From Caldifarciminota bacterium (GTDB lineage: Bacteria; Hydrothermota; Tepidihabitantia; B3-TA06), in the NCBI GenBank assembly GCA_016934635.1, contig JAFGSK010000030.1:1-64000 (forward strand): a stretch of DNA of 64,000 bases, read 5' to 3'. Positions 1 to 64,000 of the stretch are shown one piece after another. How positions within the stretch are numbered: position 1 is the stretch's first letter; every line of letters begins with the position of its first letter. The notes beneath the pieces were generated by a model. It saw only the letters and a program-made list of their open reading frames with translations, did not search any database and had not been told where the DNA came from. The position numbers were made by a program, and so were the translations under genes.

Positions 1-178
1 TACCCTCTTAGGGTGCGGAATGGATGTAGCGTACCCTCTTAGGGTGCGGAATGGATGTAGCGTACCCTCTTAGGGTGCGGAATGGATATAGCGTACCCTC
101 TTAGGGTGCGGAATGGATATAGCGTACCCTCTTAGGTGCGGAATGGATGTAGCGTACCCTCTTAGGGTGCGGAATGGA
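1..178. repeat. 31-bp tandem repeat array (about 6 copies)
   Basis: Units begin at 1, 32, 63, 94, 125 and 155. The unit is 31 bp; the fifth has lost one G (30 bp) and the sixth is cut off near 178. Each unit contains a small inverted repeat, ACCCT-CTT-AGGGT, followed by GCGGAATGGATG. Variation is limited to a G/A change near the unit end. There are no unique spacers, so this is not a CRISPR array. The array runs off the left edge, so its full length is unknown. The GCGGAATGG word resembles the linker of the two-hairpin repeats described further on. Confidence 0.95.
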
Positions 179-299
179 AAGGGCATCCTCCAGATGCCCT
201 GGACAAGCTAAGAGCATGTCCCTACATTTTTTCGCAATGACGGACAGGATACCCTGGACCGGGTAAAGGGGAAAACATGACAATCCCCCCGACCGAGAC
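179..299. other. Non-coding stretch with a covariant-type hairpin
   Basis: No gene is visible. A 7-bp stem (GGGCATC, loop CTCCA, GATGCCC) lies at 181-199, right after the 31-bp array. It is followed by TGGACA (200-205) and TACATT (223-228), which look like a weak promoter, but no plausible reading frame follows. This repeats the layout hairpin-then-minus-35 seen at 291-349, 1281-1317 and 5049-5091, so it may be a decayed copy of the same element. Confidence 0.4.
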
Positions 300-349
300 G
301 CCGAAGCTTCGCTTCGGCGAATGCGGCTTCCAGCCGCTACACCTTGACG
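291..349 (+). repeat. Two-hairpin dispersed repeat, copy A, ending in a -35 box
   Basis: Hairpin 1 is GCCGAAGC-TTC-GCTTCGGC (300-318). A linker containing ATG follows, then hairpin 2, GCGGC-TTCCA-GCCGC (323-337), then TAC and the -35 hexamer TTGACG (344-349). Other copies lie at 1254-1317, 4651-4735 and 5049-5091. Confidence 0.75.
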
Positions 350-371
350 CCGTCATATTATTTACTATAAT
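344..371 (+). promoter_or_regulatory. Promoter of the first small-protein gene
   Basis: TTGACG (344-349), 16-nt spacer, perfect TATAAT (366-371). Transcription would start near 378, leaving a leader of about 119 nt before the gene at 497. The leader contains a small hairpin (CTCG-TAA-CGAG near 434-444) and a repeated GGCGTTA word, so it could be structured. Confidence 0.75.
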
Positions 372-496
372 GAACAGATAAGACAAACACAAGTGTGGGC
401 GTTATCCTAAAAGCCTAATTCCCATAAGTCGAGTCTCGTAACGAGGCAGGCGTTACTTCCCTCTTTGTCAAAAACCAAAAACTAAAGGAGTTATGA

Positions 497-778
497 ATGA
501 CTCAAGAAAATATCACTGGTGATCATATCATCAGTTCGCTCAAAACTTTAGGGTTCAGTGAATCATCCGAAAAGGCTGAGGCAGAAAACTCTATCAATCT
601 CAGATTGGGCGAGCACAAGATTAGCGTTTCCAAAGGTACGCTGAATTCGGAAGAGACAACCCGCATACGCACCGAACTCAGTCCTATCTTCAAGACCCTC
701 AATAAAAAGGTCGAGGCGTCATCAGACGAGACCGTTTTGAGCGTAAGGGACTGGCTCACAAGTTCGTCGAGCGAATAA
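497..778 (+). CDS. Small conserved protein of unknown function, paralogue 1 (93 aa)
   Basis: I do not recognise a named family. The 93-residue product is the first of three paralogues here (also 1462-1737 and 1758-2057). All share SLKTLGF (residues 14-20), a GEHxIxV block (38-44), an ELxPIF block (60-65) and a C-terminal SSxDxxxxxVRDWL block (74-87). There is no signal peptide, no membrane segment and no cysteine. The pattern suggests an alpha-beta-beta-alpha fold. AAGGAG at 485-490 fixes the start at ATG 497; the ATG at 493 opens only a ten-codon frame. The gene has its own promoter (344-371) and terminator (803-833). Because a radical SAM enzyme follows the third paralogue, these may be its substrates or partners, but no function is shown by sequence. 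Confidence 0.85.
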   Translation: MTQENITGDHIISSLKTLGFSESSEKAEAENSINLRLGEHKISVSKGTLNSEETTRIRTELSPIFKTLNKKVEASSDETVLSVRDWLTSSSSE

Positions 779-802
779 GATTCGCACAAACTGACCTCAT
801 TG

Positions 803-833
803 GGGCCTGCCGCAAGGCGGGCCCTCTTTTTTT
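803..833 (+). terminator. Rho-independent terminator after the first small-protein gene
   Basis: A 9-bp stem GGGCCTGCC / GGCGGGCCC (803-811 and 816-824) closes a GCAA tetraloop and is followed by seven T (827-833). The surrounding ~60 bp, including upstream bases, is repeated at 3437-3496. Confidence 0.93.
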
Positions 834-861
834 ACACAGGAGACAATGGGGATTAATCCAT

Positions 862-903
862 GACACCCTGAGAGGGTGTCCTCCGTCTCTGTGCTACTTG
901 ACT
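862..903 (+). repeat. Perfect hairpin followed by a -35 box
   Basis: GACACCCT-GAG-AGGGTGTC (862-880) is a perfect 8-bp stem. The next bases, through the CTCTGTG word ending near 893, recur at 4785-4807 with about one mismatch in 23. The segment ends in CTAC-TTGACT, the same junction that ends the two-hairpin repeats. Confidence 0.65.
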
Positions 904-925
904 TGCCAGGCTATCTCCTTACAAT
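898..925 (+). promoter_or_regulatory. Promoter, probably leaderless
   Basis: TTGACT (898-903), 16-nt spacer, TACAAT (920-925). The ATG at 933 is eight bases beyond the -10 box, with no Shine-Dalgarno site. The -35 abuts a repeat. Confidence 0.5.
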
Positions 926-932
926 GCCAACT

Positions 933-1196
933 ATGTTTGCATCGGTATTACTTATCATCACCGCATGCGTGGTTTCCGCTCTTGCGGCAATGCGGTTTGT
1001 CTCCGCTGTTCGCAAGCTTGCCGCCTGCACGCCGGACACCCACAACACCCGTAACACCCGTAACACCCGTAACACACATGCGTCCACCAGGCGTTCCAGC
1101 GCCAGGCATCAGGACAAGCCGCCTTTGGTGTTCTGGGCAGTTGCATCGCCGGTGATTGCCGCAGCATTCGTAATGCTGACCATCTTTTCCCTTTAA
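933..1196 (+). CDS. Possible small two-span membrane protein (87 aa)
   Basis: From ATG 933 the frame encodes 87 residues. It has a hydrophobic N-terminal segment (about residues 3-20), a polar middle with an Asn-Thr-Arg tripeptide repeated three times plus Asn-Thr-His, and a second hydrophobic segment at the end (about 63-87). I chose 933 because it sits at the expected transcription start of the 898-925 promoter; the frame is open further upstream but only into the repeat. Caution: the Asn-Thr-Arg stretch comes from a 9-bp tandem repeat (AACACCCGT, 1044-1070) whose complement also occurs in non-coding DNA near 60110, and reading frames on the other strand are equally open. It may not be a gene. 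Confidence 0.35.
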   Translation: MFASVLLIITACVVSALAAMRFVSAVRKLAACTPDTHNTRNTRNTRNTHASTRRSSARHQDKPPLVFWAVASPVIAAAFVMLTIFSL

Positions 1197-1253
1197 TATC
1201 CACATTCCTGGAAGCCCTGCTTCCGCGCATGTGTCCCCTGGACCCTGGGTTGC

Positions 1254-1317
1254 CGTCGAACAACCAGGGCATAAGGTGCGGTTCGGCGAATGGATGCCCA
1301 CGGCATCCTACTTGACA
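1254..1317 (+). repeat. Two-hairpin dispersed repeat, copy B, ending in a -35 box
   Basis: The first hairpin is loose (GTCGAAC near 1255 against GTTCGGC near 1281, separated by an insertion). The second is a clean 7-bp stem, GGATGCC-CAC-GGCATCC (1292-1308), then TAC and TTGACA (1312-1317). The second stem has a different sequence from copies A and D but pairs fully. Confidence 0.7.
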
Positions 1318-1339
1318 TACTGCTCGAAAGTACTATAAT
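1312..1339 (+). promoter_or_regulatory. Consensus promoter of the small-protein/radical SAM operon
   Basis: TTGACA (1312-1317), 16-nt spacer, TATAAT (1334-1339). Both hexamers are perfect. Transcription would start near 1346, giving a leader of about 116 nt before the gene at 1462, close in length to the leader of paralogue 1 though not similar in sequence. Confidence 0.85.
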
Positions 1340-1461
1340 AATTTATAAGGCAACGTAAGAGGAGAGTATTCGGCGAGAATAATTTCCATTAGCCGGACCT
1401 TAAATTGGGGCCAGTTATAATCCTATTTTGCCACGGAAACAATACATACAAGGAGAAATAA

Positions 1462-1737
1462 ATGTCACAGGATACAGTAATCATGACTTGTGAACATATA
1501 ATCAGGTCTCTAAAAACATTAGGTTTTATGGTAGAACGTATTAACGAGAATCTGATTAATCTTCACAATGGTGAACATCATATAAGGGTTTCCCGCGGTG
1601 CCCTTGACAATGAACGCGAGAACCGTATGCGCAGGGAATTACCGCCCATATTTGCGTTTTTTAATGAGATGATAAACTCATCAACGGATACGAATCTTCT
1701 TGCAGTCAGGGATTGGCTGGCAAATCCGGGTTCCTAG
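1462..1737 (+). CDS. Small conserved protein of unknown function, paralogue 2 (91 aa)
   Basis: This is the second of three paralogues. It keeps SLKTLGF (16-22), GEHHIRV (37-43), ELPPIF (59-64) and VRDWL (82-86), with variable residues between. It is soluble-looking, with no signal peptide. AAGGAG precedes ATG 1462. It is the first gene after the perfect promoter at 1312-1339, and paralogue 3 starts 20 nt after its stop, so the two small proteins and the radical SAM gene probably share one transcript. Conservation is spread along the whole chain rather than confined to a leader, which fits a folded domain better than a classic leader-core peptide precursor. Function unknown. Confidence 0.87.
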   Translation: MSQDTVIMTCEHIIRSLKTLGFMVERINENLINLHNGEHHIRVSRGALDNERENRMRRELPPIFAFFNEMINSSTDTNLLAVRDWLANPGS

Positions 1738-1757
1738 CGACTTTTCAAGGAGAAATA

Positions 1758-2057
1758 ATGGCACAATCGAGTATAACCGGCGATAATATCGTCGAATCCC
1801 TCAAGACCCTGGGGTTTGTCGAATCGGACATGCAGTCGAAGTCCGAAAACAAGGTCAGTCTCAGCAATGGAGAGCATAAGATAATCGTCACTAAGGGGTG
1901 GCTGGAGAACCCGGAAGCAAACCGGATGTACGAAGAACTTCTGCCTATCTTCGAGGCTTTCGAAAACCAGGTTCAGTCGTCCGATGACAGAAACCTTCAC
2001 AAGGTAAGGGATTGGCTGGAAGCAAGGACCGCAAAGATAAGAAACCGCGCGATCTGA
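1758..2057 (+). CDS. Small conserved protein of unknown function, paralogue 3 (99 aa)
   Basis: This is the third paralogue, with SLKTLGF (14-20), GEHKIIV (38-44), ELLPIF (60-65) and VRDWL (83-87). It differs from the others by a basic C-terminal tail (roughly residues 90-99). The frame is open upstream to 1713, but AAGGAG at 1747-1752 and alignment with the paralogues place the start at ATG 1758. It ends 13 nt before the radical SAM gene, so the two are almost certainly co-transcribed. That makes this the most direct candidate for a substrate or partner of the enzyme. Confidence 0.88.
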   Translation: MAQSSITGDNIVESLKTLGFVESDMQSKSENKVSLSNGEHKIIVTKGWLENPEANRMYEELLPIFEAFENQVQSSDDRNLHKVRDWLEARTAKIRNRAI

Positions 2058-2070
2058 GATCAATCGATAA

Positions 2071-3381
2071 ATGAAAAAAGGCATTTCAACCAATCCTAAG
2101 GTGCTTTTGTGCACTACCTACCGACGCTTTCCGCGCGACTACACCACGATAGCTAACGCCCCGCGCAGGGTAAGCCCTGGTCTGCGCTTCATCAAGCAAA
2201 ACGTGCCCGAAGTCGAGATACTTGAGTATCCGCGCTGGAACCAATACGCAGCAAAACTCCGCGAAGGCTGGGACGTGGTGGGGTTCAGTTTCTACCAGAA
2301 CGAGATTGACCAGATAGGCAAGATGGCCGCCGAGGCTCGCAGCCAGGGAGTTCGCGAACTCTGGGCAGGCAACTACGGCGCTTTGGACTACTCCATACCT
2401 TCACTGGTGGACAGGGTCTTCATCGGCCCGGCTGAGGACGATGTCGCACAGGTTTTCGGCTACCGAGTCAGGCAGGAAGACATCCAGCATCCGGTGATGA
2501 TGGCGCAATACTCCGTTATCCCGGGCATACGCACCCTTACCCTGGGACTCTTGTATACCGCTCACGGCTGTCCTTACTCCTGCTCGTTCTGCCAGACCCC
2601 GGTGTTCGACAGTAACCGGTTTACCATCAATCTGGAAAGCATCGAACGTGTCCTTCGCTATTACAAAAAGCACGGAGTTGCGTATCTTTTCCCCATGGAT
2701 GAAATCTTCGGCATCTACCCCAAATTCACAGACGAGCTTACCCGCATGTTCGCCCGGTACAAGTTCCGCTGGTGGGCCCAGTCGCGGGCGTCATTGTTCA
2801 TGCATAATCTGGATACCTGGCACGAACGGGGCCTTCGCATACCCTCGGTCGGGGTGGAATCGATGATACAGGGATCCCTGGACGGCATAAACAAGCGGCA
2901 GAAGACCGACGAGATTTTGGAGTTTTGCCGCCGCACGCGAGAGAAAAAAGGCATGTTCCGCATAAGTTATTCGATGATAGGGCACGAGAACCTTAACGCA
3001 GAGCAGACGCTGGAAGACGCCTCCCTTTTACGAAAGGCGGACTTTGACGCGCACGCCGTTTCGGTCATAACGCCCTTCCCGAAAACGCCCCTGTGGAATA
3101 AGCTCAGCGCCAGCAACGCAATCTTCGACCGGAAGTTCAGCCATTACAAACTCAGACACCTGGTGTGGAACCATCCTCATATATCACCCGCCGAGATGCG
3201 TTATCTCTTGATTTACATAGAAAGCCGCCTAAACAGCACTTTCAAATTCATCCACAAGGGAATTTCACGGTTTCTGTGGGGCGGACTTCGCCAGGACGGC
3301 CCGGTCATCATCTGGCGTAGTCTTCTCAAAGGCCCGGTAGCAGCCGCCTTCGTTGACGACCGCAAGCAGGTTTTCTTTTAA
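2071..3381 (+). CDS. B12-binding-type radical SAM protein
   Basis: The product (436 aa) has two recognisable parts. Residues 1-135 resemble the cobalamin-binding Rossmann domain of B12-dependent radical SAM enzymes, including a VGFSFYQNE strand-turn (70-78) and a VDRVFIGPAEDD segment (113-124) equivalent to the usual DxxxxGEGE region. Residues 155-330 form the radical SAM core with CxxxCxxC at Cys167, Cys171 and Cys174, which would bind a 4Fe-4S cluster and S-adenosylmethionine. No second cluster (SPASM) is visible. Enzymes of this class methylate or rearrange unactivated carbons in peptides, lipids or small molecules; the substrate here is unknown. It follows paralogue 3 by 13 nt and is closed by the terminator at 3464-3495. 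The start ATG has only a weak ribosome site, so translational coupling is likely. Confidence 0.9.
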   Translation: MKKGISTNPKVLLCTTYRRFPRDYTTIANAPRRVSPGLRFIKQNVPEVEILEYPRWNQYAAKLREGWDVVGFSFYQNEIDQIGKMAAEARSQGVRELWAGNYGALDYSIPSLVDRVFIGPAEDDVAQVFGYRVRQEDIQHPVMMAQYSVIPGIRTLTLGLLYTAHGCPYSCSFCQTPVFDSNRFTINLESIERVLRYYKKHGVAYLFPMDEIFGIYPKFTDELTRMFARYKFRWWAQSRASLFMHNLDTWHERGLRIPSVGVESMIQGSLDGINKRQKTDEILEFCRRTREKKGMFRISYSMIGHENLNAEQTLEDASLLRKADFDAHAVSVITPFPKTPLWNKLSASNAIFDRKFSHYKLRHLVWNHPHISPAEMRYLLIYIESRLNSTFKFIHKGISRFLWGGLRQDGPVIIWRSLLKGPVAAAFVDDRKQVFF

Positions 3382-3436
3382 GAGTCTACATATTTTTTAA
3401 GACGGGAAACTTTTGAAAGTAACGGATTGACTGGAA

Positions 3437-3496
3437 GGTAAGATTCACATAAACTGACCTCATAGGGTCTGCCGCAAGGTGGGCCCTCTTTTTTTA
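3437..3496 (+). repeat. Duplicated terminator neighbourhood (copy of 775-834)
   Basis: From the AAGATTC word through the T run, this segment matches 775-834 at most positions, including bases upstream of the stem that are not needed for termination. Paralogue 1 and the radical SAM gene therefore share the same 3' flank, which points to a past duplication of a cassette with this end. Confidence 0.85.
3464..3495 (+). terminator. Rho-independent terminator after the radical SAM gene
   Basis: Stem AGGGTCTGCC / GGTGGGCCCT (3464-3473 and 3478-3487) with a GCAA loop and several G-U pairs, then seven T (3489-3495). It is the sister of the terminator at 803-833. Confidence 0.9.
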
Positions 3497-3564
3497 CCCC
3501 AAACGTCTGTTTTGCAAACTGCACCCAGTTGCGCGGAATCTCGAGGCTTCGAGACGATAGCTCC

Positions 3565-4188
3565 TTACCAGAAGAATCCTGCGTTGGCTGAAATCATCAA
3601 GTCGTTTTTCCCTTGCTCTGAATCCTCATTATATATATTGAGGACTCCGGCCTCGAGATAGACGTTCGAGCGGCGAAACGCAGAAATCTTAATGCCGGCT
3701 ATTGCTCCGAGCATCGGATTAACCGTGTAGGTGCCAAGACCCAGGAGCCACGCGCGTCCAGAGATATAAGGGTAGACCTTCTTAAAGGGATACCCCAGGT
3801 ACAAGGAGGCTTCACCCACATAAAAGAACGGGAACTCGGCTATGCTGAAAAGCGTGCCGACGCCTGCACCCGTGCCCAGGGCGAGGTAGTCGGGCACGAT
3901 GCCGTACTTGCAGTCTAGCTTTGCTCCGATGCCCCAGGACGAGACGCCCATGTCGAATCTTGGAGTAATGCCGTAGCGCGCGCCGAAACCGACAACAGGG
4001 AAGGCGCCAAACTCTAGTTTGCCCGCGCTGTCAACGTTGAACGCCCCGAGGCCGCCGATTGCTCCGCCAAAATCCCACTCACCTTTCGCAGTGGTGCGCG
4101 GCACCTGCATGTGATACACCGCGCAGCCCGAGACGAAAAGCGCAAGTGCACAGAAGCAAAGCGTCTTGATTCTAATCCAGACAGTCAT
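3565..4188 (-). CDS. Outer-membrane lipoprotein with predicted beta-barrel (207 aa)
   Basis: The N-terminus is a lipoprotein signal ending in VSGC (Cys22). The remainder alternates Gly/aromatic-rich beta strands in the style of small outer-membrane barrels and ends in Phe-Trp, as many barrel proteins do. The start is at 4188, where ATG overlaps the upstream gene's stop in an ATGA junction; the frame stays open 15 codons further upstream but lacks any support there. It is the second gene of a two-gene unit with 4185-4442. I do not recognise a named family. Confidence 0.8.
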   Translation of the reverse strand: MTVWIRIKTLCFCALALFVSGCAVYHMQVPRTTAKGEWDFGGAIGGLGAFNVDSAGKLEFGAFPVVGFGARYGITPRFDMGVSSWGIGAKLDCKYGIVPDYLALGTGAGVGTLFSIAEFPFFYVGEASLYLGYPFKKVYPYISGRAWLLGLGTYTVNPMLGAIAGIKISAFRRSNVYLEAGVLNIYNEDSEQGKNDLMISANAGFFW

Positions 4189-4442
4189 TCGCGCTTCTTG
4201 TTTCTGGCGAGGACGGCTATCAGCGCCGCCCATACGCCTGCCATGAAAGGTATCGAGGCCGGGTACGACTCCCTGCCGGTCAACTCACCGACGATTATCG
4301 ACCCCACTGCCAGGAACACCGGTACCGCCATGTAGAGTATGTAAATCCACTGCCTTTTGAGCGCCGCAACGATAATCCCTAATGCTACGAGCAATACCCC
4401 TATTACTATCGCAATTATCAGAAGCAAAGTCGAATGCAGCAT
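4185..4442 (-). CDS. Small integral membrane protein (85 aa)
   Basis: Three hydrophobic segments are visible (about residues 3-24, 31-50 and 62-79), ending in a basic tail. GGAGG (complement of 4447-4451) lies just upstream of ATG 4442, which I take as the start in preference to an ATG six codons earlier. It is preceded by a promoter at 4479-4507 and is translationally coupled to the barrel lipoprotein downstream. Function unknown. Confidence 0.78.
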   Translation of the reverse strand: MLHSTLLLIIAIVIGVLLVALGIIVAALKRQWIYILYMAVPVFLAVGSIIVGELTGRESYPASIPFMAGVWAALIAVLARNKKRE

Positions 4443-4478
4443 GGTTCCTCCGTGCTTCATGATTGGTTATTTTATACG

Positions 4479-4507
4479 AGCATACTCCAATCCGACCGCC
4501 AGGTCAA
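4479..4507 (-). promoter_or_regulatory. Promoter of the 85-aa membrane protein/lipoprotein pair
   Basis: On the minus strand TTGACC (4502-4507), 17-nt spacer, TATGCT (4479-4484). The leader to ATG 4442 is about 30 nt and carries GGAGG. Confidence 0.6.
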
Positions 4508-4572
4508 TAGCCTTCGCGGGATATAAAGCTGCCTCTGACGGCTAGTCCTGAACAACCAGACCGAGACGTGTG

Positions 4573-4594
4573 GAACAGGTTCTCTAACCTGTTC
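4573..4594. repeat. Dispersed hairpin GAACAGGTT-CTCT-AACCTGTTC, copy 1
   Basis: Perfect 9-bp stem with a CTCT loop. Related hairpins lie at 36154-36173 (opposite orientation, one arm partly changed) and 62833-62854 (one changed pair). All three lie between genes. Confidence 0.75.
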
Positions 4595-4650
4595 ACGCGC
4601 ACGAGCTGGAGAGCCTATGCTACACGCCCTGCGGGCAAGGAATCCCCGGG

Positions 4651-4735
4651 CCGAGACGCCGAAGCCAAGCTTCGGCGCATGGCGCTCCTAGCGGCTATGG
4701 CTCTCCCAGAGCCTATGGCGTTCCCAGCACCTATG
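4651..4735. repeat. Two-hairpin repeat, copy C, with three tandem second hairpins
   Basis: Hairpin 1 is GCCGAAGC-CAA-GCTTCGGC (4658-4676). It is followed by three 18-bp units starting with ATGG at 4679, 4697 and 4715, and a partial fourth at 4733. Each unit is a hairpin with its own stem sequence (for example GGCTC-TCCCA-GAGCC). No -35 box follows here, unlike copies A, B and D. Confidence 0.75.
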
Positions 4736-5048
4736 CGCCCCCTGGACGCAAGGGACACCTACGTCTTGCTCCGCAAGTCGTTAAAGAGGGTGTCCTCCAT
4801 CTCTGTGTTTAATATTCTTTGTGGCCTTCGTGATCTTTGTGGTAAGACCCGTTAGCCGTCAGCTGTCAGTTATCCCAGGCGGCTACTTTTGTCCCACTTT
4901 TGTCCCGCTTTTGTCCCGCTTTTGTCCCGCTTTTGGGTGGCTTTTTTTAGGCTCCACAGTAAAAAATATATCATAAAAGCATTCTTTTTTAATCCTTCGC
5001 ACACTGTTTTAGTCGCGCATCGCGGAAACCATGCGAGTGTGGGCTCGT

Positions 5049-5091
5049 CGAACGAAGTTCGGCGCATGGCGCTTCCAGCGCCTACTTGACA
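5049..5091 (+). repeat. Two-hairpin dispersed repeat, copy D, ending in a -35 box
   Basis: Hairpin 1 is CGAAC-GAA-GTTCG (5049-5061). Hairpin 2 is GGCGC-TTCCA-GCGCC (5068-5082), then TAC and TTGACA (5086-5091). Confidence 0.75.
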
Positions 5092-5113
5092 ACACACGGA
5101 AACCGAATATCTT
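5086..5113 (+). promoter_or_regulatory. Promoter of the 260-aa lipoprotein gene
   Basis: TTGACA (5086-5091), 16-nt spacer, TATCTT (5108-5113). The leader of about 20 nt carries GGAGG at 5131-5135. Confidence 0.65.
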
Positions 5114-5141
5114 TAGGATAAGGAAAAACTGGAGGTAAACC

Positions 5142-5924
5142 ATGAAACGCTTTTTAGCCTGTTTGGGACTTATAACGCTGTTTTTAGGTGTAAGCTGCGA
5201 GGTGTTCGAGGGCAGAAACAAGATACAATACCCGGTGGATATGAGCGCTATAGAGGTACCGGGCGACACTATAACCCTGGAGTTCAGATTCGAGTTCTTC
5301 GACGAAACCCCTGACTCCACAGGTATAGGTCTATCTGCGGATTGGAATGGAAGTGAACTCAATATTCTACTTAGAGGTAACGAAGAAGGAGACGAGGATG
5401 CGGGTTCTTTCTCAAACATCCGCTATCTCAACGTTGGAAGGCCTGAGAACGGCACCTACACGGTAACCTTCGAAGGTGAAAAACAAAGAACCGAGCAGTT
5501 TTCCCTGACCGTTACCGACAGCGCCTTCTCGGCTGACGACTTTGCAGGTGATCTCGTCAATCTGTACTGGGATAACGATCGCCGCCTTTTTACCGACATG
5601 CTTCTTGTAGAGATCGGATACATGATCGAAGAAGAGCCGGTAGTGACATTCGTGAGAGATAGCCTTGTTGCGCTTGGCGCTGTGGAAATAACCCTTCCTG
5701 AAGGCTCCTATTCCATATTTGCAGTCGAATCGGACGGCACGGCGAAAGGATCGAGAGTGGAAAGCCCTGATTGGAAAACCGCAGGTTTTGACGGCTCCGT
5801 CTCGTTACTCTTTTCGTATGAAGGAAAGGAAAGCGCACTCGATGAAGTCTTCACGACCTACGACGACGACCTGGCAGCCCTTAGCATTCGCACCGGACGA
5901 GGCTTCGACCGGACGGAGAGGTAA
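5142..5924 (+). CDS. Secreted protein, probable lipoprotein (260 aa)
   Basis: A short signal peptide (residues 1-18) ends at Cys19 in LGVSC, an acceptable though not ideal lipobox. The mature part is acidic and rich in beta-type sequence, with no domain I can name. GGAGG at 5131-5135 supports ATG 5142. It is a single gene: its own promoter abuts a repeat upstream, and the following region has no genes. Probable periplasmic or surface location; function unknown. Confidence 0.8.
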   Translation: MKRFLACLGLITLFLGVSCEVFEGRNKIQYPVDMSAIEVPGDTITLEFRFEFFDETPDSTGIGLSADWNGSELNILLRGNEEGDEDAGSFSNIRYLNVGRPENGTYTVTFEGEKQRTEQFSLTVTDSAFSADDFAGDLVNLYWDNDRRLFTDMLLVEIGYMIEEEPVVTFVRDSLVALGAVEITLPEGSYSIFAVESDGTAKGSRVESPDWKTAGFDGSVSLLFSYEGKESALDEVFTTYDDDLAALSIRTGRGFDRTER

Positions 5925-6245
5925 CGCGTTGCATCACTCTTCGGTTAAAATGATTTTTATGTTTGCTCCATAAGCTTAATACTTTACTACAGGATTAAAG
6001 ATTGTAAGAATTCGAAGATAACTCCGCAAGCGTTGTCCTTCGGTAGGACTCTCAACGGTCGCTCTGCTCTGGTGTATCTTTCTCCTGTCGTTACCCTACG
6101 GTAAAAGATTGGGGCTGTCAGGTTGTTAATCGTAAGCGGCGCGCGGTGAGTGGTCAGCTGCTAGCGCTACGAGGTCTCAGTATCCTCTGTTTTTCAATGC
6201 TTTAATCTTATTTGTGAGCTTTGTATTCTTTGTAGTTCAACCGAC
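5925..6245. other. Intergenic region, no gene seen
   Basis: Between convergent genes. It contains two short hairpins (GTCCT-TCGGT-AGGAC near 6036 and TTACC-CTAC-GGTAA near 6100), a GCTAGC/GCTGAC-rich word cluster like those near 61140 and 61280, and an eroded CTTTGTATTCTTTGTAG word. No clear T-tailed terminator is visible. Confidence 0.6.
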
Positions 6246-7370
6246 CTATGAAGAAAGAAACCCTTTAATCAAGCCGAGCACCTTACCTGACTCTTCTTCG
6301 GTATTGTAGAAGTGCGGTGAAAGCCGGATGGAATCCTCGCGAAGGGAAGCCTTCACCTTGTTCGCATCGAGAAGATCGTATAAGGCTTCGTTGTCCCTGC
6401 CCGTGAACCTGAAGGTCAGAATGCCTGAGGTGTGTTCTCCCATGGGAGGAGAGACGATACTGGCTCCCATTTCTTGAAGGCCGTTGTAGAGCATCTCCCG
6501 AAGCGCCATCACACGTCGCTCGATCTCAGTAATGCCTATTGAATTGAGGATCCGCAGGTTCTGGGTAAACCCGACCATTAATATTCCGGCGTAAGAACCG
6601 GACTCGAAGCGTCCTGCATCTGCTTTTAAGGAAGGTAGGGGATCAAACCGATTGAACTGTTTCCAGTCAAGGCTCATCCATCCCGCAAACGCAGGTTCGA
6701 GCCTCGGGATGGTTCTCGAGTTAACGTAAAGCAGACCTGATCCCACCGGGCCCAGGAGCCATTTGGAAGAAGCCGAGGTGAAGAAATCCACGTGAACCTC
6801 CGAAAGGTTTAGTTCGAGCATCCCGCACCCCTGGATACCGTCAACAACCAGGAACACTCCCCTATCCTTGCAAGCCTTGCCGATCCTTGCAAGATCGATC
6901 CTGTAGCCTGTGAGAAAATCCACCCAGTCTATGGCCACTGCCCTTGTATGATCGTCAATGGCACTTAAGATTCTTTCTTCGAGCGGGCCATCTCCTTTTA
7001 CGAAGATCTTGCGCTTTTCTACACCGGGTAAGTTCCGTTCCCAGGGCACGATGTTGGCAGGAAAACAGTCACCCATCATCACGAGGTTATCGCCATCCTT
7101 CCAGAGTATGGAATAAAGTGCGATAAGCAGACCTGATGAGGTGTTGGCAACGCAGGCAATCTCTCGAGGGTTTACTCTGAGAAGCTGCGAGGCTTCACTG
7201 CGAAATGCACGAAGCTCGTCCAACCAGAAATCCCAAGGCTTGTCCCCGCAGTCAAGTTCGTCTATGAGACTTTTCATCTTGTCCCTGGTCGGCAAAGGCA
7301 GCGGCCCGCTAGATGCGTGGTTGAAGTAAATCGTGTTTTGGGTATGGGTAAAAAAATCAGTTAAGTTCAT
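6246..7370 (-). CDS. Class V aminotransferase (cysteine desulfurase-like PLP enzyme)
   Basis: A 374-residue fold-type I pyridoxal phosphate enzyme of the aminotransferase class V group. NHASSGPLP (17-25) is the substrate-entry strand, TSSG (77-80) binds phosphate, VVDGIQG (175-181) holds the Asp and Gln that contact the cofactor ring and oxygen, and Lys203 in SASSKWLLG is the Schiff-base lysine. The family includes cysteine desulfurases, kynureninase-like enzymes and isopenicillin N epimerase-like proteins; the sequence does not decide between them. No Cys lies in the usual desulfurase active-site loop that I can identify, so sulfur transfer is not supported. The start codon is five bases past a -10 box (7376-7403), implying leaderless mRNA. 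Confidence 0.88.
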   Translation of the reverse strand: MNLTDFFTHTQNTIYFNHASSGPLPLPTRDKMKSLIDELDCGDKPWDFWLDELRAFRSEASQLLRVNPREIACVANTSSGLLIALYSILWKDGDNLVMMGDCFPANIVPWERNLPGVEKRKIFVKGDGPLEERILSAIDDHTRAVAIDWVDFLTGYRIDLARIGKACKDRGVFLVVDGIQGCGMLELNLSEVHVDFFTSASSKWLLGPVGSGLLYVNSRTIPRLEPAFAGWMSLDWKQFNRFDPLPSLKADAGRFESGSYAGILMVGFTQNLRILNSIGITEIERRVMALREMLYNGLQEMGASIVSPPMGEHTSGILTFRFTGRDNEALYDLLDANKVKASLREDSIRLSPHFYNTEEESGKVLGLIKGFLSS

Positions 7371-7375
7371 GACAG

Positions 7376-7403
7376 ATAATACACTTATCGGTTATCCAGT
7401 CAA
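7376..7403 (-). promoter_or_regulatory. Leaderless promoter of the aminotransferase gene
   Basis: Minus strand TTGACT (7398-7403), 16-nt spacer, TATTAT (7376-7381). Only five bases separate the -10 box from the ATG at 7370, and no ribosome-binding sequence fits. Confidence 0.8.
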
Positions 7404-7446
7404 GTAAAGAAACCTCTGAATCACACTCTGTTCTATGTCATTTAAC

Positions 7447-7474
7447 TTGACAATCGGCAAATACCGAATATCCT
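7447..7474 (+). promoter_or_regulatory. Leaderless promoter of the phosphoesterase/archease pair
   Basis: TTGACA (7447-7452), 16-nt spacer, TATCCT (7469-7474). ATG 7482 is the eighth base past the -10 box and no Shine-Dalgarno site precedes it. Confidence 0.8.
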
Positions 7475-7481
7475 CCCCAAT

Positions 7482-8246
7482 ATGAGGATCGCTCTGTTTG
7501 CGGATTATCATGGGGGGGATCGCGTATGGCCTCTGCTTGAGGAAGCACTCGAAGATCAGAGAGTTGACCTGATTGCCTTTGCCGGCGATGTTTTGGACTC
7601 AGAGGAACGTGAGGCAGAATGGCAAAAGGCCTACAAGGACGGAAAGGTCCCTGAGAAGAAAACTGTTGAGGGAGAGGAAAACGGTGTAATTGATGAATTG
7701 ACCTATCGTGAGTTTTTTATCAACCTTACCGGATTCGGCGTTCCGGTGGTGTTCGTACCCGGGCATCTTGATGCTCCTACATCCCGTCTCGATGAAGCGG
7801 TTAAAGGGTTCAACGAGGTATACAACGTTCAGAACAAGACCGTTGAAATAGCGGGTTACACGTTTCTAGGATGGGGAGGCTCAGTCGGCCCGGCAAATTT
7901 CGACAAGAACTTCTACTGTTCCAAAGCCTCAACCTTTAAGAAGCACTTAGCTTCAAGCTTAAACTCCGATCCTGCTCAAACCATACTTCTCGTCCATAAC
8001 CCTCCTGTTTCCAAGGTTGCACTCCAGACAAACGATGAAAATCAACTGGGTGCCGAGGTGATAAACGAAATAATCGAGCAGAATCAGCCCGCATTCTGTT
8101 TATGTGGTCATGCCCATTCCTCACCAGGTCAGGATACGATAGGTTCAACGATAGTTGTCAATCCAGGGGCTATGTTCCGGGGACGTTACGCAATAATTGA
8201 AGTTGAACATCACAGGGTATTATTCCCCACACCCCTGAAGATGTGA
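7482..8246 (+). CDS. Metallophosphoesterase (calcineurin-like)
   Basis: All dinuclear-metal motifs of the calcineurin-like phosphoesterase superfamily are present in 254 residues: DxH (Asp8, His10), GDxxD (Asp36), GHLD in place of GNHD (94-97), an isolated His171 before NPP, and GHxH (208-211). It probably hydrolyses a phosphomonoester or phosphodiester; the substrate is unknown. Its stop overlaps the archease start (ATGTGA junction), so the two are coupled. In bacteria archease assists the RtcB RNA ligase, which suggests but does not prove a link to RNA end processing. Confidence 0.9.
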   Translation: MRIALFADYHGGDRVWPLLEEALEDQRVDLIAFAGDVLDSEEREAEWQKAYKDGKVPEKKTVEGEENGVIDELTYREFFINLTGFGVPVVFVPGHLDAPTSRLDEAVKGFNEVYNVQNKTVEIAGYTFLGWGGSVGPANFDKNFYCSKASTFKKHLASSLNSDPAQTILLVHNPPVSKVALQTNDENQLGAEVINEIIEQNQPAFCLCGHAHSSPGQDTIGSTIVVNPGAMFRGRYAIIEVEHHRVLFPTPLKM

Positions 8247-8677
8247 ACGATGCAGGTTGGGAGGCGCTTGAACATACAAGCGACCTCAAACTCCTGATCC
8301 GTGGACAGAGCGAAGAAAACCTCTTTGAGAATGCCGCCAGGGCACTACTCTCGCAGATAGTTGAGCTGGAAAGCGTTCAGGTAAACGAGCGGCGCTTGGT
8401 AAAAGTCTGCTGTGCGAACCGTGAAGAACGCTTCCTTGACTGGCTGCGCGAACTTCTATATATAAGCCTTGTTCAAGGATTTCTGGTTCAGCGTGTGATT
8501 GACGTGAGGCTTTATGAGAAGGACGAAGAGTGCTGTCTTGATGCGGTGCTGTGTGGCGAGATGATCGATTACGATCGTCACCGGCTGTTGCACGAAGTAA
8601 AGACGGTAACCTATCAGGATTACCAGTACGGAAAAAAAGGTGATACCTGGCAGGCAAGCGTAGTGTTTGACGTCTAG
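8243..8677 (+). CDS. Archease-family protein
   Basis: The 144-residue product matches archease in length and in its hallmark blocks: an N-terminal EHTSDLKLLIRG (residues 8-19), SEENLFENAARAL (21-33), an acidic LDWLRELLY segment (58-66) and a YHQYE-like C-terminus of beta strands. Archease activates the tRNA-splicing and RNA-repair ligase RtcB by helping guanylylation. No rtcB gene is in this window. The start is GTG 8243, overlapping the upstream stop by four bases. Confidence 0.87.
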   Translation: MNDAGWEALEHTSDLKLLIRGQSEENLFENAARALLSQIVELESVQVNERRLVKVCCANREERFLDWLRELLYISLVQGFLVQRVIDVRLYEKDEECCLDAVLCGEMIDYDRHRLLHEVKTVTYQDYQYGKKGDTWQASVVFDV

Positions 8678-8767
8678 TAGTGTGGGATGTAAAGCGTAAC
8701 GATGTATATCCAGCTACGCTTAAGAGCGTCTTGTATTGTTTGCATCTAACGATGTCTAGGAGGATTT

Positions 8768-9016
8768 ATGAAGAAAGTAATCTCGAAGGTTGTTGGCGGG
8801 CGTTGCAACCAGGGATTCCATGAGGTTGGAGACGAATACGTAGTAGGAGACCTGACGCCGGAAGGTATTTGCACCTCGGCGTTTGCCTCGATCTTTCCTT
8901 TGATCCTTGCCCTTCAAACCGGCGGGAAATTCTTATGGGAAAAGGATAATCAGGTAACCCGGGCCGCGTATCCGGACGACGACTGGACAATATTTGAGAT
9001 TCGTTCCCTAGAATAG
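8768..9016 (+). CDS. TIGR04076-type small protein (82 aa)
   Basis: Length and motif order fit the family of short proteins described as TIGR04076: a GGRCNQGFHEVGDEY block (residues 10-24), a TPEGICTSAFASIFP block (29-43), a LALQTGGKFLWE block (47-58) and a final aspartate-rich YPDDDW segment. Its function is not established. AGGAGG (8758-8763) precedes ATG 8768. An inverted repeat, AAGCGTA...TACGCTT (about 8693-8725), lies in the leader. The DJ-1-like gene follows 28 nt after the stop, so they may be co-transcribed. Confidence 0.8.
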   Translation: MKKVISKVVGGRCNQGFHEVGDEYVVGDLTPEGICTSAFASIFPLILALQTGGKFLWEKDNQVTRAAYPDDDWTIFEIRSLE

Positions 9017-9044
9017 AAATCTGGCTGGATATTAAGGAGAGATC

Positions 9045-9668
9045 ATGAGCAGATTTATACCGGTACTGATGTTGGCTTCTCTTGCATGCGGCTCAGGCTC
9101 AAGCTCTTTGGATGAGACGCATACCGAGGTTACAGCCGCAGATAACAAGGTGCTCTTTGTAATCGCTAATAAGGATTTCCGCGACGAGGAGTTGACAACC
9201 CCGCGCAAGATACTTGAAGACGCGGGATTCGAAGCGGCGATTGCCTCGACAGACACCAGCGCTGCGAAAGGAATGCTCGGATTAAAGGTAAAACCCGACA
9301 TCCTGATAGCCGATGCCGCAGCAGCCGATTACAAGGCCCTGATAATCGTAGGCGGGGCAGGCAGTAAGGTACTATGGAATAACGAGAACCTTATTGGTCT
9401 TGCCAGGAAGTTCAGCAAACAGGATAAGGTGCTAGGCGCCATCTGTCTTGCACCGATTGTCCTTGCAAATGCGGGTTTGCTGACAGGTGTTGACGCAACT
9501 TGCTTTTCAGGTGTCTCAAAAGACCTCGAGGAAGGTGGGGCGAATTACGTTGACCGGGATGTGGTGGTAAGTGGCAAGATAGTTACCGCAGCAGGTCCTG
9601 CTGCGGCCGAGGGTTTCGGAAAAAAACTCCTTGCACTTCTTACGGAGAACGACGAAGGGAGAAATTGA
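9045..9668 (+). CDS. DJ-1/PfpI-family protein with an N-terminal export signal
   Basis: The body (residues 34-200) is a DJ-1/PfpI (class I glutamine-amidotransferase-like) domain. VLFVIANKDFRDEEL holds the conserved Glu, LIIVGGAG (99-106) follows, and the nucleophile elbow is AICLAP with Cys134. Relatives act as deglycases, chaperones or proteases, so the activity cannot be fixed. Unusually for the family, the N-terminus (1-20) is a hydrophobic export signal with a Cys at 15; the lipobox is imperfect but a periplasmic lipoprotein form is plausible. AAGGAGA precedes ATG 9045. Confidence 0.85.
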   Translation: MSRFIPVLMLASLACGSGSSSLDETHTEVTAADNKVLFVIANKDFRDEELTTPRKILEDAGFEAAIASTDTSAAKGMLGLKVKPDILIADAAAADYKALIIVGGAGSKVLWNNENLIGLARKFSKQDKVLGAICLAPIVLANAGLLTGVDATCFSGVSKDLEEGGANYVDRDVVVSGKIVTAAGPAAAEGFGKKLLALLTENDEGRN

Positions 9669-10100
9669 TTGAAGGCTGTTGTCCAACGTGTTAGCCGGGC
9701 CTCGGTACGTGTGAATGGAAACCCTAGGGCGGTCATATCGAAAGGGTTACTGGTACTTCTCGGTATGGAGAAAGGCGACGGTGAAGAAAAGGTGAAGCAG
9801 TTAGCCGATAAGTTACCCAGACGCCGTTTTTTTGAAGACGACAAAGGAAAGATGAATCTTTCGCTGCTTGACGTCTCGGGAAGCGTGCTGGTGGTTTCAC
9901 AATTTACGCTGGCTGCCAATCTTGACAAAGGACTCAGGCCTTCTTTCGACAATGCCATGCCTCCTGACCAAGCCACAGAACTGATAGAAGTCTTTGTTCA
10001 AGGTCTGCGCTCAAAAGGTCTCGAGGTTGCCGAAGGGGTTTTCGGAACCCACATGGAAGTCGAACTGGTAAATGACGGCCCGGTGACCTTTATTTTATAA
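9669..10100 (+). CDS. dtd: D-aminoacyl-tRNA deacylase
   Basis: The 143-residue product has every signature of Dtd: MKAVVQRVSRASVRV at the start, the SQFTL motif (about residues 80-84) carrying the catalytic Thr, a GLRPSFDNAMPP loop, and the terminal NDGPVTF block that forms the cross-subunit Gly-cisPro-type pocket region. It hydrolyses D-amino acids from mischarged tRNA. It uses a TTG start immediately after the previous stop, with AAGGGAG just upstream. The yicC gene begins ten bases later. Confidence 0.95.
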   Translation: MKAVVQRVSRASVRVNGNPRAVISKGLLVLLGMEKGDGEEKVKQLADKLPRRRFFEDDKGKMNLSLLDVSGSVLVVSQFTLAANLDKGLRPSFDNAMPPDQATELIEVFVQGLRSKGLEVAEGVFGTHMEVELVNDGPVTFIL

Positions 10101-10110
10101 GGAGAATATA

Positions 10111-10983
10111 ATGATTACTAGTATGACCGGACAGGGACGTTCTGTTGAATTGATAAAACCTGAAGGGCTTAGACTGACTGTCGAGGTTCGCTCGCTTAAT
10201 CATCGCTATCTTGATGTTAGTGTGAAGCTTCCAGATCAACTCGTCGGTTATGAAGAAGAGATCAAACAAAAGGTTAAAGATCAAGTCAATCGCGGCTCGG
10301 TAAGCATCGCTGTTCACCTTGAAGAATCCAACGGCAAGCATCTGGTGTTAAATCCGGAAATACTGGACAATTTCCTTACCCTGCTGGAAGAACTACGCAA
10401 ACGGGTTGCGGTTTCTCGAGAACTCAGCCCTGAGTTTCTTCTTCGTCTGCCCGGCTTGATCAAAGAAGAGCCAATCGAAATAGATACCGCCAAACTCTGG
10501 ACCCAAACCAAGAAGCTTGTGTCTCGTGCTCTTTCCGATCTTATTAAAATGCGTTGCGCCGAAGGTCGCAACCTTGAACGCGATCTGCGGGCGCGATTAA
10601 AGATTGTTTCCAAGAACCTCGCTGACGTTAAACGACGTGTGCCCGAACGTATGGGTGAGAAACGGAAAAAACTTAAGGAACTGATGGCTGAACTCGAACA
10701 AGAAGTTGACCACAACCGATTTCTCCAGGAGGTCCTCTATTTTTCAGAACGATTCGACATTCACGAAGAGTGTGTGAGGCTTGAAAACCACATCTCTCTT
10801 TTTCGGGAAACCTTGCGCGAACCCTGCTCCAACGGCAGAAGGCTACATTTCACCTTGCAGGAAATCTTGAAGGAGACAAATACCATCGGGGCAAAGGCAA
10901 ACGATACAAAGATGACCCACGCTGTGATTGCCATCAAGGAAGAGGTAGAGAAGATGCGTGAACAGGTTCAGAATGTTGAATAG
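10111..10983 (+). CDS. yicC: YicC-family endoribonuclease
   Basis: It starts MITSMTGQGR, the invariant beginning of YicC proteins, followed by the SLNHRYLDVSVKLP block. The C-terminal DUF1732 region contains HEECVRLENHISLF and a KxNDxxMTHAVIAIKEEVEKMREQVQNVE-type ending. At 290 residues it has the family's usual length. YicC proteins are oligomeric RNA-cleaving enzymes. The gene order yicC-gmk-rpoZ-coaBC is widely conserved, and gmk overlaps its end. Confidence 0.95.
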   Translation: MITSMTGQGRSVELIKPEGLRLTVEVRSLNHRYLDVSVKLPDQLVGYEEEIKQKVKDQVNRGSVSIAVHLEESNGKHLVLNPEILDNFLTLLEELRKRVAVSRELSPEFLLRLPGLIKEEPIEIDTAKLWTQTKKLVSRALSDLIKMRCAEGRNLERDLRARLKIVSKNLADVKRRVPERMGEKRKKLKELMAELEQEVDHNRFLQEVLYFSERFDIHEECVRLENHISLFRETLREPCSNGRRLHFTLQEILKETNTIGAKANDTKMTHAVIAIKEEVEKMREQVQNVE

Positions 10984-11578
10984 ACAACCTTTCCTCATGA
11001 TTATTACCGCACCTTCAGGAGCAGGAAAAACAACCCTGTGCCGGGCGCTTACAAGACACGACAAAAGGGTCAGATATTCGGTTTCTGTAACCACCAGACC
11101 ACGTCAAAGCAAAGAAAAAGAAGGGACAGATTACTTTTTTGTAACCCCCGACGAGTTCTCGGATATGGTAAAGAAGGGTGAGTTGTTGGAATGGGAGGAG
11201 GTTTATGGATATCAATACGGTACGCCGCGCAAAAACGTTGAAGAGAAACTGAACCAGGGCCTTGACGTAGTGTTAGACCTGGATATCAAAGGAGCGCTAC
11301 ACGTAAAAGAACTCTACCCCGGTTCTGTTAGCGTATTTCTGCTCCCCCCTACGTTAACCGAACTGCACCAGAGACTCACAAGGAGAGGCAGGGATTCCCG
11401 AAAGGTTATAGAGGAAAGGCTTGCACAGGCCCGGTCAGAGTTGAAACGGGCTCGAGATTTCGACTATGTAATTGTAAACGACTCGCTCGCCGAAAGCGTA
11501 CACCTTTTGACTTCAATCATCGAGGCTGAGCGAGCACACACTGAGAGAATTACAAAGATTGAACTTTTGGAGGTCTAG
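10973..11578 (+). CDS. gmk: Guanylate kinase
   Basis: It converts GMP to GDP with ATP. The Walker A motif is APSGAGKTT (residues 13-21), the GMP-binding region includes SVSVTTRPRQSKEKEGTDYFF, and the lid contains RLTRRGRD. I start it at ATG 10973, giving 201 residues, rather than the in-frame GTG 10958, because AGG lies about eight bases upstream and the resulting N-terminus matches the family. It overlaps the end of yicC by 11 bases, implying coupling. Confidence 0.96.
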   Translation: MLNRQPFLMIITAPSGAGKTTLCRALTRHDKRVRYSVSVTTRPRQSKEKEGTDYFFVTPDEFSDMVKKGELLEWEEVYGYQYGTPRKNVEEKLNQGLDVVLDLDIKGALHVKELYPGSVSVFLLPPTLTELHQRLTRRGRDSRKVIEERLAQARSELKRARDFDYVIVNDSLAESVHLLTSIIEAERAHTERITKIELLEV

Positions 11579-11581
11579 CTT

Positions 11582-11770
11582 ATGGAACCCACTTTGGAGA
11601 AAATCTGGGAGCTTTACGGAAATAAGTATCGTTATCTGGTTCTGGCATCTCTTGAGGCCAGAAAACTCATTGAAGCGGTTGCAGAGGGAAAGATAGATAC
11701 AATAGATAACCCTTACATTCTCGGTCTGCAGAGAACGATACGGGGAGAGAAGGATTTAAACCTGGAATGA
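11582..11770 (+). CDS. rpoZ: RNA polymerase omega subunit
   Basis: A 62-residue omega subunit recognised by position between gmk and coaBC and by its sequence: YGNKYRYLVLASLEARKL corresponds to the conserved NRYxLVxxAAxRARQL helix, followed by the NPxxxAxxE-like segment NPYILGLQRTIRGE. It helps assemble the polymerase beta-prime subunit. It overlaps coaBC by four bases (ATGA). Confidence 0.9.
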   Translation: MEPTLEKIWELYGNKYRYLVLASLEARKLIEAVAEGKIDTIDNPYILGLQRTIRGEKDLNLE

Positions 11771-12948
11771 ACGAACGTTTGCTTCTGGGGGTTTCAGGCT
11801 CAATTGCCGCCTACAAAGCCCCTTTGATCCTGCGTAAGCTCACTGAACAAGGTTTTAGTGTACCGGTGGTTCTGACCAGAGCTGCATCCAGATTCATCGG
11901 TCGGGTAACATTTGAGTCTTTGACTAAAGAAGGTGTTTACGATAATCTCTGGGCACGTAGACAAGCCCTGTCACATATTTCCCTTCTGGACGGCACACGA
12001 CTGGTACTGGTTGCTCCGGCGACTGCAAACATCATTGCCAAGGCCGCTTCTGGAATAGCGGACGACCTCCTGTCCAGTATTCTCCTGGCTGCAGATCCCG
12101 GTAAGGTGTTGTTTGCACCTGCTATGAATCAAGGCATGTGGGAAAATCCGGCTACCCAGGAGAACGTTAACAGATTAAAGAAACGCGGGGCAAATTTTGT
12201 TGAGCCTGGATTCGGGAAGCTTGCCTGCGGTGTGACTGGCGAAGGAAGACTTGCCGAACCTGATGAGATTGCGTTGGCCGCTGAACGGCTGGCAAGGGCG
12301 CATCCTGTTCTGGCAGACAAGAGAATAGTCGTAACTGCCGGAAGGACTGAAGAGGAGATAGATCCGGTACGGGTTATTACTAATCGTTCATCAGGGAGGA
12401 TGGGTACAGAACTTGCCAAGGCATTCGCACGCAGAGGAGCAGAGGTTACCCTGGTTGCAGGCGAGATAAGCGTCCCCTTGCCCTGCGGAGTAAATGTAAT
12501 AAGGGTCAGATCAGCGATCGAGATGCTGGCTGAACTGACTGCAATCCTACCCTCAACTGACGCGCTTCTCATGGCTGCGGCAATTGCGGATTACACCCCT
12601 GTCCAGTCAGCTTCATCCAAGCTCAAGGATAAAGATTTAAGTATAAAAATAACCAGGACACCTGACGTACTCGGAGCCCTCCCCGACTCTTCCGCCGTGC
12701 TCATAGGATTCAGTGTAGAAACAGAACCTGACTGGACCAAGACGGCATCTGAAAAGCTTTCGGCTAAAAATCTGGATGCGATAGTTGCAAACCCGGCAAC
12801 GGTAATAGGTGGAGAGCAAACTGAGGCCGAGATTATCTTTACTTCCGGTAAACGCATGAGGTGTACGTCTGTAGCAAAAGAGGTGTTGGCAACGAAGCTT
12901 GTTGAAGTGGTCGCGGAATTGCTCGCGGATAAGGAGCCTCATGCCTGA
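11767..12948 (+). CDS. coaBC: Bifunctional phosphopantothenoylcysteine decarboxylase/synthetase
   Basis: Two coenzyme A steps are fused in 393 residues. The N-terminal CoaC flavoprotein (about 1-180) has the GSIAAYK nucleotide loop, the active-site His in LSHISL, the APAMNQGMW substrate clamp and the LACGVTGEGRL cysteine flap. The C-terminal CoaB part (about 185-390) opens with VVTAGRTEEEIDPVRVITNRSSG and uses CTP to join cysteine to phosphopantothenate. Gene order and length are standard. It overlaps dnaB by eight bases. Confidence 0.96.
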   Translation: MNERLLLGVSGSIAAYKAPLILRKLTEQGFSVPVVLTRAASRFIGRVTFESLTKEGVYDNLWARRQALSHISLLDGTRLVLVAPATANIIAKAASGIADDLLSSILLAADPGKVLFAPAMNQGMWENPATQENVNRLKKRGANFVEPGFGKLACGVTGEGRLAEPDEIALAAERLARAHPVLADKRIVVTAGRTEEEIDPVRVITNRSSGRMGTELAKAFARRGAEVTLVAGEISVPLPCGVNVIRVRSAIEMLAELTAILPSTDALLMAAAIADYTPVQSASSKLKDKDLSIKITRTPDVLGALPDSSAVLIGFSVETEPDWTKTASEKLSAKNLDAIVANPATVIGGEQTEAEIIFTSGKRMRCTSVAKEVLATKLVEVVAELLADKEPHA

Positions 12949-14338
12949 GGATCAGTCGTTACGAGTTCCCCCTCATTCGATTGAAGCCGAGGCCGCGGTC
13001 CTGGCCGCAATGCTCGTATCCGAGGAGTCGGTATTCAAGGCGTTCGAGATCCTGAGGCCTGAATGTTTCTATAACCGCAAAAATTCATTGATAGCCGAGG
13101 CAATCAATTCGATATTCGACCGCAACGAAACCGTAGACCTGGTTACCGTGAGTGAGGAACTCAAGAAACAGAAGAAACTCGCTGAAGCGAGTGGTCTTGA
13201 CTACCTCTCCTCCCTCGCGGAAAATGTTGTGGCCCCTGCCCACGTCGAGTATCATGCCAGGATAGTCTACGAGAAATGGGTTCAAAGAAAGCTCATAAAC
13301 GTCGTGGCGGATATTGCCCAGAAGGCATACGAATCAGGTCAGTCGGTCGACGAGATGCTCGATTGGGCGGAACATCAGATATTCGAGATCAAGGAATCGA
13401 AACTCAGACGTGGCTTTGTGGCTCTTCGCGACCTCCTGGTCCCTGCCATGCGAACCATTGACAAGGCCAAACAGGAAGGCCGTCACATCACCGGTGTCCC
13501 CACCGGTCTGGATGATCTTGATCGTATCACTTCAGGATTCCAGCGCGGTGAACTGGTAATCGTCGCAGGCAGGCCGTCTATGGGCAAGTCGTCTCTTGCC
13601 TTAAATATCTCAGTTGAGGCGGCAAAACGCGCAGCGATTACGGTTGGTGTTTTCAGTCTCGAGATGACTACCGAGATGATTGTGGAGCGAATCATCTGTT
13701 CCGAGGCAGGGGTGAGTCTTACAAAGCTTCGTTCTGGTCGTTTGAGTATGGAGGACTATGCCAGGTTATCCAACGTAATGGGTGTGCTGAACGAGTTGAA
13801 TATATACATCGACGATACACCGTCCATGTCGATTCTAGAACTCAAAGCCAAAGCGCGCCGTCTTTATGCCGAAGGCGAGATAGGGATGATAATTGTGGAC
13901 TACATGCAGCTCATGGACGCATCCGCCGGTTTTTCAGGACAGCGCAACCGCCAGCAGGAGATAACCGAAATAAGCCGCTCACTAAAGGCTCTGGCCAAGG
14001 AAATAAACGCACCGGTTGTTGCTCTTTCACAGCTTTCACGTCGACCCGAGATGCGTGAGGATAAGCGCCCGCAGTTGGCGGACTTACGTGAGTCGGGATC
14101 GATAGAACAGGATGCGGACCTTGTTCTTTTAATACATCGACCAGGATTCTACGATTCCAAGGTGGAAGAGGGGCAGCCTGGCAGCCCGACAAAGGTGATT
14201 GTAGCAAAGCAACGTAACGGCCCCACAGGAGAAGTCGATCTGGTCTTCCTCAAGTCGCTAATGAGATTCGAAAGCTACGTGGGCAGAGAGGAAGATGCCT
14301 TTGCCCCTGAAGAGGAAACAGAGGAGATGGACCTGTGA
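12941..14338 (+). CDS. dnaB: Replicative DNA helicase
   Basis: DnaB, 465 residues: N-terminal primase-interacting domain (residues 8-108, starting LRVPPHSIEAEAAVLAAML), linker, and RecA-like helicase domain with Walker A GRPSMGKSS (210-218), Walker B IIVDYMQLM and the SQLSRRPE sensor followed by LADLRESGSIEQDAD. The start is ATG 12941 with AAGGAG upstream; an in-frame ATG 14 codons earlier lies inside coaBC and is not used by the family. It overlaps mlaE by four bases. Confidence 0.97.
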   Translation: MPEDQSLRVPPHSIEAEAAVLAAMLVSEESVFKAFEILRPECFYNRKNSLIAEAINSIFDRNETVDLVTVSEELKKQKKLAEASGLDYLSSLAENVVAPAHVEYHARIVYEKWVQRKLINVVADIAQKAYESGQSVDEMLDWAEHQIFEIKESKLRRGFVALRDLLVPAMRTIDKAKQEGRHITGVPTGLDDLDRITSGFQRGELVIVAGRPSMGKSSLALNISVEAAKRAAITVGVFSLEMTTEMIVERIICSEAGVSLTKLRSGRLSMEDYARLSNVMGVLNELNIYIDDTPSMSILELKAKARRLYAEGEIGMIIVDYMQLMDASAGFSGQRNRQQEITEISRSLKALAKEINAPVVALSQLSRRPEMREDKRPQLADLRESGSIEQDADLVLLIHRPGFYDSKVEEGQPGSPTKVIVAKQRNGPTGEVDLVFLKSLMRFESYVGREEDAFAPEEETEEMDL

Positions 14339-15066
14339 TACGCGATCTAGGAAGATACCTCCTATTCACCTTCAGGGCTTTCGGCGGTATGGGCTACGTT
14401 TTAACGAGGCCAAAACTGATATTCAAGCAGGTTTACTACCTTGGCTTACTTTCCCTGCCGGTTATTTCTTTTACCGCGATATTTATCGGCATGGTTGTCG
14501 CCCTGATGGTAACCTATCAATTGGAAGCAGGATTGCCCAAGTTCTATGTCGGCGCTACCGGCGGGCGCACCATACTCATCGAGATTGCCCCGGTCATAAT
14601 CTCTCTCATCGTTGTAGCAAGGGTAGGTTCCAACATCACCGCCCGCATCGGAACCATGAAGGTTACGGAACAGGTTGACGCACTTGAAACCATGGGCATC
14701 AACTCGGTCCATTACCTTGCCTTGCCAATAATCATCGCAGGCGTTGTAGTGGTTCCGGCGCTAGTGATCTACGGCGATCTGATAGCCCTGGTTTCGGCAG
14801 CGGTCTCGGCAAAAGTAATCCTCGATATCCCTGTGGCAGACTACGTCTTCGGACTCAGGCGTTACGTAATCCTCAACGACGTCCTTGGAGGACTCCTGAA
14901 AACCCTTCTTTTTGGACTAGTCATGGGATCGGTTTCTTCTTACTACGGTTTTCAGACTGAGTTAGGCGCGGAAGGTGTGGGCAAATCGGTCACCCAATCG
15001 GTTGTCACCTCCGCAGCCCTTATAATGGTGTTCGACTTCATCGTCGCCTTCTGGGTATTCAGGTAG
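14335..15066 (+). CDS. mlaE: MlaE-family ABC permease
   Basis: The 243-residue protein has five to six membrane spans and the MlaE (DUF140) signature: the GMVVALMVTYQL segment and the GxILxEIAPVIISLIVVARVGSNITARIGTMKVTEQVDALETMG region that couples to the ATPase. Mla systems move phospholipids between the outer and inner membranes. The start is GTG overlapping the dnaB stop. The ATPase and MCE genes follow after an unusual 305-nt gap. Confidence 0.93.
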   Translation: MIRDLGRYLLFTFRAFGGMGYVLTRPKLIFKQVYYLGLLSLPVISFTAIFIGMVVALMVTYQLEAGLPKFYVGATGGRTILIEIAPVIISLIVVARVGSNITARIGTMKVTEQVDALETMGINSVHYLALPIIIAGVVVVPALVIYGDLIALVSAAVSAKVILDIPVADYVFGLRRYVILNDVLGGLLKTLLFGLVMGSVSSYYGFQTELGAEGVGKSVTQSVVTSAALIMVFDFIVAFWVFR

Positions 15067-15371
15067 GAAGGTAGAATGAAGAATCATTTTATTTTACGGA
15101 AAGCCCTTCGCCTAATCTTACAGCCTCTATCTCTACACGATAAACCGTTACACCCCCGTCCCGCGATCTTTCGACGCTTTGTTGCTAAAGGAGCACCCCT
15201 TGATTATTAGGAGATCAATGGAACGTGTACAGACCGTTCATCCGATGGTCCTAGAAACTATAAAGGAATTAAGGTCAGTCTTGATGGTAATGAATCCATC
15301 TTTCCTCCCTCCATTTGCGATCTTTTTCGCTTTGCGAACGCTTGCGACCCGGAGAGTCAAAAGGAGCATCA
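15067..15371. other. 305-nt gap inside the mla cluster
   Basis: No gene is supported. The open frame at 15179-15379 has no recognisable product and covers the start of mlaF. There is no clear promoter or terminator, only a few short palindromic words (GCTTTGCGAACGCTTGCG-like near 15330). The length is odd for a conserved operon and could be a decayed gene or an insertion. Confidence 0.5.
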
Positions 15372-16079
15372 ATGATTAAGGTCAAGAATCTTTCCAAGAG
15401 CTTCCCCAGGCAGGAGGTACTAAAGAACGTGGATTTCGTGGCCAAGGACGGTCGCAGGGTTCTGATACTGGGTAAGTCAGGCTCAGGCAAGAGTGTATTT
15501 CTCAAGTGCATTCTCGGACTCCTTATACCTGAAAATGGTGAAGTTGAGATCGACGGCGTGGATGTGAGCGCGCTTATGGCCAAACCCCGTTTGAAACGAA
15601 AACTAACACGTGTTCGACAAAAGATCGGGTACGTATTTCAAGGTTCAGCCCTCCTGGATTCACTGTCAACCGAGGAAAACATCGACCTGGCTCTGGAGTA
15701 CAAGAAGCTCCCAAAAGATGAACGCGACAAGATAATCGACCAGAAGCTAGAACTGGTAGGGCTTTCCAGAGACGTGAGACGAAAATATCCGCAGCAGCTC
15801 TCAGGAGGGATGAAAAAACTCGTGGCCATAGCTCGGGCTATTGCCGCAGAACCTAAATACGTTTTCTACGACGAGCCCACCACCGGACTTGATCCGTCAA
15901 TGATCGTAAGAATTACAAAACTCATAATCGAACTCAGTGAACGTCTGGACATAACCTCGGTCGTAGTCACCCACGATATGGGACTTGCCAGACGCGCAGG
16001 TCAGGACGTTTACTTCCTTAAGAATTATACCCTGAGTCGAACCAAGAAAAATACTCGATTGGAGGAACTGTATGAATGA
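15372..16079 (+). CDS. mlaF: MlaF-family ABC transporter ATP-binding protein
   Basis: A 235-residue ABC ATPase: Walker A GKSGSGKS (34-41), signature LSGGM (143-147), Walker B VFYDEP (164-169) and the switch His in VVTHDMG. It powers the MlaE permease. AAGGAG at 15361-15366 fixes ATG 15372; a longer frame from 15315 encodes no family sequence. Its end overlaps the MCE gene by eight bases. Confidence 0.94.
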   Translation: MIKVKNLSKSFPRQEVLKNVDFVAKDGRRVLILGKSGSGKSVFLKCILGLLIPENGEVEIDGVDVSALMAKPRLKRKLTRVRQKIGYVFQGSALLDSLSTEENIDLALEYKKLPKDERDKIIDQKLELVGLSRDVRRKYPQQLSGGMKKLVAIARAIAAEPKYVFYDEPTTGLDPSMIVRITKLIIELSERLDITSVVVTHDMGLARRAGQDVYFLKNYTLSRTKKNTRLEELYE

Positions 16080-16830
16080 AGAACGAAGACGGGAGATTGC
16101 TGCCGGATTGTTCCTGTTCTTCGGCCTCCTTATCCTGCTCTTCGGCATCAGTTGGCTCAAGGACTACTGGGCGCTTAGAAAAACCTACAAGATTCAAGTA
16201 AACTTCAAGGACATAACAGGACTCAGGATGAGTGACCCGGTAGACATAGCAGGGGTAATCAAGGGCAAGGTGACCGATGTCGAGATGCGCTCGAAGGACA
16301 TCATGGTAACCCTCAACATCGAGGAAGATATCGATATCCCGATGGATTCACGTATCTCAATGCGAACCCGGTCAATCTTTACCGGCGAACGCTACATCAA
16401 GGTTGACCTGGGAGAATCCGACGAACTGGCCAAGGACAATCCTGACCATGTATTTGAAGGGATATACATAGACGACTTCTCCCTGGAACACCTTCAGCGC
16501 ACCCTGATCCGGATCGAGGCCCTGCTTTCCCAGTTGGAGATAGAGGGGATCCAGGAAGTTATAGAGGAAGGGTTAGGCGATTTGTTCGATGAAGCCAAGG
16601 AAGCAATCGAACCTGTCACCGAACGCGGTGAGGAGATAGGACAGGGTATAGACGATCTGGCCTCCGCTGCCGAGAACCTTGATTCGATCCTTACAAGGAT
16701 CGAGCAGGAAAGGTTCATGAAAGAAGATACGGTGTACATGAACCTCAAGGAGGCTACAGAGGAATTCAAGTTATTGATTCAAGACATCCGGGAAAACCCG
16801 GAGCGGTACATAAACATCAAGGTATTTTGA
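16072..16830 (+). CDS. mlaD: MlaD-family MCE-domain lipid-binding protein
   Basis: One N-terminal membrane anchor (about residues 11-28) is followed by a single MCE domain (about 40-117), with IQVNFKDITGLRMSDPVDIAGVIKGKV matching the conserved start, then a helical acidic region (135-252) ending in a coiled-coil-like stretch. It is the periplasmic lipid-carrying ring component of the Mla transporter. Overlaps on both sides (mlaF, radA) show a tight operon. Confidence 0.92.
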   Translation: MNEERRREIAAGLFLFFGLLILLFGISWLKDYWALRKTYKIQVNFKDITGLRMSDPVDIAGVIKGKVTDVEMRSKDIMVTLNIEEDIDIPMDSRISMRTRSIFTGERYIKVDLGESDELAKDNPDHVFEGIYIDDFSLEHLQRTLIRIEALLSQLEIEGIQEVIEEGLGDLFDEAKEAIEPVTERGEEIGQGIDDLASAAENLDSILTRIEQERFMKEDTVYMNLKEATEEFKLLIQDIRENPERYINIKVF

Positions 16831-18179
16831 GTAAAAGCGAATCGATCTTTGTCTGCCAGAACTGTGGCTATGAGAGTGCACGCTGGCTTGGACAATGCCC
16901 TTCCTGCGGCGAATGGAACAGGATGGTTGAAGAAAGGGCGGTAGCCAAGAAGCATCCTGGACGTACGAACAACGCCGGGGGACACAAACCTCTGCCATTG
17001 AACCAGGTCAAGGTTGAGAAGAAGCCCCGATTGATTACAGGATACGGAGAACTTGACAGGGTTCTGGGAGGAGGCATTGTTCCCGGCTCCGTGATTCTCC
17101 TGGGTGGTGATCCTGGGATTGGAAAATCCACCCTTGCCATGCAGCTTTCGGCACGTATGGCTGAAAAAGGCAAGGTGCTTTACGTTTCAGGCGAGGAATC
17201 GTTTCTCCAACTGAAACTAAGATCAGAACGGCTGGGTATCTCGACAGAGGACCTATACCTTCTTTCGCAGACCGAGGCTGAGGAGATTGAGACTCAGGCT
17301 ACGGACCTTGAGCCCGTTTTTCTGGTGATAGATTCCATCCAAACCATGACTACCGCCATACTTTCAGGTGCAGCAGGAAGCATTGGTCAGGTGCGCGAGG
17401 TTGCTGCTCGTTTCCAGCGTCTGGCAAAGAAAAGGGGCATAACGACGCTGATCGTGGGCCATGTAACAAAAATAGGAGCAATAGCAGGTCCCCGCACACT
17501 TGAACACGTGGTTGATACCGTGCTTTACTTCGAAGGCGAACGATTCCAGCAGTACAGGATCCTGCGTGCGGTGAAGAATCGCTTCGGTTCAACCAACGAG
17601 ATAGGTCTGTTTGAAATGAGCCGGAAAGGACTTACAGATGTTGAAAACCCATCCTTTATCTTCCTTTCCGAAGAGACCGACCGTCCTGCCGGAGCTGCAG
17701 TGACGGTGGTTCTTGAGGGTACCAGACCGCTTGTGGTAGAGGTGCAGGGTTTAACCGCCCCTACCCCGTTTTCTATACCTCAACGAATAACAACAGGTTT
17801 CCCTCACCGCCGATTTGCCATGCTTCTGGCAGTACTTGCCCGCAGGGGTGGTCTATCAGCCCTTAACCTGGATACCTATCTCAACGTTGTCGGCGGGATC
17901 ACTATCGAGGAACCTTCATGCGATCTTGCCGTGTTGGCAGCCATCGCCTCCTCACTTGCCGACCGACGGCTTCCCGAGAACATGGTAATCTTTGGAGAAA
18001 TCGGTCTGGGTGGAGAGGTACGTACCGTATCCCAGGCCGAGTTAAGACTGAAGGAAGCTGCTCGTCTGGGATTCAAGCAGGCACTTCTACCCAAACGTAA
18101 CGCCTCGAAGATAGACGGCCTGGAGGTTGTACCTGTGGGATCGATTCGCGAAGCCCTACAATACCTGGGTAAACTTTGA
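16827..18179 (+). CDS. radA: DNA repair protein RadA
   Basis: A 450-residue RadA: four-cysteine zinc finger (Cys10, 13, 24, 27), RecA-like core with Walker A GGDPGIGKS (93-101), the RadA-specific KNRFG motif (250-254), and a C-terminal Lon-protease-like domain. It is a branch-migration helicase in recombinational repair. The start is TTG 16827, overlapping the mlaD stop, and gives the correct N-terminus. Confidence 0.96.
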   Translation: MSKSESIFVCQNCGYESARWLGQCPSCGEWNRMVEERAVAKKHPGRTNNAGGHKPLPLNQVKVEKKPRLITGYGELDRVLGGGIVPGSVILLGGDPGIGKSTLAMQLSARMAEKGKVLYVSGEESFLQLKLRSERLGISTEDLYLLSQTEAEEIETQATDLEPVFLVIDSIQTMTTAILSGAAGSIGQVREVAARFQRLAKKRGITTLIVGHVTKIGAIAGPRTLEHVVDTVLYFEGERFQQYRILRAVKNRFGSTNEIGLFEMSRKGLTDVENPSFIFLSEETDRPAGAAVTVVLEGTRPLVVEVQGLTAPTPFSIPQRITTGFPHRRFAMLLAVLARRGGLSALNLDTYLNVVGGITIEEPSCDLAVLAAIASSLADRRLPENMVIFGEIGLGGEVRTVSQAELRLKEAARLGFKQALLPKRNASKIDGLEVVPVGSIREALQYLGKL

Positions 18180-18190
18180 AGGAGGAACTG

Positions 18191-18733
18191 ATGTTCTTCA
18201 GACGGGAGAAATACGTAATCGAACGAAACGCTCTGGAAGACGGACGTGTGATTTCTCTTTTCGAATTTCAAATCCTGAGAGGGAAGGTATATGTTCCAAA
18301 AGCAGCCGATCTGAATCAAAGCTCAATAGCCAGACTTCGTAAATGCCCTGACATTAAGATTGAGCTTACGAATGATCTTGACACAAGCGAGGAAGCACTT
18401 AGGTTTACGCGTTCAAAGAAGGCTGTTCTGTTTAAATTGTCCAAGGAACTGAATGCTGAAAAACTCAGAAAAGAAGGAATCAGGATAGTAGACATAGACG
18501 CACTTTTTGAACGTTTTGTCCCCCATTTCCGTCCTGGTGATGAAACAGTAGTGCGTATCGTTAAAAGAGGCAAAGGACCTGACGAAGGGGTAGGCTACTT
18601 TTCCAATGGAATCAAGGTGGTTGTTGAAGAAGGCGCAGAACACATAAACCGCTACCTGGAGGTTATAATAAAAGGGGTTGTTAATACCCCGGCAGGAAGG
18701 ATGATCTTTGCCCGTCCCAAATACCGTCCTTAG
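18191..18733 (+). CDS. Degenerate PIN plus TRAM-domain protein (YacL-like, reduced)
   Basis: The C-terminal part (about residues 110-178) is a TRAM domain of the YacL type, with PDEGVGYFSNGIKVVVEEG and the ending VNTPAGRMIFARP. The N-terminal ~105 residues align loosely with the PIN nuclease of YacL (a DGRV...LRGKVYVP segment), but the catalytic acidic residues are replaced (ERNA where DTSV is expected) and much of the helical part is missing. It may therefore be RNA-binding without nuclease activity. A yacL-like gene near radA is a known arrangement. GGAGG at 18181-18185 supports ATG 18191; an in-frame TTG at 18176 overlaps radA. Confidence 0.78.
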   Translation: MFFRREKYVIERNALEDGRVISLFEFQILRGKVYVPKAADLNQSSIARLRKCPDIKIELTNDLDTSEEALRFTRSKKAVLFKLSKELNAEKLRKEGIRIVDIDALFERFVPHFRPGDETVVRIVKRGKGPDEGVGYFSNGIKVVVEEGAEHINRYLEVIIKGVVNTPAGRMIFARPKYRP

Positions 18734-18758
18734 CGTTTTCTTACCTACATAGGAATAA

Positions 18759-18781
18759 GGCCGGGATTTCCGATCCCGGCC
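18759..18781. terminator. Bidirectional terminator between radA operon and rpsT
   Basis: A perfect 9-bp stem GGCCGGGAT / ATCCCGGCC with a five-base loop, between convergent genes. The T-rich tail is weak on both sides. Confidence 0.75.
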
Positions 18782-18824
18782 GATTCATTTTCACCTGCGC
18801 CCCCAGGACATGGATGGGGAAACC

Positions 18825-19067
18825 CTAACTGAACTGCTTTGAGAGTCGAGATTTAAGCCGTGAAGCCTTGTTGCGATGTATCACGCCTTCGCGAACGGTC
18901 TTGTCAATCACCGCCTGCACCTCGGGATAAAGCTTCTTTTTATCCTTCTTAGGTGCAGTGGAGAACTTGGCTAGCGCGGTTTTAAGTTGAGACCTGCGCG
19001 CCCGATTGACCGCCCTGTGTTTGGCGTTCTGTCTTACGTTTTTTACTACACTCTTGGTTACTGGCAT
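18825..19067 (-). CDS. rpsT: Ribosomal protein S20
   Basis: An 80-residue basic protein matching bS20: SVVKNVRQNAKHRAVNRARRS at the start, a Lys-rich centre and GVIHRNKASRLKSRLSKQ at the end. It binds the 5' and 3' minor domains of 16S rRNA in the small subunit. It is monocistronic, with AAGGAG (complement of 19072-19077) before ATG 19067 and its own promoter at 19097-19125. Confidence 0.96.
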   Translation of the reverse strand: MPVTKSVVKNVRQNAKHRAVNRARRSQLKTALAKFSTAPKKDKKKLYPEVQAVIDKTVREGVIHRNKASRLKSRLSKQFS

Positions 19068-19096
19068 CTTTCTCCTTGATTAGGCCTTAGTTAATA

Positions 19097-19125
19097 ATTC
19101 TACTGCTAAGAAGGCCGCTTGTCAA
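19097..19125 (-). promoter_or_regulatory. rpsT promoter
   Basis: Minus strand TTGACA (19120-19125), 17-nt spacer, TAGAAT (19097-19102); leader about 25 nt with a Shine-Dalgarno site. Confidence 0.75.
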
Positions 19126-19247
19126 TACACTAAGGTCTGTTTCACATGACAAGTACCTCAACTTCGAATGAAATCGCATATTTCAACAGCGACATAAGGT
19201 TGAAAAAGAGTCCTGGATTATCAAAGTCTTTTTTGCCGTTTGAGGTC

Positions 19248-19275
19248 TTGACAAGCAAACAGATTTGAATACACT
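19248..19275 (+). promoter_or_regulatory. Promoter of the 128-aa lipoprotein
   Basis: TTGACA (19248-19253), 16-nt spacer, TACACT (19270-19275); the leader carries AAGGAGG at 19291-19297. Confidence 0.75.
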
Positions 19276-19301
19276 CTGCTATCAAGCCATAAGGAGGATA
19301 C

Positions 19302-19688
19302 GTGAAAAAACTACTCATTGTTATCCCTCTACTCGCAATGATAGCTATGGCAGGATGCGCTTGGGAAGCCGTTTCCAAGGTTCCCCCATACAAGGATGTC
19401 TTTATGACCACAGGAGACATGAAGGACGGCGACTATGAGCCGCTGGGAATGGTCAGCGCCATGCGTATCGAGCTTGCCTTCAGCTGCTTAGGCATTCTAC
19501 CGCCGCTTTATCCGATGATCGGACCGCAGGCACAAGACCTGTTGTACGAACAACTGGCTAAGGAAGCCAAGAAGATGGGCGCTAACGGGGTAATCAATAT
19601 TCGTTCAGGAGTTACGCCGATGGCGATTATACCCGGTCTCATCTGGATTCCTATCGTTAACATGAGCGGCATGGCCATCAAGATGTAA
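19302..19688 (+). CDS. Lipoprotein with YbjQ-like heavy-metal-binding-type fold (128 aa)
   Basis: A lipoprotein signal ends in MAGC (Cys19). The mature chain contains LAKEAKKMGANGVINIRSGV, which resembles the core of the YbjQ/DUF74 family (compare the soluble YbjQ protein at 56682-57005). The domain forms pentameric rings in solved relatives and its role is unknown. The start is GTG 19302 behind AAGGAGG. It stands alone between its own promoter and terminator. Confidence 0.75.
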   Translation: MKKLLIVIPLLAMIAMAGCAWEAVSKVPPYKDVFMTTGDMKDGDYEPLGMVSAMRIELAFSCLGILPPLYPMIGPQAQDLLYEQLAKEAKKMGANGVINIRSGVTPMAIIPGLIWIPIVNMSGMAIKM

Positions 19689-19704
19689 GAAAGATTTCAC
19701 AACT

Positions 19705-19730
19705 AAAGAGGGTGTTCTGCACCCTCTTTT
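19705..19730 (+). terminator. Rho-independent terminator
   Basis: AAAGAGGGTG / CACCCTCTTT (10-bp stem, 5-nt loop) running into four T, just after the 128-aa lipoprotein gene. Confidence 0.9.
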
Positions 19731-19800
19731 CATTTACTACATTCAAATTGCAAGCAACGCTAAATAGTAACTTGTAAAATAGTAACATGGGCCTGTACCA

Positions 19801-19828
19801 TTGACAAAGCCTCTATTATGAATAATAT
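19801..19828 (+). promoter_or_regulatory. Leaderless promoter of gcvPB
   Basis: TTGACA (19801-19806), 16-nt spacer, TAATAT (19823-19828). The ATG at 19835 is the seventh base after the -10 box, the expected transcription start itself. Confidence 0.8.
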
Positions 19829-19834
19829 CAGAAG

Positions 19835-21289
19835 ATGAAGATGCTATTCGATCTTTCCAAACCCGGGCGGAGAGGGTTCAGTTTCAGCGCTTTAGACGTG
19901 CCTAAACAAGATATAACGGATTTCATTCCTGAGAGATACCTCAGAAAAGAAGACGCTCTACTACCGGAAATAGCGGAACCTGAGTTGGCTCGCCACTATA
20001 CCCATCTGGCCTCGCTGAACCACCATATCGACAAGGGCTTTTATCCCCTGGGTTCATGTACAATGAAATACAATCCAAAGATCAACGAGGATACATGCCG
20101 GTTTTCAGGATTTTCTGACCTTCATCCCCTCTCACCTTCTCAAATTACCCAAGGTGCACTTGAGCTGATGTTTGAACTACAAAAGCTTCTCACCGAGATT
20201 TCTGGTTTTGATGCAGTAACCCTGCAACCTGCCGCTGGCGCACAGGGCGAGTTGTGCGCAAACCTTATCGTGCGTGCATATTACAAAGACAAAGGTGAAG
20301 CCCGAACCAAGGTTCTCATACCGGATTCTGCTCACGGCACCAATCCAGCCAGTGTAACCCTTTCCGGTTTCGAGAGCATAACAGTCGCCTCGAATCCTGA
20401 CGGACTCATCGATATTGATGATCTTACCGAGAAGCTTTCTACCGACGTAGCGCTGATTATGATTACCAACCCTAATACACTCGGGCTTTTTGAACGTGAT
20501 ATCTGCAAGATTACCGAAAAAATACACCGTGCCGGTGCCCTGGCCTATCTGGACGGCGCCAATCTCAATGCCCTGATGGGCTTGGTTAAGCCTTGCCAGA
20601 TGGGTTTTGACATCATGCATTTCAACCTTCACAAAACCTTTTCCACCCCTCACGGAGGAGGAGGTCCTGGTTCAGGACCTGTAGGTGTAAGAGGTGAACT
20701 TGCCGATTTCCTTCCGGTGCCGGTCATTGAGAAAAACGGACAAGATTATATTTTGAATTACAACCGACCCAAATCCATCGGAAAGCTGCATGCCTTTTTC
20801 GGCAACTTCCTGGTAATGGTTCGAGCCTATACGTACATAAGAATGCTCGGTTCGACAGGTCTTGCTGACGTTTCCAGGAATGCCATCCTGAATGCCAATT
20901 ATCTGAAGAAACTAGTCGGTGAGTATCTTGATGTACCTTATCCACAACACTGCATGCACGAATTTGTTGCCTCAGGCAGGAATTTGAAACAATTCAACAA
21001 TCTGAGAACTGCAGATCTGGCAAAAAGACTCCTGGATTACAGCTATCACTCCCCCACCGTTTACTTTCCCTTGATAGTCTCGGAAGCCTTGATGATTGAG
21101 CCAACCGAGACAGAAACCACCGAGACACTGGAAGGCTTTGCAGTCGCCATACACCGGATAATGGAAGAGGCTCGAATTAATCCGGAAATGGTAAGGAAAG
21201 CCCCGCACACCACCCCTGTAAAAAGACTGGATGAGGTTCACGCGGTGAAGGAGTTGGATGTTCGCTTCAGACCTGACAGAAGAACGTAA
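19835..21289 (+). CDS. gcvPB: Glycine dehydrogenase (decarboxylating) subunit 2
   Basis: P-protein beta subunit of the glycine cleavage system, 484 residues, the usual length for the split form. HHIDKGFYPLGSCTMKYNPK (63-82) and the PLP-lysine segment HFNLHKTFSTPHGGGGPG (Lys267) are diagnostic. It works with GcvPA to decarboxylate glycine and load the lipoyl arm of GcvH. Neither gcvPA, gcvH nor gcvT is in this window, so it is separated from its partners here. It overlaps the next gene by 32 bases. Confidence 0.96.
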   Translation: MKMLFDLSKPGRRGFSFSALDVPKQDITDFIPERYLRKEDALLPEIAEPELARHYTHLASLNHHIDKGFYPLGSCTMKYNPKINEDTCRFSGFSDLHPLSPSQITQGALELMFELQKLLTEISGFDAVTLQPAAGAQGELCANLIVRAYYKDKGEARTKVLIPDSAHGTNPASVTLSGFESITVASNPDGLIDIDDLTEKLSTDVALIMITNPNTLGLFERDICKITEKIHRAGALAYLDGANLNALMGLVKPCQMGFDIMHFNLHKTFSTPHGGGGPGSGPVGVRGELADFLPVPVIEKNGQDYILNYNRPKSIGKLHAFFGNFLVMVRAYTYIRMLGSTGLADVSRNAILNANYLKKLVGEYLDVPYPQHCMHEFVASGRNLKQFNNLRTADLAKRLLDYSYHSPTVYFPLIVSEALMIEPTETETTETLEGFAVAIHRIMEEARINPEMVRKAPHTTPVKRLDEVHAVKELDVRFRPDRRT

Positions 21290-21608
21290 GACTGAACTCT
21301 GTACAACGATTGCAGAAAAGGTAATTCAATTCAGGGTCGCGTCGATTGTCATTATATTTCTGGAATCGGTAAAACCCTTGAGTTTCATGGGCAGTCAGCT
21401 TATGGTTTTCTTGTCACCAATGGTGACTGCTTTTACCTCAGGCACCTGGTACGAAGAGATGACTGCTTTTTTCGAGGAAAGGTCGAATCTTGAAATGCTT
21501 ATTCAGAGGATTGAGGAGTTGGAGTCCGACAGGGCTCTGGAGGAGAAAAAGTTAAAAGAGCAAAGGAAGAAATCAAGGAGAGAAAAGCGTGGCGAAAAAC
21601 GCAAGTAA
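21258..21608 (+). CDS. Small protein with hydrophobic core and charged coiled-coil tail (116 aa)
   Basis: I do not recognise a named family. Residues 24-62 are hydrophobic (one or two membrane-like helices, with PLSFMGSQLMVFLSPMV), and residues 72-116 are a charged coiled coil ending in a Lys/Arg cluster. AAGGAG at 21247-21252 supports ATG 21258, inside the end of gcvPB, and its own end overlaps the MutL-type gene by 20 bases. Such nested overlaps suggest a coupled unit, perhaps a membrane or assembly partner of the ATPase downstream. Confidence 0.72.
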   Translation: MFASDLTEERKTELCTTIAEKVIQFRVASIVIIFLESVKPLSFMGSQLMVFLSPMVTAFTSGTWYEEMTAFFEERSNLEMLIQRIEELESDRALEEKKLKEQRKKSRREKRGEKRK

Positions 21609-23448
21609 ATCAATACCTAAAAGGGTAGAAACAATCCTGGCCACGGACTGCGGCTCGACTACGACCAAGGCAATACTCATTGAAAAAAGAGGAGAAGAGT
21701 ATCGCCTCGTAGGAAGAGGTGAAGCTCCTACAACGGTAGAGGCTCCTTTTGAGGATGTAACACGTGGTGTCTTGAATTCAATCAGAGAAGTGGAAGAGTT
21801 AACCGGCAAGAAGATACTTGAGGGCGAAAAGATAATAAAACCTACTAGATCGAAGAAAGAGGGTGTTGACGTTTATATTTCGACCTCATCGGCTGGTGGC
21901 GGACTTCAGATGATGGTTGCAGCGGTAGTTCTGACCATGACTGCTGAAAGCGCGGCACGCGCAGCCTTGGGAGCAGGCGCAATCGTCATGGACGTAATTG
22001 CATCCAACGACGGCAGACTGCCTCATCAAAAGATTGAACGCATCCGTCATCTTCGTCCTGACATGATTCTTTTATCAGGAGGTGTAGATGGAGGAACCAT
22101 CTCTCACGTAGCCGAGTTAGCCGAACTGATCCGTGCCGCCGATCCCAGGCCACGCTTTGGAACGACCTACAGCCTTCCCGTAATCTTTGCAGGCAACAAG
22201 GACGCCCGTAAGATTGTTCTTGACACCTTAAAAGAATCCACCGAGGTGGTTGTTGTTGAAAACCTACGACCTGTACTCGAACGTGAAAATCTGGGTCCGG
22301 CTCGGGACAAGATCCACGATCTTTTCATGGAGCACGTAATGGCCCATGCCCCGGGTTACAAGAGGCTTATGGACTGGACCGACGTACCCATCATGCCAAC
22401 ACCTGGTGCAGTCGGTCTTCTGATAGAGCGTATCGGAAAACGCCAAGGAATAGACGTGCTTGGAGTGGACATTGGCGGAGCCACTACCGATATCTTCAGT
22501 GTCTTCGCCGAGAAAGAAGACGAGTTCTCCGAAAAAGCTGAACTCCAGCGGGTTTTCAACCGTACGGTAAGTGCCAACTTAGGGATGAGTTATTCGATAT
22601 CTAACGTTCTGGTTGAAGCAGGGACTGAAAACATCATGCGTTGGATCCCGTACAAGGTAGATGAGGCCGGTCTACGCAACCGCATTCGCAACAAGATGAT
22701 CAGGCCTACCACAATCCCCGCCACGCTGGACGACCTAAAGATGGAACATGCGGTGGCCAGAGAGGCCTTGCGATTGGCACTTATGCATCACAAGAGCATG
22801 GCTGTGGGTCTCAAAGGCATTCAGCAGGAACGTTCCATCGCCGACGCCTTTTCCCAAACAACCTCCGGGGCTACCCTGGTTAATTTGATGTCTCTTTCAC
22901 TTGTGGTCGGTTCAGGTGGGGCGCTTTCACACTCTCCACGTCGTGTCCAGGCAGCGATGCTCATGTTGGACGCCTTCCAGCCCGAAGGAATCACTCAACT
23001 GGCAGTAGATTCCATCTTTATGATGCCTCATCTGGGCGTATTAACGGAAGTCAACGAACATGCTGCCCAGGAGGTGTTTGAAAAGGATTGTCTGATATAT
23101 CTCGGAACGGCTATCGCACCGGTCGGACAGGCAAAGCCGGACACCAAATGCTTAAAGGTCATCTTCAAACCCGAGAAGGGGAAGGAACAGGAGCTGTCGC
23201 TTAAGTTCGGAGAGATTAAAAGGCTCAACCTTGGCATTGATGAACGTGCCATGGTTGAGCTTCAACCTGAACGCGGATTCGATCTTGGTGAAGGTTCGGG
23301 CAAAAACATCGCCCGTGAAATCATCGGCGGGCAAGTAGGTGTAATAATCGACTGTCGAGGACGACCCCTGACGCTCCCCGAAGAGGAATCCAGACGGATA
23401 GAGCTTCTGAATCGCTGGGCTGAATCTACCGGGATGTATCCTTCGTGA
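21589..23448 (+). CDS. MutL/GlmL-family ASKHA ATPase
   Basis: A 619-residue member of the GlmL/MutL protein family (not the mismatch-repair MutL). It has an actin-like ATPase signature DCGSTTTKA at residues 20-28, a second phosphate loop DIGGATTDIF near 292-301, and a third conserved region GxGGxLSHSPRR. Family members sit beside glutamate or ornithine aminomutase genes and are thought to reactivate or help the B12 enzymes. No mutase is in this window. The start is GTG 21589. Its end overlaps the first protease by four bases, an unexpected link between a metabolic ATPase and an exoprotease. Confidence 0.88.
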   Translation: MAKNASKSIPKRVETILATDCGSTTTKAILIEKRGEEYRLVGRGEAPTTVEAPFEDVTRGVLNSIREVEELTGKKILEGEKIIKPTRSKKEGVDVYISTSSAGGGLQMMVAAVVLTMTAESAARAALGAGAIVMDVIASNDGRLPHQKIERIRHLRPDMILLSGGVDGGTISHVAELAELIRAADPRPRFGTTYSLPVIFAGNKDARKIVLDTLKESTEVVVVENLRPVLERENLGPARDKIHDLFMEHVMAHAPGYKRLMDWTDVPIMPTPGAVGLLIERIGKRQGIDVLGVDIGGATTDIFSVFAEKEDEFSEKAELQRVFNRTVSANLGMSYSISNVLVEAGTENIMRWIPYKVDEAGLRNRIRNKMIRPTTIPATLDDLKMEHAVAREALRLALMHHKSMAVGLKGIQQERSIADAFSQTTSGATLVNLMSLSLVVGSGGALSHSPRRVQAAMLMLDAFQPEGITQLAVDSIFMMPHLGVLTEVNEHAAQEVFEKDCLIYLGTAIAPVGQAKPDTKCLKVIFKPEKGKEQELSLKFGEIKRLNLGIDERAMVELQPERGFDLGEGSGKNIAREIIGGQVGVIIDCRGRPLTLPEEESRRIELLNRWAESTGMYPS

Positions 23449-26078
23449 GTTTATTGGCCCTCCTTATCTTCAATGGAGTGGAGGGACCTTTTCTATTAAC
23501 TGCAACTGTCGAACCTTACGAGGACGCATATTATCTTCTCCTCGCCTCGGATACAATCGATACACGTTTTATTGACTCGAAAGCTTTTGGGGAAGTAATC
23601 CATTCTAAAAGGGCAGTTGTTAAATTCGCTTATGCACCTGGCAGGGATGAAAGACTCCTTTTGGAACGTGCTGGTCTCGTGATCGAAGGTTATATACCGC
23701 ACTACGCCTATCTGGTTAGTGGTAACTCGGATGCGATGACTCTTCTATCCAATGAAGAATGCATATGTTGGGTTTCGCCTTACGAGGCGTCCTGGCGTAT
23801 AGCACCCGGATTGCTTTCAAGTAATTTATCCACCGACACCTTGCATCTATGGCTGTTTGACGACGCGGAAGTAGAAAAAACCTCCCAGGTTCTTGCTGAC
23901 AGCTTCAATGCCCAGGTTCTTTCAAGCCACGCAGGGCAATACAAATTAATCAGGATCTGTGTAAAGCCTGAACACCTTCTCAGGATTGCTGCTTTAGATG
24001 CAGTGAGGTGGATAGAACCATGGTATAAACCCACCTATCTGAACGACAGTTCCCAGTGGGTTCTGCAAAGCTGGGTTGAGGAAAACCGCAGCCTGTGGAA
24101 CAGGGGGCTTAGAGGAGAAGGCGTGATAGTAAGCACCGGTGACTCGGGTCTAAGGACATCCCACCTCATGTTCGCCGATTCATCTATCGTGATTGGCAAT
24201 TGGGGCGATTTCCCAGCCCACCGTAAAATAATAGCCTACCAACCCTCGTCTCCAGCAGCCGTATTCGGAGATGCTTCAGCCTTTAGCTACCACGGAACCC
24301 ATACCGCTGGAACAGTCTGCGGCGACGATTCATATTGGAAAGGCTCCTCTCCTTACGACGGTCTCGCACCTTCGGCCAAGTTATACTTCATCGATAACGG
24401 CGGAGTCGACGACATCGCCTATCCTGAAAGCTATTACGAGATGTATTCCTTACCCTGGCAAGGCAATGATGCCGGCAAGGCAACGATTATGTCCAACAGC
24501 TGGCGCACAAGCACCGTCGAAAGGATTTACGACCTGGCCTGCCGTGAGACCGACGAATTCACCTGGGATCATCCTGACTTCATGATTCTTTACTCAGCAG
24601 GCAATTCGGGAAGCCTTGGGGTAACTCCTCCTTCCACTGCTAAAAACGTAGTTAGCGTAGGCGCCACCGGTAACGGTTCAACTGCTGATATCCCAGCCGG
24701 ATTCTCAAGTGAGGGTCCTACAGCCGACAATCGCTTGAGGCCTGCGATAGTTGCACCGGGTTATCTTGTCTCTGCGGATGGCTCAGGCACGAACGGATAC
24801 AAGCTTTCATACGGAACCAGCATGTCGTCTCCTTCGGTGGCCGGGGTATCTGCGCTAATCGTCCAGTATCTTCGAGAAGGATGGTATCCTCAAGGTAGCC
24901 CTTCATCCGTAAGTATCGAACCTTCCTCTGCCCTGCTCAAAGCACTTCTTCTATCCTCGACCGTCGCCGACTTCAGTGAGCGTTCCATACCTGATTCAAA
25001 GGTGGGGTGGGGTCGTGTGTGTGTTGACTCGGTTCTTTTCTTTGCCGGGGAGGAGAATCATCTATACCTGCATGATTATGATCCAGGCATCGACCAGGAT
25101 CAAGAAATCTGTTACTTTGTGGATGTCAAAGGAAACTCATGGCCGCTTCGAGTAACCCTTGTATGGACAGACCCCCCTGCGGAGATGGTCGCTGCGAAAA
25201 CGTTAGTTAACGATCTGGATCTTGAGGTTCGATCTCCATCCGGGGGGATTTACAAGGGCAACGTCTTCAGCATAGGTTTCTCCAAAAAATACGGTAGTGC
25301 GGACAATACAAACACCGAGGAGTGCCTGAGGATAAGAAATCCTGAACCGGGCACGTGGAAATTACTCGTGAGGGCGAGAAACGTACCCCTTGGGCCTCAG
25401 CCTTATGCAATTGTGATAACCGGAATGATGGAGGTCAATGCGTCTCAACTTGCCGGAAAGGACATGAGGATTGACGATTCCGAGCAAGGCAACGACGACC
25501 AAGCCTTGGACCCAGGAGAGACGGCGCTTCTTTTTCCACGAATCACGAATCACAGTGAACATCCTGCAGAAGCGGTTGAAGTCAGGCTGGAGTCCCTGGA
25601 TCCTGCGTTGGAAATCGTAACCCAGGATAATGCCGACTATGGCGACATAATGCCCAATCAGACCGTGGAAGGCTCGGGTTTTCTGGTAGCACTCAAAACT
25701 CAAACCGAGATTGGGAAAAAAATCATTCTTAATGCCATAGTCAGTGATGCGAATTTGGATACCATCCAGTATACGTTAACTGTCGGTCACAGCGGTATGG
25801 AAGAAAACGAATACACGTCAAGGCCTTCCATTTTCTATCTTTCACCGGTTCGAAACGATGCCCGGATTCTTCTCTTGCTTCCCTCTACCCAGAGTATAAC
25901 CCTAGAAGCATTTGACGCTACAGGTCGCAGAATCCAGATTCTAGCAGAAAACAGCCTACTCGAAACCGGGTTGCACACTTTTTGTTTAGCGGAGCATCAA
26001 CCTTCCGGGGTATACTTCTTTAGATTATCTACACCTTCATGTACCGAGCGAGTTAAAATAGTAAAGGTAAAGGATTGA
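23445..26078 (+). CDS. Secreted subtilisin-like serine protease with C-terminal sorting-type domain (877 aa)
   Basis: Exported S8 peptidase. A short signal (1-20) is followed by a long propeptide region (25-205) and the catalytic domain (about 215-520): Asp233 in GDSG, His283 in HGTHTAG, oxyanion Asn387, Ser459 in GTSMSSP. Next is a KP-43-like jelly-roll domain (VTLVWTDPP, LVNDLDLEV), then a beta domain, and finally ~80 residues (ITLEAFDATGRR ... SGVYFFRL) of the FlgD/type-IX-secretion sorting type. The start is GTG 23445, overlapping the preceding ATPase stop. It is the first of three paralogues in a row, and the most divergent. Confidence 0.92.
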   Translation: MSLLALLIFNGVEGPFLLTATVEPYEDAYYLLLASDTIDTRFIDSKAFGEVIHSKRAVVKFAYAPGRDERLLLERAGLVIEGYIPHYAYLVSGNSDAMTLLSNEECICWVSPYEASWRIAPGLLSSNLSTDTLHLWLFDDAEVEKTSQVLADSFNAQVLSSHAGQYKLIRICVKPEHLLRIAALDAVRWIEPWYKPTYLNDSSQWVLQSWVEENRSLWNRGLRGEGVIVSTGDSGLRTSHLMFADSSIVIGNWGDFPAHRKIIAYQPSSPAAVFGDASAFSYHGTHTAGTVCGDDSYWKGSSPYDGLAPSAKLYFIDNGGVDDIAYPESYYEMYSLPWQGNDAGKATIMSNSWRTSTVERIYDLACRETDEFTWDHPDFMILYSAGNSGSLGVTPPSTAKNVVSVGATGNGSTADIPAGFSSEGPTADNRLRPAIVAPGYLVSADGSGTNGYKLSYGTSMSSPSVAGVSALIVQYLREGWYPQGSPSSVSIEPSSALLKALLLSSTVADFSERSIPDSKVGWGRVCVDSVLFFAGEENHLYLHDYDPGIDQDQEICYFVDVKGNSWPLRVTLVWTDPPAEMVAAKTLVNDLDLEVRSPSGGIYKGNVFSIGFSKKYGSADNTNTEECLRIRNPEPGTWKLLVRARNVPLGPQPYAIVITGMMEVNASQLAGKDMRIDDSEQGNDDQALDPGETALLFPRITNHSEHPAEAVEVRLESLDPALEIVTQDNADYGDIMPNQTVEGSGFLVALKTQTEIGKKIILNAIVSDANLDTIQYTLTVGHSGMEENEYTSRPSIFYLSPVRNDARILLLLPSTQSITLEAFDATGRRIQILAENSLLETGLHTFCLAEHQPSGVYFFRLSTPSCTERVKIVKVKD

Positions 26079-26472
26079 AGCTCAAATTTCAAAAAGGACC
26101 GAAGGGCCGGGAATCGGTTAAATATCGTCCTCCCCTTAATCTATCCCTAGCACCGTTAAACAAATCAGGGGTTGACGAAACAGCCAAAGAATCTATAATT
26201 TCACTAGGAGTTGGGGATTGTCCATTCAGGGGTATGGCTACGGTTTCCAGCGTCCATACCTCAATAGTCCTTCCTGCATTAAACAAAAAAGCAGGTAACC
26301 CGACTTCGGTTATGAAAATCGATTTCGGCAGGAGTACATGAATGTAAAAAGCCAGGGATGATGATCGAGAAAAAACGAACACCTTCTGGCGACATAAATT
26401 GGTGCTAAGGGTCTTTGAAAAGATGTTAGATAAAGGTAAGACCCTCACGAATCTTAAATTATAGGAGGACTT
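26079..26472. other. 394-nt spacer with an orphan promoter and leader stem
   Basis: Open frames here (for example 26075-26341 on the plus strand, 26089-26448 on the minus) have no recognisable product. The region holds a strong promoter (26172-26199) and, just before the next protease gene, a long-range inverted repeat AGGGTCTT (26408-26415) / AAGACCCT (26438-26445). It could be a long 5' leader or the remains of a gene. Confidence 0.55.
26172..26199 (+). promoter_or_regulatory. Promoter upstream of the second protease
   Basis: TTGACG (26172-26177), 16-nt spacer, TATAAT (26194-26199). The next certain gene begins 274 nt downstream of it, so either the leader is long or a short transcript is made. 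Confidence 0.7.
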
Positions 26473-29400
26473 GTGAAAAAAGCACTAGTCATAATTACCC
26501 TTCCTATCTTCCTAATATCCTTGGAAACTCCGAGACTAGAAGGCCGCATTACTCAAATACCGACCGAGTCATGCAAAGATGCCACAATAATCCATCTGCC
26601 CTGCGGTATCGACCTTGATACACGTACTCCTGAAATCAGTCTTCCTTCTGAACTTATGCTTGCAGAAGAACAAATAGAAACCGGAGCATATCTTGTTCAA
26701 TTCGACGGTCCTATATATCCTGAAGAAAGAGAAGCCTTGGAGCAATCAGGTGCTACGGTTGTTGCGTACCTGCCTAACTATACTTATCTTGTAAGGATGA
26801 ATCAGGCTACAAGATCGGCCTCAACTTCGCTTCGAGGAATACGCTGGGTAGGTGCTTACGAACCCGGATACAAGATATCCTCCGAGATCAATCTGGAATC
26901 GGAAACCCGTGGGACTTTCGTAGTTCTTCTTTATGCAGGCTATCCTGTAACCTCAATCCAGGAGCGTCTGGAAGAACTAGGAGGAAGGATAATCGACGGC
27001 CACGCTTCTGACTGGGAAACCGTTATTGAGATCGATCTTGCCCCGAGTATGATCTCTTCCCTGGTTCACCTTCCGGAAGTAAAATGGATTGAGCCTTATT
27101 ACGAGCCTCGTTTTTACAATTCCGACGCCCAATGGGTTATCCAGACCTGGGATAAAACCAACAAGACTCGTAAAATATGGGATAAAGAACTAAAAGGTCA
27201 AGGTCAAATCATCAACATTATGGATTCCGGGGTCAGAACCACGCATAACTTTTTCCGCGATCCCTCGGTACCAATTGAGAATTTTGGGGATTTTCCCACC
27301 CACCGTAAGATTATCGGCTATAAAAAAACCCTCTCCTTCTATCCAACTTTCGGAGACGACCTAATTATAGGGCACGGAACCCACACATCTGGCTCAGCCC
27401 TTGGCAACGATAATTATGTAGGTGGAACAAGTCCGCATGACGGAATGGCTCCTGAAGCCAAGCTTTTTTTTCTGGATGGTGGATCTGATGAGTATCCCGA
27501 GAACGTTATTTTCGGTTCAGACCTTGAAGCCAATGTAGCCATAGCCTATGACGGCAACTCTGCAGGGGGGGCAAGAATCAGTTCCCACTCATGGGGCAGC
27601 CAGACAACCAGAGCCTACGATTCACACTGCGTTCAGGCGGACCGAGCCATGTGGAACCGCCCGGACTACCTTCTTTTATCCTCGGCTGGTAATCTTGACG
27701 GTGGGCAATACACAGGTTCCCCTGGAAACGCAAAAAACCTTGTCTGTGTCGGTGCTTGCCTTAACGCAGACAATGCCAACAACTTCGCCAGTAGTGTAAG
27801 CTCTGCAGGACCTTCCGGAGACGGACGGATCAGACCTGACATCATAACCCCGGGGGTAGATATATCGTCCGCCACCAGTGCAAATGATTACGGGGTAAGG
27901 GTTTCCTCCGGAACAAGTATGTCCTCCCCGATTGCAGCAGGTTCAGTCGCCCTAATCAGACAGTATTTTACCGACGGCTTTGCAGGAAATCCACATACAC
28001 CTTCTGCCGCTCTGCTCAAAGCCATGCTTATCAATTCCGTAGAAACCGACATATCAAACTTCTGGGGGATGTGGATACCTGATGATAAAATCGGATGGGG
28101 AAGACCGCTCCTGGATAACGTCCTTTACTTCGATGGCGACGACATATATCTTTCCTACATTGATCAGGACACGGGATTAACTACAGGACAGCAGTACACT
28201 GCGTTATTGGAGGATGTTGCTGGGGGAAAACCCCTGAAGGTTACCTTGAACTGGACCGACTATCCCGGAGCAAATTCAGCTTCACCGGCTTTGGTCAACG
28301 ATCTGCACCTTGAGGTGGTTTCTCCGTCGGGCAAGACCTACCTGGGCAACAACTTCGCAAGCGAGAATGAATCTGTCGAAGGAGGAACAGCCGACGTGCT
28401 GAACCCGACTGAAAACGTGTTCCTGCAGTCACCTGAAAGTGGCGATTGGGAAATCCGAGTAAAGGCGAACAACGTACCCAGCGGACCTCAACCCTTTGCC
28501 GTCGTCGTTACTTCCGACGGCAAGATAAAATATCAGGAACCCGAAAAGGTGAAACTGGATATACCAGTTTTGCAAAATCCCTTGCTCTCCCAGTACATAG
28601 ATATCTGGGTGGTTCCTACTTCAGGACAGTTAACCGAACCCCCTGAAGTATCCGTGAATCTGGGTGGATCATCCGAATCGGTAACCATGAATCAGGTTTC
28701 CGGTTCCGAGGCATACCGGGGGGACTATAAATTCACTTCAACCGGTACAGCTACAATCTCCGCCTCGGCAGACGACACAACTTACCAGCGCAGCTTTTCA
28801 GTATACGAGATATCTACAGCTGGAGGAATGATCGCCTCGACCGATGGGAGATTCAGTGTTGAGGTCTCGAAAGATGCGGTTTCTACCCAAGCTTTTTTTA
28901 CAGTAGTAGACGAAAAAACACGCACCAGCGTATCTGCCCCTTACCATATAAAAGCCATCGAGGACGGCCTCGGGATCGGTCAAGCTTACAGGATCGGACC
29001 CGAAGGGTTAAACCTCAGCTCCGAGGTATCCCTACATATAAGCTATCAGAACGCAGAGCTCGGTTCTGCCGACATCGAGAATCTTCTCATTATGAGTTAT
29101 CAGGATGGCTCCTGGATACCGCTGGTTTCTTTTATCGACCGGGAAACTCAAGAGGTTGTGGCGTTGACCTCGAAGCTGGGGGTATTCCAACTTGCAGCTG
29201 ATAAACGTCATATCAGTCCGGATCTTTTTACCACAATCCAGATAAACCCTTTGTGTACAGTGCCTCTGCCCGGACAAAAGTTCCTTCGACTTTACGTGGC
29301 GGCAGAAACCTCATTCTCCCTCACGGTGTTCGACGCCGCAGGTCGTAAGGCCGTTACCTTATATGAAGGTAGGCTTCCGCTGGGTCGACACGAATTTACC

Positions 29401-29508
29401 TGGCAAGGCAAGGATGCATCCGGACGAACCATAGCTCCGGGTATCTACTTCATACAGCTCAAAACACCAACCTTGACTGAAACCTTTAAAATCATCTCGT
29501 TGCACTAG
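26473..29508 (+). CDS. Secreted subtilisin-like serine protease, second paralogue (1011 aa)
   Basis: A signal peptide (1-20) is followed by IHLPCGIDLDTR (40-51), a motif shared almost exactly with the third paralogue, and a long propeptide. The S8 catalytic domain has Asp251 (MDSGVRTTH), His301 (GHGTHTSG) and Ser482 (GTSMSSP). A KP-43-like jelly roll follows, then a beta region that has no counterpart in the first paralogue and ends in a ZU5-like stretch, and a clear C-terminal sorting-type domain (SLTVFDAAGRKAVTLYEG ... GIYFIQLKTP). It is predicted to be secreted and either surface-attached or released. The start is GTG 26473 behind AGGAGG (26463-26468). A TPR lipoprotein follows ten bases later. 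Confidence 0.93.
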   Translation: MKKALVIITLPIFLISLETPRLEGRITQIPTESCKDATIIHLPCGIDLDTRTPEISLPSELMLAEEQIETGAYLVQFDGPIYPEEREALEQSGATVVAYLPNYTYLVRMNQATRSASTSLRGIRWVGAYEPGYKISSEINLESETRGTFVVLLYAGYPVTSIQERLEELGGRIIDGHASDWETVIEIDLAPSMISSLVHLPEVKWIEPYYEPRFYNSDAQWVIQTWDKTNKTRKIWDKELKGQGQIINIMDSGVRTTHNFFRDPSVPIENFGDFPTHRKIIGYKKTLSFYPTFGDDLIIGHGTHTSGSALGNDNYVGGTSPHDGMAPEAKLFFLDGGSDEYPENVIFGSDLEANVAIAYDGNSAGGARISSHSWGSQTTRAYDSHCVQADRAMWNRPDYLLLSSAGNLDGGQYTGSPGNAKNLVCVGACLNADNANNFASSVSSAGPSGDGRIRPDIITPGVDISSATSANDYGVRVSSGTSMSSPIAAGSVALIRQYFTDGFAGNPHTPSAALLKAMLINSVETDISNFWGMWIPDDKIGWGRPLLDNVLYFDGDDIYLSYIDQDTGLTTGQQYTALLEDVAGGKPLKVTLNWTDYPGANSASPALVNDLHLEVVSPSGKTYLGNNFASENESVEGGTADVLNPTENVFLQSPESGDWEIRVKANNVPSGPQPFAVVVTSDGKIKYQEPEKVKLDIPVLQNPLLSQYIDIWVVPTSGQLTEPPEVSVNLGGSSESVTMNQVSGSEAYRGDYKFTSTGTATISASADDTTYQRSFSVYEISTAGGMIASTDGRFSVEVSKDAVSTQAFFTVVDEKTRTSVSAPYHIKAIEDGLGIGQAYRIGPEGLNLSSEVSLHISYQNAELGSADIENLLIMSYQDGSWIPLVSFIDRETQEVVALTSKLGVFQLAADKRHISPDLFTTIQINPLCTVPLPGQKFLRLYVAAETSFSLTVFDAAGRKAVTLYEGRLPLGRHEFTWQGKDASGRTIAPGIYFIQLKTPTLTETFKIISLH

Positions 29509-29517
29509 GAGGTTGAG

Positions 29518-30090
29518 ATGAGAAAGTTATTTCACCTTACAGTAATAGCACTTGTAGTAATCATGACGTCGTGCAACGGGAACGGCGATGGAGTAAACTA
29601 CCTCGAAAAAGCCTGGGAGAGCTTTGAGAAAGGTGATCTGGCCGATGCCCGTTCCAATTTCGAGAAAGCTATCTCTGAAACCTCTGGTAACGCTGAAGCC
29701 TTCACCGGCCTCGGTTGGTGCGCTATACTTGAAGACAATCTGGCAGGCGCACTCACTCAGTTCGAAACTGCCTTAGGTTACGAAAATCTTCTGGATGCAA
29801 ACGCCGGGGCTGCCATTGTTGCCGTTGAGTTGGAGGATTTCTCAGAGGCAATAGAGTTTGCCGATAACGTCCTTCGTGCGGTTCCAGATTATATCTTCTC
29901 TCACTACACTTCGGTAACCGCCAGGATACTTCGCCTTACCAAAGCCAAATCGGCTGCAGCCCTGGGTGATTTTCAAACCGCCCTGGACGAGATTCAGGAA
30001 ATAGATGCTTCATTCGACGCAGATCCGAAAACAGCGGAAGGTCAGGACCAGATCCTGGCTAAGATTGAAGAGTTGATCGCAGAATCCTAG
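29518..30090 (+). CDS. TPR lipoprotein (190 aa)
   Basis: A lipoprotein signal ends in MTSC (Cys19). The mature protein is a chain of tetratricopeptide-type helix pairs (about residues 28-160), for instance AWESFEKGDLADARSNFEKAI and the GLGWCAILEDNLAGALTQFETAL repeat. TPR lipoproteins usually act as docking proteins at the inner face of the outer membrane. Its place between two proteases, ten bases after the second, suggests a helper in their export or anchoring; that is inference. Start ATG 29518 follows AGGAGG. Confidence 0.85.
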   Translation: MRKLFHLTVIALVVIMTSCNGNGDGVNYLEKAWESFEKGDLADARSNFEKAISETSGNAEAFTGLGWCAILEDNLAGALTQFETALGYENLLDANAGAAIVAVELEDFSEAIEFADNVLRAVPDYIFSHYTSVTARILRLTKAKSAAALGDFQTALDEIQEIDASFDADPKTAEGQDQILAKIEELIAES

Positions 30091-30206
30091 CCCAGGCTAA
30101 GTTATAAGGAAGTGTGCATATGTTGAGTATAAAAGGGTTTTAATTTTTTTAAAAAAGGCTTTATCAGGAATAGAAAGGGAGGATATAACAATGGATAACG
30201 AAAAAA

Positions 30207-30239
30207 CCGACCTTTTGTACGGTAAAAGGTTACTGTCGG
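30207..30239 (+). promoter_or_regulatory. Nested inverted repeat in the leader of the third protease
   Basis: Inner arms CCTTTT (211-216 of this block) and AAAAGG (224-229) sit within outer arms CCGAC (30207-30211) and GTCGG (30235-30239), six bases before AGGAGG. It could hide or expose the ribosome site. I see no promoter in 30091-30255, so the third protease may be read from upstream. Confidence 0.4.
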
Positions 30240-30255
30240 AAATTTAGGAGGACCA

Positions 30256-33200
30256 ATGCGAAAAGCAACGTACATACTTTTGTTGCCGTTTTTTCTGTGG
30301 GGTACTCAGGCCACAATCGAAGGAAAGGTTGTACCTTCAACCCCTAACAGTTATCTGGATGGATCCGTAATCCATCTCCCCTGCGGGATCGATCTTGACA
30401 CCCGAGCCTCAGAACCCTCAAAGCACTCAACAATGCTTTCGAGTAATCAGGAAGGAGTAGGTTCGTATCTGGTGCACTTTGAGGGGCCTATCGCCAGCAA
30501 TGAGCGAGAGACGCTTGAGGCTTCCGGCGCCTTAATCGTGGGCTATTTGCCCAACTATACCTATCTGGTCAGGATGGATCAGGCAACCCTGGCTTGCGTT
30601 AGAGACATCTCGGACATAGATTGGATGGGTGATTACCAACCAAACTACAAGATATCACCCGACATAGATATGCAAGCCCAGATGCCCGAGTATATGACTA
30701 TCGTTCTCTATCCCGGTTCACCTATTGGGCAATTGGCAAATATTATTTCTGATATGGGTGGTTCGGTTGTCGATTCAGCTGACGATGTTCACAGCCCGGT
30801 TCTGCGCGTAATGCTGTCGCCCGCTAAAATTACTACGTTAGCCCTTGAACCTTATGTAAAGTGGATTGAGCCTTACCAACGACCTTATGCATTAAATGCT
30901 TACGCTCAGTGGGTTTTACAAACCTGGGAAACTAACAATCGCCGTATATGGGATCAGGGACTTACCGGGGAAGGTCAGATTGTCTCGTCGATTGACTCAG
31001 GACTTCGTACCACCCATAATTTCTTCCGCGACCCTTCGGTATCGATTACTGACTTTGGTGACTACCCAAGCCACCGCAAGGTCATCGGCTACAAGAAAGC
31101 CGCGATCGACCCTGACGGCTATATACTCTTTGGTGATCAGGGCGGTCATGGTTCACATACATCGACCTCAATCGCAGGGAATGACGAACCTGTTGGCGGC
31201 ACAAGCGAATACGACGGTATTGCCCCAGATGCCAAGATATATTACGTGGATGCAGGCGGCGGCGGCAGTGGAATGTACTTACCTGCAAACATCGAGTACA
31301 GCCTGAGTATACCTTACGACGGTAACTCTGCCGGAGGCGCTCGTCTTATCTCCCTTTCCTGGGGATCCCAGAACACCCGCAGCTACGACAGCCAATGCAT
31401 GCAGATGGACAGAACCATGTGGCGACGCCCTGATTACCTTATCATTACCTCGGGTGGAAACACGAGTTACGGCACCTACACCGGGACTCCGGCCAATGCA
31501 AAGAATCTTATCGCTGTTGGCGGCTGTCAAAACGGCGGGGCTGCATTTTTGACCTGGAGCGGGAGTTCCATCGGACCTGCAGGTGATGGTCGCATCAAAC
31601 CTGACATAGTTGCTCCTGGGCAAGACGTTCACTCCGCGTATATCTCCTCAGACAATGCAGAGATTACCTGGTCCGGAACAAGCATGGCCAGTCCTCTGGC
31701 CACCGGTTCCGCAACACTTATCCGTCAGTACTTCACTGACGGCTATTATCCCGCAGGCACCCCGAGTGGATACCTAGCCGGGTTCAACCCTTCCGCTGCC
31801 CTGCTGAAAGCGATGCTAGTAAACTCGACCGAAACCGATTACGGTTCCAATTACGTTCCAAGTGTTAACGTAGGATGGGGACGCCCAAATCTGGATAACG
31901 TCCTTTACTTCCCCGGTGATACTCGCAAGCTGTTAATCTCAGATTTCGAGGAAGGCCTTGAAACCGGCTCTCAATTCCTGGGCAAGGTACGGGTAAAAGG
32001 TGAAAGTGAGGATTTAAGGATAACCCTCAACTGGACTGACTATCCCGGCGAAGAAGGGGCATCGCCAGCACTTGTCAACGACCTTAATCTGGAGGTATTT
32101 TCCCCCTCAGGCCTGGTTTTCCGAGGTAACAACTTTGATCATAACTACTCGGTGCAAGACGGCGACTTCGACCAACTCAATACAACCGAAAACGTCTTCC
32201 TCTCCGGTCCTGAAACAGGCGAATGGGAAATACACGTCCACGGGAATAACGTCCCAATGGGACCTCAGCCGTTTGCCCTTGTAGTAACCGGTGATATAGA
32301 TGCCGACTTATCCTCTATAGTAGTCAACGACATATCGATCGACGATGCGGGTCAAACTTATCCTGACGGAAATCTAAACCCAGGTGAGGCCGTAACCATT
32401 TACGTAATCCTTCTCAATTCACTAGACCAGACCTTAAATAACGTGACTGCAACCATATCCTCCTCTTCCCCGAACGTAACGGTAACCGAGGGATCATCAA
32501 CCTACGGTAACATAGGAGCCTCTCAAACCGCAGAAGGTGATGGCTTCGGGGTATCGGTATCCTCAAGCGCTCACCAGGATGCATCGGTGAAGTTCGAAAT
32601 AGACATATCTTCAAATGAATTCTCAGCCACCTCAACCTTCGAGTTGGTAATAGGCACCCCAAGATACGAGTGGACTACCCATGATGTAGGAGATGTGAAA
32701 CTCACCGTTGGTGAACAGGGTGCGATAGGGTTCTACGGGAATACACCAAACGACGTCGGGCACGGATTCCGTTACCCGCGCAACTCCTCAGACAGCTGGC
32801 TCTACCATGCCTCTTTTGCCGCCGGTAACTCGGCGAATTATGTCAACGATCGCTTTTACGGGGATAACGCGAACAACAGAAATGCAAAAGACTGGGAGGT
32901 TACCACTAATCCGGATGGAAAGGTGATAATCGGGCGTTACGATTTCTCTGATCAAGACAGCTGGGCTTGTTTCGATGATGCAGGAAACTGGGCAACCGGT
33001 ACAGGGCTCACCGTTTATCAGTACGGCTACGCATGGAAAAACAAGGACTATGTTATCCTAAAATACGTCCTGAACAACCCCAGCACCCAGACCTTATCTA
33101 ATATGTACTCAGGGATTATCGCAGATTTCGACATGGGCTACGATGCCCAAGTGAACAAGGCAGGAACCGTTTCTGAACTCAACCTGGCTTACACCAAGCA

Positions 33201-33837
33201 ATCGGAAACGGATTATCCCCATGTTGGTGTAATGCTACTCAAAGGGACCAAAGCAAACATAAGCATCCTGGCCAATCCGGAATTCATTTACGATACAGCT
33301 GCAACCGATGACTCGCATATCTGGAATGAAGACACACTTTTTAGATTCTTAAGCGGTCAACTGAGCTTTGCTTCTGACCCTACTGAAACCGACTGGTCAG
33401 TGGTTGTATCTGCAGGGCCTTTTGATCTTTCCTCTGAAGGAACCGATACCGTTGCGTTCGCATTCGTTGCAGGAGACGATCTTGAAGATCTGAAGGCCAA
33501 CGCCCAGGACTGCAAAAACAAGTGGGAATCAATGGGCGGCCTGGAAGAAACCCTCGCAAGACCCGACTTTGGCTTGAACCTTTCTCCGGAACTACTTTTT
33601 GGCAAAGGAACCATCCGGTTCAGTATTCCCAAGAAATCCGATGTACGCCTTGATGTATTTGATCTTGCAGGAAGAAAGGTTGCGACCTTGTTCGAAGGAA
33701 ATCTGACCGCGGGTGAACATGAGATATTCTGGGACGGTCAAGATCAACAGGGAAACAAGGTCTCCAAAGGAGTCTACTTCGTAACCCTGACCGCTAATCG
33801 GGCAAAAGCGGTTCATAAAACAGTCATGGTTCGTTAA
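30256..33837 (+). CDS. Secreted subtilisin-like serine protease, third paralogue (1193 aa)
   Basis: The layout follows the second paralogue: signal (1-19), IHLPCGIDLDTR (39-50), propeptide, and an S8 catalytic domain with Asp247 (IDSGLRTTH), His298 (GHGSHTSTS, a slight change from HGTH) and Ser476 (GTSMASP). The KP-43-like jelly roll and an Ig-like domain (around 690-800) follow. A ~290-residue module (800-1095) with repeated Trp/Tyr-rich strands is absent from the others. The final ~75 residues are a sorting-type domain (VRLDVFDLAGRKVATLFEG ... KGVYFVTL). At 1193 residues it is the largest of the trio. It ends before a strong terminator (33858-33885). Confidence 0.93.
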   Translation: MRKATYILLLPFFLWGTQATIEGKVVPSTPNSYLDGSVIHLPCGIDLDTRASEPSKHSTMLSSNQEGVGSYLVHFEGPIASNERETLEASGALIVGYLPNYTYLVRMDQATLACVRDISDIDWMGDYQPNYKISPDIDMQAQMPEYMTIVLYPGSPIGQLANIISDMGGSVVDSADDVHSPVLRVMLSPAKITTLALEPYVKWIEPYQRPYALNAYAQWVLQTWETNNRRIWDQGLTGEGQIVSSIDSGLRTTHNFFRDPSVSITDFGDYPSHRKVIGYKKAAIDPDGYILFGDQGGHGSHTSTSIAGNDEPVGGTSEYDGIAPDAKIYYVDAGGGGSGMYLPANIEYSLSIPYDGNSAGGARLISLSWGSQNTRSYDSQCMQMDRTMWRRPDYLIITSGGNTSYGTYTGTPANAKNLIAVGGCQNGGAAFLTWSGSSIGPAGDGRIKPDIVAPGQDVHSAYISSDNAEITWSGTSMASPLATGSATLIRQYFTDGYYPAGTPSGYLAGFNPSAALLKAMLVNSTETDYGSNYVPSVNVGWGRPNLDNVLYFPGDTRKLLISDFEEGLETGSQFLGKVRVKGESEDLRITLNWTDYPGEEGASPALVNDLNLEVFSPSGLVFRGNNFDHNYSVQDGDFDQLNTTENVFLSGPETGEWEIHVHGNNVPMGPQPFALVVTGDIDADLSSIVVNDISIDDAGQTYPDGNLNPGEAVTIYVILLNSLDQTLNNVTATISSSSPNVTVTEGSSTYGNIGASQTAEGDGFGVSVSSSAHQDASVKFEIDISSNEFSATSTFELVIGTPRYEWTTHDVGDVKLTVGEQGAIGFYGNTPNDVGHGFRYPRNSSDSWLYHASFAAGNSANYVNDRFYGDNANNRNAKDWEVTTNPDGKVIIGRYDFSDQDSWACFDDAGNWATGTGLTVYQYGYAWKNKDYVILKYVLNNPSTQTLSNMYSGIIADFDMGYDAQVNKAGTVSELNLAYTKQSETDYPHVGVMLLKGTKANISILANPEFIYDTAATDDSHIWNEDTLFRFLSGQLSFASDPTETDWSVVVSAGPFDLSSEGTDTVAFAFVAGDDLEDLKANAQDCKNKWESMGGLEETLARPDFGLNLSPELLFGKGTIRFSIPKKSDVRLDVFDLAGRKVATLFEGNLTAGEHEIFWDGQDQQGNKVSKGVYFVTLTANRAKAVHKTVMVR

Positions 33838-33857
33838 GGACTGTACACAGGAGGATC

Positions 33858-33885
33858 AAAGAGGGGATTTGATCCCCTCTTTTTT
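33858..33885 (+). terminator. Rho-independent terminator after the protease cluster
   Basis: An 11-bp perfect stem AAAGAGGGGAT / ATCCCCTCTTT with a TTG loop, running into a T run to 33885. Confidence 0.95.
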
Positions 33886-33888
33886 CTC

Positions 33889-33917
33889 TTGACAATCCAA
33901 GCCTTGATAAATAAACT
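33889..33917 (+). promoter_or_regulatory. Promoter of the TGS GTPase gene
   Basis: TTGACA (33889-33894), 17-nt spacer, TAAACT (33912-33917). The expected start of transcription coincides with an ATG at 33924 that opens an 11-codon frame ending over the GTPase start. Confidence 0.7.
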
Positions 33918-33948
33918 GTGGAAATGATCAGAATCACCGGGTGCAGAC

Positions 33949-34869
33949 ATGCCTGCTAATCTGACCCCCCAGTATAGGGAAGCCGAACAACGATACCGTG
34001 AGGCTATCACGGCGGAGGAAAAATACGCCGCCCTAAAGGAGATGTTCGCTTTAATCCCGAAACACAAGGGAACAGAGAAAATGCAGGCCGATATCAAGAA
34101 GAAGATTTCCCGGCTTGAAAAGGAGATGAAGCAGAAACCTAAAACACCCATCTCAAGACGTGAAAAAATGTACAACATCTCCAAGCAGGGTGCCGGGCAA
34201 ATAGGATTACTCGGAGCTGCCAATTCCGCTAAATCATCTCTCTTCTTCGCCCTGACAGGTACAGATACGGTTATCGCTTCCTGGCCCTACTCCACATCTC
34301 ACCCTGTTGTCGGAATGATTCAATTCCAGAACATCCAGTTTCAATTAATAGACATGCCTCCAATGATTCGAGAGCATACCGAGCCCTGGCAATGGGGCAT
34401 CCTGCGCAACGCAGATGTAGTACTTGCAGTGTTTGCAGCGGACTCAGATCCAGAAACACAGATACAAGCAATTATCGAGAAGATCACTGAATATCACCTT
34501 GATAATGTTCTTTGGGTGACAACAAAGATAGACAGGCTTCCTGACGGCAAATTGCCTCGTTTCTCGGTTGAAGCGCAGTTTACGTCTCCCCTGCAACTTG
34601 TGGGTATAGACGAGCTTTCAGTAGCCATCTTTGATGCGCTTAATATCGTAAGGGTATACACCAAGCAGCCGGGTAAAAATGCGGATATGAACGACCCGGT
34701 TATACTTAAAAAAGGGTCGGTGCTTCTGGACGCCGCTTATCATTTGCACAAGGACTTCGCCGAAAACCTGAAGTATGCGAGATTGTGGAACTCGGAACAC
34801 GAAGGACTCAGGGTCGCCCGCGACTACGTGATGCAGGACGGCGACATAGTGGAATTCCACATAAGATAG
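33949..34869 (+). CDS. DRG/Obg-like GTPase with TGS domain, altered nucleotide motifs
   Basis: The 306-residue product has an N-terminal helical part (1-70), a GTPase domain and a C-terminal TGS domain (about 232-306, beginning VRVYTKQPGK and ending QDGDIVEFHIR). It resembles archaeal and eukaryal DRG proteins, which act on ribosomes. The G motifs deviate: G1 is GAANSAKSS (89-97, Ala for the usual Gly before Lys), G3 is DMPP instead of DxPG (135-138), and G4 is TTKID (191-195) instead of NKxD. Binding may be weakened or changed. ATG 33949 is the first in-frame start; no good ribosome site precedes it. Confidence 0.85.
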   Translation: MPANLTPQYREAEQRYREAITAEEKYAALKEMFALIPKHKGTEKMQADIKKKISRLEKEMKQKPKTPISRREKMYNISKQGAGQIGLLGAANSAKSSLFFALTGTDTVIASWPYSTSHPVVGMIQFQNIQFQLIDMPPMIREHTEPWQWGILRNADVVLAVFAADSDPETQIQAIIEKITEYHLDNVLWVTTKIDRLPDGKLPRFSVEAQFTSPLQLVGIDELSVAIFDALNIVRVYTKQPGKNADMNDPVILKKGSVLLDAAYHLHKDFAENLKYARLWNSEHEGLRVARDYVMQDGDIVEFHIR

Positions 34870-35130
34870 GTGTTACCATGACTCATGACGAAATGAAAAA
34901 GAACAACCACAGATCATTGTGGAATCGAGATTTTGACTTAGAAGATTATAAGATTAAAGATTGAATTGCACGGTGGAGGGACGACTTATATGCTCGTTTA
35001 AAGAACTTAGCGCCGTCCTCCAATCCTTATGAAAGATCATTTAGCCTCAAGTCTCCTGGAGAAATCTGAGATCTTTAATACGTTGTCGAAGGCAACCCAT
35101 CAGTATGATTTTTGAAATGCTAATCAACGG

Positions 35131-35898
35131 TCATTCTTTGAAGCTGAATGACTTACACACCGAAAGCTTATCAAGGTCTTCACGCAGGTCGTCTATCTCC
35201 TCGAATCCTGTTAGATCCAGGTGAAGCGGGGTTACGGAGATGAAACACGAATCGACAGCCTCGGTATCACCACCTTCAACAGGGATACTTGAAAGCTCCC
35301 CGGATAGGATGAGGTGCCATTCACCATTGGCGTCTTTGGTGCGGTTGACGACGTCTTTGTAAATCCTTTTCCCCAGACGTGTTGCACGCGCACCTTTAGG
35401 CTCTCCCTGGGGAAGGTTAATGCTTGAAAGTGAAGGTCGTCCTCTTTGAAGAACCATCTCACAGTACTGACGGATGAATTTAAGCGAGGTTTCGGTTACA
35501 GTTGATATATCTCGTGGGCATGAAACGGCCACTGCAGGGTATCTCAGCAAACGCCCCTCCATTGCCGCGGCAACGGTACCTGAGTAAAGCACGTCGTCTG
35601 CAAGATTATACCCGTGGTTGATGCCTGAAACAACGAGGTCTATAGTCTTTTCCATAAGCGAATGATGAGCAAGAAGCACACAGTCTGTAGGAGTACCTGA
35701 GATGGCGACATGATGGGAATCGCGTTCATCGATGTGAACCGGCTTGCCAATGGTTAGGCTGTGCGACGAACCCGACTGCTCCTGTAAAGGAGCGACAATG
35801 AAAAGTTCACCAAGACCTTCAAGGGTTTTCTCTAAAAGTTTGATGCCTTCTGCGTCTATGCCGTCGTCGTTGGTAAGGAGGATTCGTTTCTGAAACAT
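35131..35898 (-). CDS. surE: 5'/3'-nucleotidase SurE
   Basis: The 255-residue enzyme shows the SurE N-terminus RILLTNDDGIDAEGI with the metal-binding Asp11-Asp12, the SGSSHSLTIGKPVH block, VSGINHGYNLADDVLYSGTVAAAMEG, and length typical of the family. It removes phosphate from nucleotides under stress and stationary phase conditions. The ATG lies six bases beyond a -10 box, so its mRNA is predicted to be leaderless. It is divergent from secA across a 408-nt spacer. Confidence 0.95.
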   Translation of the reverse strand: MFQKRILLTNDDGIDAEGIKLLEKTLEGLGELFIVAPLQEQSGSSHSLTIGKPVHIDERDSHHVAISGTPTDCVLLAHHSLMEKTIDLVVSGINHGYNLADDVLYSGTVAAAMEGRLLRYPAVAVSCPRDISTVTETSLKFIRQYCEMVLQRGRPSLSSINLPQGEPKGARATRLGKRIYKDVVNRTKDANGEWHLILSGELSSIPVEGGDTEAVDSCFISVTPLHLDLTGFEEIDDLREDLDKLSVCKSFSFKE

Positions 35899-35904
35899 AG
35901 AAGG

Positions 35905-35932
35905 ATTTTAGTTAGGATTCCCGAAGGGTCAA
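35905..35932 (-). promoter_or_regulatory. Leaderless promoter of surE
   Basis: Minus strand TTGACC (35927-35932), 16-nt spacer, TAAAAT (35905-35910), six bases, then ATG. Confidence 0.8.
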
Positions 35933-36153
35933 CCTCGATTTTACCACAGATCGACACATATTTTTCAAGGACTCGTTAAGACAAATCTGTAGATGAGTAA
36001 CTTATAAGAACCAAATGTATCTAATGAATCCGATGATTGTTCTGAAGGCATATGTACGGTTTTTATGCACGGCCCTTTATGTTGGACATTTCTCCTTTTT
36101 ATCTGCACATGATGAACAAACAGGCGTTGTTTGCGATTCGCAATCGTTCATTT

Positions 36154-36173
36154 AACAGATTAGAGAACCTGTT
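36154..36173. repeat. Dispersed GAACAGGTT-type hairpin, copy 2 (reverse)
   Basis: Arms AACAGATT (36154-36161) and AACCTGTT (36166-36173) around an AGAG loop; one base pair is changed relative to the perfect copy at 4573-4594. Confidence 0.6.
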
Positions 36174-36269
36174 CTACACACAATATCAAAACGTATTACC
36201 CGATCTTTGAATGAAGGAACCAACCTAAGGCTGTTAGCTGTGAGCCGTAAAGGGTCAGCACACGTTTAC

Positions 36270-36297
36270 TTGACATTGAGGTATTTCCTGACATAAT
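36270..36297 (+). promoter_or_regulatory. Near-leaderless promoter of secA
   Basis: TTGACA (36270-36275), 16-nt spacer, CATAAT (36292-36297). ATG 36307 is the tenth base after the -10 box, so at most a few untranslated bases precede it and no Shine-Dalgarno site is present. Confidence 0.7.
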
Positions 36298-36306
36298 AAC
36301 CACCGT

Positions 36307-39300
36307 ATGGCAAACGTAATTAGCAAGATTTTCGGAACCAAGCAGGATCGTGAGATCCGCAGGATGACACCTCTGGTCGACGAGGTTAACGAGATAATCC
36401 TGGCCCTGCACGACTTCAGTGAATCCCCTCGTATCGCAGGGCTACTGGGAATAGTGCAAGATGAAATAGTCACTCAGTCTCGGGAGTTCGAGAAGAAGTG
36501 GTCAGGGCTGATCCGGGGTATTGCGGAAGATGACCCTGAGCGTACCGAAAAGATTAGAGCCGCCGAGAAGGAAGCTGGTAAGTGGTTTATTGAAAGCCAG
36601 GAAGGTGGGAAGCCTCAGTTTGACTGGCGGGCTGTATACTGGGGGATCGAACACTCAATCCGCGAGAAGGACAGGTGGGCTGGAGAGGGTGACGACTGGA
36701 TCTCAAAGCATCTTGAGGAGAGGATGGGCAGACCCCTTTACAAAGAACTATGTGCCGAACTCGAGGAAAAAGAGCGTAACGCCTCAAAGGCTTGGCTCCA
36801 GGCCAAGAAGGAATTGCAGGATAGGGTGCGACCTGCTTTTGTTGCACGTACTCGCGCCTGGCAGAAGATGCTTGGAGAACGCACAGCTGAGATCGCAGAT
36901 GAGGTAAAGAAGGCGGACGAGGATGCACGGAAAGATCTGTGGCAGAAACTGACGAACGAGGCCTTGGAACCCATAATGATAGAGGCGTTTGGGCTTGTCC
37001 GCGAGGCCTGCTACCTGTTATTAGGCAACAGCTGGGACGTACGCGGATTTTCAACCGAATGGGACATGTTCCCGTTCAACGTGCAGGTTATAGGCGCAAT
37101 AGTTCTTCACGAAGGCAAGATCACCGAGATGCGGACCGGTGAGGGAAAGACCCTGGTGGCAACCATGCCTCTTTACTTGAATGCACTCATGGGGCGAGGT
37201 GCACACCTTGTAACCCACAACGACTTTCTTGCCGCTCGTGACAAGGAATGGATGGGTCCTATATACGAGTATCTCGGCTTTACGGTAGGTGTTATTCAGA
37301 GCGGCATGAATCCGCAGGAGCGCCAACCCGAATATGCCTGCGACATTACCTACGGGACGAACAACGAATTCGGGTTCGACTACCTGCGCGATAACATGGT
37401 ACACTCCCTTGACAGGAAGGTTCAGCGCAGTCACGCCTACGCCATCGTCGACGAGGTGGACTCCCTTCTCATCGATGAGGCTCGTACCCCCTTGATTATT
37501 TCAGGACCTACACAGTACGTGGACAGAGGTTACCAGCGTTACAAGCCGGGTGTGGAAAAGTTGTTCAGGGCCCAGCAGCGTCTGTCAAACGATCGTGCTG
37601 CCGAGGCCGAAAAACTAATTTCAGAGGAAGACGAGATGGAGGCGGCAAAACTTTTCTTGATGGTCAAGCGCTCAACACCAAAGCATAAGAGACTTTTGAA
37701 GGTTCAAAAAGAAGGCTCAATGAAGCGACTCATAGACGATGTTGAATTGGCCTACATGCGCGACAAGAAACTTCACGAACTGGATGCCGAAAACTTCTTT
37801 ACTTATGACGAACACATGCGGGCGGTAGAGTTAAACGAGAAGGGCCGCGAGCTGCTTAATCCCAGGGACCCTGACGCCTTTACCTTGCCTGATCTATCCA
37901 CCGGTTTGGCGGCGATAGACAAACGTTCGGACCTTGCTTCACAGCAGAAGCTTAAGGCCAAGGAAGAGCTTTACCAGGAGTACGCAACCAAGAGCGAGAT
38001 GCTTAACAACCACCACGCCTTGCTCAAGGCCTACGTGCTTTTCAACCGGGACGAGGACTACATCGTTGACGAGGGAAAGGTAATAATCGTCGATCCGTTT
38101 ACAGGCAGGCCCCAGCCTGGCAGACGCTACTCAGACGGGCTACACGAGGCGCTCGAGGCAAAGGAAGGTGTGAGGGTTCAGGAGGAGACCCAGACCGTTG
38201 CAACCATCACTCACCAGAACTACTTTCGCATGTATGAGAAGCTGGCCGGTATGACCGGTACTGCAATGACCGACGCCAACGAGTTCGTGCAGGTCTACAA
38301 GATGGATGACCCGATAGCTATCCCTACCAATAAACCTGTGCGGCGAATCGATTATCCTGACATCGTTTACGCTACCCGCAACGAGAAGTACCAGGCTGTT
38401 ATTGAAGAAATAGAACACTGGCACACGACCGGAAGGCCGATTCTCGTGGGTACTACGTCGGTCGACGTTTCCGAAACCCTTTCGAGAATGCTGAAGCGCA
38501 AAGGAATCAATCATAACGTACTCAATGCAAAGCAGCATCAACGCGAGGCCGAGATAGTACGTGAGGCGGGTGAGAAACACAAGGTAACCATTGCCACCAA
38601 TATGGCAGGCCGTGGAACAGACATCAAGCTTACACCCCAGATACTCGAGATCGAAACCAACTGCAGGATCGAACAAGCACAGACAGAGCAAGAGATTGAA
38701 AAATATAAAAATACAAAGGGATGCCAGGAAGATTTTCCCACCGGACTAATAATCATCGGCACTGAACGACACGAATCACGCCGCATCGACAATCAGCTCA
38801 GGGGTCGTTCAGGTCGTCAAGGAGACCCGGGTGCATCGCGATTCTTCCTCAGTCTTGAAGATGACCTCTTGCGCATCTTCGGTGCGGACAGGATGCAGAA
38901 GGCAATAGAAAGCTTCAGCAAGAAGGAAATGGAGCCTATCTCAACCCCGCTTGTAACCAGGGCAATCGAAAATGCCCAGAAACGAGTGGAGACCAATAAC
39001 TTCGAGATGCGAAAGCGTCTTCTTGAGTACGACGACGTGATGAATCGCCAGCGCGAGGAGATATACGCAACGCGGGATGAGATACTTGCTGGTGAGGATC
39101 TTGACGGGTTATGTAGATATATTTTCGGCGAGGTAATAAATCAAATCATCCACGAGCACTGCCAGGGTGGACCGGACGAGTGGAATTGGGAAGGTATGCA
39201 GGCCGATTTCGTCAGCTACTTCATGGTCGGGTTCGAGATACCCGAAGCCCAGGATCGGGGTAAGTACAAACCCGAAGAACTTTCGGAGAAGTTCCTTGGA

Positions 39301-39795
39301 CTGGCCGATAAGGCGTTCAAGATACGAAGGGAAACTCTGGGAGAAGATAAGTTTTCAGAACTCCAGAAGCTTGTCCTGCTCATGACAATCGATACCCGCT
39401 GGCGCGAGCACCTTCGCGAGATGGACGAACTCAAGAAAGGCATAGGCCTGAGGGGGTACGGTCAGAAGGACCCGGTGCTCGAGTATAAAAAGGAAGCCTA
39501 CGGCAAGTATGAGGAGATGGTCAGGGCTTTCCAGATGGAGGTTACGAAGCTTCTTTTCCGTGCCCAACTCAGGCAGGCTCCTGTTCGGCGCCAGGCTCCA
39601 GTCCACGCTCACAAGGACGAGGCGGCTTCAGGTATCCCTGCCGCTTCAACTAACCCCAATACTCCTGCACAAACCGGACAAGAGCAAGGCAAGCCCAAGC
39701 CGGTGACGGTCAATAAGAAGGTCGGACGCAACGACCCCTGCCCGTGCGGATCAGGCAAGAAGTACAAGAAATGCTGCTATCCGAAGTACGGATAA
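36307..39795 (+). CDS. secA: Preprotein translocase ATPase SecA, long form (1162 aa)
   Basis: The motor of Sec export. Walker A is MRTGEGKT (275-282). VDEVDSLLIDEARTPLIISGP, NMAGRGTDIKL and RQGDPG mark the two nucleotide-binding folds, and the C-terminus carries the SEC-C zinc motif NDPCPCGSGKKYKKCC. Walker A normally lies near residue 100; here an additional ~170 residues (about 31-215, charged and helical) come first. A second insertion (about 405-545) interrupts the region after the PTQYVDRGY segment. Both resemble the long SecA of Bacteroidetes-group bacteria. Its predicted near-leaderless mRNA would escape Shine-Dalgarno-based control. Confidence 0.97.
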   Translation: MANVISKIFGTKQDREIRRMTPLVDEVNEIILALHDFSESPRIAGLLGIVQDEIVTQSREFEKKWSGLIRGIAEDDPERTEKIRAAEKEAGKWFIESQEGGKPQFDWRAVYWGIEHSIREKDRWAGEGDDWISKHLEERMGRPLYKELCAELEEKERNASKAWLQAKKELQDRVRPAFVARTRAWQKMLGERTAEIADEVKKADEDARKDLWQKLTNEALEPIMIEAFGLVREACYLLLGNSWDVRGFSTEWDMFPFNVQVIGAIVLHEGKITEMRTGEGKTLVATMPLYLNALMGRGAHLVTHNDFLAARDKEWMGPIYEYLGFTVGVIQSGMNPQERQPEYACDITYGTNNEFGFDYLRDNMVHSLDRKVQRSHAYAIVDEVDSLLIDEARTPLIISGPTQYVDRGYQRYKPGVEKLFRAQQRLSNDRAAEAEKLISEEDEMEAAKLFLMVKRSTPKHKRLLKVQKEGSMKRLIDDVELAYMRDKKLHELDAENFFTYDEHMRAVELNEKGRELLNPRDPDAFTLPDLSTGLAAIDKRSDLASQQKLKAKEELYQEYATKSEMLNNHHALLKAYVLFNRDEDYIVDEGKVIIVDPFTGRPQPGRRYSDGLHEALEAKEGVRVQEETQTVATITHQNYFRMYEKLAGMTGTAMTDANEFVQVYKMDDPIAIPTNKPVRRIDYPDIVYATRNEKYQAVIEEIEHWHTTGRPILVGTTSVDVSETLSRMLKRKGINHNVLNAKQHQREAEIVREAGEKHKVTIATNMAGRGTDIKLTPQILEIETNCRIEQAQTEQEIEKYKNTKGCQEDFPTGLIIIGTERHESRRIDNQLRGRSGRQGDPGASRFFLSLEDDLLRIFGADRMQKAIESFSKKEMEPISTPLVTRAIENAQKRVETNNFEMRKRLLEYDDVMNRQREEIYATRDEILAGEDLDGLCRYIFGEVINQIIHEHCQGGPDEWNWEGMQADFVSYFMVGFEIPEAQDRGKYKPEELSEKFLGLADKAFKIRRETLGEDKFSELQKLVLLMTIDTRWREHLREMDELKKGIGLRGYGQKDPVLEYKKEAYGKYEEMVRAFQMEVTKLLFRAQLRQAPVRRQAPVHAHKDEAASGIPAASTNPNTPAQTGQEQGKPKPVTVNKKVGRNDPCPCGSGKKYKKCCYPKYG

Positions 39796-39889
39796 TAAAT
39801 GCTCCTTTTTTTACAACGAAGGTGTAAAAAATCACAAGCGGATGGGTATAGTATTGCGATTACTGGTCGATAAGAAGAAAGGTTTTTAA

Positions 39890-40840
39890 GTGAATGAGGA
39901 TTTAACCTCACCTCTCAAGGACAAACGCGTCCTTGTATGCTCAGGAGGCTGGTCATCGGAGCGTGAAATTTCCCTTCTTTCCGGGCGAAACGTGTTCGAG
40001 GCTCTGCGCAGACAGGGTATCGAGGCCACAAGCTTCGATCTTAAATCCCCTGAAGACCTCCCCAGACTCCTTAAGGAGAAGCCTGATGTGGTCTTTATCG
40101 CCTTGCACGGAAGACCTGGTGAAGACGGAACCATACAAGGATTCTGTGAGATTGCCGGCCTGGCTTACACCGGCTCAGGTGTCGAGGGATCGGCCATCGG
40201 GATGGATAAGTGGGTATCGAAATGGATATTCGCCCGCAACGACATACCCACCACCCGCTTCATACCTCTGGCCGCAGGCGAAGACTACGCCGATACCGTC
40301 CACAAGGCTGCAGCGGAGTTCGGTTTCCCGGTGGTCATAAAGCCGCGGTTTGAAGGCTCGAGTGTCGGTGTACACATTATTCACGAGGAGCTTTCCCTGC
40401 TTGAACAGACGAGGAAGCTTCAGGCCGAGTTCGGTGACATCATGCTGGAGGAGTTCATATCAGGCATGATCGGAACCGCAGGAATCCTGGGTAATAACGC
40501 GCTGCCCTTGCTTGAACTCGTGCCAAAGACCCGTGAGTTCTACGACTACCAGGCCAAGTATACCAAGGGTGAAACCGAGTTTATATGTCCCGCCCGGATA
40601 GATGCCGAGAATGCAACCAAAATCCGGGAACTGGCGCTCGGGGCATTCAGGTCAATCGGAGCGCGCCACTTCGGAAGGGTAGACTTCATGCTTGCCGAGA
40701 ATTCCCAGCCAAAGTTCCTGGAAGTGAATACCATCCCTGGTTTGACCGACCTCAGTGATCTACCTGCCGAAGCCAGCCAGATCGGTATCTCCTACGACGA
40801 GCTCATTATTCGCATAACCCTGATGGGTCTGGAACGATGA
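39890..40840 (+). CDS. ddl: D-alanine--D-alanine ligase
   Basis: The ATP-grasp enzyme joins two D-alanines for peptidoglycan. In 316 residues it has GGWSSEREISLLSG (residues 16-29), ALHGRPGEDGTIQG, the grasp segment KPRFEGSSVGVHI, and EVNTIPGLTDLSDLP near the end. The start is GTG 39890. Between secA and this gene an A/T inverted repeat (39807-39815 / 39823-39831) is the only structured feature. It overlaps the following SPOR-protein gene by four bases. Confidence 0.95.
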   Translation: MNEDLTSPLKDKRVLVCSGGWSSEREISLLSGRNVFEALRRQGIEATSFDLKSPEDLPRLLKEKPDVVFIALHGRPGEDGTIQGFCEIAGLAYTGSGVEGSAIGMDKWVSKWIFARNDIPTTRFIPLAAGEDYADTVHKAAAEFGFPVVIKPRFEGSSVGVHIIHEELSLLEQTRKLQAEFGDIMLEEFISGMIGTAGILGNNALPLLELVPKTREFYDYQAKYTKGETEFICPARIDAENATKIRELALGAFRSIGARHFGRVDFMLAENSQPKFLEVNTIPGLTDLSDLPAEASQIGISYDELIIRITLMGLER

Positions 40841-42264
40841 AGGTCTATCTCGGATTAACGATCCTGCTGTCGACTATCTCAACCACGAATTACCTTGTAG
40901 ATAACGGAAAGGCATATCTTTTGGATGGTAACGAGTTGAGAGTAATCAGCCCTGAAGGTTCACGAAAGCTACCTTTATTCGGGGTCCCGACCACTATCCT
41001 ACTCGGCGTTCGCCCCTATGTTTTAACCTCACAGGCATTGTTCGCAATCGATCCTCCAAAGGAAGAGATCGCAACTGCGTTCAGACTTGACCGCAACTAC
41101 TCGGATGCAGTAATTGGTGCAAACGAGCGAATCTATCTTCTGGGTGCAGACGTTTTAAGTGTCGTGCAAGGCTCTGAGACCAAGATGAGTATCCTTTACA
41201 CCTTTGCGCTTCCGCGATTGGCCGGGAATATATTCAAGCTTGCCTCAGGCAGCCTGTTCTTTACCCCTTCCACAGGGACCGCAGGTTTTACCTTTAACCC
41301 TAACGATAAATCGATATCCGATATTACCTTGCCCTGGGACCCTGGTGATCCGGTATTCGTTAATAACGTCCTTGTTGATAAAGATGCAGGAGGTCTGCGG
41401 ACGTACAATCTCTCGAGCCGGTCTAAAGGGAAGATAGACCTGGGTTCGGAGCCTTTGCTTCTTTCCATCTGGCGAGGCAAGGTATTGGCAGCTACCGCCG
41501 AGGAACTCACCTTCGCAGATCCGGGTTCGCAGGCGGTTGCAGCCCGCGCTTCGATTCCTGCGATACGCAAGATAGCAGCAGTCGATGAAGACAGCCTGGC
41601 AGTTGTACTCACAGGTAACGATCTGATAACCTTAAGACTCCCTTCCCTGGCCGTATTGGATACCTTCAATGCCTCGTGCAACACATCGTCTGCAGCATAT
41701 CCCTTCCTTGCTCAGCCTTTGTTCGTGTGTGGGGATAAGCTTGCCATGCCCGGGGGGTCTGCTTCGACATCAGGCCACCTTGCGCAAGACGTTAAGACCC
41801 AGGAGGGTAAGTTTTTTGCACTTCAGGTGGGTGCGTTCTCAGACCCGATGAGTTTCGGGCCGCTGCTCGAACGACTGGCCAATCAGGGTCTACCCTACTA
41901 TGCTTTGGAGGAAGGCGATTTAACCAAGTTCAGGGTAGGCTTTTTTCCTAATCGAGAAGCAGCGGACCGGATACGCGGCTGTCTCGACGACCTTGGCACG
42001 TGGATAGTCGTCGAGCAGACTGCTCATCCCCTCACCCAGTCCATCCATGACATAAACTATGACGGACGACGCACCGACGGCATTGTTAGCAAGCAGGACA
42101 GTGTTTATATATTCACCCTCAAGGAGCGAACCTGGATCGAGGTGATTAAGGCGGCCCGGCTTGCCGAACCAGTGACGGAGGTGTACCTTAAGGGTAACCA
42201 CGTCTACGCCAGACTCCAGCACTCAGGCCTGCGTGAGCTGGTGCTTCCGGATTCGGCGCGGTAG
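40837..42264 (+). CDS. Exported SPOR-domain protein with propeller-like N-terminal part (475 aa)
   Basis: A hydrophobic N-terminus (1-17) suggests export. Residues 18-310 look like repeated beta-blade sequences, without a named domain. Residues about 325-395 are a SPOR domain (FFALQVGAFSDPMSF ... LTKFRVGFFPNREAAD), which binds glycan strands lacking stem peptides, typically at the division site. The ATGA overlap with ddl ties it to cell-wall synthesis. The final ~70 residues return to beta sequence. A run of eleven C lies 35 bases after the stop (42299-42309). Confidence 0.8.
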   Translation: MKVYLGLTILLSTISTTNYLVDNGKAYLLDGNELRVISPEGSRKLPLFGVPTTILLGVRPYVLTSQALFAIDPPKEEIATAFRLDRNYSDAVIGANERIYLLGADVLSVVQGSETKMSILYTFALPRLAGNIFKLASGSLFFTPSTGTAGFTFNPNDKSISDITLPWDPGDPVFVNNVLVDKDAGGLRTYNLSSRSKGKIDLGSEPLLLSIWRGKVLAATAEELTFADPGSQAVAARASIPAIRKIAAVDEDSLAVVLTGNDLITLRLPSLAVLDTFNASCNTSSAAYPFLAQPLFVCGDKLAMPGGSASTSGHLAQDVKTQEGKFFALQVGAFSDPMSFGPLLERLANQGLPYYALEEGDLTKFRVGFFPNREAADRIRGCLDDLGTWIVVEQTAHPLTQSIHDINYDGRRTDGIVSKQDSVYIFTLKERTWIEVIKAARLAEPVTEVYLKGNHVYARLQHSGLRELVLPDSAR

Positions 42265-42298
42265 GATAAGGCACGTACATGAGTTGAAAATCCTAATA

Positions 42299-42309
42299 CC
42301 CCCCCCCCC
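42299..42309. repeat. Poly-C tract (11 bases)
   Basis: A homopolymer of eleven C followed by five A in the spacer before the A+T-rich TPR gene. It is prone to slippage or sequencing error and is too far from any start codon to suggest simple phase variation. Confidence 0.85.
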
Positions 42310-42435
42310 AAAAATAAGCGAATATAAACACTCGGTTTGCTACCTAAGTTTAGCTTTAGATTTTCGACCTCAACGAACTTCATCATTTGTTCGTTTATAC
42401 TGAGTTACGTTAAATCGATTTTTTTGTTTATACAA

Positions 42436-42463
42436 TTGACATATTAACCAAAATGAATAAGAT
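42436..42463 (+). promoter_or_regulatory. Promoter of the A+T-rich TPR gene
   Basis: TTGACA (42436-42441), 16-nt spacer, TAAGAT (42458-42463); leader about 23 nt with only a weak AAGG before ATG 42493. Confidence 0.7.
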
Positions 42464-42492
42464 TTTGAGTGAAATGAAAAGTAAGGCAATCT

Positions 42493-43941
42493 ATGCTTAA
42501 GAACTTGGTAAGTAAACCTACTAATGAACAAGTAAAGAAAAGAAGGGTAAAAAGAAAAAGGAAGAAACCTAGGCAACAATGGGCAAAATACCTGAAGCAG
42601 AATAAATACTGCTTACGTTTGGCAATAGCAGGTCTTATCGTTGGTTTGGTTTTTGGGGGAGTATCAGTTGTAGGTTTGTACCAGTCGACCCAGTCGGGAA
42701 GGTTTATGAAAAAAATGGGGAAAAAGATAGAAGCCTTACATTTTCAAATCTGTGATGAAAACCCAAGATATACACCCCCCGGATTCGAAAATGACTTGCT
42801 TGCGTCTAACGACACAGCATTGCTTTTTGTGTATTCCTTTGGGCAAGAGGCTTTCCAGGAAAAAAATTTTGACAAAGCTGAAAGGTACTTCCGAGCAGCC
42901 AAGGAGTGCACTTGTGATTCTACAGATATTATTACTATTCTTTTTATGGTTGCGCTAACGCAGAATAAACAAGGCAAACTCAAAGAATCTGATCAAACGT
43001 GGGAAGAAATTATGAAAATCAGTGAAGCAAAAAAAGCCAGTGGGGCAATGAGTGCTGCCTTGAGAAACTATCGCGCTTTAGGTGAAGGTTCGAAGGTTTT
43101 AGAATATACACTTCGATTGTCAGCATTAGAAGGCCAAATTTCTCATCCTCTGCAATCTGATGGATTGGATATTATTGAATTCCAAAAAGTATATAAACAT
43201 TGGGTAGAAGAGCAACAGTTAGTTCTCCTTTCCCCTGAGTTTTTGCCTGCACTGGGTGGTGATTTGAGTGAGTTGCCAGCACAATACCAGGAGTATTTTG
43301 ATTCTGCACAGAAGGCCTTTACAAATCAAGAATTTGAAAAAGCAGCTCGTTATTATAAGCTTGCTGCCAATTACGATATGAAATATGGCTCAGGTATAAT
43401 GGGGGTTTTCAATTTGAATTTTGCTGGAGAAAGTTTTTTAAGAGGTAGAATGTTCAGAAAAGCACGAAACTCGTTTGATAATATGTACCTGGTAGCTGTT
43501 AATTTGCACTGGAAAGAAGCGCAGGCCTATGCACTCAATTATGCCGGGCTTTCGTGTTGGGAATACGGGGATACCCTCAATGCATTGGATTATTACCAGC
43601 GATCCCTTAAGATTTTGAAAGATATCAAATCTCAGGGGCGTGAATATACAAGGTCCCGAGCAATTCTTTATAATAAGATAGGTGTTATTTATCAAGTCTT
43701 GGGGGATTTTCAAAAGGCCCAAGTATTTTACAAACAAGCATATGAAAGTAACACAGATATACAAGCTGAAGTTGATTTAAACATAGGTGTTAGGTGCATT
43801 GAGGAGGGTAACTTTCAGGAAGCACTCTTTTACCTAAATAAATCTCTTACACATTTGAGGGGGGGTGACTTGAAGAGCTACTGCAATTTTATGATTTTGT
43901 ATGCTTTACAAAAAATCAAAGATGCAGAGATGAAGCTTTGA
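42493..43941 (+). CDS. Membrane-anchored TPR protein, compositionally unlike its neighbours (482 aa)
   Basis: The N-terminus is very basic (residues 14-28 are mostly Lys/Arg), then one membrane span (about 42-62), so the bulk probably faces the periplasm with the basic part inside. Residues 110-180 and 260-480 contain tetratricopeptide-like pairs (AERYFRAAKEC, AARYYKLAANY, ALDYYQRSLKILKDI, AQVFYKQAYES, ALFYLNKSL). Codons are visibly richer in A and T than those of the flanking ddl and barrel genes, suggesting transfer or weak selection. It is a single gene with its own promoter, converging on the 1005-aa envelope gene. Function unknown. Confidence 0.82.
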   Translation: MLKNLVSKPTNEQVKKRRVKRKRKKPRQQWAKYLKQNKYCLRLAIAGLIVGLVFGGVSVVGLYQSTQSGRFMKKMGKKIEALHFQICDENPRYTPPGFENDLLASNDTALLFVYSFGQEAFQEKNFDKAERYFRAAKECTCDSTDIITILFMVALTQNKQGKLKESDQTWEEIMKISEAKKASGAMSAALRNYRALGEGSKVLEYTLRLSALEGQISHPLQSDGLDIIEFQKVYKHWVEEQQLVLLSPEFLPALGGDLSELPAQYQEYFDSAQKAFTNQEFEKAARYYKLAANYDMKYGSGIMGVFNLNFAGESFLRGRMFRKARNSFDNMYLVAVNLHWKEAQAYALNYAGLSCWEYGDTLNALDYYQRSLKILKDIKSQGREYTRSRAILYNKIGVIYQVLGDFQKAQVFYKQAYESNTDIQAEVDLNIGVRCIEEGNFQEALFYLNKSLTHLRGGDLKSYCNFMILYALQKIKDAEMKL

Positions 43942-43985
43942 GTATTATGAATTTTTATTCTTTTAGAGACTAGGGGTTTAAGCCT

Positions 43986-46900
43986 CTAGAAGTACATCCC
44001 TGCAGACAGCTCGAACTCCGAGGTAAGCCCGCGATCGTCTGGATAGAGATTCCCCTCGTAACTTGCCCTAAGCATTAGGCTTTTGCCGAAGCTTCGTTCA
44101 AGATCCAGTTTCCACGAAGGATGAAAACCCGAAGGGTCATCCTGCGTTATTAGATAAGGGAGGTCTTCGGCTGGGACATTCGCTTGCCTTGAGGTCAATA
44201 AGATGCCTGCGGAAACACGCCACTCCCCGAAGCGCTTTTCAGCATCGGTGCCTATCCAAACTTTACGAATCGTTATTTCACCGAGTTCGGGGTAGTAGAA
44301 GGGTTCAGATGCAATCAAGGTTCCAAAACCAACTACAGGTTCGAGCTTGAGCCAAACCTCAATCAAAGGTGCCAGCTCGATGCTGTAGTCTTGACGGGAC
44401 CGGAGAGGCGATTGGCTTCGTGTTTTTTCTTCTGTATCGTAAGAACCCTTCAGTCTCAACATATAATCAGGGTGTACGCGTGAACGAATCTCTGCGGAAA
44501 CTCCCCAACCCTCGAGGGTTTCCTTGAATCCGCCCCATGCGGGAAAGCGCTGTCTGCTAAAGGAAGGATTAAGAATGAGGTTCAGCTTATCTTGGGTAGG
44601 GAAAAAGGATATGCGGGAGGATGCAAGAAGGGAATTAACGGTTGCAGCATCGAGATAGGAAGCCGAGGCCCAAACCCTTATTTTCTTGAGACTTATGTCG
44701 GTACCCAGACTTGCCCTGCGTTCGACCTCCAGGGTTTCACCGACAACCGTCCGAACCTCGCGCCTGTAGTCTCCTTCTTCTGCAGGAACGTATTCCCCTG
44801 TTTCCGGATCCCGGATGTAGCCGCCGGTTCCGGGTTCAACCGGTAAATACTCCACTACCTCGGTACGAGTGGAAGCAAGATGCTGGGAGAAGTTTGCAGA
44901 AAGCCTGATTCTGGAGTTAGGGTTGTAAGTGGTAAAAAGATCCGCGTACATTGACTGCCAGCCCGGGCTGTCAACCGGGATGAGCCGTTCCAGCCCTGCC
45001 GAGGCCGAGACAGTCAGCTTCTTTGTTTCCCAGTCAAGGGTGGAGCCAATCCGGTCGTAGTAAAGGGTGTCTTGCCAGGAGTTGGTTTTCCTTTGATCTA
45101 TGCGTCGTGACGCTGTTACACCGATCCTGAACCCGGAAACAGGTACAATGAGGAGTCCGGCTAACGGTTCAAGATTACGTGCTGAAAGCGAATTATAGTT
45201 CTCGAAGTTGAAGGAAGCCTGGGGGATGAAGATACCTATCCGGGGATGAAGACCCAGATAGACACGCTGCCTATCGGAAAGCCAGTCACCTGCCAGGTGA
45301 TAGAAAGGAGCGCTCGATTGAAATCCTGCCCTGAACTCGTGGACCTTATCCCAGAGATGTCCTGCCTGCCCAGTCAAAAAAAGGGAATCCAAAGGCTTTA
45401 CAGTAACCTCAACGTTCTGCTCGTTGAATTGGAGGGGCATGGAATCCCTGCCCCAGCGGTCGGCTGCATCGGCATCCTCGCCGTCGGCAGGAATCCAGAC
45501 TTCCGGTGTTTGTAGCCTATGCGTAATTCCAATTTCCAGTTCGTCATTAGCGAAACTTGTTCTTATGCGATGAGCATGACCCCAAAGTTTATATTCCTGG
45601 TTGTACAGATTCGGTGTCGTGCGCGAACCAATGCCTATCAGACCAATACTGAATTTCCCTATATCTTGCTCAAGGGATAAAGCGATCACCTCCTCCTGTT
45701 GAGGGAGAGGGGTAAGAATCTCCGGAAGATAGTTACCGGAATCAGGGCCAACATATCTGAAGAATCCGGAGTCGGCATCAAGTACATAGTCTCCGGGCTC
45801 CACGTACCTGAAGCTAACCTCGTAGTCGCCGCCATCCTGTCCGACCCAGACATATTGATTGTCCTGAAATACGTAACTTCCAAAGCCTTCGCCAACCAAT
45901 CTTGCACCTGGGAGTATTGCCTGCGATCCGGTTACGGTATCAAGTATCCCTTCCTGCTCGGCTGACCAGGTGTGGAAGAAATGGGTTCGGGAGTCTGCCT
46001 CACGGTAGAAGGTCGCGGTCAGAGGACCTGCCTTGAGGGCTGCAAGTTCATTATCAGAGCGATAATCTGCATCCTGGTAAGTATAATCCACCTCTATCCT
46101 TGATCCGGCATCGATCCTGGTGCGGTTGTTGAAGACCATTTCACCGGTCAGATAATCGATGGTATAGTCCCTGGACAGCCCGGGTTCAAGCAGACGTCCG
46201 TCTAGATAGACCTTTTCACTGCCGGGAACCACAGGTTGTTCGGATTGCACCTGACTTATATAGTAAGGTCCTTGCTTACCGTCCTCTGTTACGAGAACAA
46301 TATGTTCCCGTCTAGTTCCGTCTATCCCTAATGCGGCATTTGCCTCGAAGGAATTGAAGGAAACCTTACCAATACCGCCTTGCAGCCTGCGGTCAATTGT
46401 GCCGTAGCCTGTGAGTGGATAGACCAGGTCAAGATCGCCCAACCTCAGTTCCCAGTTATCCTGAGTCAGCCCGACCAGTATCCTGTCGAATTCTTCTATA
46501 CGTTCAGTGGTTCCTTCTGGGGCAAAGGAACCTTCCTCGTCGTTCAGGTATGCCTCGATCTCGACCCCGCCAAGCTCTCCAGAAGCGTTTATTGCCAGGC
46601 CCTGGTCAAGCTCGGTATTGCCCCCTTCATTTACCGAGAGCGAGAACGTTTTTGCCCCGTGAACGCTCAAGTCCTCCCGGGTTAACTTGTTCTTCTCAGG
46701 TATGGAGTCCCTTTGCGAAAACAGGCTTCGGAAACGCGGCTCGTGTTCCTGATAAGGGGTAAGGATTTCCTCCGACAGCGTTGCGTACTTGATCGTTACA
46801 ATTAAAGTCTCGGCAGGAGGGTTTTGAAGAAAAAGGGTGTCGTTCCTGATACTCCAACCTGAATCAAAGCCTTGGATTTCAACCGTTCCCTGGATAACCG

Positions 46901-47003
46901 AAGGATAGAAAACGAGATAAGAGGTCCTTCCAGGCTCAAGTATCAATGTTTCCTCGCGTGGAACGAGAAGACTCCCAAGTAATAAGAAGATGAATCCTAC
47001 CAC
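43986..47003 (-). CDS. Large outer-membrane beta-barrel-type protein (1005 aa)
   Basis: A short hydrophobic N-terminus is followed by beta-rich sequence throughout and a C-terminal Phe, as in outer-membrane proteins. Residues about 265-320 contain EKVYLDGRLLEPGLSRDYTIDY...GEMVF...IEVDYTY, a repeat style also seen in SprA-like and related large envelope proteins of FCB-group bacteria; the resemblance is by eye only. The remainder reads as alternating strands and tight turns (for example the EYVPAEEGDYRREV loop). No TonB plug is evident. It follows the 207-aa gene by 13 bases. A passage or surface-assembly role is possible, but not shown. Confidence 0.72.
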   Translation of the reverse strand: MVGFIFLLLGSLLVPREETLILEPGRTSYLVFYPSVIQGTVEIQGFDSGWSIRNDTLFLQNPPAETLIVTIKYATLSEEILTPYQEHEPRFRSLFSQRDSIPEKNKLTREDLSVHGAKTFSLSVNEGGNTELDQGLAINASGELGGVEIEAYLNDEEGSFAPEGTTERIEEFDRILVGLTQDNWELRLGDLDLVYPLTGYGTIDRRLQGGIGKVSFNSFEANAALGIDGTRREHIVLVTEDGKQGPYYISQVQSEQPVVPGSEKVYLDGRLLEPGLSRDYTIDYLTGEMVFNNRTRIDAGSRIEVDYTYQDADYRSDNELAALKAGPLTATFYREADSRTHFFHTWSAEQEGILDTVTGSQAILPGARLVGEGFGSYVFQDNQYVWVGQDGGDYEVSFRYVEPGDYVLDADSGFFRYVGPDSGNYLPEILTPLPQQEEVIALSLEQDIGKFSIGLIGIGSRTTPNLYNQEYKLWGHAHRIRTSFANDELEIGITHRLQTPEVWIPADGEDADAADRWGRDSMPLQFNEQNVEVTVKPLDSLFLTGQAGHLWDKVHEFRAGFQSSAPFYHLAGDWLSDRQRVYLGLHPRIGIFIPQASFNFENYNSLSARNLEPLAGLLIVPVSGFRIGVTASRRIDQRKTNSWQDTLYYDRIGSTLDWETKKLTVSASAGLERLIPVDSPGWQSMYADLFTTYNPNSRIRLSANFSQHLASTRTEVVEYLPVEPGTGGYIRDPETGEYVPAEEGDYRREVRTVVGETLEVERRASLGTDISLKKIRVWASASYLDAATVNSLLASSRISFFPTQDKLNLILNPSFSRQRFPAWGGFKETLEGWGVSAEIRSRVHPDYMLRLKGSYDTEEKTRSQSPLRSRQDYSIELAPLIEVWLKLEPVVGFGTLIASEPFYYPELGEITIRKVWIGTDAEKRFGEWRVSAGILLTSRQANVPAEDLPYLITQDDPSGFHPSWKLDLERSFGKSLMLRASYEGNLYPDDRGLTSEFELSAGMYF

Positions 47004-47016
47004 CTACATCCCGTAG

Positions 47017-47640
47017 TTATTGGTGAAGGTGTATTACGTGCCCAAAATCGGCCAAGATGTACACTATTTTGTCTGTAATTACCAGATTCGCATAGGATGA
47101 AGATTGTATAAGAGAATATATAGTGTCGACATACGGCAAAAAAACATCCAAACTCATCAATTCTTCCAACCATCCCGGCAAAGGGAGAGCTTGGGATTCG
47201 TAGATCATCATCAGACTGTCTCCAATCATCCATATGGAACGAGGTATCCTGGACAGGGTTTCTTGTTCCAATAACCTGCCTAAAGGAGATACTCGTTTTA
47301 GTTCGTATTCAGATCGTACCCACAACTCTCCGTAGCGATTTATCACCGCATCATCAGCTCCCTGGGCGATGATTGATACTCTGTTGGTGCGGAGGTCACA
47401 AAGGGTTAAGTCACGGTTTGAAAGGAGATAACAGAGGTTATCATGGACCAAGAGCTTTTCGATCATACTGAATTCTCCGGACAAGGTGAAGGATTGCCAT
47501 GTAGTATCATCTTCTACAAACAGCTCATCCCCGGTAGTTGTTATATATACGAGTTCTCCATCCTGGTTTGCCGAGATTGCCGCTGCTTTTGAAGGCAGGG
47601 AAATGGTGTCTAATCCTGTAAGTAGAAGAAGTATAAGCAT
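47017..47640 (-). CDS. Exported propeller-like protein (207 aa)
   Basis: A short signal-like N-terminus (MLILLLLTGL) precedes repeated four-strand-style segments (GELVYITTTGDELFVEDD, DNLCYLLSNRDLTLCD, GELWVRSEYELKRVSPLG, DKIVYILADFGHVI) that look like part of a beta propeller. It is the leader gene of a two-gene unit with the 1005-aa envelope protein, 13 bases apart. The ATG is six bases beyond a -10 box, so leaderless. No family recognised; the N-terminal part of the SPOR protein at 40837 has a similar style. Confidence 0.72.
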   Translation of the reverse strand: MLILLLLTGLDTISLPSKAAAISANQDGELVYITTTGDELFVEDDTTWQSFTLSGEFSMIEKLLVHDNLCYLLSNRDLTLCDLRTNRVSIIAQGADDAVINRYGELWVRSEYELKRVSPLGRLLEQETLSRIPRSIWMIGDSLMMIYESQALPLPGWLEELMSLDVFLPYVDTIYSLIQSSSYANLVITDKIVYILADFGHVIHLHQ

Positions 47641-47646
47641 ATCTAA

Positions 47647-47674
47647 AGCATAGTCCCAAGAGAAGATGTGTCAA
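47647..47674 (-). promoter_or_regulatory. Leaderless promoter of the propeller/envelope gene pair
   Basis: Minus strand TTGACA (47669-47674), 16-nt spacer, TATGCT (47647-47652), six bases, then ATG 47640. Confidence 0.78.
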
Positions 47675-47782
47675 CCCGGAATGAGCCTTAATCGATTAAA
47701 CCTTTTTGTGGTTCCGGTGTCTAAATAGACAAATGGAAGAAAAAAGATTGAAAACCCCTCCCGAGCGCTAATCTGATGAGTT

Positions 47783-47813
47783 CCCCTGAGGGATGCAGAG
47801 CATCCCTCAGGGG
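47783..47813. repeat. Perfect 14-bp inverted repeat
   Basis: CCCCTGAGGGATGC (47783-47796) and its exact complement (47800-47813) around AGA. There is no T run on either strand, so it is not a standard terminator. It could be a protein-binding site or a mobile hairpin. Confidence 0.85.
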
Positions 47814-47830
47814 GAAAACCTTTAACCTAT

Positions 47831-47866
47831 AGCAAGGCGGCCGGAATTTCAACCGGCCGTCTTGCT
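47831..47866. terminator. Terminator-like hairpin between divergent promoters
   Basis: A 14-bp stem with one G-T pair (47831-47844 against 47853-47866) and an eight-base loop, followed by TTTATGGTT. No upstream rightward gene needs it, so it may stop stray transcription or belong to a lost gene. Confidence 0.6.
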
Positions 47867-47878
47867 TTATGGTTCTGC

Positions 47879-47906
47879 TTGACTAATCGATTTTTACAGG
47901 TATTAT
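47879..47906 (+). promoter_or_regulatory. Promoter of the 179-aa barrel gene
   Basis: TTGACT (47879-47884), 16-nt spacer, TATTAT (47901-47906); the leader carries AGGAGG at 47933-47938. Confidence 0.78.
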
Positions 47907-47942
47907 CCTAAGAGATTAACATCCTATAACCTAGGAGGAGTC

Positions 47943-48482
47943 GTGAAACGAATCTTTACGATCGTGCTTGTTTTTGGGGTTATTGCACCGTTCGGCATGT
48001 ACGGGGCGAAAAGCAGCAAGAAGGTTTATCCCATGATGATGGGTCCAAAGGTCTCAGTAGGTCTGTTCGAAGGTGACGAATCTTTGTATCCTGTAACCGT
48101 TTCCGGTGACATGCTTCTGAACCTTTACAAGAATTACCTCTGGCTGCGCACCGATCCAATAGCGTTGGTAATCGCCGACGGGGGTGACAGATTTTCAATA
48201 AACACCGGTGCCCCGTTCGATTTCGTATTTATGGGGCTTTACAAGGGCTGGAGGCCCTACGGTTTTGGTGGTTTTCAAATCGACGTAACGGCGACAGGTG
48301 AGAACACTTTTACCTTCGCTGGGTTAGATCTTGGCGGAGGTGTGTCATACGAAGTCTCTAAAGGGTTGCATATCTTCGGCGAGACCGGAATCGATCTTGA
48401 TTACTTGAATTCAGCTCTGGGCGATGATCTGAATTTCAGGTTGTTTATAGCTTTGGGGGCTCGATTCGCATTTATCTGGTAG
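47943..48482 (+). CDS. Small outer-membrane beta-barrel-type protein (179 aa)
   Basis: A signal peptide (1-21, ending near GMYGA) precedes a chain of amphipathic strands (SVGLFEG, GWRPYGFGGFQIDVTATG, TFAGLDLGGGVSYEVS) and a C-terminal FAFIW, typical of small porin-like barrels. AGGAGG precedes the GTG start. It stands alone with its own promoter. Function unknown. Confidence 0.75.
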   Translation: MKRIFTIVLVFGVIAPFGMYGAKSSKKVYPMMMGPKVSVGLFEGDESLYPVTVSGDMLLNLYKNYLWLRTDPIALVIADGGDRFSINTGAPFDFVFMGLYKGWRPYGFGGFQIDVTATGENTFTFAGLDLGGGVSYEVSKGLHIFGETGIDLDYLNSALGDDLNFRLFIALGARFAFIW

Positions 48483-48568
48483 GTTAGTTTTAAGTGTAAC
48501 TTAGAAGACGTAAAGGGCATCTTTTGGATTTAATGTTAATTGACTAAATAATTTTTAAAGCAAATCAC

Positions 48569-48596
48569 TTGACATGTTTTACCTTTTGAGTATACT
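48569..48596 (+). promoter_or_regulatory. Promoter of the methyltransferase/Nudix unit
   Basis: TTGACA (48569-48574), 16-nt spacer, TATACT (48591-48596); transcription would start about 30 nt before ATG 48635. Confidence 0.75.
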
Positions 48597-48634
48597 GAAA
48601 CTTCAGTGGGTGGGCATACGAGTAAGTATGGTTA

Positions 48635-49438
48635 ATGAGGGGATTGGAAACATTCTACCCGCAAGGAGTCGTTTTGGGTTGGAAACATGAACAGGTCGTA
48701 CCTGAGGAGATGGATCTTTCCAGCAGGCTGCACAGCGTCGCTCTGAGGAATCATTACGAACGTTATTATATCTCCAGGGATTGGTTAGCGGGTCGTTTTA
48801 ACGGAGGCAAGGTTCGTATACTTGATCTGGCTTGCGGAACAGGTTTTGGTTCCGAAGTTTTATCCGAGGTCGGCGAAGTCGTTGGTGTTGATATCAGCGC
48901 CGAAAGCCTCGAGTATGCAAATTCACGCTACAAGAACGGAAAGGTTTCATTCAGGCAGGGAAACGCCGAGGATGCAGTTTTTCGCCAAAGTCTCGGTAAA
49001 TTCGACGCCGTAGTCAGTCTTGAAACGGTTGAGCATCTCGATGATCACTACGATTATCTCAGATGGGTTCGAGCAACGCTGCGTCCTGGTGGTGCATTAA
49101 TAGTTTCATTTCCTTCTACGTTTACCATGGACTGGGCGATTCCTCATCACAAGCGTGATATTTCAAAAGAGGCGGCGAGGAAGATGTTTTCCGATTGTGG
49201 TTTTAAGATAGTGAGAACTCATAACCAAAGTGATCGAATAGGCATGCATCATATGATCAAAGAGGCACGTTTCAATTCTGATATGCCCGCTCCTCCGTTG
49301 AAGCAGTGGATCAAATATTATCTGCGTCGCCCGGATCACGCGTTACAGCGACTTCTTCAGATGACCGCAGGGGGAGGAATACTGCTCGCGCATCAGCAGT
49401 ACCTGTTGAAGCCCGTCGGTAATATGAAAGAAGATTGA
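48635..49438 (+). CDS. Class I SAM-dependent methyltransferase, paralogue 1 (267 aa)
   Basis: The Rossmann-type motif I is ILDLACGTGFGSE (about residues 66-78), motif II VVGVDIS follows, and AVVSLETVEHLDDH is motif IV. The C-terminal part (TMDWAIPHHKRDIS, then PLKQWIKYYL...HQQYLLKP) is shared closely with the next gene. The family includes small-molecule and O-methyltransferases; the substrate is unknown. The N-terminal ~25 residues before the shared region are uncertain, as the start has no strong ribosome site. The twin starts ten bases after the stop. Confidence 0.85.
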   Translation: MRGLETFYPQGVVLGWKHEQVVPEEMDLSSRLHSVALRNHYERYYISRDWLAGRFNGGKVRILDLACGTGFGSEVLSEVGEVVGVDISAESLEYANSRYKNGKVSFRQGNAEDAVFRQSLGKFDAVVSLETVEHLDDHYDYLRWVRATLRPGGALIVSFPSTFTMDWAIPHHKRDISKEAARKMFSDCGFKIVRTHNQSDRIGMHHMIKEARFNSDMPAPPLKQWIKYYLRRPDHALQRLLQMTAGGGILLAHQQYLLKPVGNMKED

Positions 49439-49447
49439 CGTAAGAAA

Positions 49448-50281
49448 ATGGCAGGTATAACGGAACGGGTATACCCCAAGGAAATGGACCGTAACGGTGT
49501 TGGGAATATTCAAGGGGTCATGTACGAGGTTTTTACCACTCGCTATAAAGTTGCACGAAATTGGTTAGGTGGTTATTTCCAGGAACAAGGACGCAATGGC
49601 AATCTGAGAATCCTTGATATTGCTTGCGGTTCAGGCTACGGCACCGAGATACTCTCAAGTCTTGGCGAATCGGTAGGAGTAGACCTTGATCCCGAAGCGG
49701 TTGAGTACGCCCAGAACAACTACTCAAATCCACGTACATCTTTTGTAGAGGGTAACGCAGATGATTTCGATTTTCTGGAAAGTCTGGGTAAGTTCGATGC
49801 AGTGGTGAGTCTTGCCACTGTTGAGCATGTCGCCGATGCGCAGGAATACATGCGCTGGATTTACCGCGCCTTGCGTCCGGGAGGGGTATCGGTTGTTTGT
49901 TTCCCATCGGTCGTGACCATGGATTGGGCTATTCCTCATCACAAGCGTGACATCTCCAGGCGTGCCGCAAGACGCCTTTTCCGCAAGACCGGTTTCGAGG
50001 TAAAATGGGATTTCTATCAAAACCACAGGTTAGATATCCGTCATCTAATCAATGAAGTTACTCATCAGGATAACCAGATACCGGTTCCCCCTTTAGTGCA
50101 ATGGCTAAAGTACTATCTTACCCACCCGCATCACCTAGCCTTACGAGCTTATGAAACGACTATAGGCAGGGGGATACATTTCGGAGACCAGGAGTATCTT
50201 CTCAAACCTCTGCCTGAGGCCGATGCCGTTCCGACAAAAGCAAGATCCCGCGCTGCCCGCCTGCGGGAGTCATTTAGTTAG
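49448..50281 (+). CDS. Class I SAM-dependent methyltransferase, paralogue 2 (277 aa)
   Basis: A tandem duplicate of the previous gene: ILDIACGSGYGTE (about 55-67), AVVSLATVEHVADA, TMDWAIPHHKRDISRRAARRLF, and PLVQWLKYYLTHPHHLAL near the end align position by position, while other stretches have diverged strongly. That pattern suggests different substrates or a two-subunit enzyme. The last ~20 residues (after LLKPLPEADA) are basic and unique. A Nudix gene starts eight bases downstream, so a nucleotide-sugar or cofactor link is conceivable. Confidence 0.87.
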   Translation: MAGITERVYPKEMDRNGVGNIQGVMYEVFTTRYKVARNWLGGYFQEQGRNGNLRILDIACGSGYGTEILSSLGESVGVDLDPEAVEYAQNNYSNPRTSFVEGNADDFDFLESLGKFDAVVSLATVEHVADAQEYMRWIYRALRPGGVSVVCFPSVVTMDWAIPHHKRDISRRAARRLFRKTGFEVKWDFYQNHRLDIRHLINEVTHQDNQIPVPPLVQWLKYYLTHPHHLALRAYETTIGRGIHFGDQEYLLKPLPEADAVPTKARSRAARLRESFS

Positions 50282-50289
50282 TTCACAAA

Positions 50290-50742
50290 GTGCGGGCAAT
50301 AGAGGTTGTCGTCAGGGGGACGTTGATTCGCGGCAGCTTCCTCATGCTATCTCACCAAAAAGGCGCAGCCAATACCTTTCTTCCTGGCGGGCATATCGAG
50401 TTAGGAGAAGCGGCGCACGCGGCTCTTGCTCGCGAACTTGAGGAAGAACTGGGAACAGAAGTGGAAGTCAAGGAATTCCTGGGAGCGGTGGAACACTCCT
50501 GGCAGGGCGAAAACGGATCAAATCACGAGATCAATCTGATCTTCCGGATGGAGTGTGGTCAACTGGAGACAGATGAATTACCTCTTTCCCAGGAATCGCA
50601 CCTGGAATTTTTCTGGCAGCCAGTGGAAGATCTGGCATCGGTCAGGTTGGAGCCGTCGGCGCTGATTGAATTATTGCCCGGGTGGTTGTTTGAAAAATCC
50701 AATAGCGGGTGGGGTTCTACTATTAATAACCCCAAGCGGTAA
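50290..50742 (+). CDS. Nudix hydrolase (150 aa)
   Basis: The Nudix box is intact at residues 33-55: GGHIELGE, then AAHAALARELEEELG, fitting GX5EX7REUXEEXGU. These enzymes cleave nucleoside diphosphates linked to another group, with magnesium held by the box glutamates. The substrate is not evident. GTG 50290 is eight bases after the methyltransferase stop, so it is probably the third gene of that unit. It converges on the split GMP synthetase genes. Confidence 0.9.
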   Translation: MRAIEVVVRGTLIRGSFLMLSHQKGAANTFLPGGHIELGEAAHAALARELEEELGTEVEVKEFLGAVEHSWQGENGSNHEINLIFRMECGQLETDELPLSQESHLEFFWQPVEDLASVRLEPSALIELLPGWLFEKSNSGWGSTINNPKR

Positions 50743-50790
50743 CTTCGCTTTCGTTCGGGAATCCCTTTTTAATTCAGTTGATAAGGTGTG

Positions 50791-51366
50791 TTATGAGAGT
50801 CCTTTGACCACTTCGATGAAGTTTGTAAATATCTCGTAATGGTATTCTGTATGCTCAACTTCGGGGTGAAACTGTACCCCGTATAGAGGCCTCTCCTTAT
50901 GTTTCATTGCCTCGATGGTACAGTCCTTTGAATGAGCCAGAATAACAAATCCATCCGGCAGCTCGGTGACCTCGTCGTTGTGCGACACCCATATCGTAAA
51001 CCGTTCAGGCAAACCCTTGAACAGATCATCCGACTCGGTAACGACGAGCTCGGCCTTACCGAACTCAGGAACCTCTGACGGACCTGCTTTTCCTTGAAAG
51101 TGCAGGGCCATGAACTGATGTCCTACGCAGATGCCAAGGATAGGTATGCAGAGCTTGTCCAGGTACTCACCGGTAAGTCCCAGTTTCGGGATATCCACAC
51201 CTACCCTGGGCGCGCCGCCTGAAAGCACCAAGCCGTTAGCAGTAATCTCGGTTACCGGGGTAGTATTGGGGATGATCCGGGTTTCGACCTCCAGATCCCT
51301 GAGCATACGCCACTCCCGATGGGTCCACTGACCTCCGTTGTCGATAACGTCTATCCTTATTCCCAC
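50791..51366 (-). CDS. guaAA: GMP synthase, glutamine amidotransferase subunit (archaeal-type split form)
   Basis: A free-standing class I glutamine amidotransferase of 191 residues. It has the nucleophile Cys80 in GICVGHQ and His167/Glu169 in [10 protein letters not shown], and begins [16 protein letters not shown] as in archaeal GuaA-A. It supplies ammonia to the ATP-PPase subunit, which makes GMP from XMP. I place the start at GTG 51366, overlapping the end of the partner gene by ten bases; the frame continues far upstream inside that gene but is not coding there. Most bacteria fuse the two parts in one chain of ~520 residues. Confidence 0.9.
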
Positions 51367-52301
51367 TCGATAGTCCCCGGCGGCTTGTGGGTTACGTCGT
51401 ATACAACCCTCACCACTTCTCCTATCGTATTGGTAATATGCACACTGATCCGTTCTAACAACTGATATGGAAGAGGAGAAGCGGATGCAGTCATGCCGTC
51501 CAGGCTTCCGACAGCCCGGATTACTACCGTTTCGCCGTATGCCCTTACGTCCCCCCTGACGCCAACACTTTTGACCGGCAGGAGAACCGCGAAGTACTGC
51601 CACGGTATCTCGCATTCACCACTTTCAGCAGCTGATTCGATTTCCTCTTCGACTATAGCGCACGCCTCCCTGAGTATTCCGGTTCGCTCACGGGTAGCCT
51701 CACCAAGAACCCTTACTGCAAGTCCGGGCCCGGGGAAGGGTTGCTTCTCTGCTATCTCGAGACCGAGATGTCTGGCAACCTTTCTCACCTCGTCCTTATA
51801 AAGATCGCGCAAAGGCTCCACGAGCTTCATCTTCATTTTTTCGGGCAGTCCGCCCACGTTGTGGTGTGACTTTATCGTATCCCTCAAGGCACCTCCTGAC
51901 TCGATCCAGTCAGGTGCTATGGTACCCTGGATCAGGGTATCTGCCTTTACCTTTCCAGCTTCCCTTTCAAAAACCTTAATGAACAGGTTGCCGATGATCT
52001 TGCGCTTGCGTTCCGGTTCACTCACGCCCCTCAATGCCTTGAAAAACTCGTTGGATGCGTCGACAAAATGGAGGTTAAGTCCCATGTTTCCAAGCAGGTC
52101 CTGTACGTGCTCAGACTCTCCTTTTCTGAGGTAGCCGGTGTCCACGAAAACGGTAACCAGCCGTTCACCGATGGCCTTATTAACCAATACGGCAGCGGTG
52201 GTCGAATCCACCCCGCCTGAACAGGCTATGATTGCAGTGCCTTCGATCTCTTTCTTTAACTTTTCAATGGATTGGTCGATGAAACGGGCAACGTCTTTCA
52301 T
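51357..52301 (-). CDS. guaAB: GMP synthase, ATP-pyrophosphatase subunit (archaeal-type split form)
   Basis: The 314-residue product has the PP-loop SGGVDS (28-33) of the N-type ATP pyrophosphatases, the substrate region [37 protein letters not shown], the [11 protein letters not shown] motif and a C-terminal dimerisation domain ending PPGTIEWE. It adenylates XMP. The start is the ATG at 52301, five bases past a -10 box; the frame continues to 52334, but that stretch is the promoter itself. The two subunit genes are in the order B then A. Confidence 0.95.
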
Positions 52302-52306
52302 GGAGG

Positions 52307-52334
52307 ATTGTACGGAGGGAGAAAGGAAAGTCAA
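52307..52334 (-). promoter_or_regulatory. Leaderless promoter of the split GMP synthase genes
   Basis: Minus strand TTGACT (52329-52334), 16-nt spacer, TACAAT (52307-52312), five bases, then ATG 52301. Confidence 0.8.
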
Positions 52335-52373
52335 ATCATGGAGAAATTAGGATTATCTTAAGCTCCTTGTCCG

Positions 52374-52769
52374 CTAATGGATTATTAGATCAATCAGCCT
52401 CCATATCCACATGAGCAATATTGTAATCCATAAAATTATATTTAAAAAATGATTATTTCTCCAAGCTTTTAGCCACTCCTTTCCTTCATCATCTCCATGT
52501 TGTGGCGGGTTTGAGGTGAATAAAACCAATCCACAGGAATTACATTGCATGGCGATTATCAATTCTGATGTCTTGGTCGGTCGACCCTTGGAATGCCCTA
52601 GTAAAGGTTGTCCCCAGGTTGAGCTTTTCATATGATGGAAGGTTATTTCTTCCGTGTACCAACGGATAAGAGGTCTTATGCCCAGGTAACCTTTACTTAA
52701 CGGCGAACCACATCGTGGGCATTTTTCCAGGTTAAGCTCTTCCGGATACTGTTGTTTATCATGAAACAT
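52374..52769 (-). CDS. Zinc-ribbon-like membrane-tethered protein (131 aa)
   Basis: Two Cys pairs, CPRCG (Cys17, Cys20) and CNSCG (Cys76, Cys79), with a WY-containing segment between, form a likely zinc ribbon. A single membrane span (about 108-129) follows at the C-terminus, so the ribbon faces the cytoplasm if tail-anchored. It resembles small zinc-ribbon proteins of unknown role. The ATG is six bases beyond TATAAT, so a leaderless start is predicted. It is a single gene. Confidence 0.75.
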   Translation of the reverse strand: MFHDKQQYPEELNLEKCPRCGSPLSKGYLGIRPLIRWYTEEITFHHMKSSTWGQPLLGHSKGRPTKTSELIIAMQCNSCGLVLFTSNPPQHGDDEGKEWLKAWRNNHFLNIILWITILLMWIWRLIDLIIH

Positions 52770-52775
52770 GTCTCA

Positions 52776-52802
52776 ATTATATGAACTTGAGGAAGAAGTC
52801 AA
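52776..52802 (-). promoter_or_regulatory. Leaderless promoter of the zinc-ribbon gene
   Basis: Minus strand TTGACT (52797-52802), 15-nt spacer, perfect TATAAT (52776-52781), six bases, ATG. Confidence 0.75.
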
Positions 52803-52939
52803 GGGACGTTTGTGATCTTCGACCCCTACGTTTTTCTATGTAAGCAGGCTGAAGGCGCTTATTTTTCAGAGCGACGCAGGCGTCGCCCCAACGGATAGTT
52901 GTGTAAATATCCGAAAAAGGCGGGCTTGAACGTGATCGT

Positions 52940-53659
52940 TCAGCGCCATTCCTCCATCGCACTCTCAAAATCATCGGTACACCCTGTATGGGCGGTGCAC
53001 ATCAATATAATACCTTCGAGCTTGGCCAGTTTCCTTATTGAGGCTTCCTGAAGCCTCGAGTCCATGTTGATTGCCTTGAAGAAGACACGCGCCTTTCCTT
53101 CCTCCAGTCTCAAGTTGTCCCCTGTAAAGAGGATTGAATCGTTGACCAGATAGGAGACCGATCCGGGTGTATGCCCGGGACAGAATATCGCCTGTGCCTT
53201 TATCTGGTCAATATGGACGATTTCACCGTCATCAACCAGGATATAATCCCTCGGAAGAGCCTTGTTGTAGTACGGTCCCATCCTTACTGTCGTGCGGTTA
53301 ATCATCTGCTCTTCGTCTGCACCGAGATATATCTTCGCGTTGGTTAAGAGTCCAAGACCGCCTGTATGATCTATGTCCGTGTGCGTCAGGAAAACGCATT
53401 CCACCAACTCCGGATCGATACCTATCTTCTCGAACTCGCCTGAAACGTCTAGTTTCTTTGTGTTCTTGTAGCCCGCGTCGATGCAGATAATGTGGTTATC
53501 TTGGAGGAAGATGAAGAAGTTGTTGTTACGCGTCCTGATAGTGTAGAGCCTGGAGGGTATTATCGCTCCGGTATTCATTGGAATCCACTTCGAGGTCGCA
53601 CAGAGAAAAGGTAGGCAGAGGAAGGCAAGCGCGGCAAACGGGATAATGGTTTTTACCAC
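52940..53659 (-). CDS. MBL-fold metallo-hydrolase, exported (239 aa)
   Basis: A signal peptide or anchor (1-22) precedes a metallo-beta-lactamase fold: HTDIDHTG (His93, Asp95, Asp97, His98), a His in CPGHTPGS, Asp in FTGDN and a final His in CTAHTG, a full set for two metal ions. The family includes lactonases, glyoxalase II and others; the substrate is unknown. It overlaps the small membrane protein gene upstream by seven bases, and the two share the promoter at 53853-53880. Confidence 0.88.
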   Translation of the reverse strand: MVKTIIPFAALAFLCLPFLCATSKWIPMNTGAIIPSRLYTIRTRNNNFFIFLQDNHIICIDAGYKNTKKLDVSGEFEKIGIDPELVECVFLTHTDIDHTGGLGLLTNAKIYLGADEEQMINRTTVRMGPYYNKALPRDYILVDDGEIVHIDQIKAQAIFCPGHTPGSVSYLVNDSILFTGDNLRLEEGKARVFFKAINMDSRLQEASIRKLAKLEGIILMCTAHTGCTDDFESAMEEWR

Positions 53660-53847
53660 AATAACCCCAGCTTTGCCCCAAGGTATATAAGCCCTGCGAA
53701 GATGCCTCCGCCTGCCGCAGCTAAGATGAAGTGAAGGGTGGCATTAAGCTTCTTGTTCTTCCTGTCCCAGCCCCAAAAAAGGAAGAAAATTCCAGCGAGT
53801 CCAAAGATTGTCGCTAGAACCGCAATAACGATTCCCCAGGTAGTCAC
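53653..53847 (-). CDS. Small two-span membrane protein (64 aa)
   Basis: Hydrophobic segments at about residues 5-26 and 39-62 flank a short basic loop (WDRKNKKLNA). It starts with GTG 53847, five bases past a -10 box, and is the first gene of a pair with the MBL hydrolase. It may be a membrane partner of that enzyme. No family recognised. Confidence 0.72.
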   Translation of the reverse strand: MTTWGIVIAVLATIFGLAGIFFLFWGWDRKNKKLNATLHFILAAAGGGIFAGLIYLGAKLGLLW

Positions 53848-53852
53848 GACTT

Positions 53853-53880
53853 AGCTTAGTTAGCTAAATTGCTTTGTCAA
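53853..53880 (-). promoter_or_regulatory. Leaderless promoter with a GTG start
   Basis: Minus strand TTGACA (53875-53880), 16-nt spacer, TAAGCT (53853-53858), five bases, GTG 53847. Confidence 0.72.
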
Positions 53881-54287
53881 TGTTATGGAGTATCCTTCAC
53901 CCCAACCCTCACCTTAGAAGGTTAATAATCTGTGGACCGACATCTGCCGTTCATCCCAGAATGATGCTTGAGTCCATCCGTTTAAGACTCTAGTTTACGA
54001 TCTTCTTATAAAAAAACCCCGTGTGCTCCGGATGTCTTTACATGTCCAGACCTGAACCAGAAACTGATGACAATCAGTTCAAAGAATTTGAAACACGGAG
54101 ACAACGAAGGTGCATTGAGGTTCAAATTACCACAGCAGTTGGAGGCTATTTTTTTGGGCTTGACTAATTAACCTGGATGATTAACATCTCGAAAGACTTT
54201 CGGGATTTCTACGGAATTTAAGATGAAACCCGTAAGTTCGGGTGTTAAATTAGGATATTACACCGATCTTGCTGGAGGATAAAATCT
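53881..54287. other. Intergenic region with eroded repeats
   Basis: Between divergent units. It contains an eroded CACGGAGACAACGAAGG word (about 54094-54112) that is the complement-type partner of the repeat near 4808-4850, a CCGAAAG/CTTTCGG hairpin (about 54192-54208), a CCCG/CGGG stem (about 54225-54238) and the promoter at 54160-54187. No gene is visible. Confidence 0.6.
54160..54187 (+). promoter_or_regulatory. Promoter of the PorV-like gene
   Basis: TTGACT (54160-54165), 16-nt spacer, TAACAT (54182-54187). The leader of about 95 nt holds two small hairpins and GGAGG at 54274-54278. Confidence 0.6.
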
Positions 54288-55508
54288 TTGTTCAAAAGAA
54301 TAATTTTTTTACTCGTCATCGCGGGGGTATTCCCTACGATAAAAGGCGCCGATGCTTCTTTTCTTCTAATCTGGCCAGGTTCGAGACCGGCTGCTTTAGG
54401 CGGTGCGTTTACTGCAATAGCGGATGATGCTTCCGCCGCTCTCTACAATCCAGCGGGATTGGGTTTTCAGAAAGATATGAATCTCTTGCTGATGCACGCA
54501 AACTGGTTACCTGATTTGTATCCAGGGATGTACTTCGAGTATCTGGCAGCCTCGGCTTCTATTCCCAAGGTCGGTACGTTTGCATTCAACGGGGTATATC
54601 TTTCTACCGGGGAATGTATTGTTACCGATGGTAGCGGTAATCTTATCGGGTCATACACGACATTTGATTATTCCCTGGGTGTAGCCTATGGCCGTGAACT
54701 GAACCCGAAGCTTTCAATAGGTGGTGGGATAAAACTCATCTATGATTCTGTTGCACCTGACTGGGTTTTTGAGGAATTAGGGATTACTGGAAGTGGATCA
54801 GGTCTAACCTGGGCAGTAGACGCTGGGGTTCTCTACAAGCCCTTCCAGAACCTGAAAATGGGTGTCGCGATGCAAAATCTTGGCCCACCTATCTCTTTCG
54901 ACTTTGATACAACCAGTACTACTCTCCCCCTGTTGTTACGCACTGGAATAGGCTTTAATCCGACCTTCGGAGTAGTAAACGATAGGGCTTTAAGCATAGG
55001 AGTAACCCTCTGCCCTGCTTGCGATTTCGTCAAACTGCTTCCTAATATGTTTACCGTAGATCCATCTTACATAGATACGATGACTTTCGGACAGGAACTT
55101 GCCTATGAATTAGAGGACATCTGGCGAAGCTTCGGCCTGGAAGCTTCCGGCCTCGTTAAGTTGATTTTGCCAAAAGATTGGTCAATATTCGGAAAACTCA
55201 CCCTGGATGGAGGCTACTTCTTCGATAAGCACAATTCCAGAGGCGGCTTCGTTGTTGAGGACGAAACCCGAGATTGGATACATGTTGGTTTGTTTCCCTT
55301 TATCTTCGGCAAACAGGAAGGTAAACTCATTAAGGCAGGTTTGACGTTTGGTGGATATGTCGGACTTGGCTTCGAAACATCCAAATTCAGACTCGGTTTA
55401 GACTTAGGGATGGGCTCAGATGAAAACCTCCTCGACTTCCCGACTACAAATCGAAGATTTTCAGGGAATCTGTATTTTCAACCTCTAAAAAAACCACACT
55501 CGCCTTAG
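54288..55508 (+). CDS. PorV/PorQ-family outer-membrane beta-barrel protein (406 aa)
   Basis: A signal peptide (1-20) is followed by the family hallmark: FLLIWPGSRPAALGGAFTAIADDASAALYNPAGLG (about residues 25-59), then FadL-like strands (DYSLGVAYGRELNPKLSIGGGIKLI, LKMGVAMQNLGPPISF) and a C-terminal strand region. PorV-type proteins collect substrates of the type IX secretion system at the outer membrane and pass them to surface attachment. Four proteins in this window carry matching C-terminal sorting-type domains. It starts with TTG 54288 behind GGAGG. It is a single gene. Confidence 0.87.
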   Translation: MFKRIIFLLVIAGVFPTIKGADASFLLIWPGSRPAALGGAFTAIADDASAALYNPAGLGFQKDMNLLLMHANWLPDLYPGMYFEYLAASASIPKVGTFAFNGVYLSTGECIVTDGSGNLIGSYTTFDYSLGVAYGRELNPKLSIGGGIKLIYDSVAPDWVFEELGITGSGSGLTWAVDAGVLYKPFQNLKMGVAMQNLGPPISFDFDTTSTTLPLLLRTGIGFNPTFGVVNDRALSIGVTLCPACDFVKLLPNMFTVDPSYIDTMTFGQELAYELEDIWRSFGLEASGLVKLILPKDWSIFGKLTLDGGYFFDKHNSRGGFVVEDETRDWIHVGLFPFIFGKQEGKLIKAGLTFGGYVGLGFETSKFRLGLDLGMGSDENLLDFPTTNRRFSGNLYFQPLKKPHSP

Positions 55509-55659
55509 GATATTGTCGTTGCTTACTTCTCTACTCAACAATAGAAATCATAAAGTCTACCTAACGTTTTCCAAGAGATGAACTTAGCCATGCGATCAAA
55601 TCTGATAAACGGTCAATCTTCAAATCTTTCAATCTTGTAATCTTCTAATCTCCTGGGGC

Positions 55660-55687
55660 TTGCATGAATAAAAACTTTCCGGATAAT
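55660..55687 (+). promoter_or_regulatory. Leaderless promoter of the ECF sigma operon
   Basis: TTGCAT (55660-55665), 16-nt spacer, GATAAT (55682-55687). ATG 55694 is the seventh base past the -10 box. An alternative 18-nt reading with TAATGT is possible. Confidence 0.65.
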
Positions 55688-55693
55688 GTATAG

Positions 55694-56239
55694 ATGGTAG
55701 ATATGAGTACAGCTGACGCGGAGGCGATAAGGCTTACCGTAACCGGAGATAAGGAAGCCTTCGCAGTAATCGTGGCAAGATACACGGAAAGGGCTTACAG
55801 AATGGCTTTATACATACTTGGTTCGGAGCAGGACGCGATGGATGTCTCCCAGGACGCATTTATCCGGGCGTACCGTAACCTGAAGCGGTTCGACCTCGCG
55901 CGTCCCTTCTTTCCGTGGTTTGCTCGTATCTTACGCAATCTCTGCTACAATTACTACAATCGCCGCAAACGCCGTATGACTTACGATATTGAAAATTTCC
56001 AGATAGCCCTGCCCTCGAAGGGAATCACGCCTGAGACCCGGCTTGCATTGAACAAAGCCCTGTCAGAACTCTCGCCCCAGGACAGAGAGATCATAGGCAA
56101 GTTTTACTTCGAACAGCTTTCGTACGCCGAGATCGCCGAAGAACTGGATATACCTATAGGTACGGTGATGTCAAGGCTTTACTACGCACGCAGGCATCTT
56201 AAGAACTTCCTTCTGTCAGCAAGGGGAGTAAAACAATGA
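55694..56239 (+). CDS. ECF-family RNA polymerase sigma factor (181 aa)
   Basis: Region 2 (about residues 20-90) shows FAVIVARYTERAYRMALYILGSEQDAMDVSQDAFIRAYRNL, and region 4 (about 118-172) shows LSPQDREIIGKFYFEQLSYAEIAEELDIPIGTVMSRLYYARRHLK with a helix-turn-helix. This two-region form is extracytoplasmic-function sigma. It overlaps the anti-sigma gene by four bases. Its promoter resembles the housekeeping type, so autoregulation is not evident. Confidence 0.95.
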   Translation: MVDMSTADAEAIRLTVTGDKEAFAVIVARYTERAYRMALYILGSEQDAMDVSQDAFIRAYRNLKRFDLARPFFPWFARILRNLCYNYYNRRKRRMTYDIENFQIALPSKGITPETRLALNKALSELSPQDREIIGKFYFEQLSYAEIAEELDIPIGTVMSRLYYARRHLKNFLLSARGVKQ

Positions 56240-56685
56240 AGCACGAGCACTACAAGTATCTTCTCCTGAAGGTGGTGGACGGCGTGGCTTCGGCAAAGGA
56301 GAAGAAAGAATTCCTGACTCATATTCGTTCCTGTGAGGAGTGCCGTGCCGAATACGGTGAGTTCAAAAACCTGGAGGAACTTATGTCTTCAATTAAACTC
56401 AAGGATCTGACCGAGGAAGCGCGTGAAGTCTACTGGCGTTCCCTGTACAATCGTCTGGAACGCGGCTTGGGCTGGATCCTTCTCTCGTTGGGAGCAATCC
56501 TTTTACTTGGGTTTGGTGCATTTATGCTGATCAAGGAATTTATTGCAAGCCCTACAGTATCCTTGATTCTCAAGATAGGCGTATGCACAATTCTGGGTGG
56601 AATCATCGTTCTTCTGGTAAGTGTAATAAAGGAAAGATTGTTGGTGCGAAGATATGACAAGTATTCCAAAGAGGTAAAGCTATGA
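56236..56685 (+). CDS. Anti-sigma factor with zinc finger and two membrane spans (149 aa)
   Basis: An N-terminal ZAS-type zinc finger HxxxCxxC (His29, Cys33, Cys36, in HIRSCEEC) binds the sigma factor. Two membrane spans follow (about 76-97 and 108-130), with a short basic tail. It would hold the preceding ECF sigma factor at the inner membrane. ATGA overlaps on both sides show coupled translation with sigma and with the YbjQ gene. Confidence 0.92.
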   Translation: MKHEHYKYLLLKVVDGVASAKEKKEFLTHIRSCEECRAEYGEFKNLEELMSSIKLKDLTEEAREVYWRSLYNRLERGLGWILLSLGAILLLGFGAFMLIKEFIASPTVSLILKIGVCTILGGIIVLLVSVIKERLLVRRYDKYSKEVKL

Positions 56686-57005
56686 TACTCTCTACAACAA
56701 ACACGATTCCCGGATACAAGATAGTTGAAAATCTGGGAATCGTCAGAGGGAATACAGTACGTGCCAGACATTTCGGGCACGACTTCATGGCAGGTTTGAA
56801 GAACCTGATAGGCGGTGAGATAACAGATTACACCAAGCTTCTTGCAGAATCCCGTGAACAAGCACTGGACAGGATGCTGGAACGCGCCGAGGAATTAAAG
56901 GCAGATGCAATAATCGGCGTACGTTTCATGACATCATCCGTTATGCAGGGGGCGGCCGAGCTTCTGGCTTACGGGACTGCTGTAAGACTTAAGAAAGAAA
57001 GTTAA
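56682..57005 (+). CDS. YbjQ/DUF74-family protein (107 aa)
   Basis: This is the typical YbjQ (UPF0145) chain: ILSTTNTIPGYKIVENLGIVRGNTVRARHFGHDFMAGLKNLIGGEITDYTKLLAESREQALDRMLERAEELKADAIIGVRF. It forms pentamers in known structures and its role is unclear. It is the third gene of the ECF operon, with GAGGT before the ATG. Its co-expression with sigma and anti-sigma hints at an envelope or stress function, which is inference. The 128-aa lipoprotein at 19302 carries a related domain. Confidence 0.92.
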   Translation: MILSTTNTIPGYKIVENLGIVRGNTVRARHFGHDFMAGLKNLIGGEITDYTKLLAESREQALDRMLERAEELKADAIIGVRFMTSSVMQGAAELLAYGTAVRLKKES

Positions 57006-57104
57006 TATAACTAAGATACGACCAAATCTTCACCCTTAGTGGGTTCTTAAAGGAATCCTATCTTTCCTGACACACCCCGGACGAATCGATTGCTCTAAAA
57101 TCGT

Positions 57105-57500
57105 TTAGTAATAACTGAAGGTTGAAAGCATTATAATCCCGTAGACAATCCACGCGGCAGAAGCGCACAAGCATCCTACACCTGCGCTGTTCCCCTGTAT
57201 CATGCTTCTCCGGTTCTTGTAACATGAGGTATAAGCATCTACGTATTCAGGCGACTTGCCCACAAGGTTAACCTCCCTTGGTTTTGGCGTTAAGAAATAG
57301 CCGAAACCAGCGGGTACGAGACCAGCCAACGGTGTGAACAGCAAACCTGACACACACCCGGCGCCGATCCACAGCAACTCATTTGTATCTTCCATTGCAT
57401 CGTGATTAGCCTTTTTGCATGGGTCTTCGGTCTCCTGGGCAAAGAGAAATCCCACGGCTAGCATGATACTTACTAATGCCACAGGTACTATATTCTTCAT
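57105..57500 (-). CDS. Cysteine-containing envelope protein, family copy 1 (131 aa)
   Basis: This is one of three related proteins here (also 57512-57946 and 62944-63390). After a signal peptide (1-21) comes EDPCKKANHDA, then a hydrophobic segment with GC, a proline-rich loop, the strongly conserved LVGKSPEYVDAYTSCYK (about residues 80-96), and a second hydrophobic segment with GC. The cysteines fall in four equivalent places in all copies, so disulfides are likely. No named family. ATG 57500 follows GAGGAGG. It is the second gene of a pair, 11 bases after copy 2. Confidence 0.83.
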   Translation of the reverse strand: MKNIVPVALVSIMLAVGFLFAQETEDPCKKANHDAMEDTNELLWIGAGCVSGLLFTPLAGLVPAGFGYFLTPKPREVNLVGKSPEYVDAYTSCYKNRRSMIQGNSAGVGCLCASAAWIVYGIIMLSTFSYY

Positions 57501-57511
57501 CTTACCTCCTC

Positions 57512-57946
57512 TCAATAGACAAGGCTCATAAAACCTATGTAAGCTGCGTACAATAATACATTAACCAGACATCCGGATGCACACCCCAACCATGCATTGC
57601 CTATCTGGATGCTGCGGCCTTTATCCTCGTAACAATCGGTATATGCCGCTACGTATTCAGGAGACTTACCGAGAAGCTCCAGCCCCGAAGGCCTGGGTTC
57701 AACCACATATGAAGCAATGATACCCACGACAGGCATAAGGCACCCTAACGCAAACCATGCCATGCCCTGGACTTTTTTTTCAGCGTCATGCCTGGCTTTC
57801 AGGCATGCGTCGGCATCATCCGCAACACCGACTGTGTTTTCTTCAACCTTCCCGATTTCCTCAGATTCAGGAATATCGTCGGCATATGACAAAACAGGAA
57901 TCGCCGTCATTCCCAGCACTAGCATTATCGATAAGAGCTTTCTCAT
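57512..57946 (-). CDS. Cysteine-containing envelope protein, family copy 2 (144 aa)
   Basis: Signal peptide (1-22), an acidic stretch, then the family blocks: ADACLKARHDAEKK, a GC-containing hydrophobic segment (MAWFALGCLMPVVGIIASYVVEP), LLGKSPEYVAAYTDCYED, and a final GC-containing hydrophobic segment. GGAGG (complement of 57952-57956) supports ATG 57946. It is the first gene of the pair with copy 1 and has its own promoter (57976-58003). Confidence 0.83.
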   Translation of the reverse strand: MRKLLSIMLVLGMTAIPVLSYADDIPESEEIGKVEENTVGVADDADACLKARHDAEKKVQGMAWFALGCLMPVVGIIASYVVEPRPSGLELLGKSPEYVAAYTDCYEDKGRSIQIGNAWLGCASGCLVNVLLYAAYIGFMSLVY

Positions 57947-57975
57947 CCTTTCCTCCACTGCAATTTCTTAGGTGA

Positions 57976-58003
57976 ATAATATGAGTTTACGTAAGCGTGT
58001 CAA
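57976..58003 (-). promoter_or_regulatory. Promoter of the cysteine-family gene pair
   Basis: Minus strand TTGACA (57998-58003), 16-nt spacer, TATTAT (57976-57981); leader about 25 nt with GGAGG. Confidence 0.78.
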
Positions 58004-58116
58004 GCTCCGCCAGCAACACGCCCATGTAACTTCGGGGCATTCTTTTTTTCTCCTTGTCAGCGTTCGATCAACAAAAACTCAACGCTCGCCTAAAACACCT
58101 GTGCAAAGAAAGGTCT

Positions 58117-59163
58117 CTACCTTAATTCGATCACCTTGACTCTTTTTCTAATATTCTGTCCAAGCAGATGGATAAAATATACTCCTTTACAGACATTCAC
58201 GTTCCAGATGAGTTCGTTCCTGCCGGATTGCAGACCATTCCACACCCGGCCTGCCAGAAACCTTCCTGATGCATCGTAAAGCCCCAACTCAGCGTCACCT
58301 GTAACATCTGCGTCCAGGGTGAGTTCAAGACCTTGGGGTATGAAAGCAGCCTCTAACTTACCGTCTAAGAACATTAGGGCTTCTGTGACTGCATCGGTTG
58401 TATCAATCGTATCGGGTACGTAGAAGGAAATCCCCTTAACCCTTGAAACCTTATCAGCGATAATGAAGTTTGGATTCGTCTCATCTTCGCTCGATTGAAT
58501 CGTTAACACTGATGTCAAGGAGTCAGCGTACCAATCGTAACGGTAAAGGCTTATTTGCTGAACCGTTATACCGAATACCTTCACGACAATCAATTTGTGA
58601 AGTCGATTCACCACGCAGTGAAACGTATCCAGGTCGGTAATCAGGGTTCCCGTGTCGACAACATTATTGAAATCGTTGACCTCGAGTGTAGCCTGACCTG
58701 CGGACATAGTGTACGAAGAAACCCATGAATCGCCAATGGAAACTGGAAAAATCAACACCTGCGCCGAGTCTGCTCCTTGAATAGGGCTTGGGCTTGACTT
58801 GCCTTCGCGCAGCGTAGTAAAACCGTACGAGATGAGTCCGTCAGGTTTGATTCGGACGTAAGATTCTACCGTATCTACAGCGGAAAAGGTCTGACTTACA
58901 AGTTCCGACCTTTGAAAATAATAACCGAACAAACCCTCCGATGCCTTTTTAACCCAGGAGTATTCTTCAATCTCATCCCAAGTAACGTTCTCGCTCGAAT
59001 AGTCCCAAATGTGAGTTCCCTGGATATTCAAGTCAACGTTTATGGACACGATATTACGGGTACCGATGACTGAATCCCCCTCTTCGACACGGATCCAGGT
59101 TATGGTCCCTGGAGCCGCTATCAGAGAGATTCCCAGTATCATTAGAGTGAAAGTCTTTTTCAT
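58117..59163 (-). CDS. Secreted protein with C-terminal sorting-type domain (348 aa)
   Basis: A signal peptide (1-18) precedes a beta-rich body (20-260) with no named domain. The last ~75 residues are a FlgD/type-IX-secretion-type domain: AELGLYDASGRFLAGRVWNGLQSGRNELIWN...KGVYFIHL...RKRVKVIELR. AAAGGAGGA before ATG 59163 fixes the start; the frame continues upstream inside the neighbouring gene without meaning. It is the second gene after the 212-aa barrel (13 bases apart). It is a likely client of a PorV-linked export route. Confidence 0.83.
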   Translation of the reverse strand: MKKTFTLMILGISLIAAPGTITWIRVEEGDSVIGTRNIVSINVDLNIQGTHIWDYSSENVTWDEIEEYSWVKKASEGLFGYYFQRSELVSQTFSAVDTVESYVRIKPDGLISYGFTTLREGKSSPSPIQGADSAQVLIFPVSIGDSWVSSYTMSAGQATLEVNDFNNVVDTGTLITDLDTFHCVVNRLHKLIVVKVFGITVQQISLYRYDWYADSLTSVLTIQSSEDETNPNFIIADKVSRVKGISFYVPDTIDTTDAVTEALMFLDGKLEAAFIPQGLELTLDADVTGDAELGLYDASGRFLAGRVWNGLQSGRNELIWNVNVCKGVYFIHLLGQNIRKRVKVIELR

Positions 59164-59176
59164 ATCGTCCTCCTTT

Positions 59177-59815
59177 CTAGAAGTATAGATTAAGCCACAA
59201 CTCCCCGCCTGTTCTTCCAAGGTTGAAATCCACGTGGGATTCGTTTTCTTCCCTGTAGGAACCGTCTTCTGATTCCCGTTCATGGGAAGATACAAGCGCA
59301 CTACCGAACATATAGCTGTAGTTCATCTCGCCTGAAATACTTATCCTATCTAACAAGGAGACCTCGAAACCTAACCCGCTCTTTACTGTTATCAGGGGTT
59401 CAGGATTCTCAAACATCCTTGCTTTAAGTGAATCGAGTTGTTCCTGGTCGGTATCATCGTCGTCTTCGATTTTAAGATACAAAGGTATCGGCGTCCCCGC
59501 CGACACTCTAAGATAAGGTTTAGCAAAACCGGAACCGAATACGATCCTGGTTCCAAGGCTGGGGTTTATAAAACACACTTTCCAGGAAAGGGTATCAACT
59601 TCCACCTCTTCCTTGTAACCTTCAGGTAAGTTATCGTTAAAGGTGTAGTAATAGGAGGTATAGGAACCGCTGGTGTTAAGGAATCCCAAGGAAAAATAAG
59701 GCTCGAACACTCCCAATCTGTAACCGACGTAAGGTTCGGCAGAAGAGCCCATACCCAAGGTCAATCCGGCGAATATAGTTGATACACTGAGTAAAAAGGT
59801 ATTAATCACACGCAA
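59177..59815 (-). CDS. Outer-membrane beta-barrel-type protein (212 aa)
   Basis: Signal peptide (1-16), then alternating strands (EPYVGYRLGVFEPYFSLGFL, GSGFAKPYLRVSAGTPIPLYLK, ITVKSGLGFEVSLLDRISISGEM) and a C-terminal LNLYF with terminal Phe, as in outer-membrane barrels. It starts with TTG 59815 after AAAGGAGGA, or possibly GTG two codons later. It leads a two-gene unit with the 348-aa secreted protein. Confidence 0.78.
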   Translation of the reverse strand: MRVINTFLLSVSTIFAGLTLGMGSSAEPYVGYRLGVFEPYFSLGFLNTSGSYTSYYYTFNDNLPEGYKEEVEVDTLSWKVCFINPSLGTRIVFGSGFAKPYLRVSAGTPIPLYLKIEDDDDTDQEQLDSLKARMFENPEPLITVKSGLGFEVSLLDRISISGEMNYSYMFGSALVSSHERESEDGSYREENESHVDFNLGRTGGELWLNLYF

Positions 59816-60198
59816 GACTCCTCCTTTGGCTTAGTCCTATGAACATAATTGGATTGATTCTAAACAAAATTATGTTTTTGTCAAGGCTTGATGAATTTTC
59901 GGATACTGCCTGAAACACATCATAACCCGCCCTCTCGCACTCCTTCGAGTCGTTATCTCGGTCAATAGATTCGCGCCTAGACAAAAAGAAATGGTATTTT
60001 TTACTCGGCCAATATCTGCGTATTTCATCATTGCAACACATCTGATTATCCTACTATACCTATTTTGACAGGTAGGTTACAGGCGGTATTGAGGTACAGG
60101 TAAAGGTGTGTTACGGGTGTTACGGGATAGATGTGACGCGGACGTGTCGGGTGTTCGGGGTTCCCTCGAAGGAACGAAGTTACTTCAAGGGGTGAAAA
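59816..60198. other. Intergenic region with promoter and simple repeats
   Basis: Holds the promoter at 59856-59883 and, near 60105-60122, GTGTTACGG-type units that are the complement of the 9-bp repeat in the reading frame at 933-1196. Two small hairpins (GTTCC/GGAAC and GAAG/CTTC) lie near 60163-60190, after the 226-aa gene. No gene is visible. Confidence 0.6.
59856..59883 (-). promoter_or_regulatory. Promoter of the barrel/secreted-protein unit
   Basis: Minus strand TTGACA (59878-59883), 16-nt spacer, TAGAAT (59856-59861); leader about 35 nt with AGGAGG. Confidence 0.75.
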
Positions 60199-60879
60199 TT
60201 ACCACTCCACTATCTTAATCTCGGTATCTTCGGGAAACTCAAAGCCGTCGAGGGACTGGGGCAGGGACGCATCCGTTTGAATCTTACCCAGACGCAGGTC
60301 TTCGATCCTCGAGAACTTTCTTGATATGAACATAGATCGCAGATGATGGGGCACACGTTTGCCACCCGCAATCCTGAAATCCCGGAACTGAAACTCCAGC
60401 TTGTTACCCTTGGCGCTGCTGCGGTACAGAACCAGGTCTTCCCCGATGCGGCCTGTCTCGATTTCGATATCCAGATTAGTCGGGGCCTGTTTGAACGTCC
60501 AGTAAAGCAAGATGGTGTCTCCCCTGCTCTCCGTCTTTTTTACCTTAAGACCCGCCTTGTGCAGTTGATTTTCGAAATCGATCCCTATAAATCTGGATAC
60601 GTTTGTGTTTTTATCAGGCAAGCTGTCCCTGGTCAGTATTCGGAAAAGCTTACCTTCCAAAGGGTAGTATATGTCAGTGGTATCCTTCTTCAGCCACATT
60701 ATCTGGTTGACCGGTGAGGATACCGCAAAGATTACCGTCCCGGCCTCCATCACATAAAGATCACCCCTGACGACCTCTTTTTCAGTGGTGTTTCGTTCCT
60801 TTGTAACTGTGGCCAGGGTGAAATCAGCAGCCAGACAGGGATCAGCGCTCAGAAGCACCAAGTATAAAAGTAAAGACAT
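60199..60879 (-). CDS. LolA-like outer-membrane lipoprotein-sorting protein (226 aa)
   Basis: A signal peptide (1-17) precedes a LolA/LolB-type fold: strands such as VVRGDLYVMEAGTVIFAVSSPVNQIMWLKKDTTDIYYPLEGKLF and a C-terminal FRIAGGKRVPHHLRSMF...RIEDLRLGKIQTDASL, as in the outer-membrane lipoprotein-sorting family. These proteins carry lipid-modified cargo across the periplasm. The start is ATG 60879 behind AAGG. A 54-residue ORF ends ten bases upstream and shares its promoter (61085-61112). Confidence 0.8.
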   Translation of the reverse strand: MSLLLYLVLLSADPCLAADFTLATVTKERNTTEKEVVRGDLYVMEAGTVIFAVSSPVNQIMWLKKDTTDIYYPLEGKLFRILTRDSLPDKNTNVSRFIGIDFENQLHKAGLKVKKTESRGDTILLYWTFKQAPTNLDIEIETGRIGEDLVLYRSSAKGNKLEFQFRDFRIAGGKRVPHHLRSMFISRKFSRIEDLRLGKIQTDASLPQSLDGFEFPEDTEIKIVEW

Positions 60880-60889
60880 AAAACCTTAC

Positions 60890-61054
60890 TCAATCTATAG
60901 CGCCCAGCCGTTGGACGCTGGACAACAGGGTTACGTTTACGTTGCGGAGTGCATCGTGCCTCCCCTCATGATACGTATCCCCAGCCTGCCCGTAACTCAG
61001 GGCAAGGGTATGAGTAAAAGTAATTATCATTAAGAACGTAAGCGTTTTCTTCAT
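60890..61054 (-). CDS. Short exported peptide, possibly a truncated member of the cysteine family (54 aa)
   Basis: ATG 61054 lies behind AGGAG and a strong promoter. The product has a clear signal peptide (1-22, rich in Leu/Ile/Thr) and then DTYHEGRHDALRNVN, which resembles the DxCxxAxxDAxxxV block of the cysteine-containing family, except that Cys is absent. The frame stops after residue 54, so later family blocks are missing. It may be the leftover of a longer gene, or a short leader peptide in front of the LolA-like gene ten bases downstream. Confidence 0.6.
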   Translation of the reverse strand: MKKTLTFLMIITFTHTLALSYGQAGDTYHEGRHDALRNVNVTLLSSVQRLGAID

Positions 61055-61084
61055 CCCGTCTCCTTTCTATCCTTTGGCTATCAA

Positions 61085-61112
61085 ATTATCCAGACGCAGG
61101 GACTTGTGTCAA
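61085..61112 (-). promoter_or_regulatory. Promoter of the short peptide/LolA-like unit
   Basis: Minus strand TTGACA (61107-61112), 16-nt spacer, GATAAT (61085-61090). Confidence 0.75.
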
Positions 61113-61124
61113 GGTTACAGGTAC

Positions 61125-61307
61125 CGTGCGCTGACGGCTCACGGCTAAAAGCTCACAGCCGACCGCTCACCGCCTACCGCTGACTAGTCTCCCCTTCTGC
61201 AAGCTTGACACAGTGAGCTTTGCTTATGTCCGAGCCAGGTTTACAAAACAATCCGAGTCAATCTGAGGATGATAACCGCTAACGGTTAACCGCTGACCGC
61301 AAAACGC
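61125..61307. repeat. Degenerate GCTGACC/ACCGCT-type word clusters
   Basis: Two clusters (about 61125-61185 and 61270-61307) are made of variations on ACCGCTGACCGCT and GGCTCACAGCC. Related clusters lie near 4851-4868, 6130-6165, 36229-36262 and 62712-62752. All are between genes. A small AACCG-CTAA-CGGTT hairpin is inside the second cluster. Confidence 0.6.
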
Positions 61308-62651
61308 CTAGCGCTGGCTGTACTTGATGGTGCAGTAATCAAGGTCCAGTATTTCTCCGCTTGCGCCTGTAACGTAAACATTGTCGGAAGAATCAACAAC
61401 CAGAGCCAATGCCTGGTTCTGACTATTGCCAGATCCGTTATAGCTCGCTACCCACTGCTTCAATCCCTTCGCGTTATACTTGACCGTCGTATATTGCTTG
61501 GTTGAATCTGAGCTATTGCTCGAACCGGTAACGTAAACGTTGCCGGAACTATCAGTGGTTAAAGCAATTGCCTGATCCTTTCCGTTACCCTGGCCGTTAT
61601 AACGAGTGACCCACAGTTCCTGGCCTTGTGCATTATACTTGATCGTACAGTAATCAAGACCTGAGGTTGAGCCCTCGCTTGATCCTGCAACGTAGATATT
61701 ACCTTGTGAATCCAGGGCCAGGGCCGTTGAACCTATAACTTCATCATGGCTGTTTACAGAACCGTAGTAGCGAGCAACCCACAGTTCCTGACCTTCCGGG
61801 CTGTACTTGACGGTTGCGCAATCGTAGCCACCCGCTTCATTCTTACTCATGCCCGTAACGTAGACGTTCCCTATATCGTCCACTTCAACAGCAACCGGCT
61901 TGTCCACGTCATGTCCGGGTCCGTCGTATCGTGAAACCCATTCTTCGGAGCCCTGGGAGTTGTATTTGATTGTTAAATAATCGGGTTTGGAGGTTGAATC
62001 GTAACTCAGGCCGGTAACGTAAATGTTACTCATCTTATCCACGGCCAAAGCGGCAGCTTCATTTACACTTCCTTCCTGTCCTTCGTACCTTGCAACCCAC
62101 TGCTCTTCACCATGCTGGTTGTATTTGATTGTTGTGTAGCTTGAGTATAGCGTTAAATAACTCGTAAATCCGGTAACATAAACGTTATCTGAATAATCAA
62201 CAGCAAGGGCTACTGCAAAATCCCAAACATTATCCGGGCTGTTGTATCGAGCCACCCACTGTTCGGCACCCTGCGGGTTATACTTGATAGTTACGTAGTC
62301 CAAGTTTTCACTTAAATTTTCTGACCATCCCGTAATGTAGGAATTACCTGAACTGTCCACTGCAATTGCCAAGGCCTGATCTGAACCGTCACCAGGCCCG
62401 TTGTAGTAAGCTACCCATTGTTGGTTGCCTTGTGGGTCGTATTTTATCGTTGCATAGTCATTGTCGTCGAGTGAACCTCCGCTTCCGCCTGTTACATAGA
62501 CATTACCCGAACCATCAAGAGCGATGGCGGTCGCTACGTCATTAGCATTTCCAGGGCCGTCGTGGCGGACAACCCACTCTTCCTTAACCTGTACGCATGC
62601 CGTGCTTAAGATAACGGCTAACAAGAAAACGGAACGTTTCTCAAAATTCAA
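61308..62651 (-). CDS. SBBP-repeat exported protein, eight repeats (447 aa)
   Basis: After a signal ending near Cys19 (a weak lipobox, STAC) come eight repeats of about 53 residues, each reading roughly EQWVARYNGPG...A.ALAVDSSGNVYVTGxS...DYxTIKYN. These are SBBP (beta-propeller-type) repeats, so an eight-bladed propeller is likely, probably on the outer surface or in the periplasm. AAGGAGG five bases before TTG 62651 sets the start; the frame reaches 62813 but reads through the promoter. It is a single gene. Confidence 0.9.
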   Translation of the reverse strand: MNFEKRSVFLLAVILSTACVQVKEEWVVRHDGPGNANDVATAIALDGSGNVYVTGGSGGSLDDNDYATIKYDPQGNQQWVAYYNGPGDGSDQALAIAVDSSGNSYITGWSENLSENLDYVTIKYNPQGAEQWVARYNSPDNVWDFAVALAVDYSDNVYVTGFTSYLTLYSSYTTIKYNQHGEEQWVARYEGQEGSVNEAAALAVDKMSNIYVTGLSYDSTSKPDYLTIKYNSQGSEEWVSRYDGPGHDVDKPVAVEVDDIGNVYVTGMSKNEAGGYDCATVKYSPEGQELWVARYYGSVNSHDEVIGSTALALDSQGNIYVAGSSEGSTSGLDYCTIKYNAQGQELWVTRYNGQGNGKDQAIALTTDSSGNVYVTGSSNSSDSTKQYTTVKYNAKGLKQWVASYNGSGNSQNQALALVVDSSDNVYVTGASGEILDLDYCTIKYSQR

Positions 62652-62676
62652 AGTAACCTCCTTGCAATACTTCTTG

Positions 62677-62704
62677 AATCTACACGGAAAACGCATGTTG
62701 TCAA
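62677..62704 (-). promoter_or_regulatory. Promoter of the SBBP-repeat gene
   Basis: Minus strand TTGACA (62699-62704), 16-nt spacer, TAGATT (62677-62682); leader about 20 nt with AAGGAGG. Confidence 0.75.
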
Positions 62705-62832
62705 GCAAGGTAACCGCATGTTCTACCGCCCACCGCTGACCGCGTACCGGTGTCGGCTTAAACTGGTCGATAATATAAAGCCGCTTTACGGCAACTCTCC
62801 AGTCCGTCCACAAAATTAAGAACTTGTGCGTG

Positions 62833-62854
62833 GAAGAGGTTCTCCAACCTGTTC
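62833..62854. repeat. Dispersed GAACAGGTT-type hairpin, copy 3
   Basis: GAAGAGGTT-CTCC-AACCTGTTC. One pair is broken relative to the perfect copy at 4573-4594. Both copies are preceded by GTG-TGG or GCG-TGG. Confidence 0.65.
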
Positions 62855-62943
62855 AATAAAAAGATAGCGGCTTAGGCGTCCCCCCTGAGTCCCTTCTGTG
62901 CTCGGTGTTTTTCAAGTTCTTTCCGTTCAGAAACAGATTCAGC

Positions 62944-63390
62944 CTAACGCCTGGAGGTGCAGCTTACGTTTTCCATGCAGTTTTCCGTCATCGTATCGGC
63001 ACAGCTCGTCGCGGCCTGCACAGCCAGGACATACATTATCAAGCCGGTAATAAGAGAAGCGACACCTGCAGCTCCACATCCAATCCAGGCATAACCTCCC
63101 CTGACCTTCCTCGCAGCTTTCATAAAACACTCGGTATAGGATTCTACGTAGTCTGAGGATTTGCCCAATAACCGATCCGGCGGCGGAGTAGGTTTCAAAA
63201 GATATGCGGCTCCCACACCCAGGAGATTGAATACGCACCCTACCGCGATCCACTGCCACGATTTGACGTCTTGCCGGGCGTCGTACTTCGCCTCAAGGCA
63301 GGGATCGGACTCTGTTTCCTGGGCTAAAGTAATAGCGGGTACGACAGATAATACGACTAAAAGAACTGACGAACAAAACGCCTTTCCCAC
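62944..63390 (-). CDS. Cysteine-containing envelope protein, family copy 3 (148 aa)
   Basis: Signal peptide (1-23), then SDPCLEAKYDARQDV, a GC-containing hydrophobic segment, LLGKSSDYVESYTECFMK (about residues 76-93), a second GC segment, and a C-terminal extension with three further cysteines (ATSCADTMTENCMENVSC) not found in copies 1 and 2. AAGGAG (complement of 63397-63402) precedes the GTG start. It is a single gene with its own promoter. Confidence 0.83.
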   Translation of the reverse strand: MGKAFCSSVLLVVLSVVPAITLAQETESDPCLEAKYDARQDVKSWQWIAVGCVFNLLGVGAAYLLKPTPPPDRLLGKSSDYVESYTECFMKAARKVRGGYAWIGCGAAGVASLITGLIMYVLAVQAATSCADTMTENCMENVSCTSRR

Positions 63391-63432
63391 GACGATCTCC
63401 TTTCAATTTAACTCATCAAAATCAGCTTCAGG

Positions 63433-63460
63433 ATTATCCTTACGATATCCGAGTTGTCAA
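63433..63460 (-). promoter_or_regulatory. Promoter of cysteine-family copy 3
   Basis: Minus strand TTGACA (63455-63460), 16-nt spacer, GATAAT (63433-63438). Confidence 0.75.
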
Positions 63461-63634
63461 GTAAGAATAGAGTGGGGCTTCGCCTCGCAAGCGTTTCTCC
63501 CTAACAGTCAAGCAAAGGTCCTGAGGTTCATTTTGTTCAAGCTCGTGACGAAATCTCCGAAGGATATCTCGAATACATAGTTTCACTTCCCCCCTTTCCT
63601 GTGAGTCTTGGGAATTTGATGGTTTCGCTAAGTA

Positions 63635-64000
63635 TCAGTCGTTTGATTCTACGTTCGTGTCAGTTTCCTCGAATGGAACCAAGAGCATAGCCCTGCGCTG
63701 ACGGAAGGTCTGACCCTGCCATTGATATATATAGGCATTAATGGCTGCGGTATCCGCCTGGGGATTACCGCAGGAATTCTTAATGGTTACTTCAACCAAC
63801 TTCCCTACTGAATCTACAACAACCTTAAGTGTTCCGGGCGGAGGCGAAAACGGGGTCTGGAATCTCATGCTTTCGTCTAATGCCTTCTCGGTATTCGAAG
63901 GTCTAGTGAAAAAACCTGCCCTGTCTTTTAATCCCTTGGTTTCACCGTCGTCTACTGCTTCACTCGGTTCTTCCTTCGCTTGTCGTTCCTGTAATCCTCC
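63635..64000 (-). CDS. TonB-like protein, C-terminal part (5' end outside window)
   Basis: The frame is open to the right edge, so the N-terminus is missing; 121 residues are visible. The first ~45 visible residues are charged and linker-like. The C-terminal part, TLKVVVDSVGKLVEVTIKNSCGNPQADTAAINAYIYQWQGQTF...AMLLVPFE, fits the TonB C-terminal fold (a strand with GxV, an AAINAxxxWxF-type helix, and a final strand), with an unusual Cys. TonB family members pass energy from the inner membrane to outer-membrane receptors. The last residues (EETDTNVESND) extend past the usual end. Confidence 0.72.
   Translation of the reverse strand, partial: GGLQERQAKEEPSEAVDDGETKGLKDRAGFFTRPSNTEKALDESMRFQTPFSPPPGTLKVVVDSVGKLVEVTIKNSCGNPQADTAAINAYIYQWQGQTFRQRRAMLLVPFEETDTNVESND

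Follow-up and report, generated by a model that had tools for sequence, protein, structure and literature searches.

The window analyzed here is a stretch of 64,000 nucleotides from a Caldifarciminota bacterium (contig JAFGSK010000030.1, positions 1 to 64,000). It contains three genes for small proteins (SPs), sp1 to sp3, followed by a gene for a radical SAM enzyme (rSAM), and the coordinates of all features are provided in Table 1. Intergenic gaps measure 20 nt between sp2 and sp3 and 13 nt between sp3 and rSAM, the latter as reported in the initial annotation, and each SP gene has a strong Shine-Dalgarno sequence (AAAGGAG for sp1 and CAAGGAG for sp2 and sp3). The initial annotation had grouped all three SPs with the enzyme. 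Of these, sp2 and sp3 appear to share one transcription unit with it, whereas sp1, whose end lies 683 nt 5' of sp2, is flanked by a promoter and a terminator of its own and stands outside this unit. The sp2 promoter also scores 12/12 in genomes G001 and G002, and, as judged from the sequence, the rSAM gene appears to be transcribed from it. Free-standing SP genes are preceded by the same type of promoter, and free-standing rSAM genes by a separate one. The sp1 leader contains a stem (GACAAA/UUUGUC) that is the counterpart of the stem in the sp2 leader, with weak evidence for structure. The leaders did not match any Rfam family, and a cobalamin riboswitch, considered as a link to B12, was rejected for this reason.

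Table 1. Features of the sp1 to rSAM locus (positions refer to the window)
Feature	Coordinates	Strand	Remarks
sp1 promoter, sigma70-type	344..371	+	TTGACG-16-TATAAT, 11/12; 125 nt 5' of start codon
sp1, predicted dead HicA-fold SP, 93 aa	497..778	+	separate transcription unit
sp1 intrinsic terminator	802..834	+	near-identical to terminator 3' of rSAM
sp2-sp3-rSAM operon promoter, consensus sigma70	1312..1339	+	TTGACA-16-TATAAT, 12/12
sp2 5' leader	1346..1461	+	closed by GGCAA/UUGCC stem; structure evidence weak
sp2, predicted dead HicA-fold SP, 91 aa	1462..1737	+	
sp3, predicted dead HicA-fold SP, 99 aa from ATG	1758..2057	+	HicA G-S-H positions = E30-N31-K32
rSAM, B12-class by architecture, 436 aa	2071..3381	+	N-terminal Rossmann domain; CxxxCxxC 167/171/174; AprD4/CysS/MgmA-like fold
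decayed 3' end of further SP gene	3401..3442	+	D G K L L K V T D stop L E G K
rSAM terminator	3464..3497	+	homologous to sp1 terminator

The three SPs are paralogs of 91 to 99 residues that share 45 to 49% identity (sp2 and sp3 are 49% and 46% identical to sp1, respectively) and 34 invariant columns, including the previously described blocks SLKTLGF, GEH, L.PIF, and VRDWL. Comparison of G000 with G001 resulted in dN/dS pairs of 0.21/0.56 for sp2, 0.04/0.36 for sp3, and 0.06/0.82 for rSAM; because dN is well below dS, all three are real genes. Small multicopy genes next to an rSAM gene are also found in RiPP maturation systems. However, conservation runs along the whole length of the SPs, without a leader and a variable core, and neither RiPP precursor nor recognition-element (RRE, PqqD) families in Pfam and NCBIfam matched them. 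The initial view that they are folded proteins outside known precursor families, rather than leader-core peptides, was thus borne out. For these reasons, and since only 7 of 22 SP genes are linked to rSAM, with one origin, a RiPP precursor identity was rejected; the sp2-sp3-rSAM operon also differs from RiPP systems in containing no peptidase or exporter gene. Defense-system models, with which SPs and rSAM were scanned, returned nothing informative, searches of phages, plasmids, and viral contigs retrieved no relatives of sp3, and PHROGs gave weak families only, mostly of unknown function.

Several lines of evidence point to descent of the SPs from a HicA ribonuclease toxin domain. (i) The AF2 model of sp3 (pLDDT of 81, based on a shallow alignment of 16 rows) had a single confident match in the PDB, namely, Streptococcus pneumoniae HicA (5yrz_B; probability of 1.00, TM score of 0.71 over the target, 2.0 Å, 56 columns, and Foldseek E value of 0.039), and Burkholderia pseudomallei HicA was found lower in the list. 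(ii) The alignment of the SP profile with that of HicA scored 39.6 (P = 5e-7), whereas the highest score reached by any of 200 column-shuffled controls was 17.2. (iii) In a genome search with the SP profile, the first match outside the family was a bona fide HicA by Pfam (G023:C6), that is, a reciprocal profile match. (iv) HicA family PF07927 matched two SPs under its cutoff (0.0029 and 0.08); no SP reached the gathering score (18.1 bits for the best member versus 27), and the SP profile gave nothing below 0.029 against the sequences of solved structures. Like HicA toxins of the YcfA/dsRBD-like fold, the SPs have an alpha-beta-beta-beta-alpha core, to which two C-terminal helices are added. 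In this layout and in length, they come closest to the long HicA proteins of Class 8, which have about 95 residues and two extra C-terminal helices (Gerdes 2024). The HicA derivation had been missed in the initial annotation.

HicA toxicity requires Gly22 and His24 (PMC3969222). In the SPs, the G-S-H of HicA is aligned with E-N-K/S/L, and with both the catalytic Gly and His replaced, these proteins are predicted to be catalytically dead. They differ from HicA toxins also in forming arrays of paralogs and in their mostly acidic nature (pI of 5.2 to 6.0 for the SPs in the window, versus at least 9.6 for 26 HicA domains). Exceptions are the basic linked sp2 of G002 and several basic unlinked SPs, so that nucleic acid binding is still conceivable. 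Nothing HicB-like was detected among the reading frames beside all SP loci or in the Pfam scans made. We consider it highly improbable that the SPs are still toxins that act with rSAM in phage defense, since the catalytic residues are gone, most linked SPs have an acidic pI, and no HicB was seen among the neighboring frames read. Such a role would accord with the HicA fold, with the presence, close to one SP of G006 (G006:C101), of a protein that carries a type ISP specificity domain, and with the published adjacency of hicA genes, which may act in this way, to prokaryotic viperins (classes 9 and 10; Gerdes 2024, PMC10865869). Common to those neighborhoods and the present one is a HicA-fold gene that adjoins a radical SAM gene; here, however, the HicA domain appears dead, and the enzyme, which did not match the viperin models in a PADLOC scan, has a B12-class, AprD4/CysS-like architecture.

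The three cysteines of rSAM noted initially are invariant in 19 homologs, PF04055 matched with 40.7 bits, and a TIM-barrel domain is present. The best fold matches were AprD4, CysS, MgmA, TsrM, and TokK; those with TsrM, TokK, CysS, and AprD4 extended over nearly the full length and included the N-terminal Rossmann domain of the cobalamin-binding type. The best NCBIfam relatives, BchE, HpnJ, and PhpK, scored far under every curated cutoff. rSAM thus shares with AprD4, BchE, HpnJ, PhpK, CysS, and MgmA the Rossmann domain, the CxxxCxxC motif, and an AprD4-like overall fold but belongs to a lineage-specific, expanded family, with six matches at five places in G000, one copy being broken, and four copies in tandem in G002. 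The initial designation as cobalamin type holds at the level of architecture, with cobalamin use being putative; AprD4, the closest fold, is cobalamin independent. MgmA is a B12-dependent radical SAM enzyme that modifies McrA, whose operon is often adjacent (PMC11796369). By analogy, and given the multiple SP copies next to an enzyme whose fold resembles MgmA, among others, sp2 and sp3 might be folded substrates that are, for example, methylated. We regard this as unlikely, because SPs are found mostly apart from the enzyme, and members of its family mostly apart from SPs, sp1 and sp3 contain no cysteine, the residues invariant over the whole SP family are mainly in the hydrophobic core, and a peptidase and exporter are missing.

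At least 22 SP genes were found in five genomes, and, within the genomes searched, they were restricted to one Stahlbacteria/WOR-3 family, in which they are usually free-standing or form small arrays. Seven of the 22 are linked to rSAM, and the other 15 are far from any rSAM gene. G006 contains two SPs and no related rSAM, whereas G004, G005, and G007 contain the rSAM family and no SP, absences that rest on draft genomes that are 86 to 96% complete. Orthologous enzymes of G003 and G004 (77 to 79% identical) have no adjoining SP, and the nearest rSAM orthologs in a sister genus are without SP. The SP-linked clade corresponds to a single event in both trees. The initial interpretation was hence supported in part. 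In its favor, the sp2-sp3-rSAM unit is retained in two genera although nearly all flanking genes differ. A general modification system was not supported, as the link arose once and most SPs lie elsewhere; the observation named beforehand as refuting it, SP homologs that occur without an rSAM gene, was thereby largely made. The retention of the unit, along with the short gaps in the window, suggests more than a chance neighborhood.

Accessory subunits of rSAM (an adaptor, chaperone, or specificity factor), comparable to the RRE/PqqD-type proteins of radical SAM maturases, would explain the tight operon, the retention of two distinct paralogs, and the residues, such as R56, E60, and N31, that are common to the seven linked SPs and not kept in the others; mostly acidic surfaces without a catalytic site also fit protein binding. 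Nevertheless, this role seems rather doubtful in view of the SP-free orthologs in G003 and G004 and of the missing RRE or PqqD match. The rSAM gene sits within an SP array, as seen from the decayed SP tail, whose TGA is also present in G001, and the copy of the sp1 terminator 3' of it; no significant SP remnants were found next to other rSAM genes, and none 3' of rSAM in G002. These remnants, the single origin, and promoter capture are also what pure hitchhiking would leave behind, in which rSAM happened to come under a strong promoter, with no tie between the gene products, a very unlikely scenario given that the three-gene unit persists after most other synteny was lost.

Taken together, since the SPs are HicA derived, have lost the cutting residues, and became linked only once, they are probably partners or neighbors of rSAM and not raw material for modification. 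We give about an even chance to the reading that they are dead HicA-fold binding proteins in an operon with rSAM, co-expressed with an enzyme that acts on another target. In the ancestor of the two genera, the rSAM gene would have come into an SP array behind sp2-sp3, to be read now from their strong promoter; the SPs may be protein-binding modules with a separate job, and the enzyme would act elsewhere, probably on a small molecule or lipid, as do AprD4, HpnJ, and BchE. Computation showed the HicA relationship, the loss of catalytic residues, the link's single origin, the SP remnant behind the enzyme, and the long retention of sp2-sp3-rSAM. More tentatively, and somewhat unlikely in our judgment, the toxin fold was disarmed and then recruited as a paired partner of a B12-class rSAM, which it would serve as an adaptor or as a folded substrate. 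If so, Stahlbacteria/WOR-3 would possess a new system for protein modification or enzyme control, and the known pairing of HicA with viperins would be joined by another, independent pairing of HicA with a radical SAM enzyme.

The RiPP-like guess is thus replaced by a probable origin, namely, a toxin fold that was stripped of its active site, went on to spread within a lineage, and in one clade became an operon partner of rSAM. If the pairing is not functional, the locus is a clean warning against reading repeated small genes next to a radical SAM gene as substrates by default; if it is functional, it would show a toxin domain turned into a nontoxic partner and add to the published hicA-viperin neighborhoods.

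The three small-protein (SP) genes and the B12-class radical SAM (rSAM) gene lie where the initial annotation had placed them, with 13 nt between the stop codon of sp3 and the enzyme gene. The gene arrangement is real and somewhat unusual. The proteins encoded by sp1, sp2, and sp3 align with 34 invariant columns, each gene is preceded by a strong ribosome-binding site, and comparison of the genome of the window (G000, a 3.33-Mb draft whose named close relatives are candidate division WOR-3/Candidatus Stahlbacteria MAGs) with another genome of the genus (G001) revealed purifying selection on the genes. Whereas sp1 forms a unit by itself, with a dedicated promoter (11/12 consensus positions) and terminator, sp2-sp3-rSAM has a promoter with 12/12 consensus positions upstream and a terminator at its end; a 12/12 promoter was also found upstream of sp2 in G001 (119 nt) and G002 (123 nt). 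The SP leaders are of about 115 nt. In three genomes, a GGCAA/UUGCC stem closes the sp2 leader, and it appears in the sp1 leader as GACAAA/UUUGUC, with one compensatory pair; the SP leaders had no match in Rfam and weak energy z-scores. The window opens contig C51, and the tandem repeat at the extreme contig end probably caused the assembly break.

Coordinates of the features described (L handles are stretches of the genomes searched, with their own coordinates)
Feature	Stretch	Positions
sp1	Window (+)	497-778
sp2	Window (+)	1462-1737
sp3	Window (+)	1758-2057
rSAM (436 aa)	Window (+)	2071-3381
Tandem repeat with a 31-bp unit (5.8 copies; matches, 97%)	Window	1-178
SP gene leaders	Window	378-496; 1346-1461
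SP gene leader	L022	1000-1111
SP gene leader	L026	12640-12756
Contig-end array with as many as five divergent SP paralogues, flanked by a trehalose synthase on one side and LigD-type DNA repair genes on the other (G001)	L030; L031	2-799; 1-742
SP paralogues upstream of DUF3160 genes (three places, two genomes)	L092; L093; L095	8134-12593; 7579-10820; 636-4645
LVIVD-repeat/rSAM-paralogue cluster	L025; L064; L065; L066	3672-9390; 11704-17482; 3425-9413; 5292-8998
Family of ~190 aa adjoining rSAM relatives (three genomes)	L022; L060; L063	4173-4730; 9527-10102; 7303-7893
Broken rSAM paralogue, split in two frames (G000:C14)	L069	8003-9336

Pfam and NCBIfam scans returned no significant match for any of the small proteins. 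An AlphaFold2 model based on an alignment of 16 SP relatives (mean pLDDT, 81) consists of a helix, strands, and a helix, followed by two more helices. Its only confident Foldseek match among all solved structures was HicA of Streptococcus pneumoniae HicBA (probability, 1.00; TM-score by target length, 0.71; 2.0 Å; E value, 0.039), and HicA of Burkholderia pseudomallei ranked 14th. Three sequence tests agree with this match and point to a common origin of SPs and HicA. (i) Two divergent SP-family members cover most of the PF07927 model, with E values (0.0029 and 0.08) that fall short of the cut-off. (ii) The SP profile scored 39.6 (P = 5e-7) against a profile of 26 HicA domains from the same class, compared with at most 17.2 for 200 column-shuffled profiles. 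(iii) The top match outside the SP family in a genome search with the SP profile, on contig C6 of G023, is a true HicA (Pfam, 1.7e-9). The common origin is well supported, though not proven, given the shallow model alignment and the modest Foldseek E value.

Gly22 and His24 are needed for the toxicity of B. pseudomallei HicA (PMC3969222). The matching place in the SPs of the window reads E-N-K, E-N-S, or E-N-L, with no histidine kept; by this alignment the active site is dead, and the SPs are most probably not HicA toxins. Since they have the fold without the defining residues, we call them HicA-derived and not HicA. Their pI values are 5.2 (sp1), 6.0 (sp2), and 5.4 (sp3), compared with at least 9.6 for HicA domains of this class; sp2 of G002 and some unlinked members are basic exceptions. 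Inspection by eye of the frames beside SP genes revealed none that looked HicB-like. In the literature, the most similar architecture is that of Class 8 HicA (~95 aa, two extra C-terminal helices), which has a long HicB partner (Gerdes 2024, PMC10865869). That study also supplies a precedent for a HicA-fold/radical SAM neighborhood, namely, hicA genes adjoining genes for viperin, a radical SAM enzyme. A toxin-plus-enzyme defence pair is nevertheless highly improbable here, since the toxicity residues are missing and the enzyme is no viperin (no viperin model matched in a PADLOC scan).

Among 147 genomes of the phylum, SPs are limited to five, all in the family of the window. The SP tree contains 22 genes, leaving out two further fragments or weak matches. 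Seven accompany rSAM (sp1 to sp3 in G000, two each in G001 and G002), and 15 lie away from the linked locus; for example, SPs are solitary in G003 and G006, form arrays adjoining trehalose synthase and LigD-type genes in G001, and lie close to genes for DUF3160 proteins in both G000 and G001. The contigs of the two array stretches, L030 and L031, may be adjacent to each other. The rSAM family is present in G000 to G005, G007, and G008, with as many as four copies in tandem, and the searched flanks of its loci contained no SP or SP fragment, with this locus as the sole exception. G006 carries SPs but lacks any rSAM match at 1e-30; G004, G005, and G007 have the rSAM family and no SP. Single absences are soft because the drafts are 86 to 95% complete; the overall pattern is consistent. 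With 15 of 22 SPs apart from the enzyme and the enzyme family mostly without SPs, the arrangement is not supported as a general modification system, and the RiPP-like guess is judged wrong. MgmA, a B12-type enzyme that modifies a protein clustered with it (PMC11796369), is a precedent for SPs as the substrate, which we consider unlikely. Both precedents are best taken as leads, not tests.

Among the genomes searched, the pairing was found in G000 to G002 only, and it has a single origin: the seven linked SPs group together in the SP tree (support, 94/97), and the three linked enzymes are monophyletic in the enzyme tree (100/99). The sp2/sp3 split predates the divergence of the two genera. In G000 and G001, the enzyme gene is followed by the decayed 3' end of an SP gene, with TGA in place of the VRDWL-block TGG in both genomes. 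The terminator after this remnant matches the sp1 terminator (score, 46, versus at most 15 in 2000 shuffles); the enzyme gene thus sits inside an SP array. Free-standing enzyme relatives (G003:C11 and G000:C85) have a common promoter of their own; in the linked copies, it appears to have been replaced by the SP promoter. On G002:C51, the tested genes with close counterparts at the G000 locus are limited to sp2, sp3, the enzyme, and a single exported-protein gene that has switched sides; on G001:C285, they are limited to the operon trio. Pure hitch-hiking of the enzyme gene is very unlikely, since sp2-sp3-rSAM was kept while neighboring gene order was lost, which argues for some functional tie. 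SPs acting as a true accessory subunit of the enzyme would be the likeliest alternative reading, though still a fairly unlikely one.

The CxxxCxxC motif of the enzyme (167/171/174) is invariant. Its nearest NCBIfam models (BchE, HpnJ, and PhpK) are all far below cut-off. The fold closest to its model (pLDDT, 82) is AprD4, followed by CysS, MgmA, TsrM, TokK, and OxsB; the predicted fold is of B12-class architecture, with cobalamin use putative. AprD4 is not known to use cobalamin. In four genomes, enzyme paralogues are clustered, in a conserved arrangement, with exported LVIVD-repeat (propeller-like) proteins; at least three also have an unnamed exported protein of ~255 aa, and an anti-sigma/metal-resistance set comes next in G000 and G001. 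The ~190-aa family beside rSAM relatives had no Pfam or NCBIfam match.

The best explanation, to which we give an even chance, is that the HicA-derived SPs would be protein-binding modules serving a separate function and that the enzyme, made with them under the same promoter, would have a different target, probably a small molecule or lipid. The SPs are a variant of a known fold family, HicA, and not a RiPP-like modification system.
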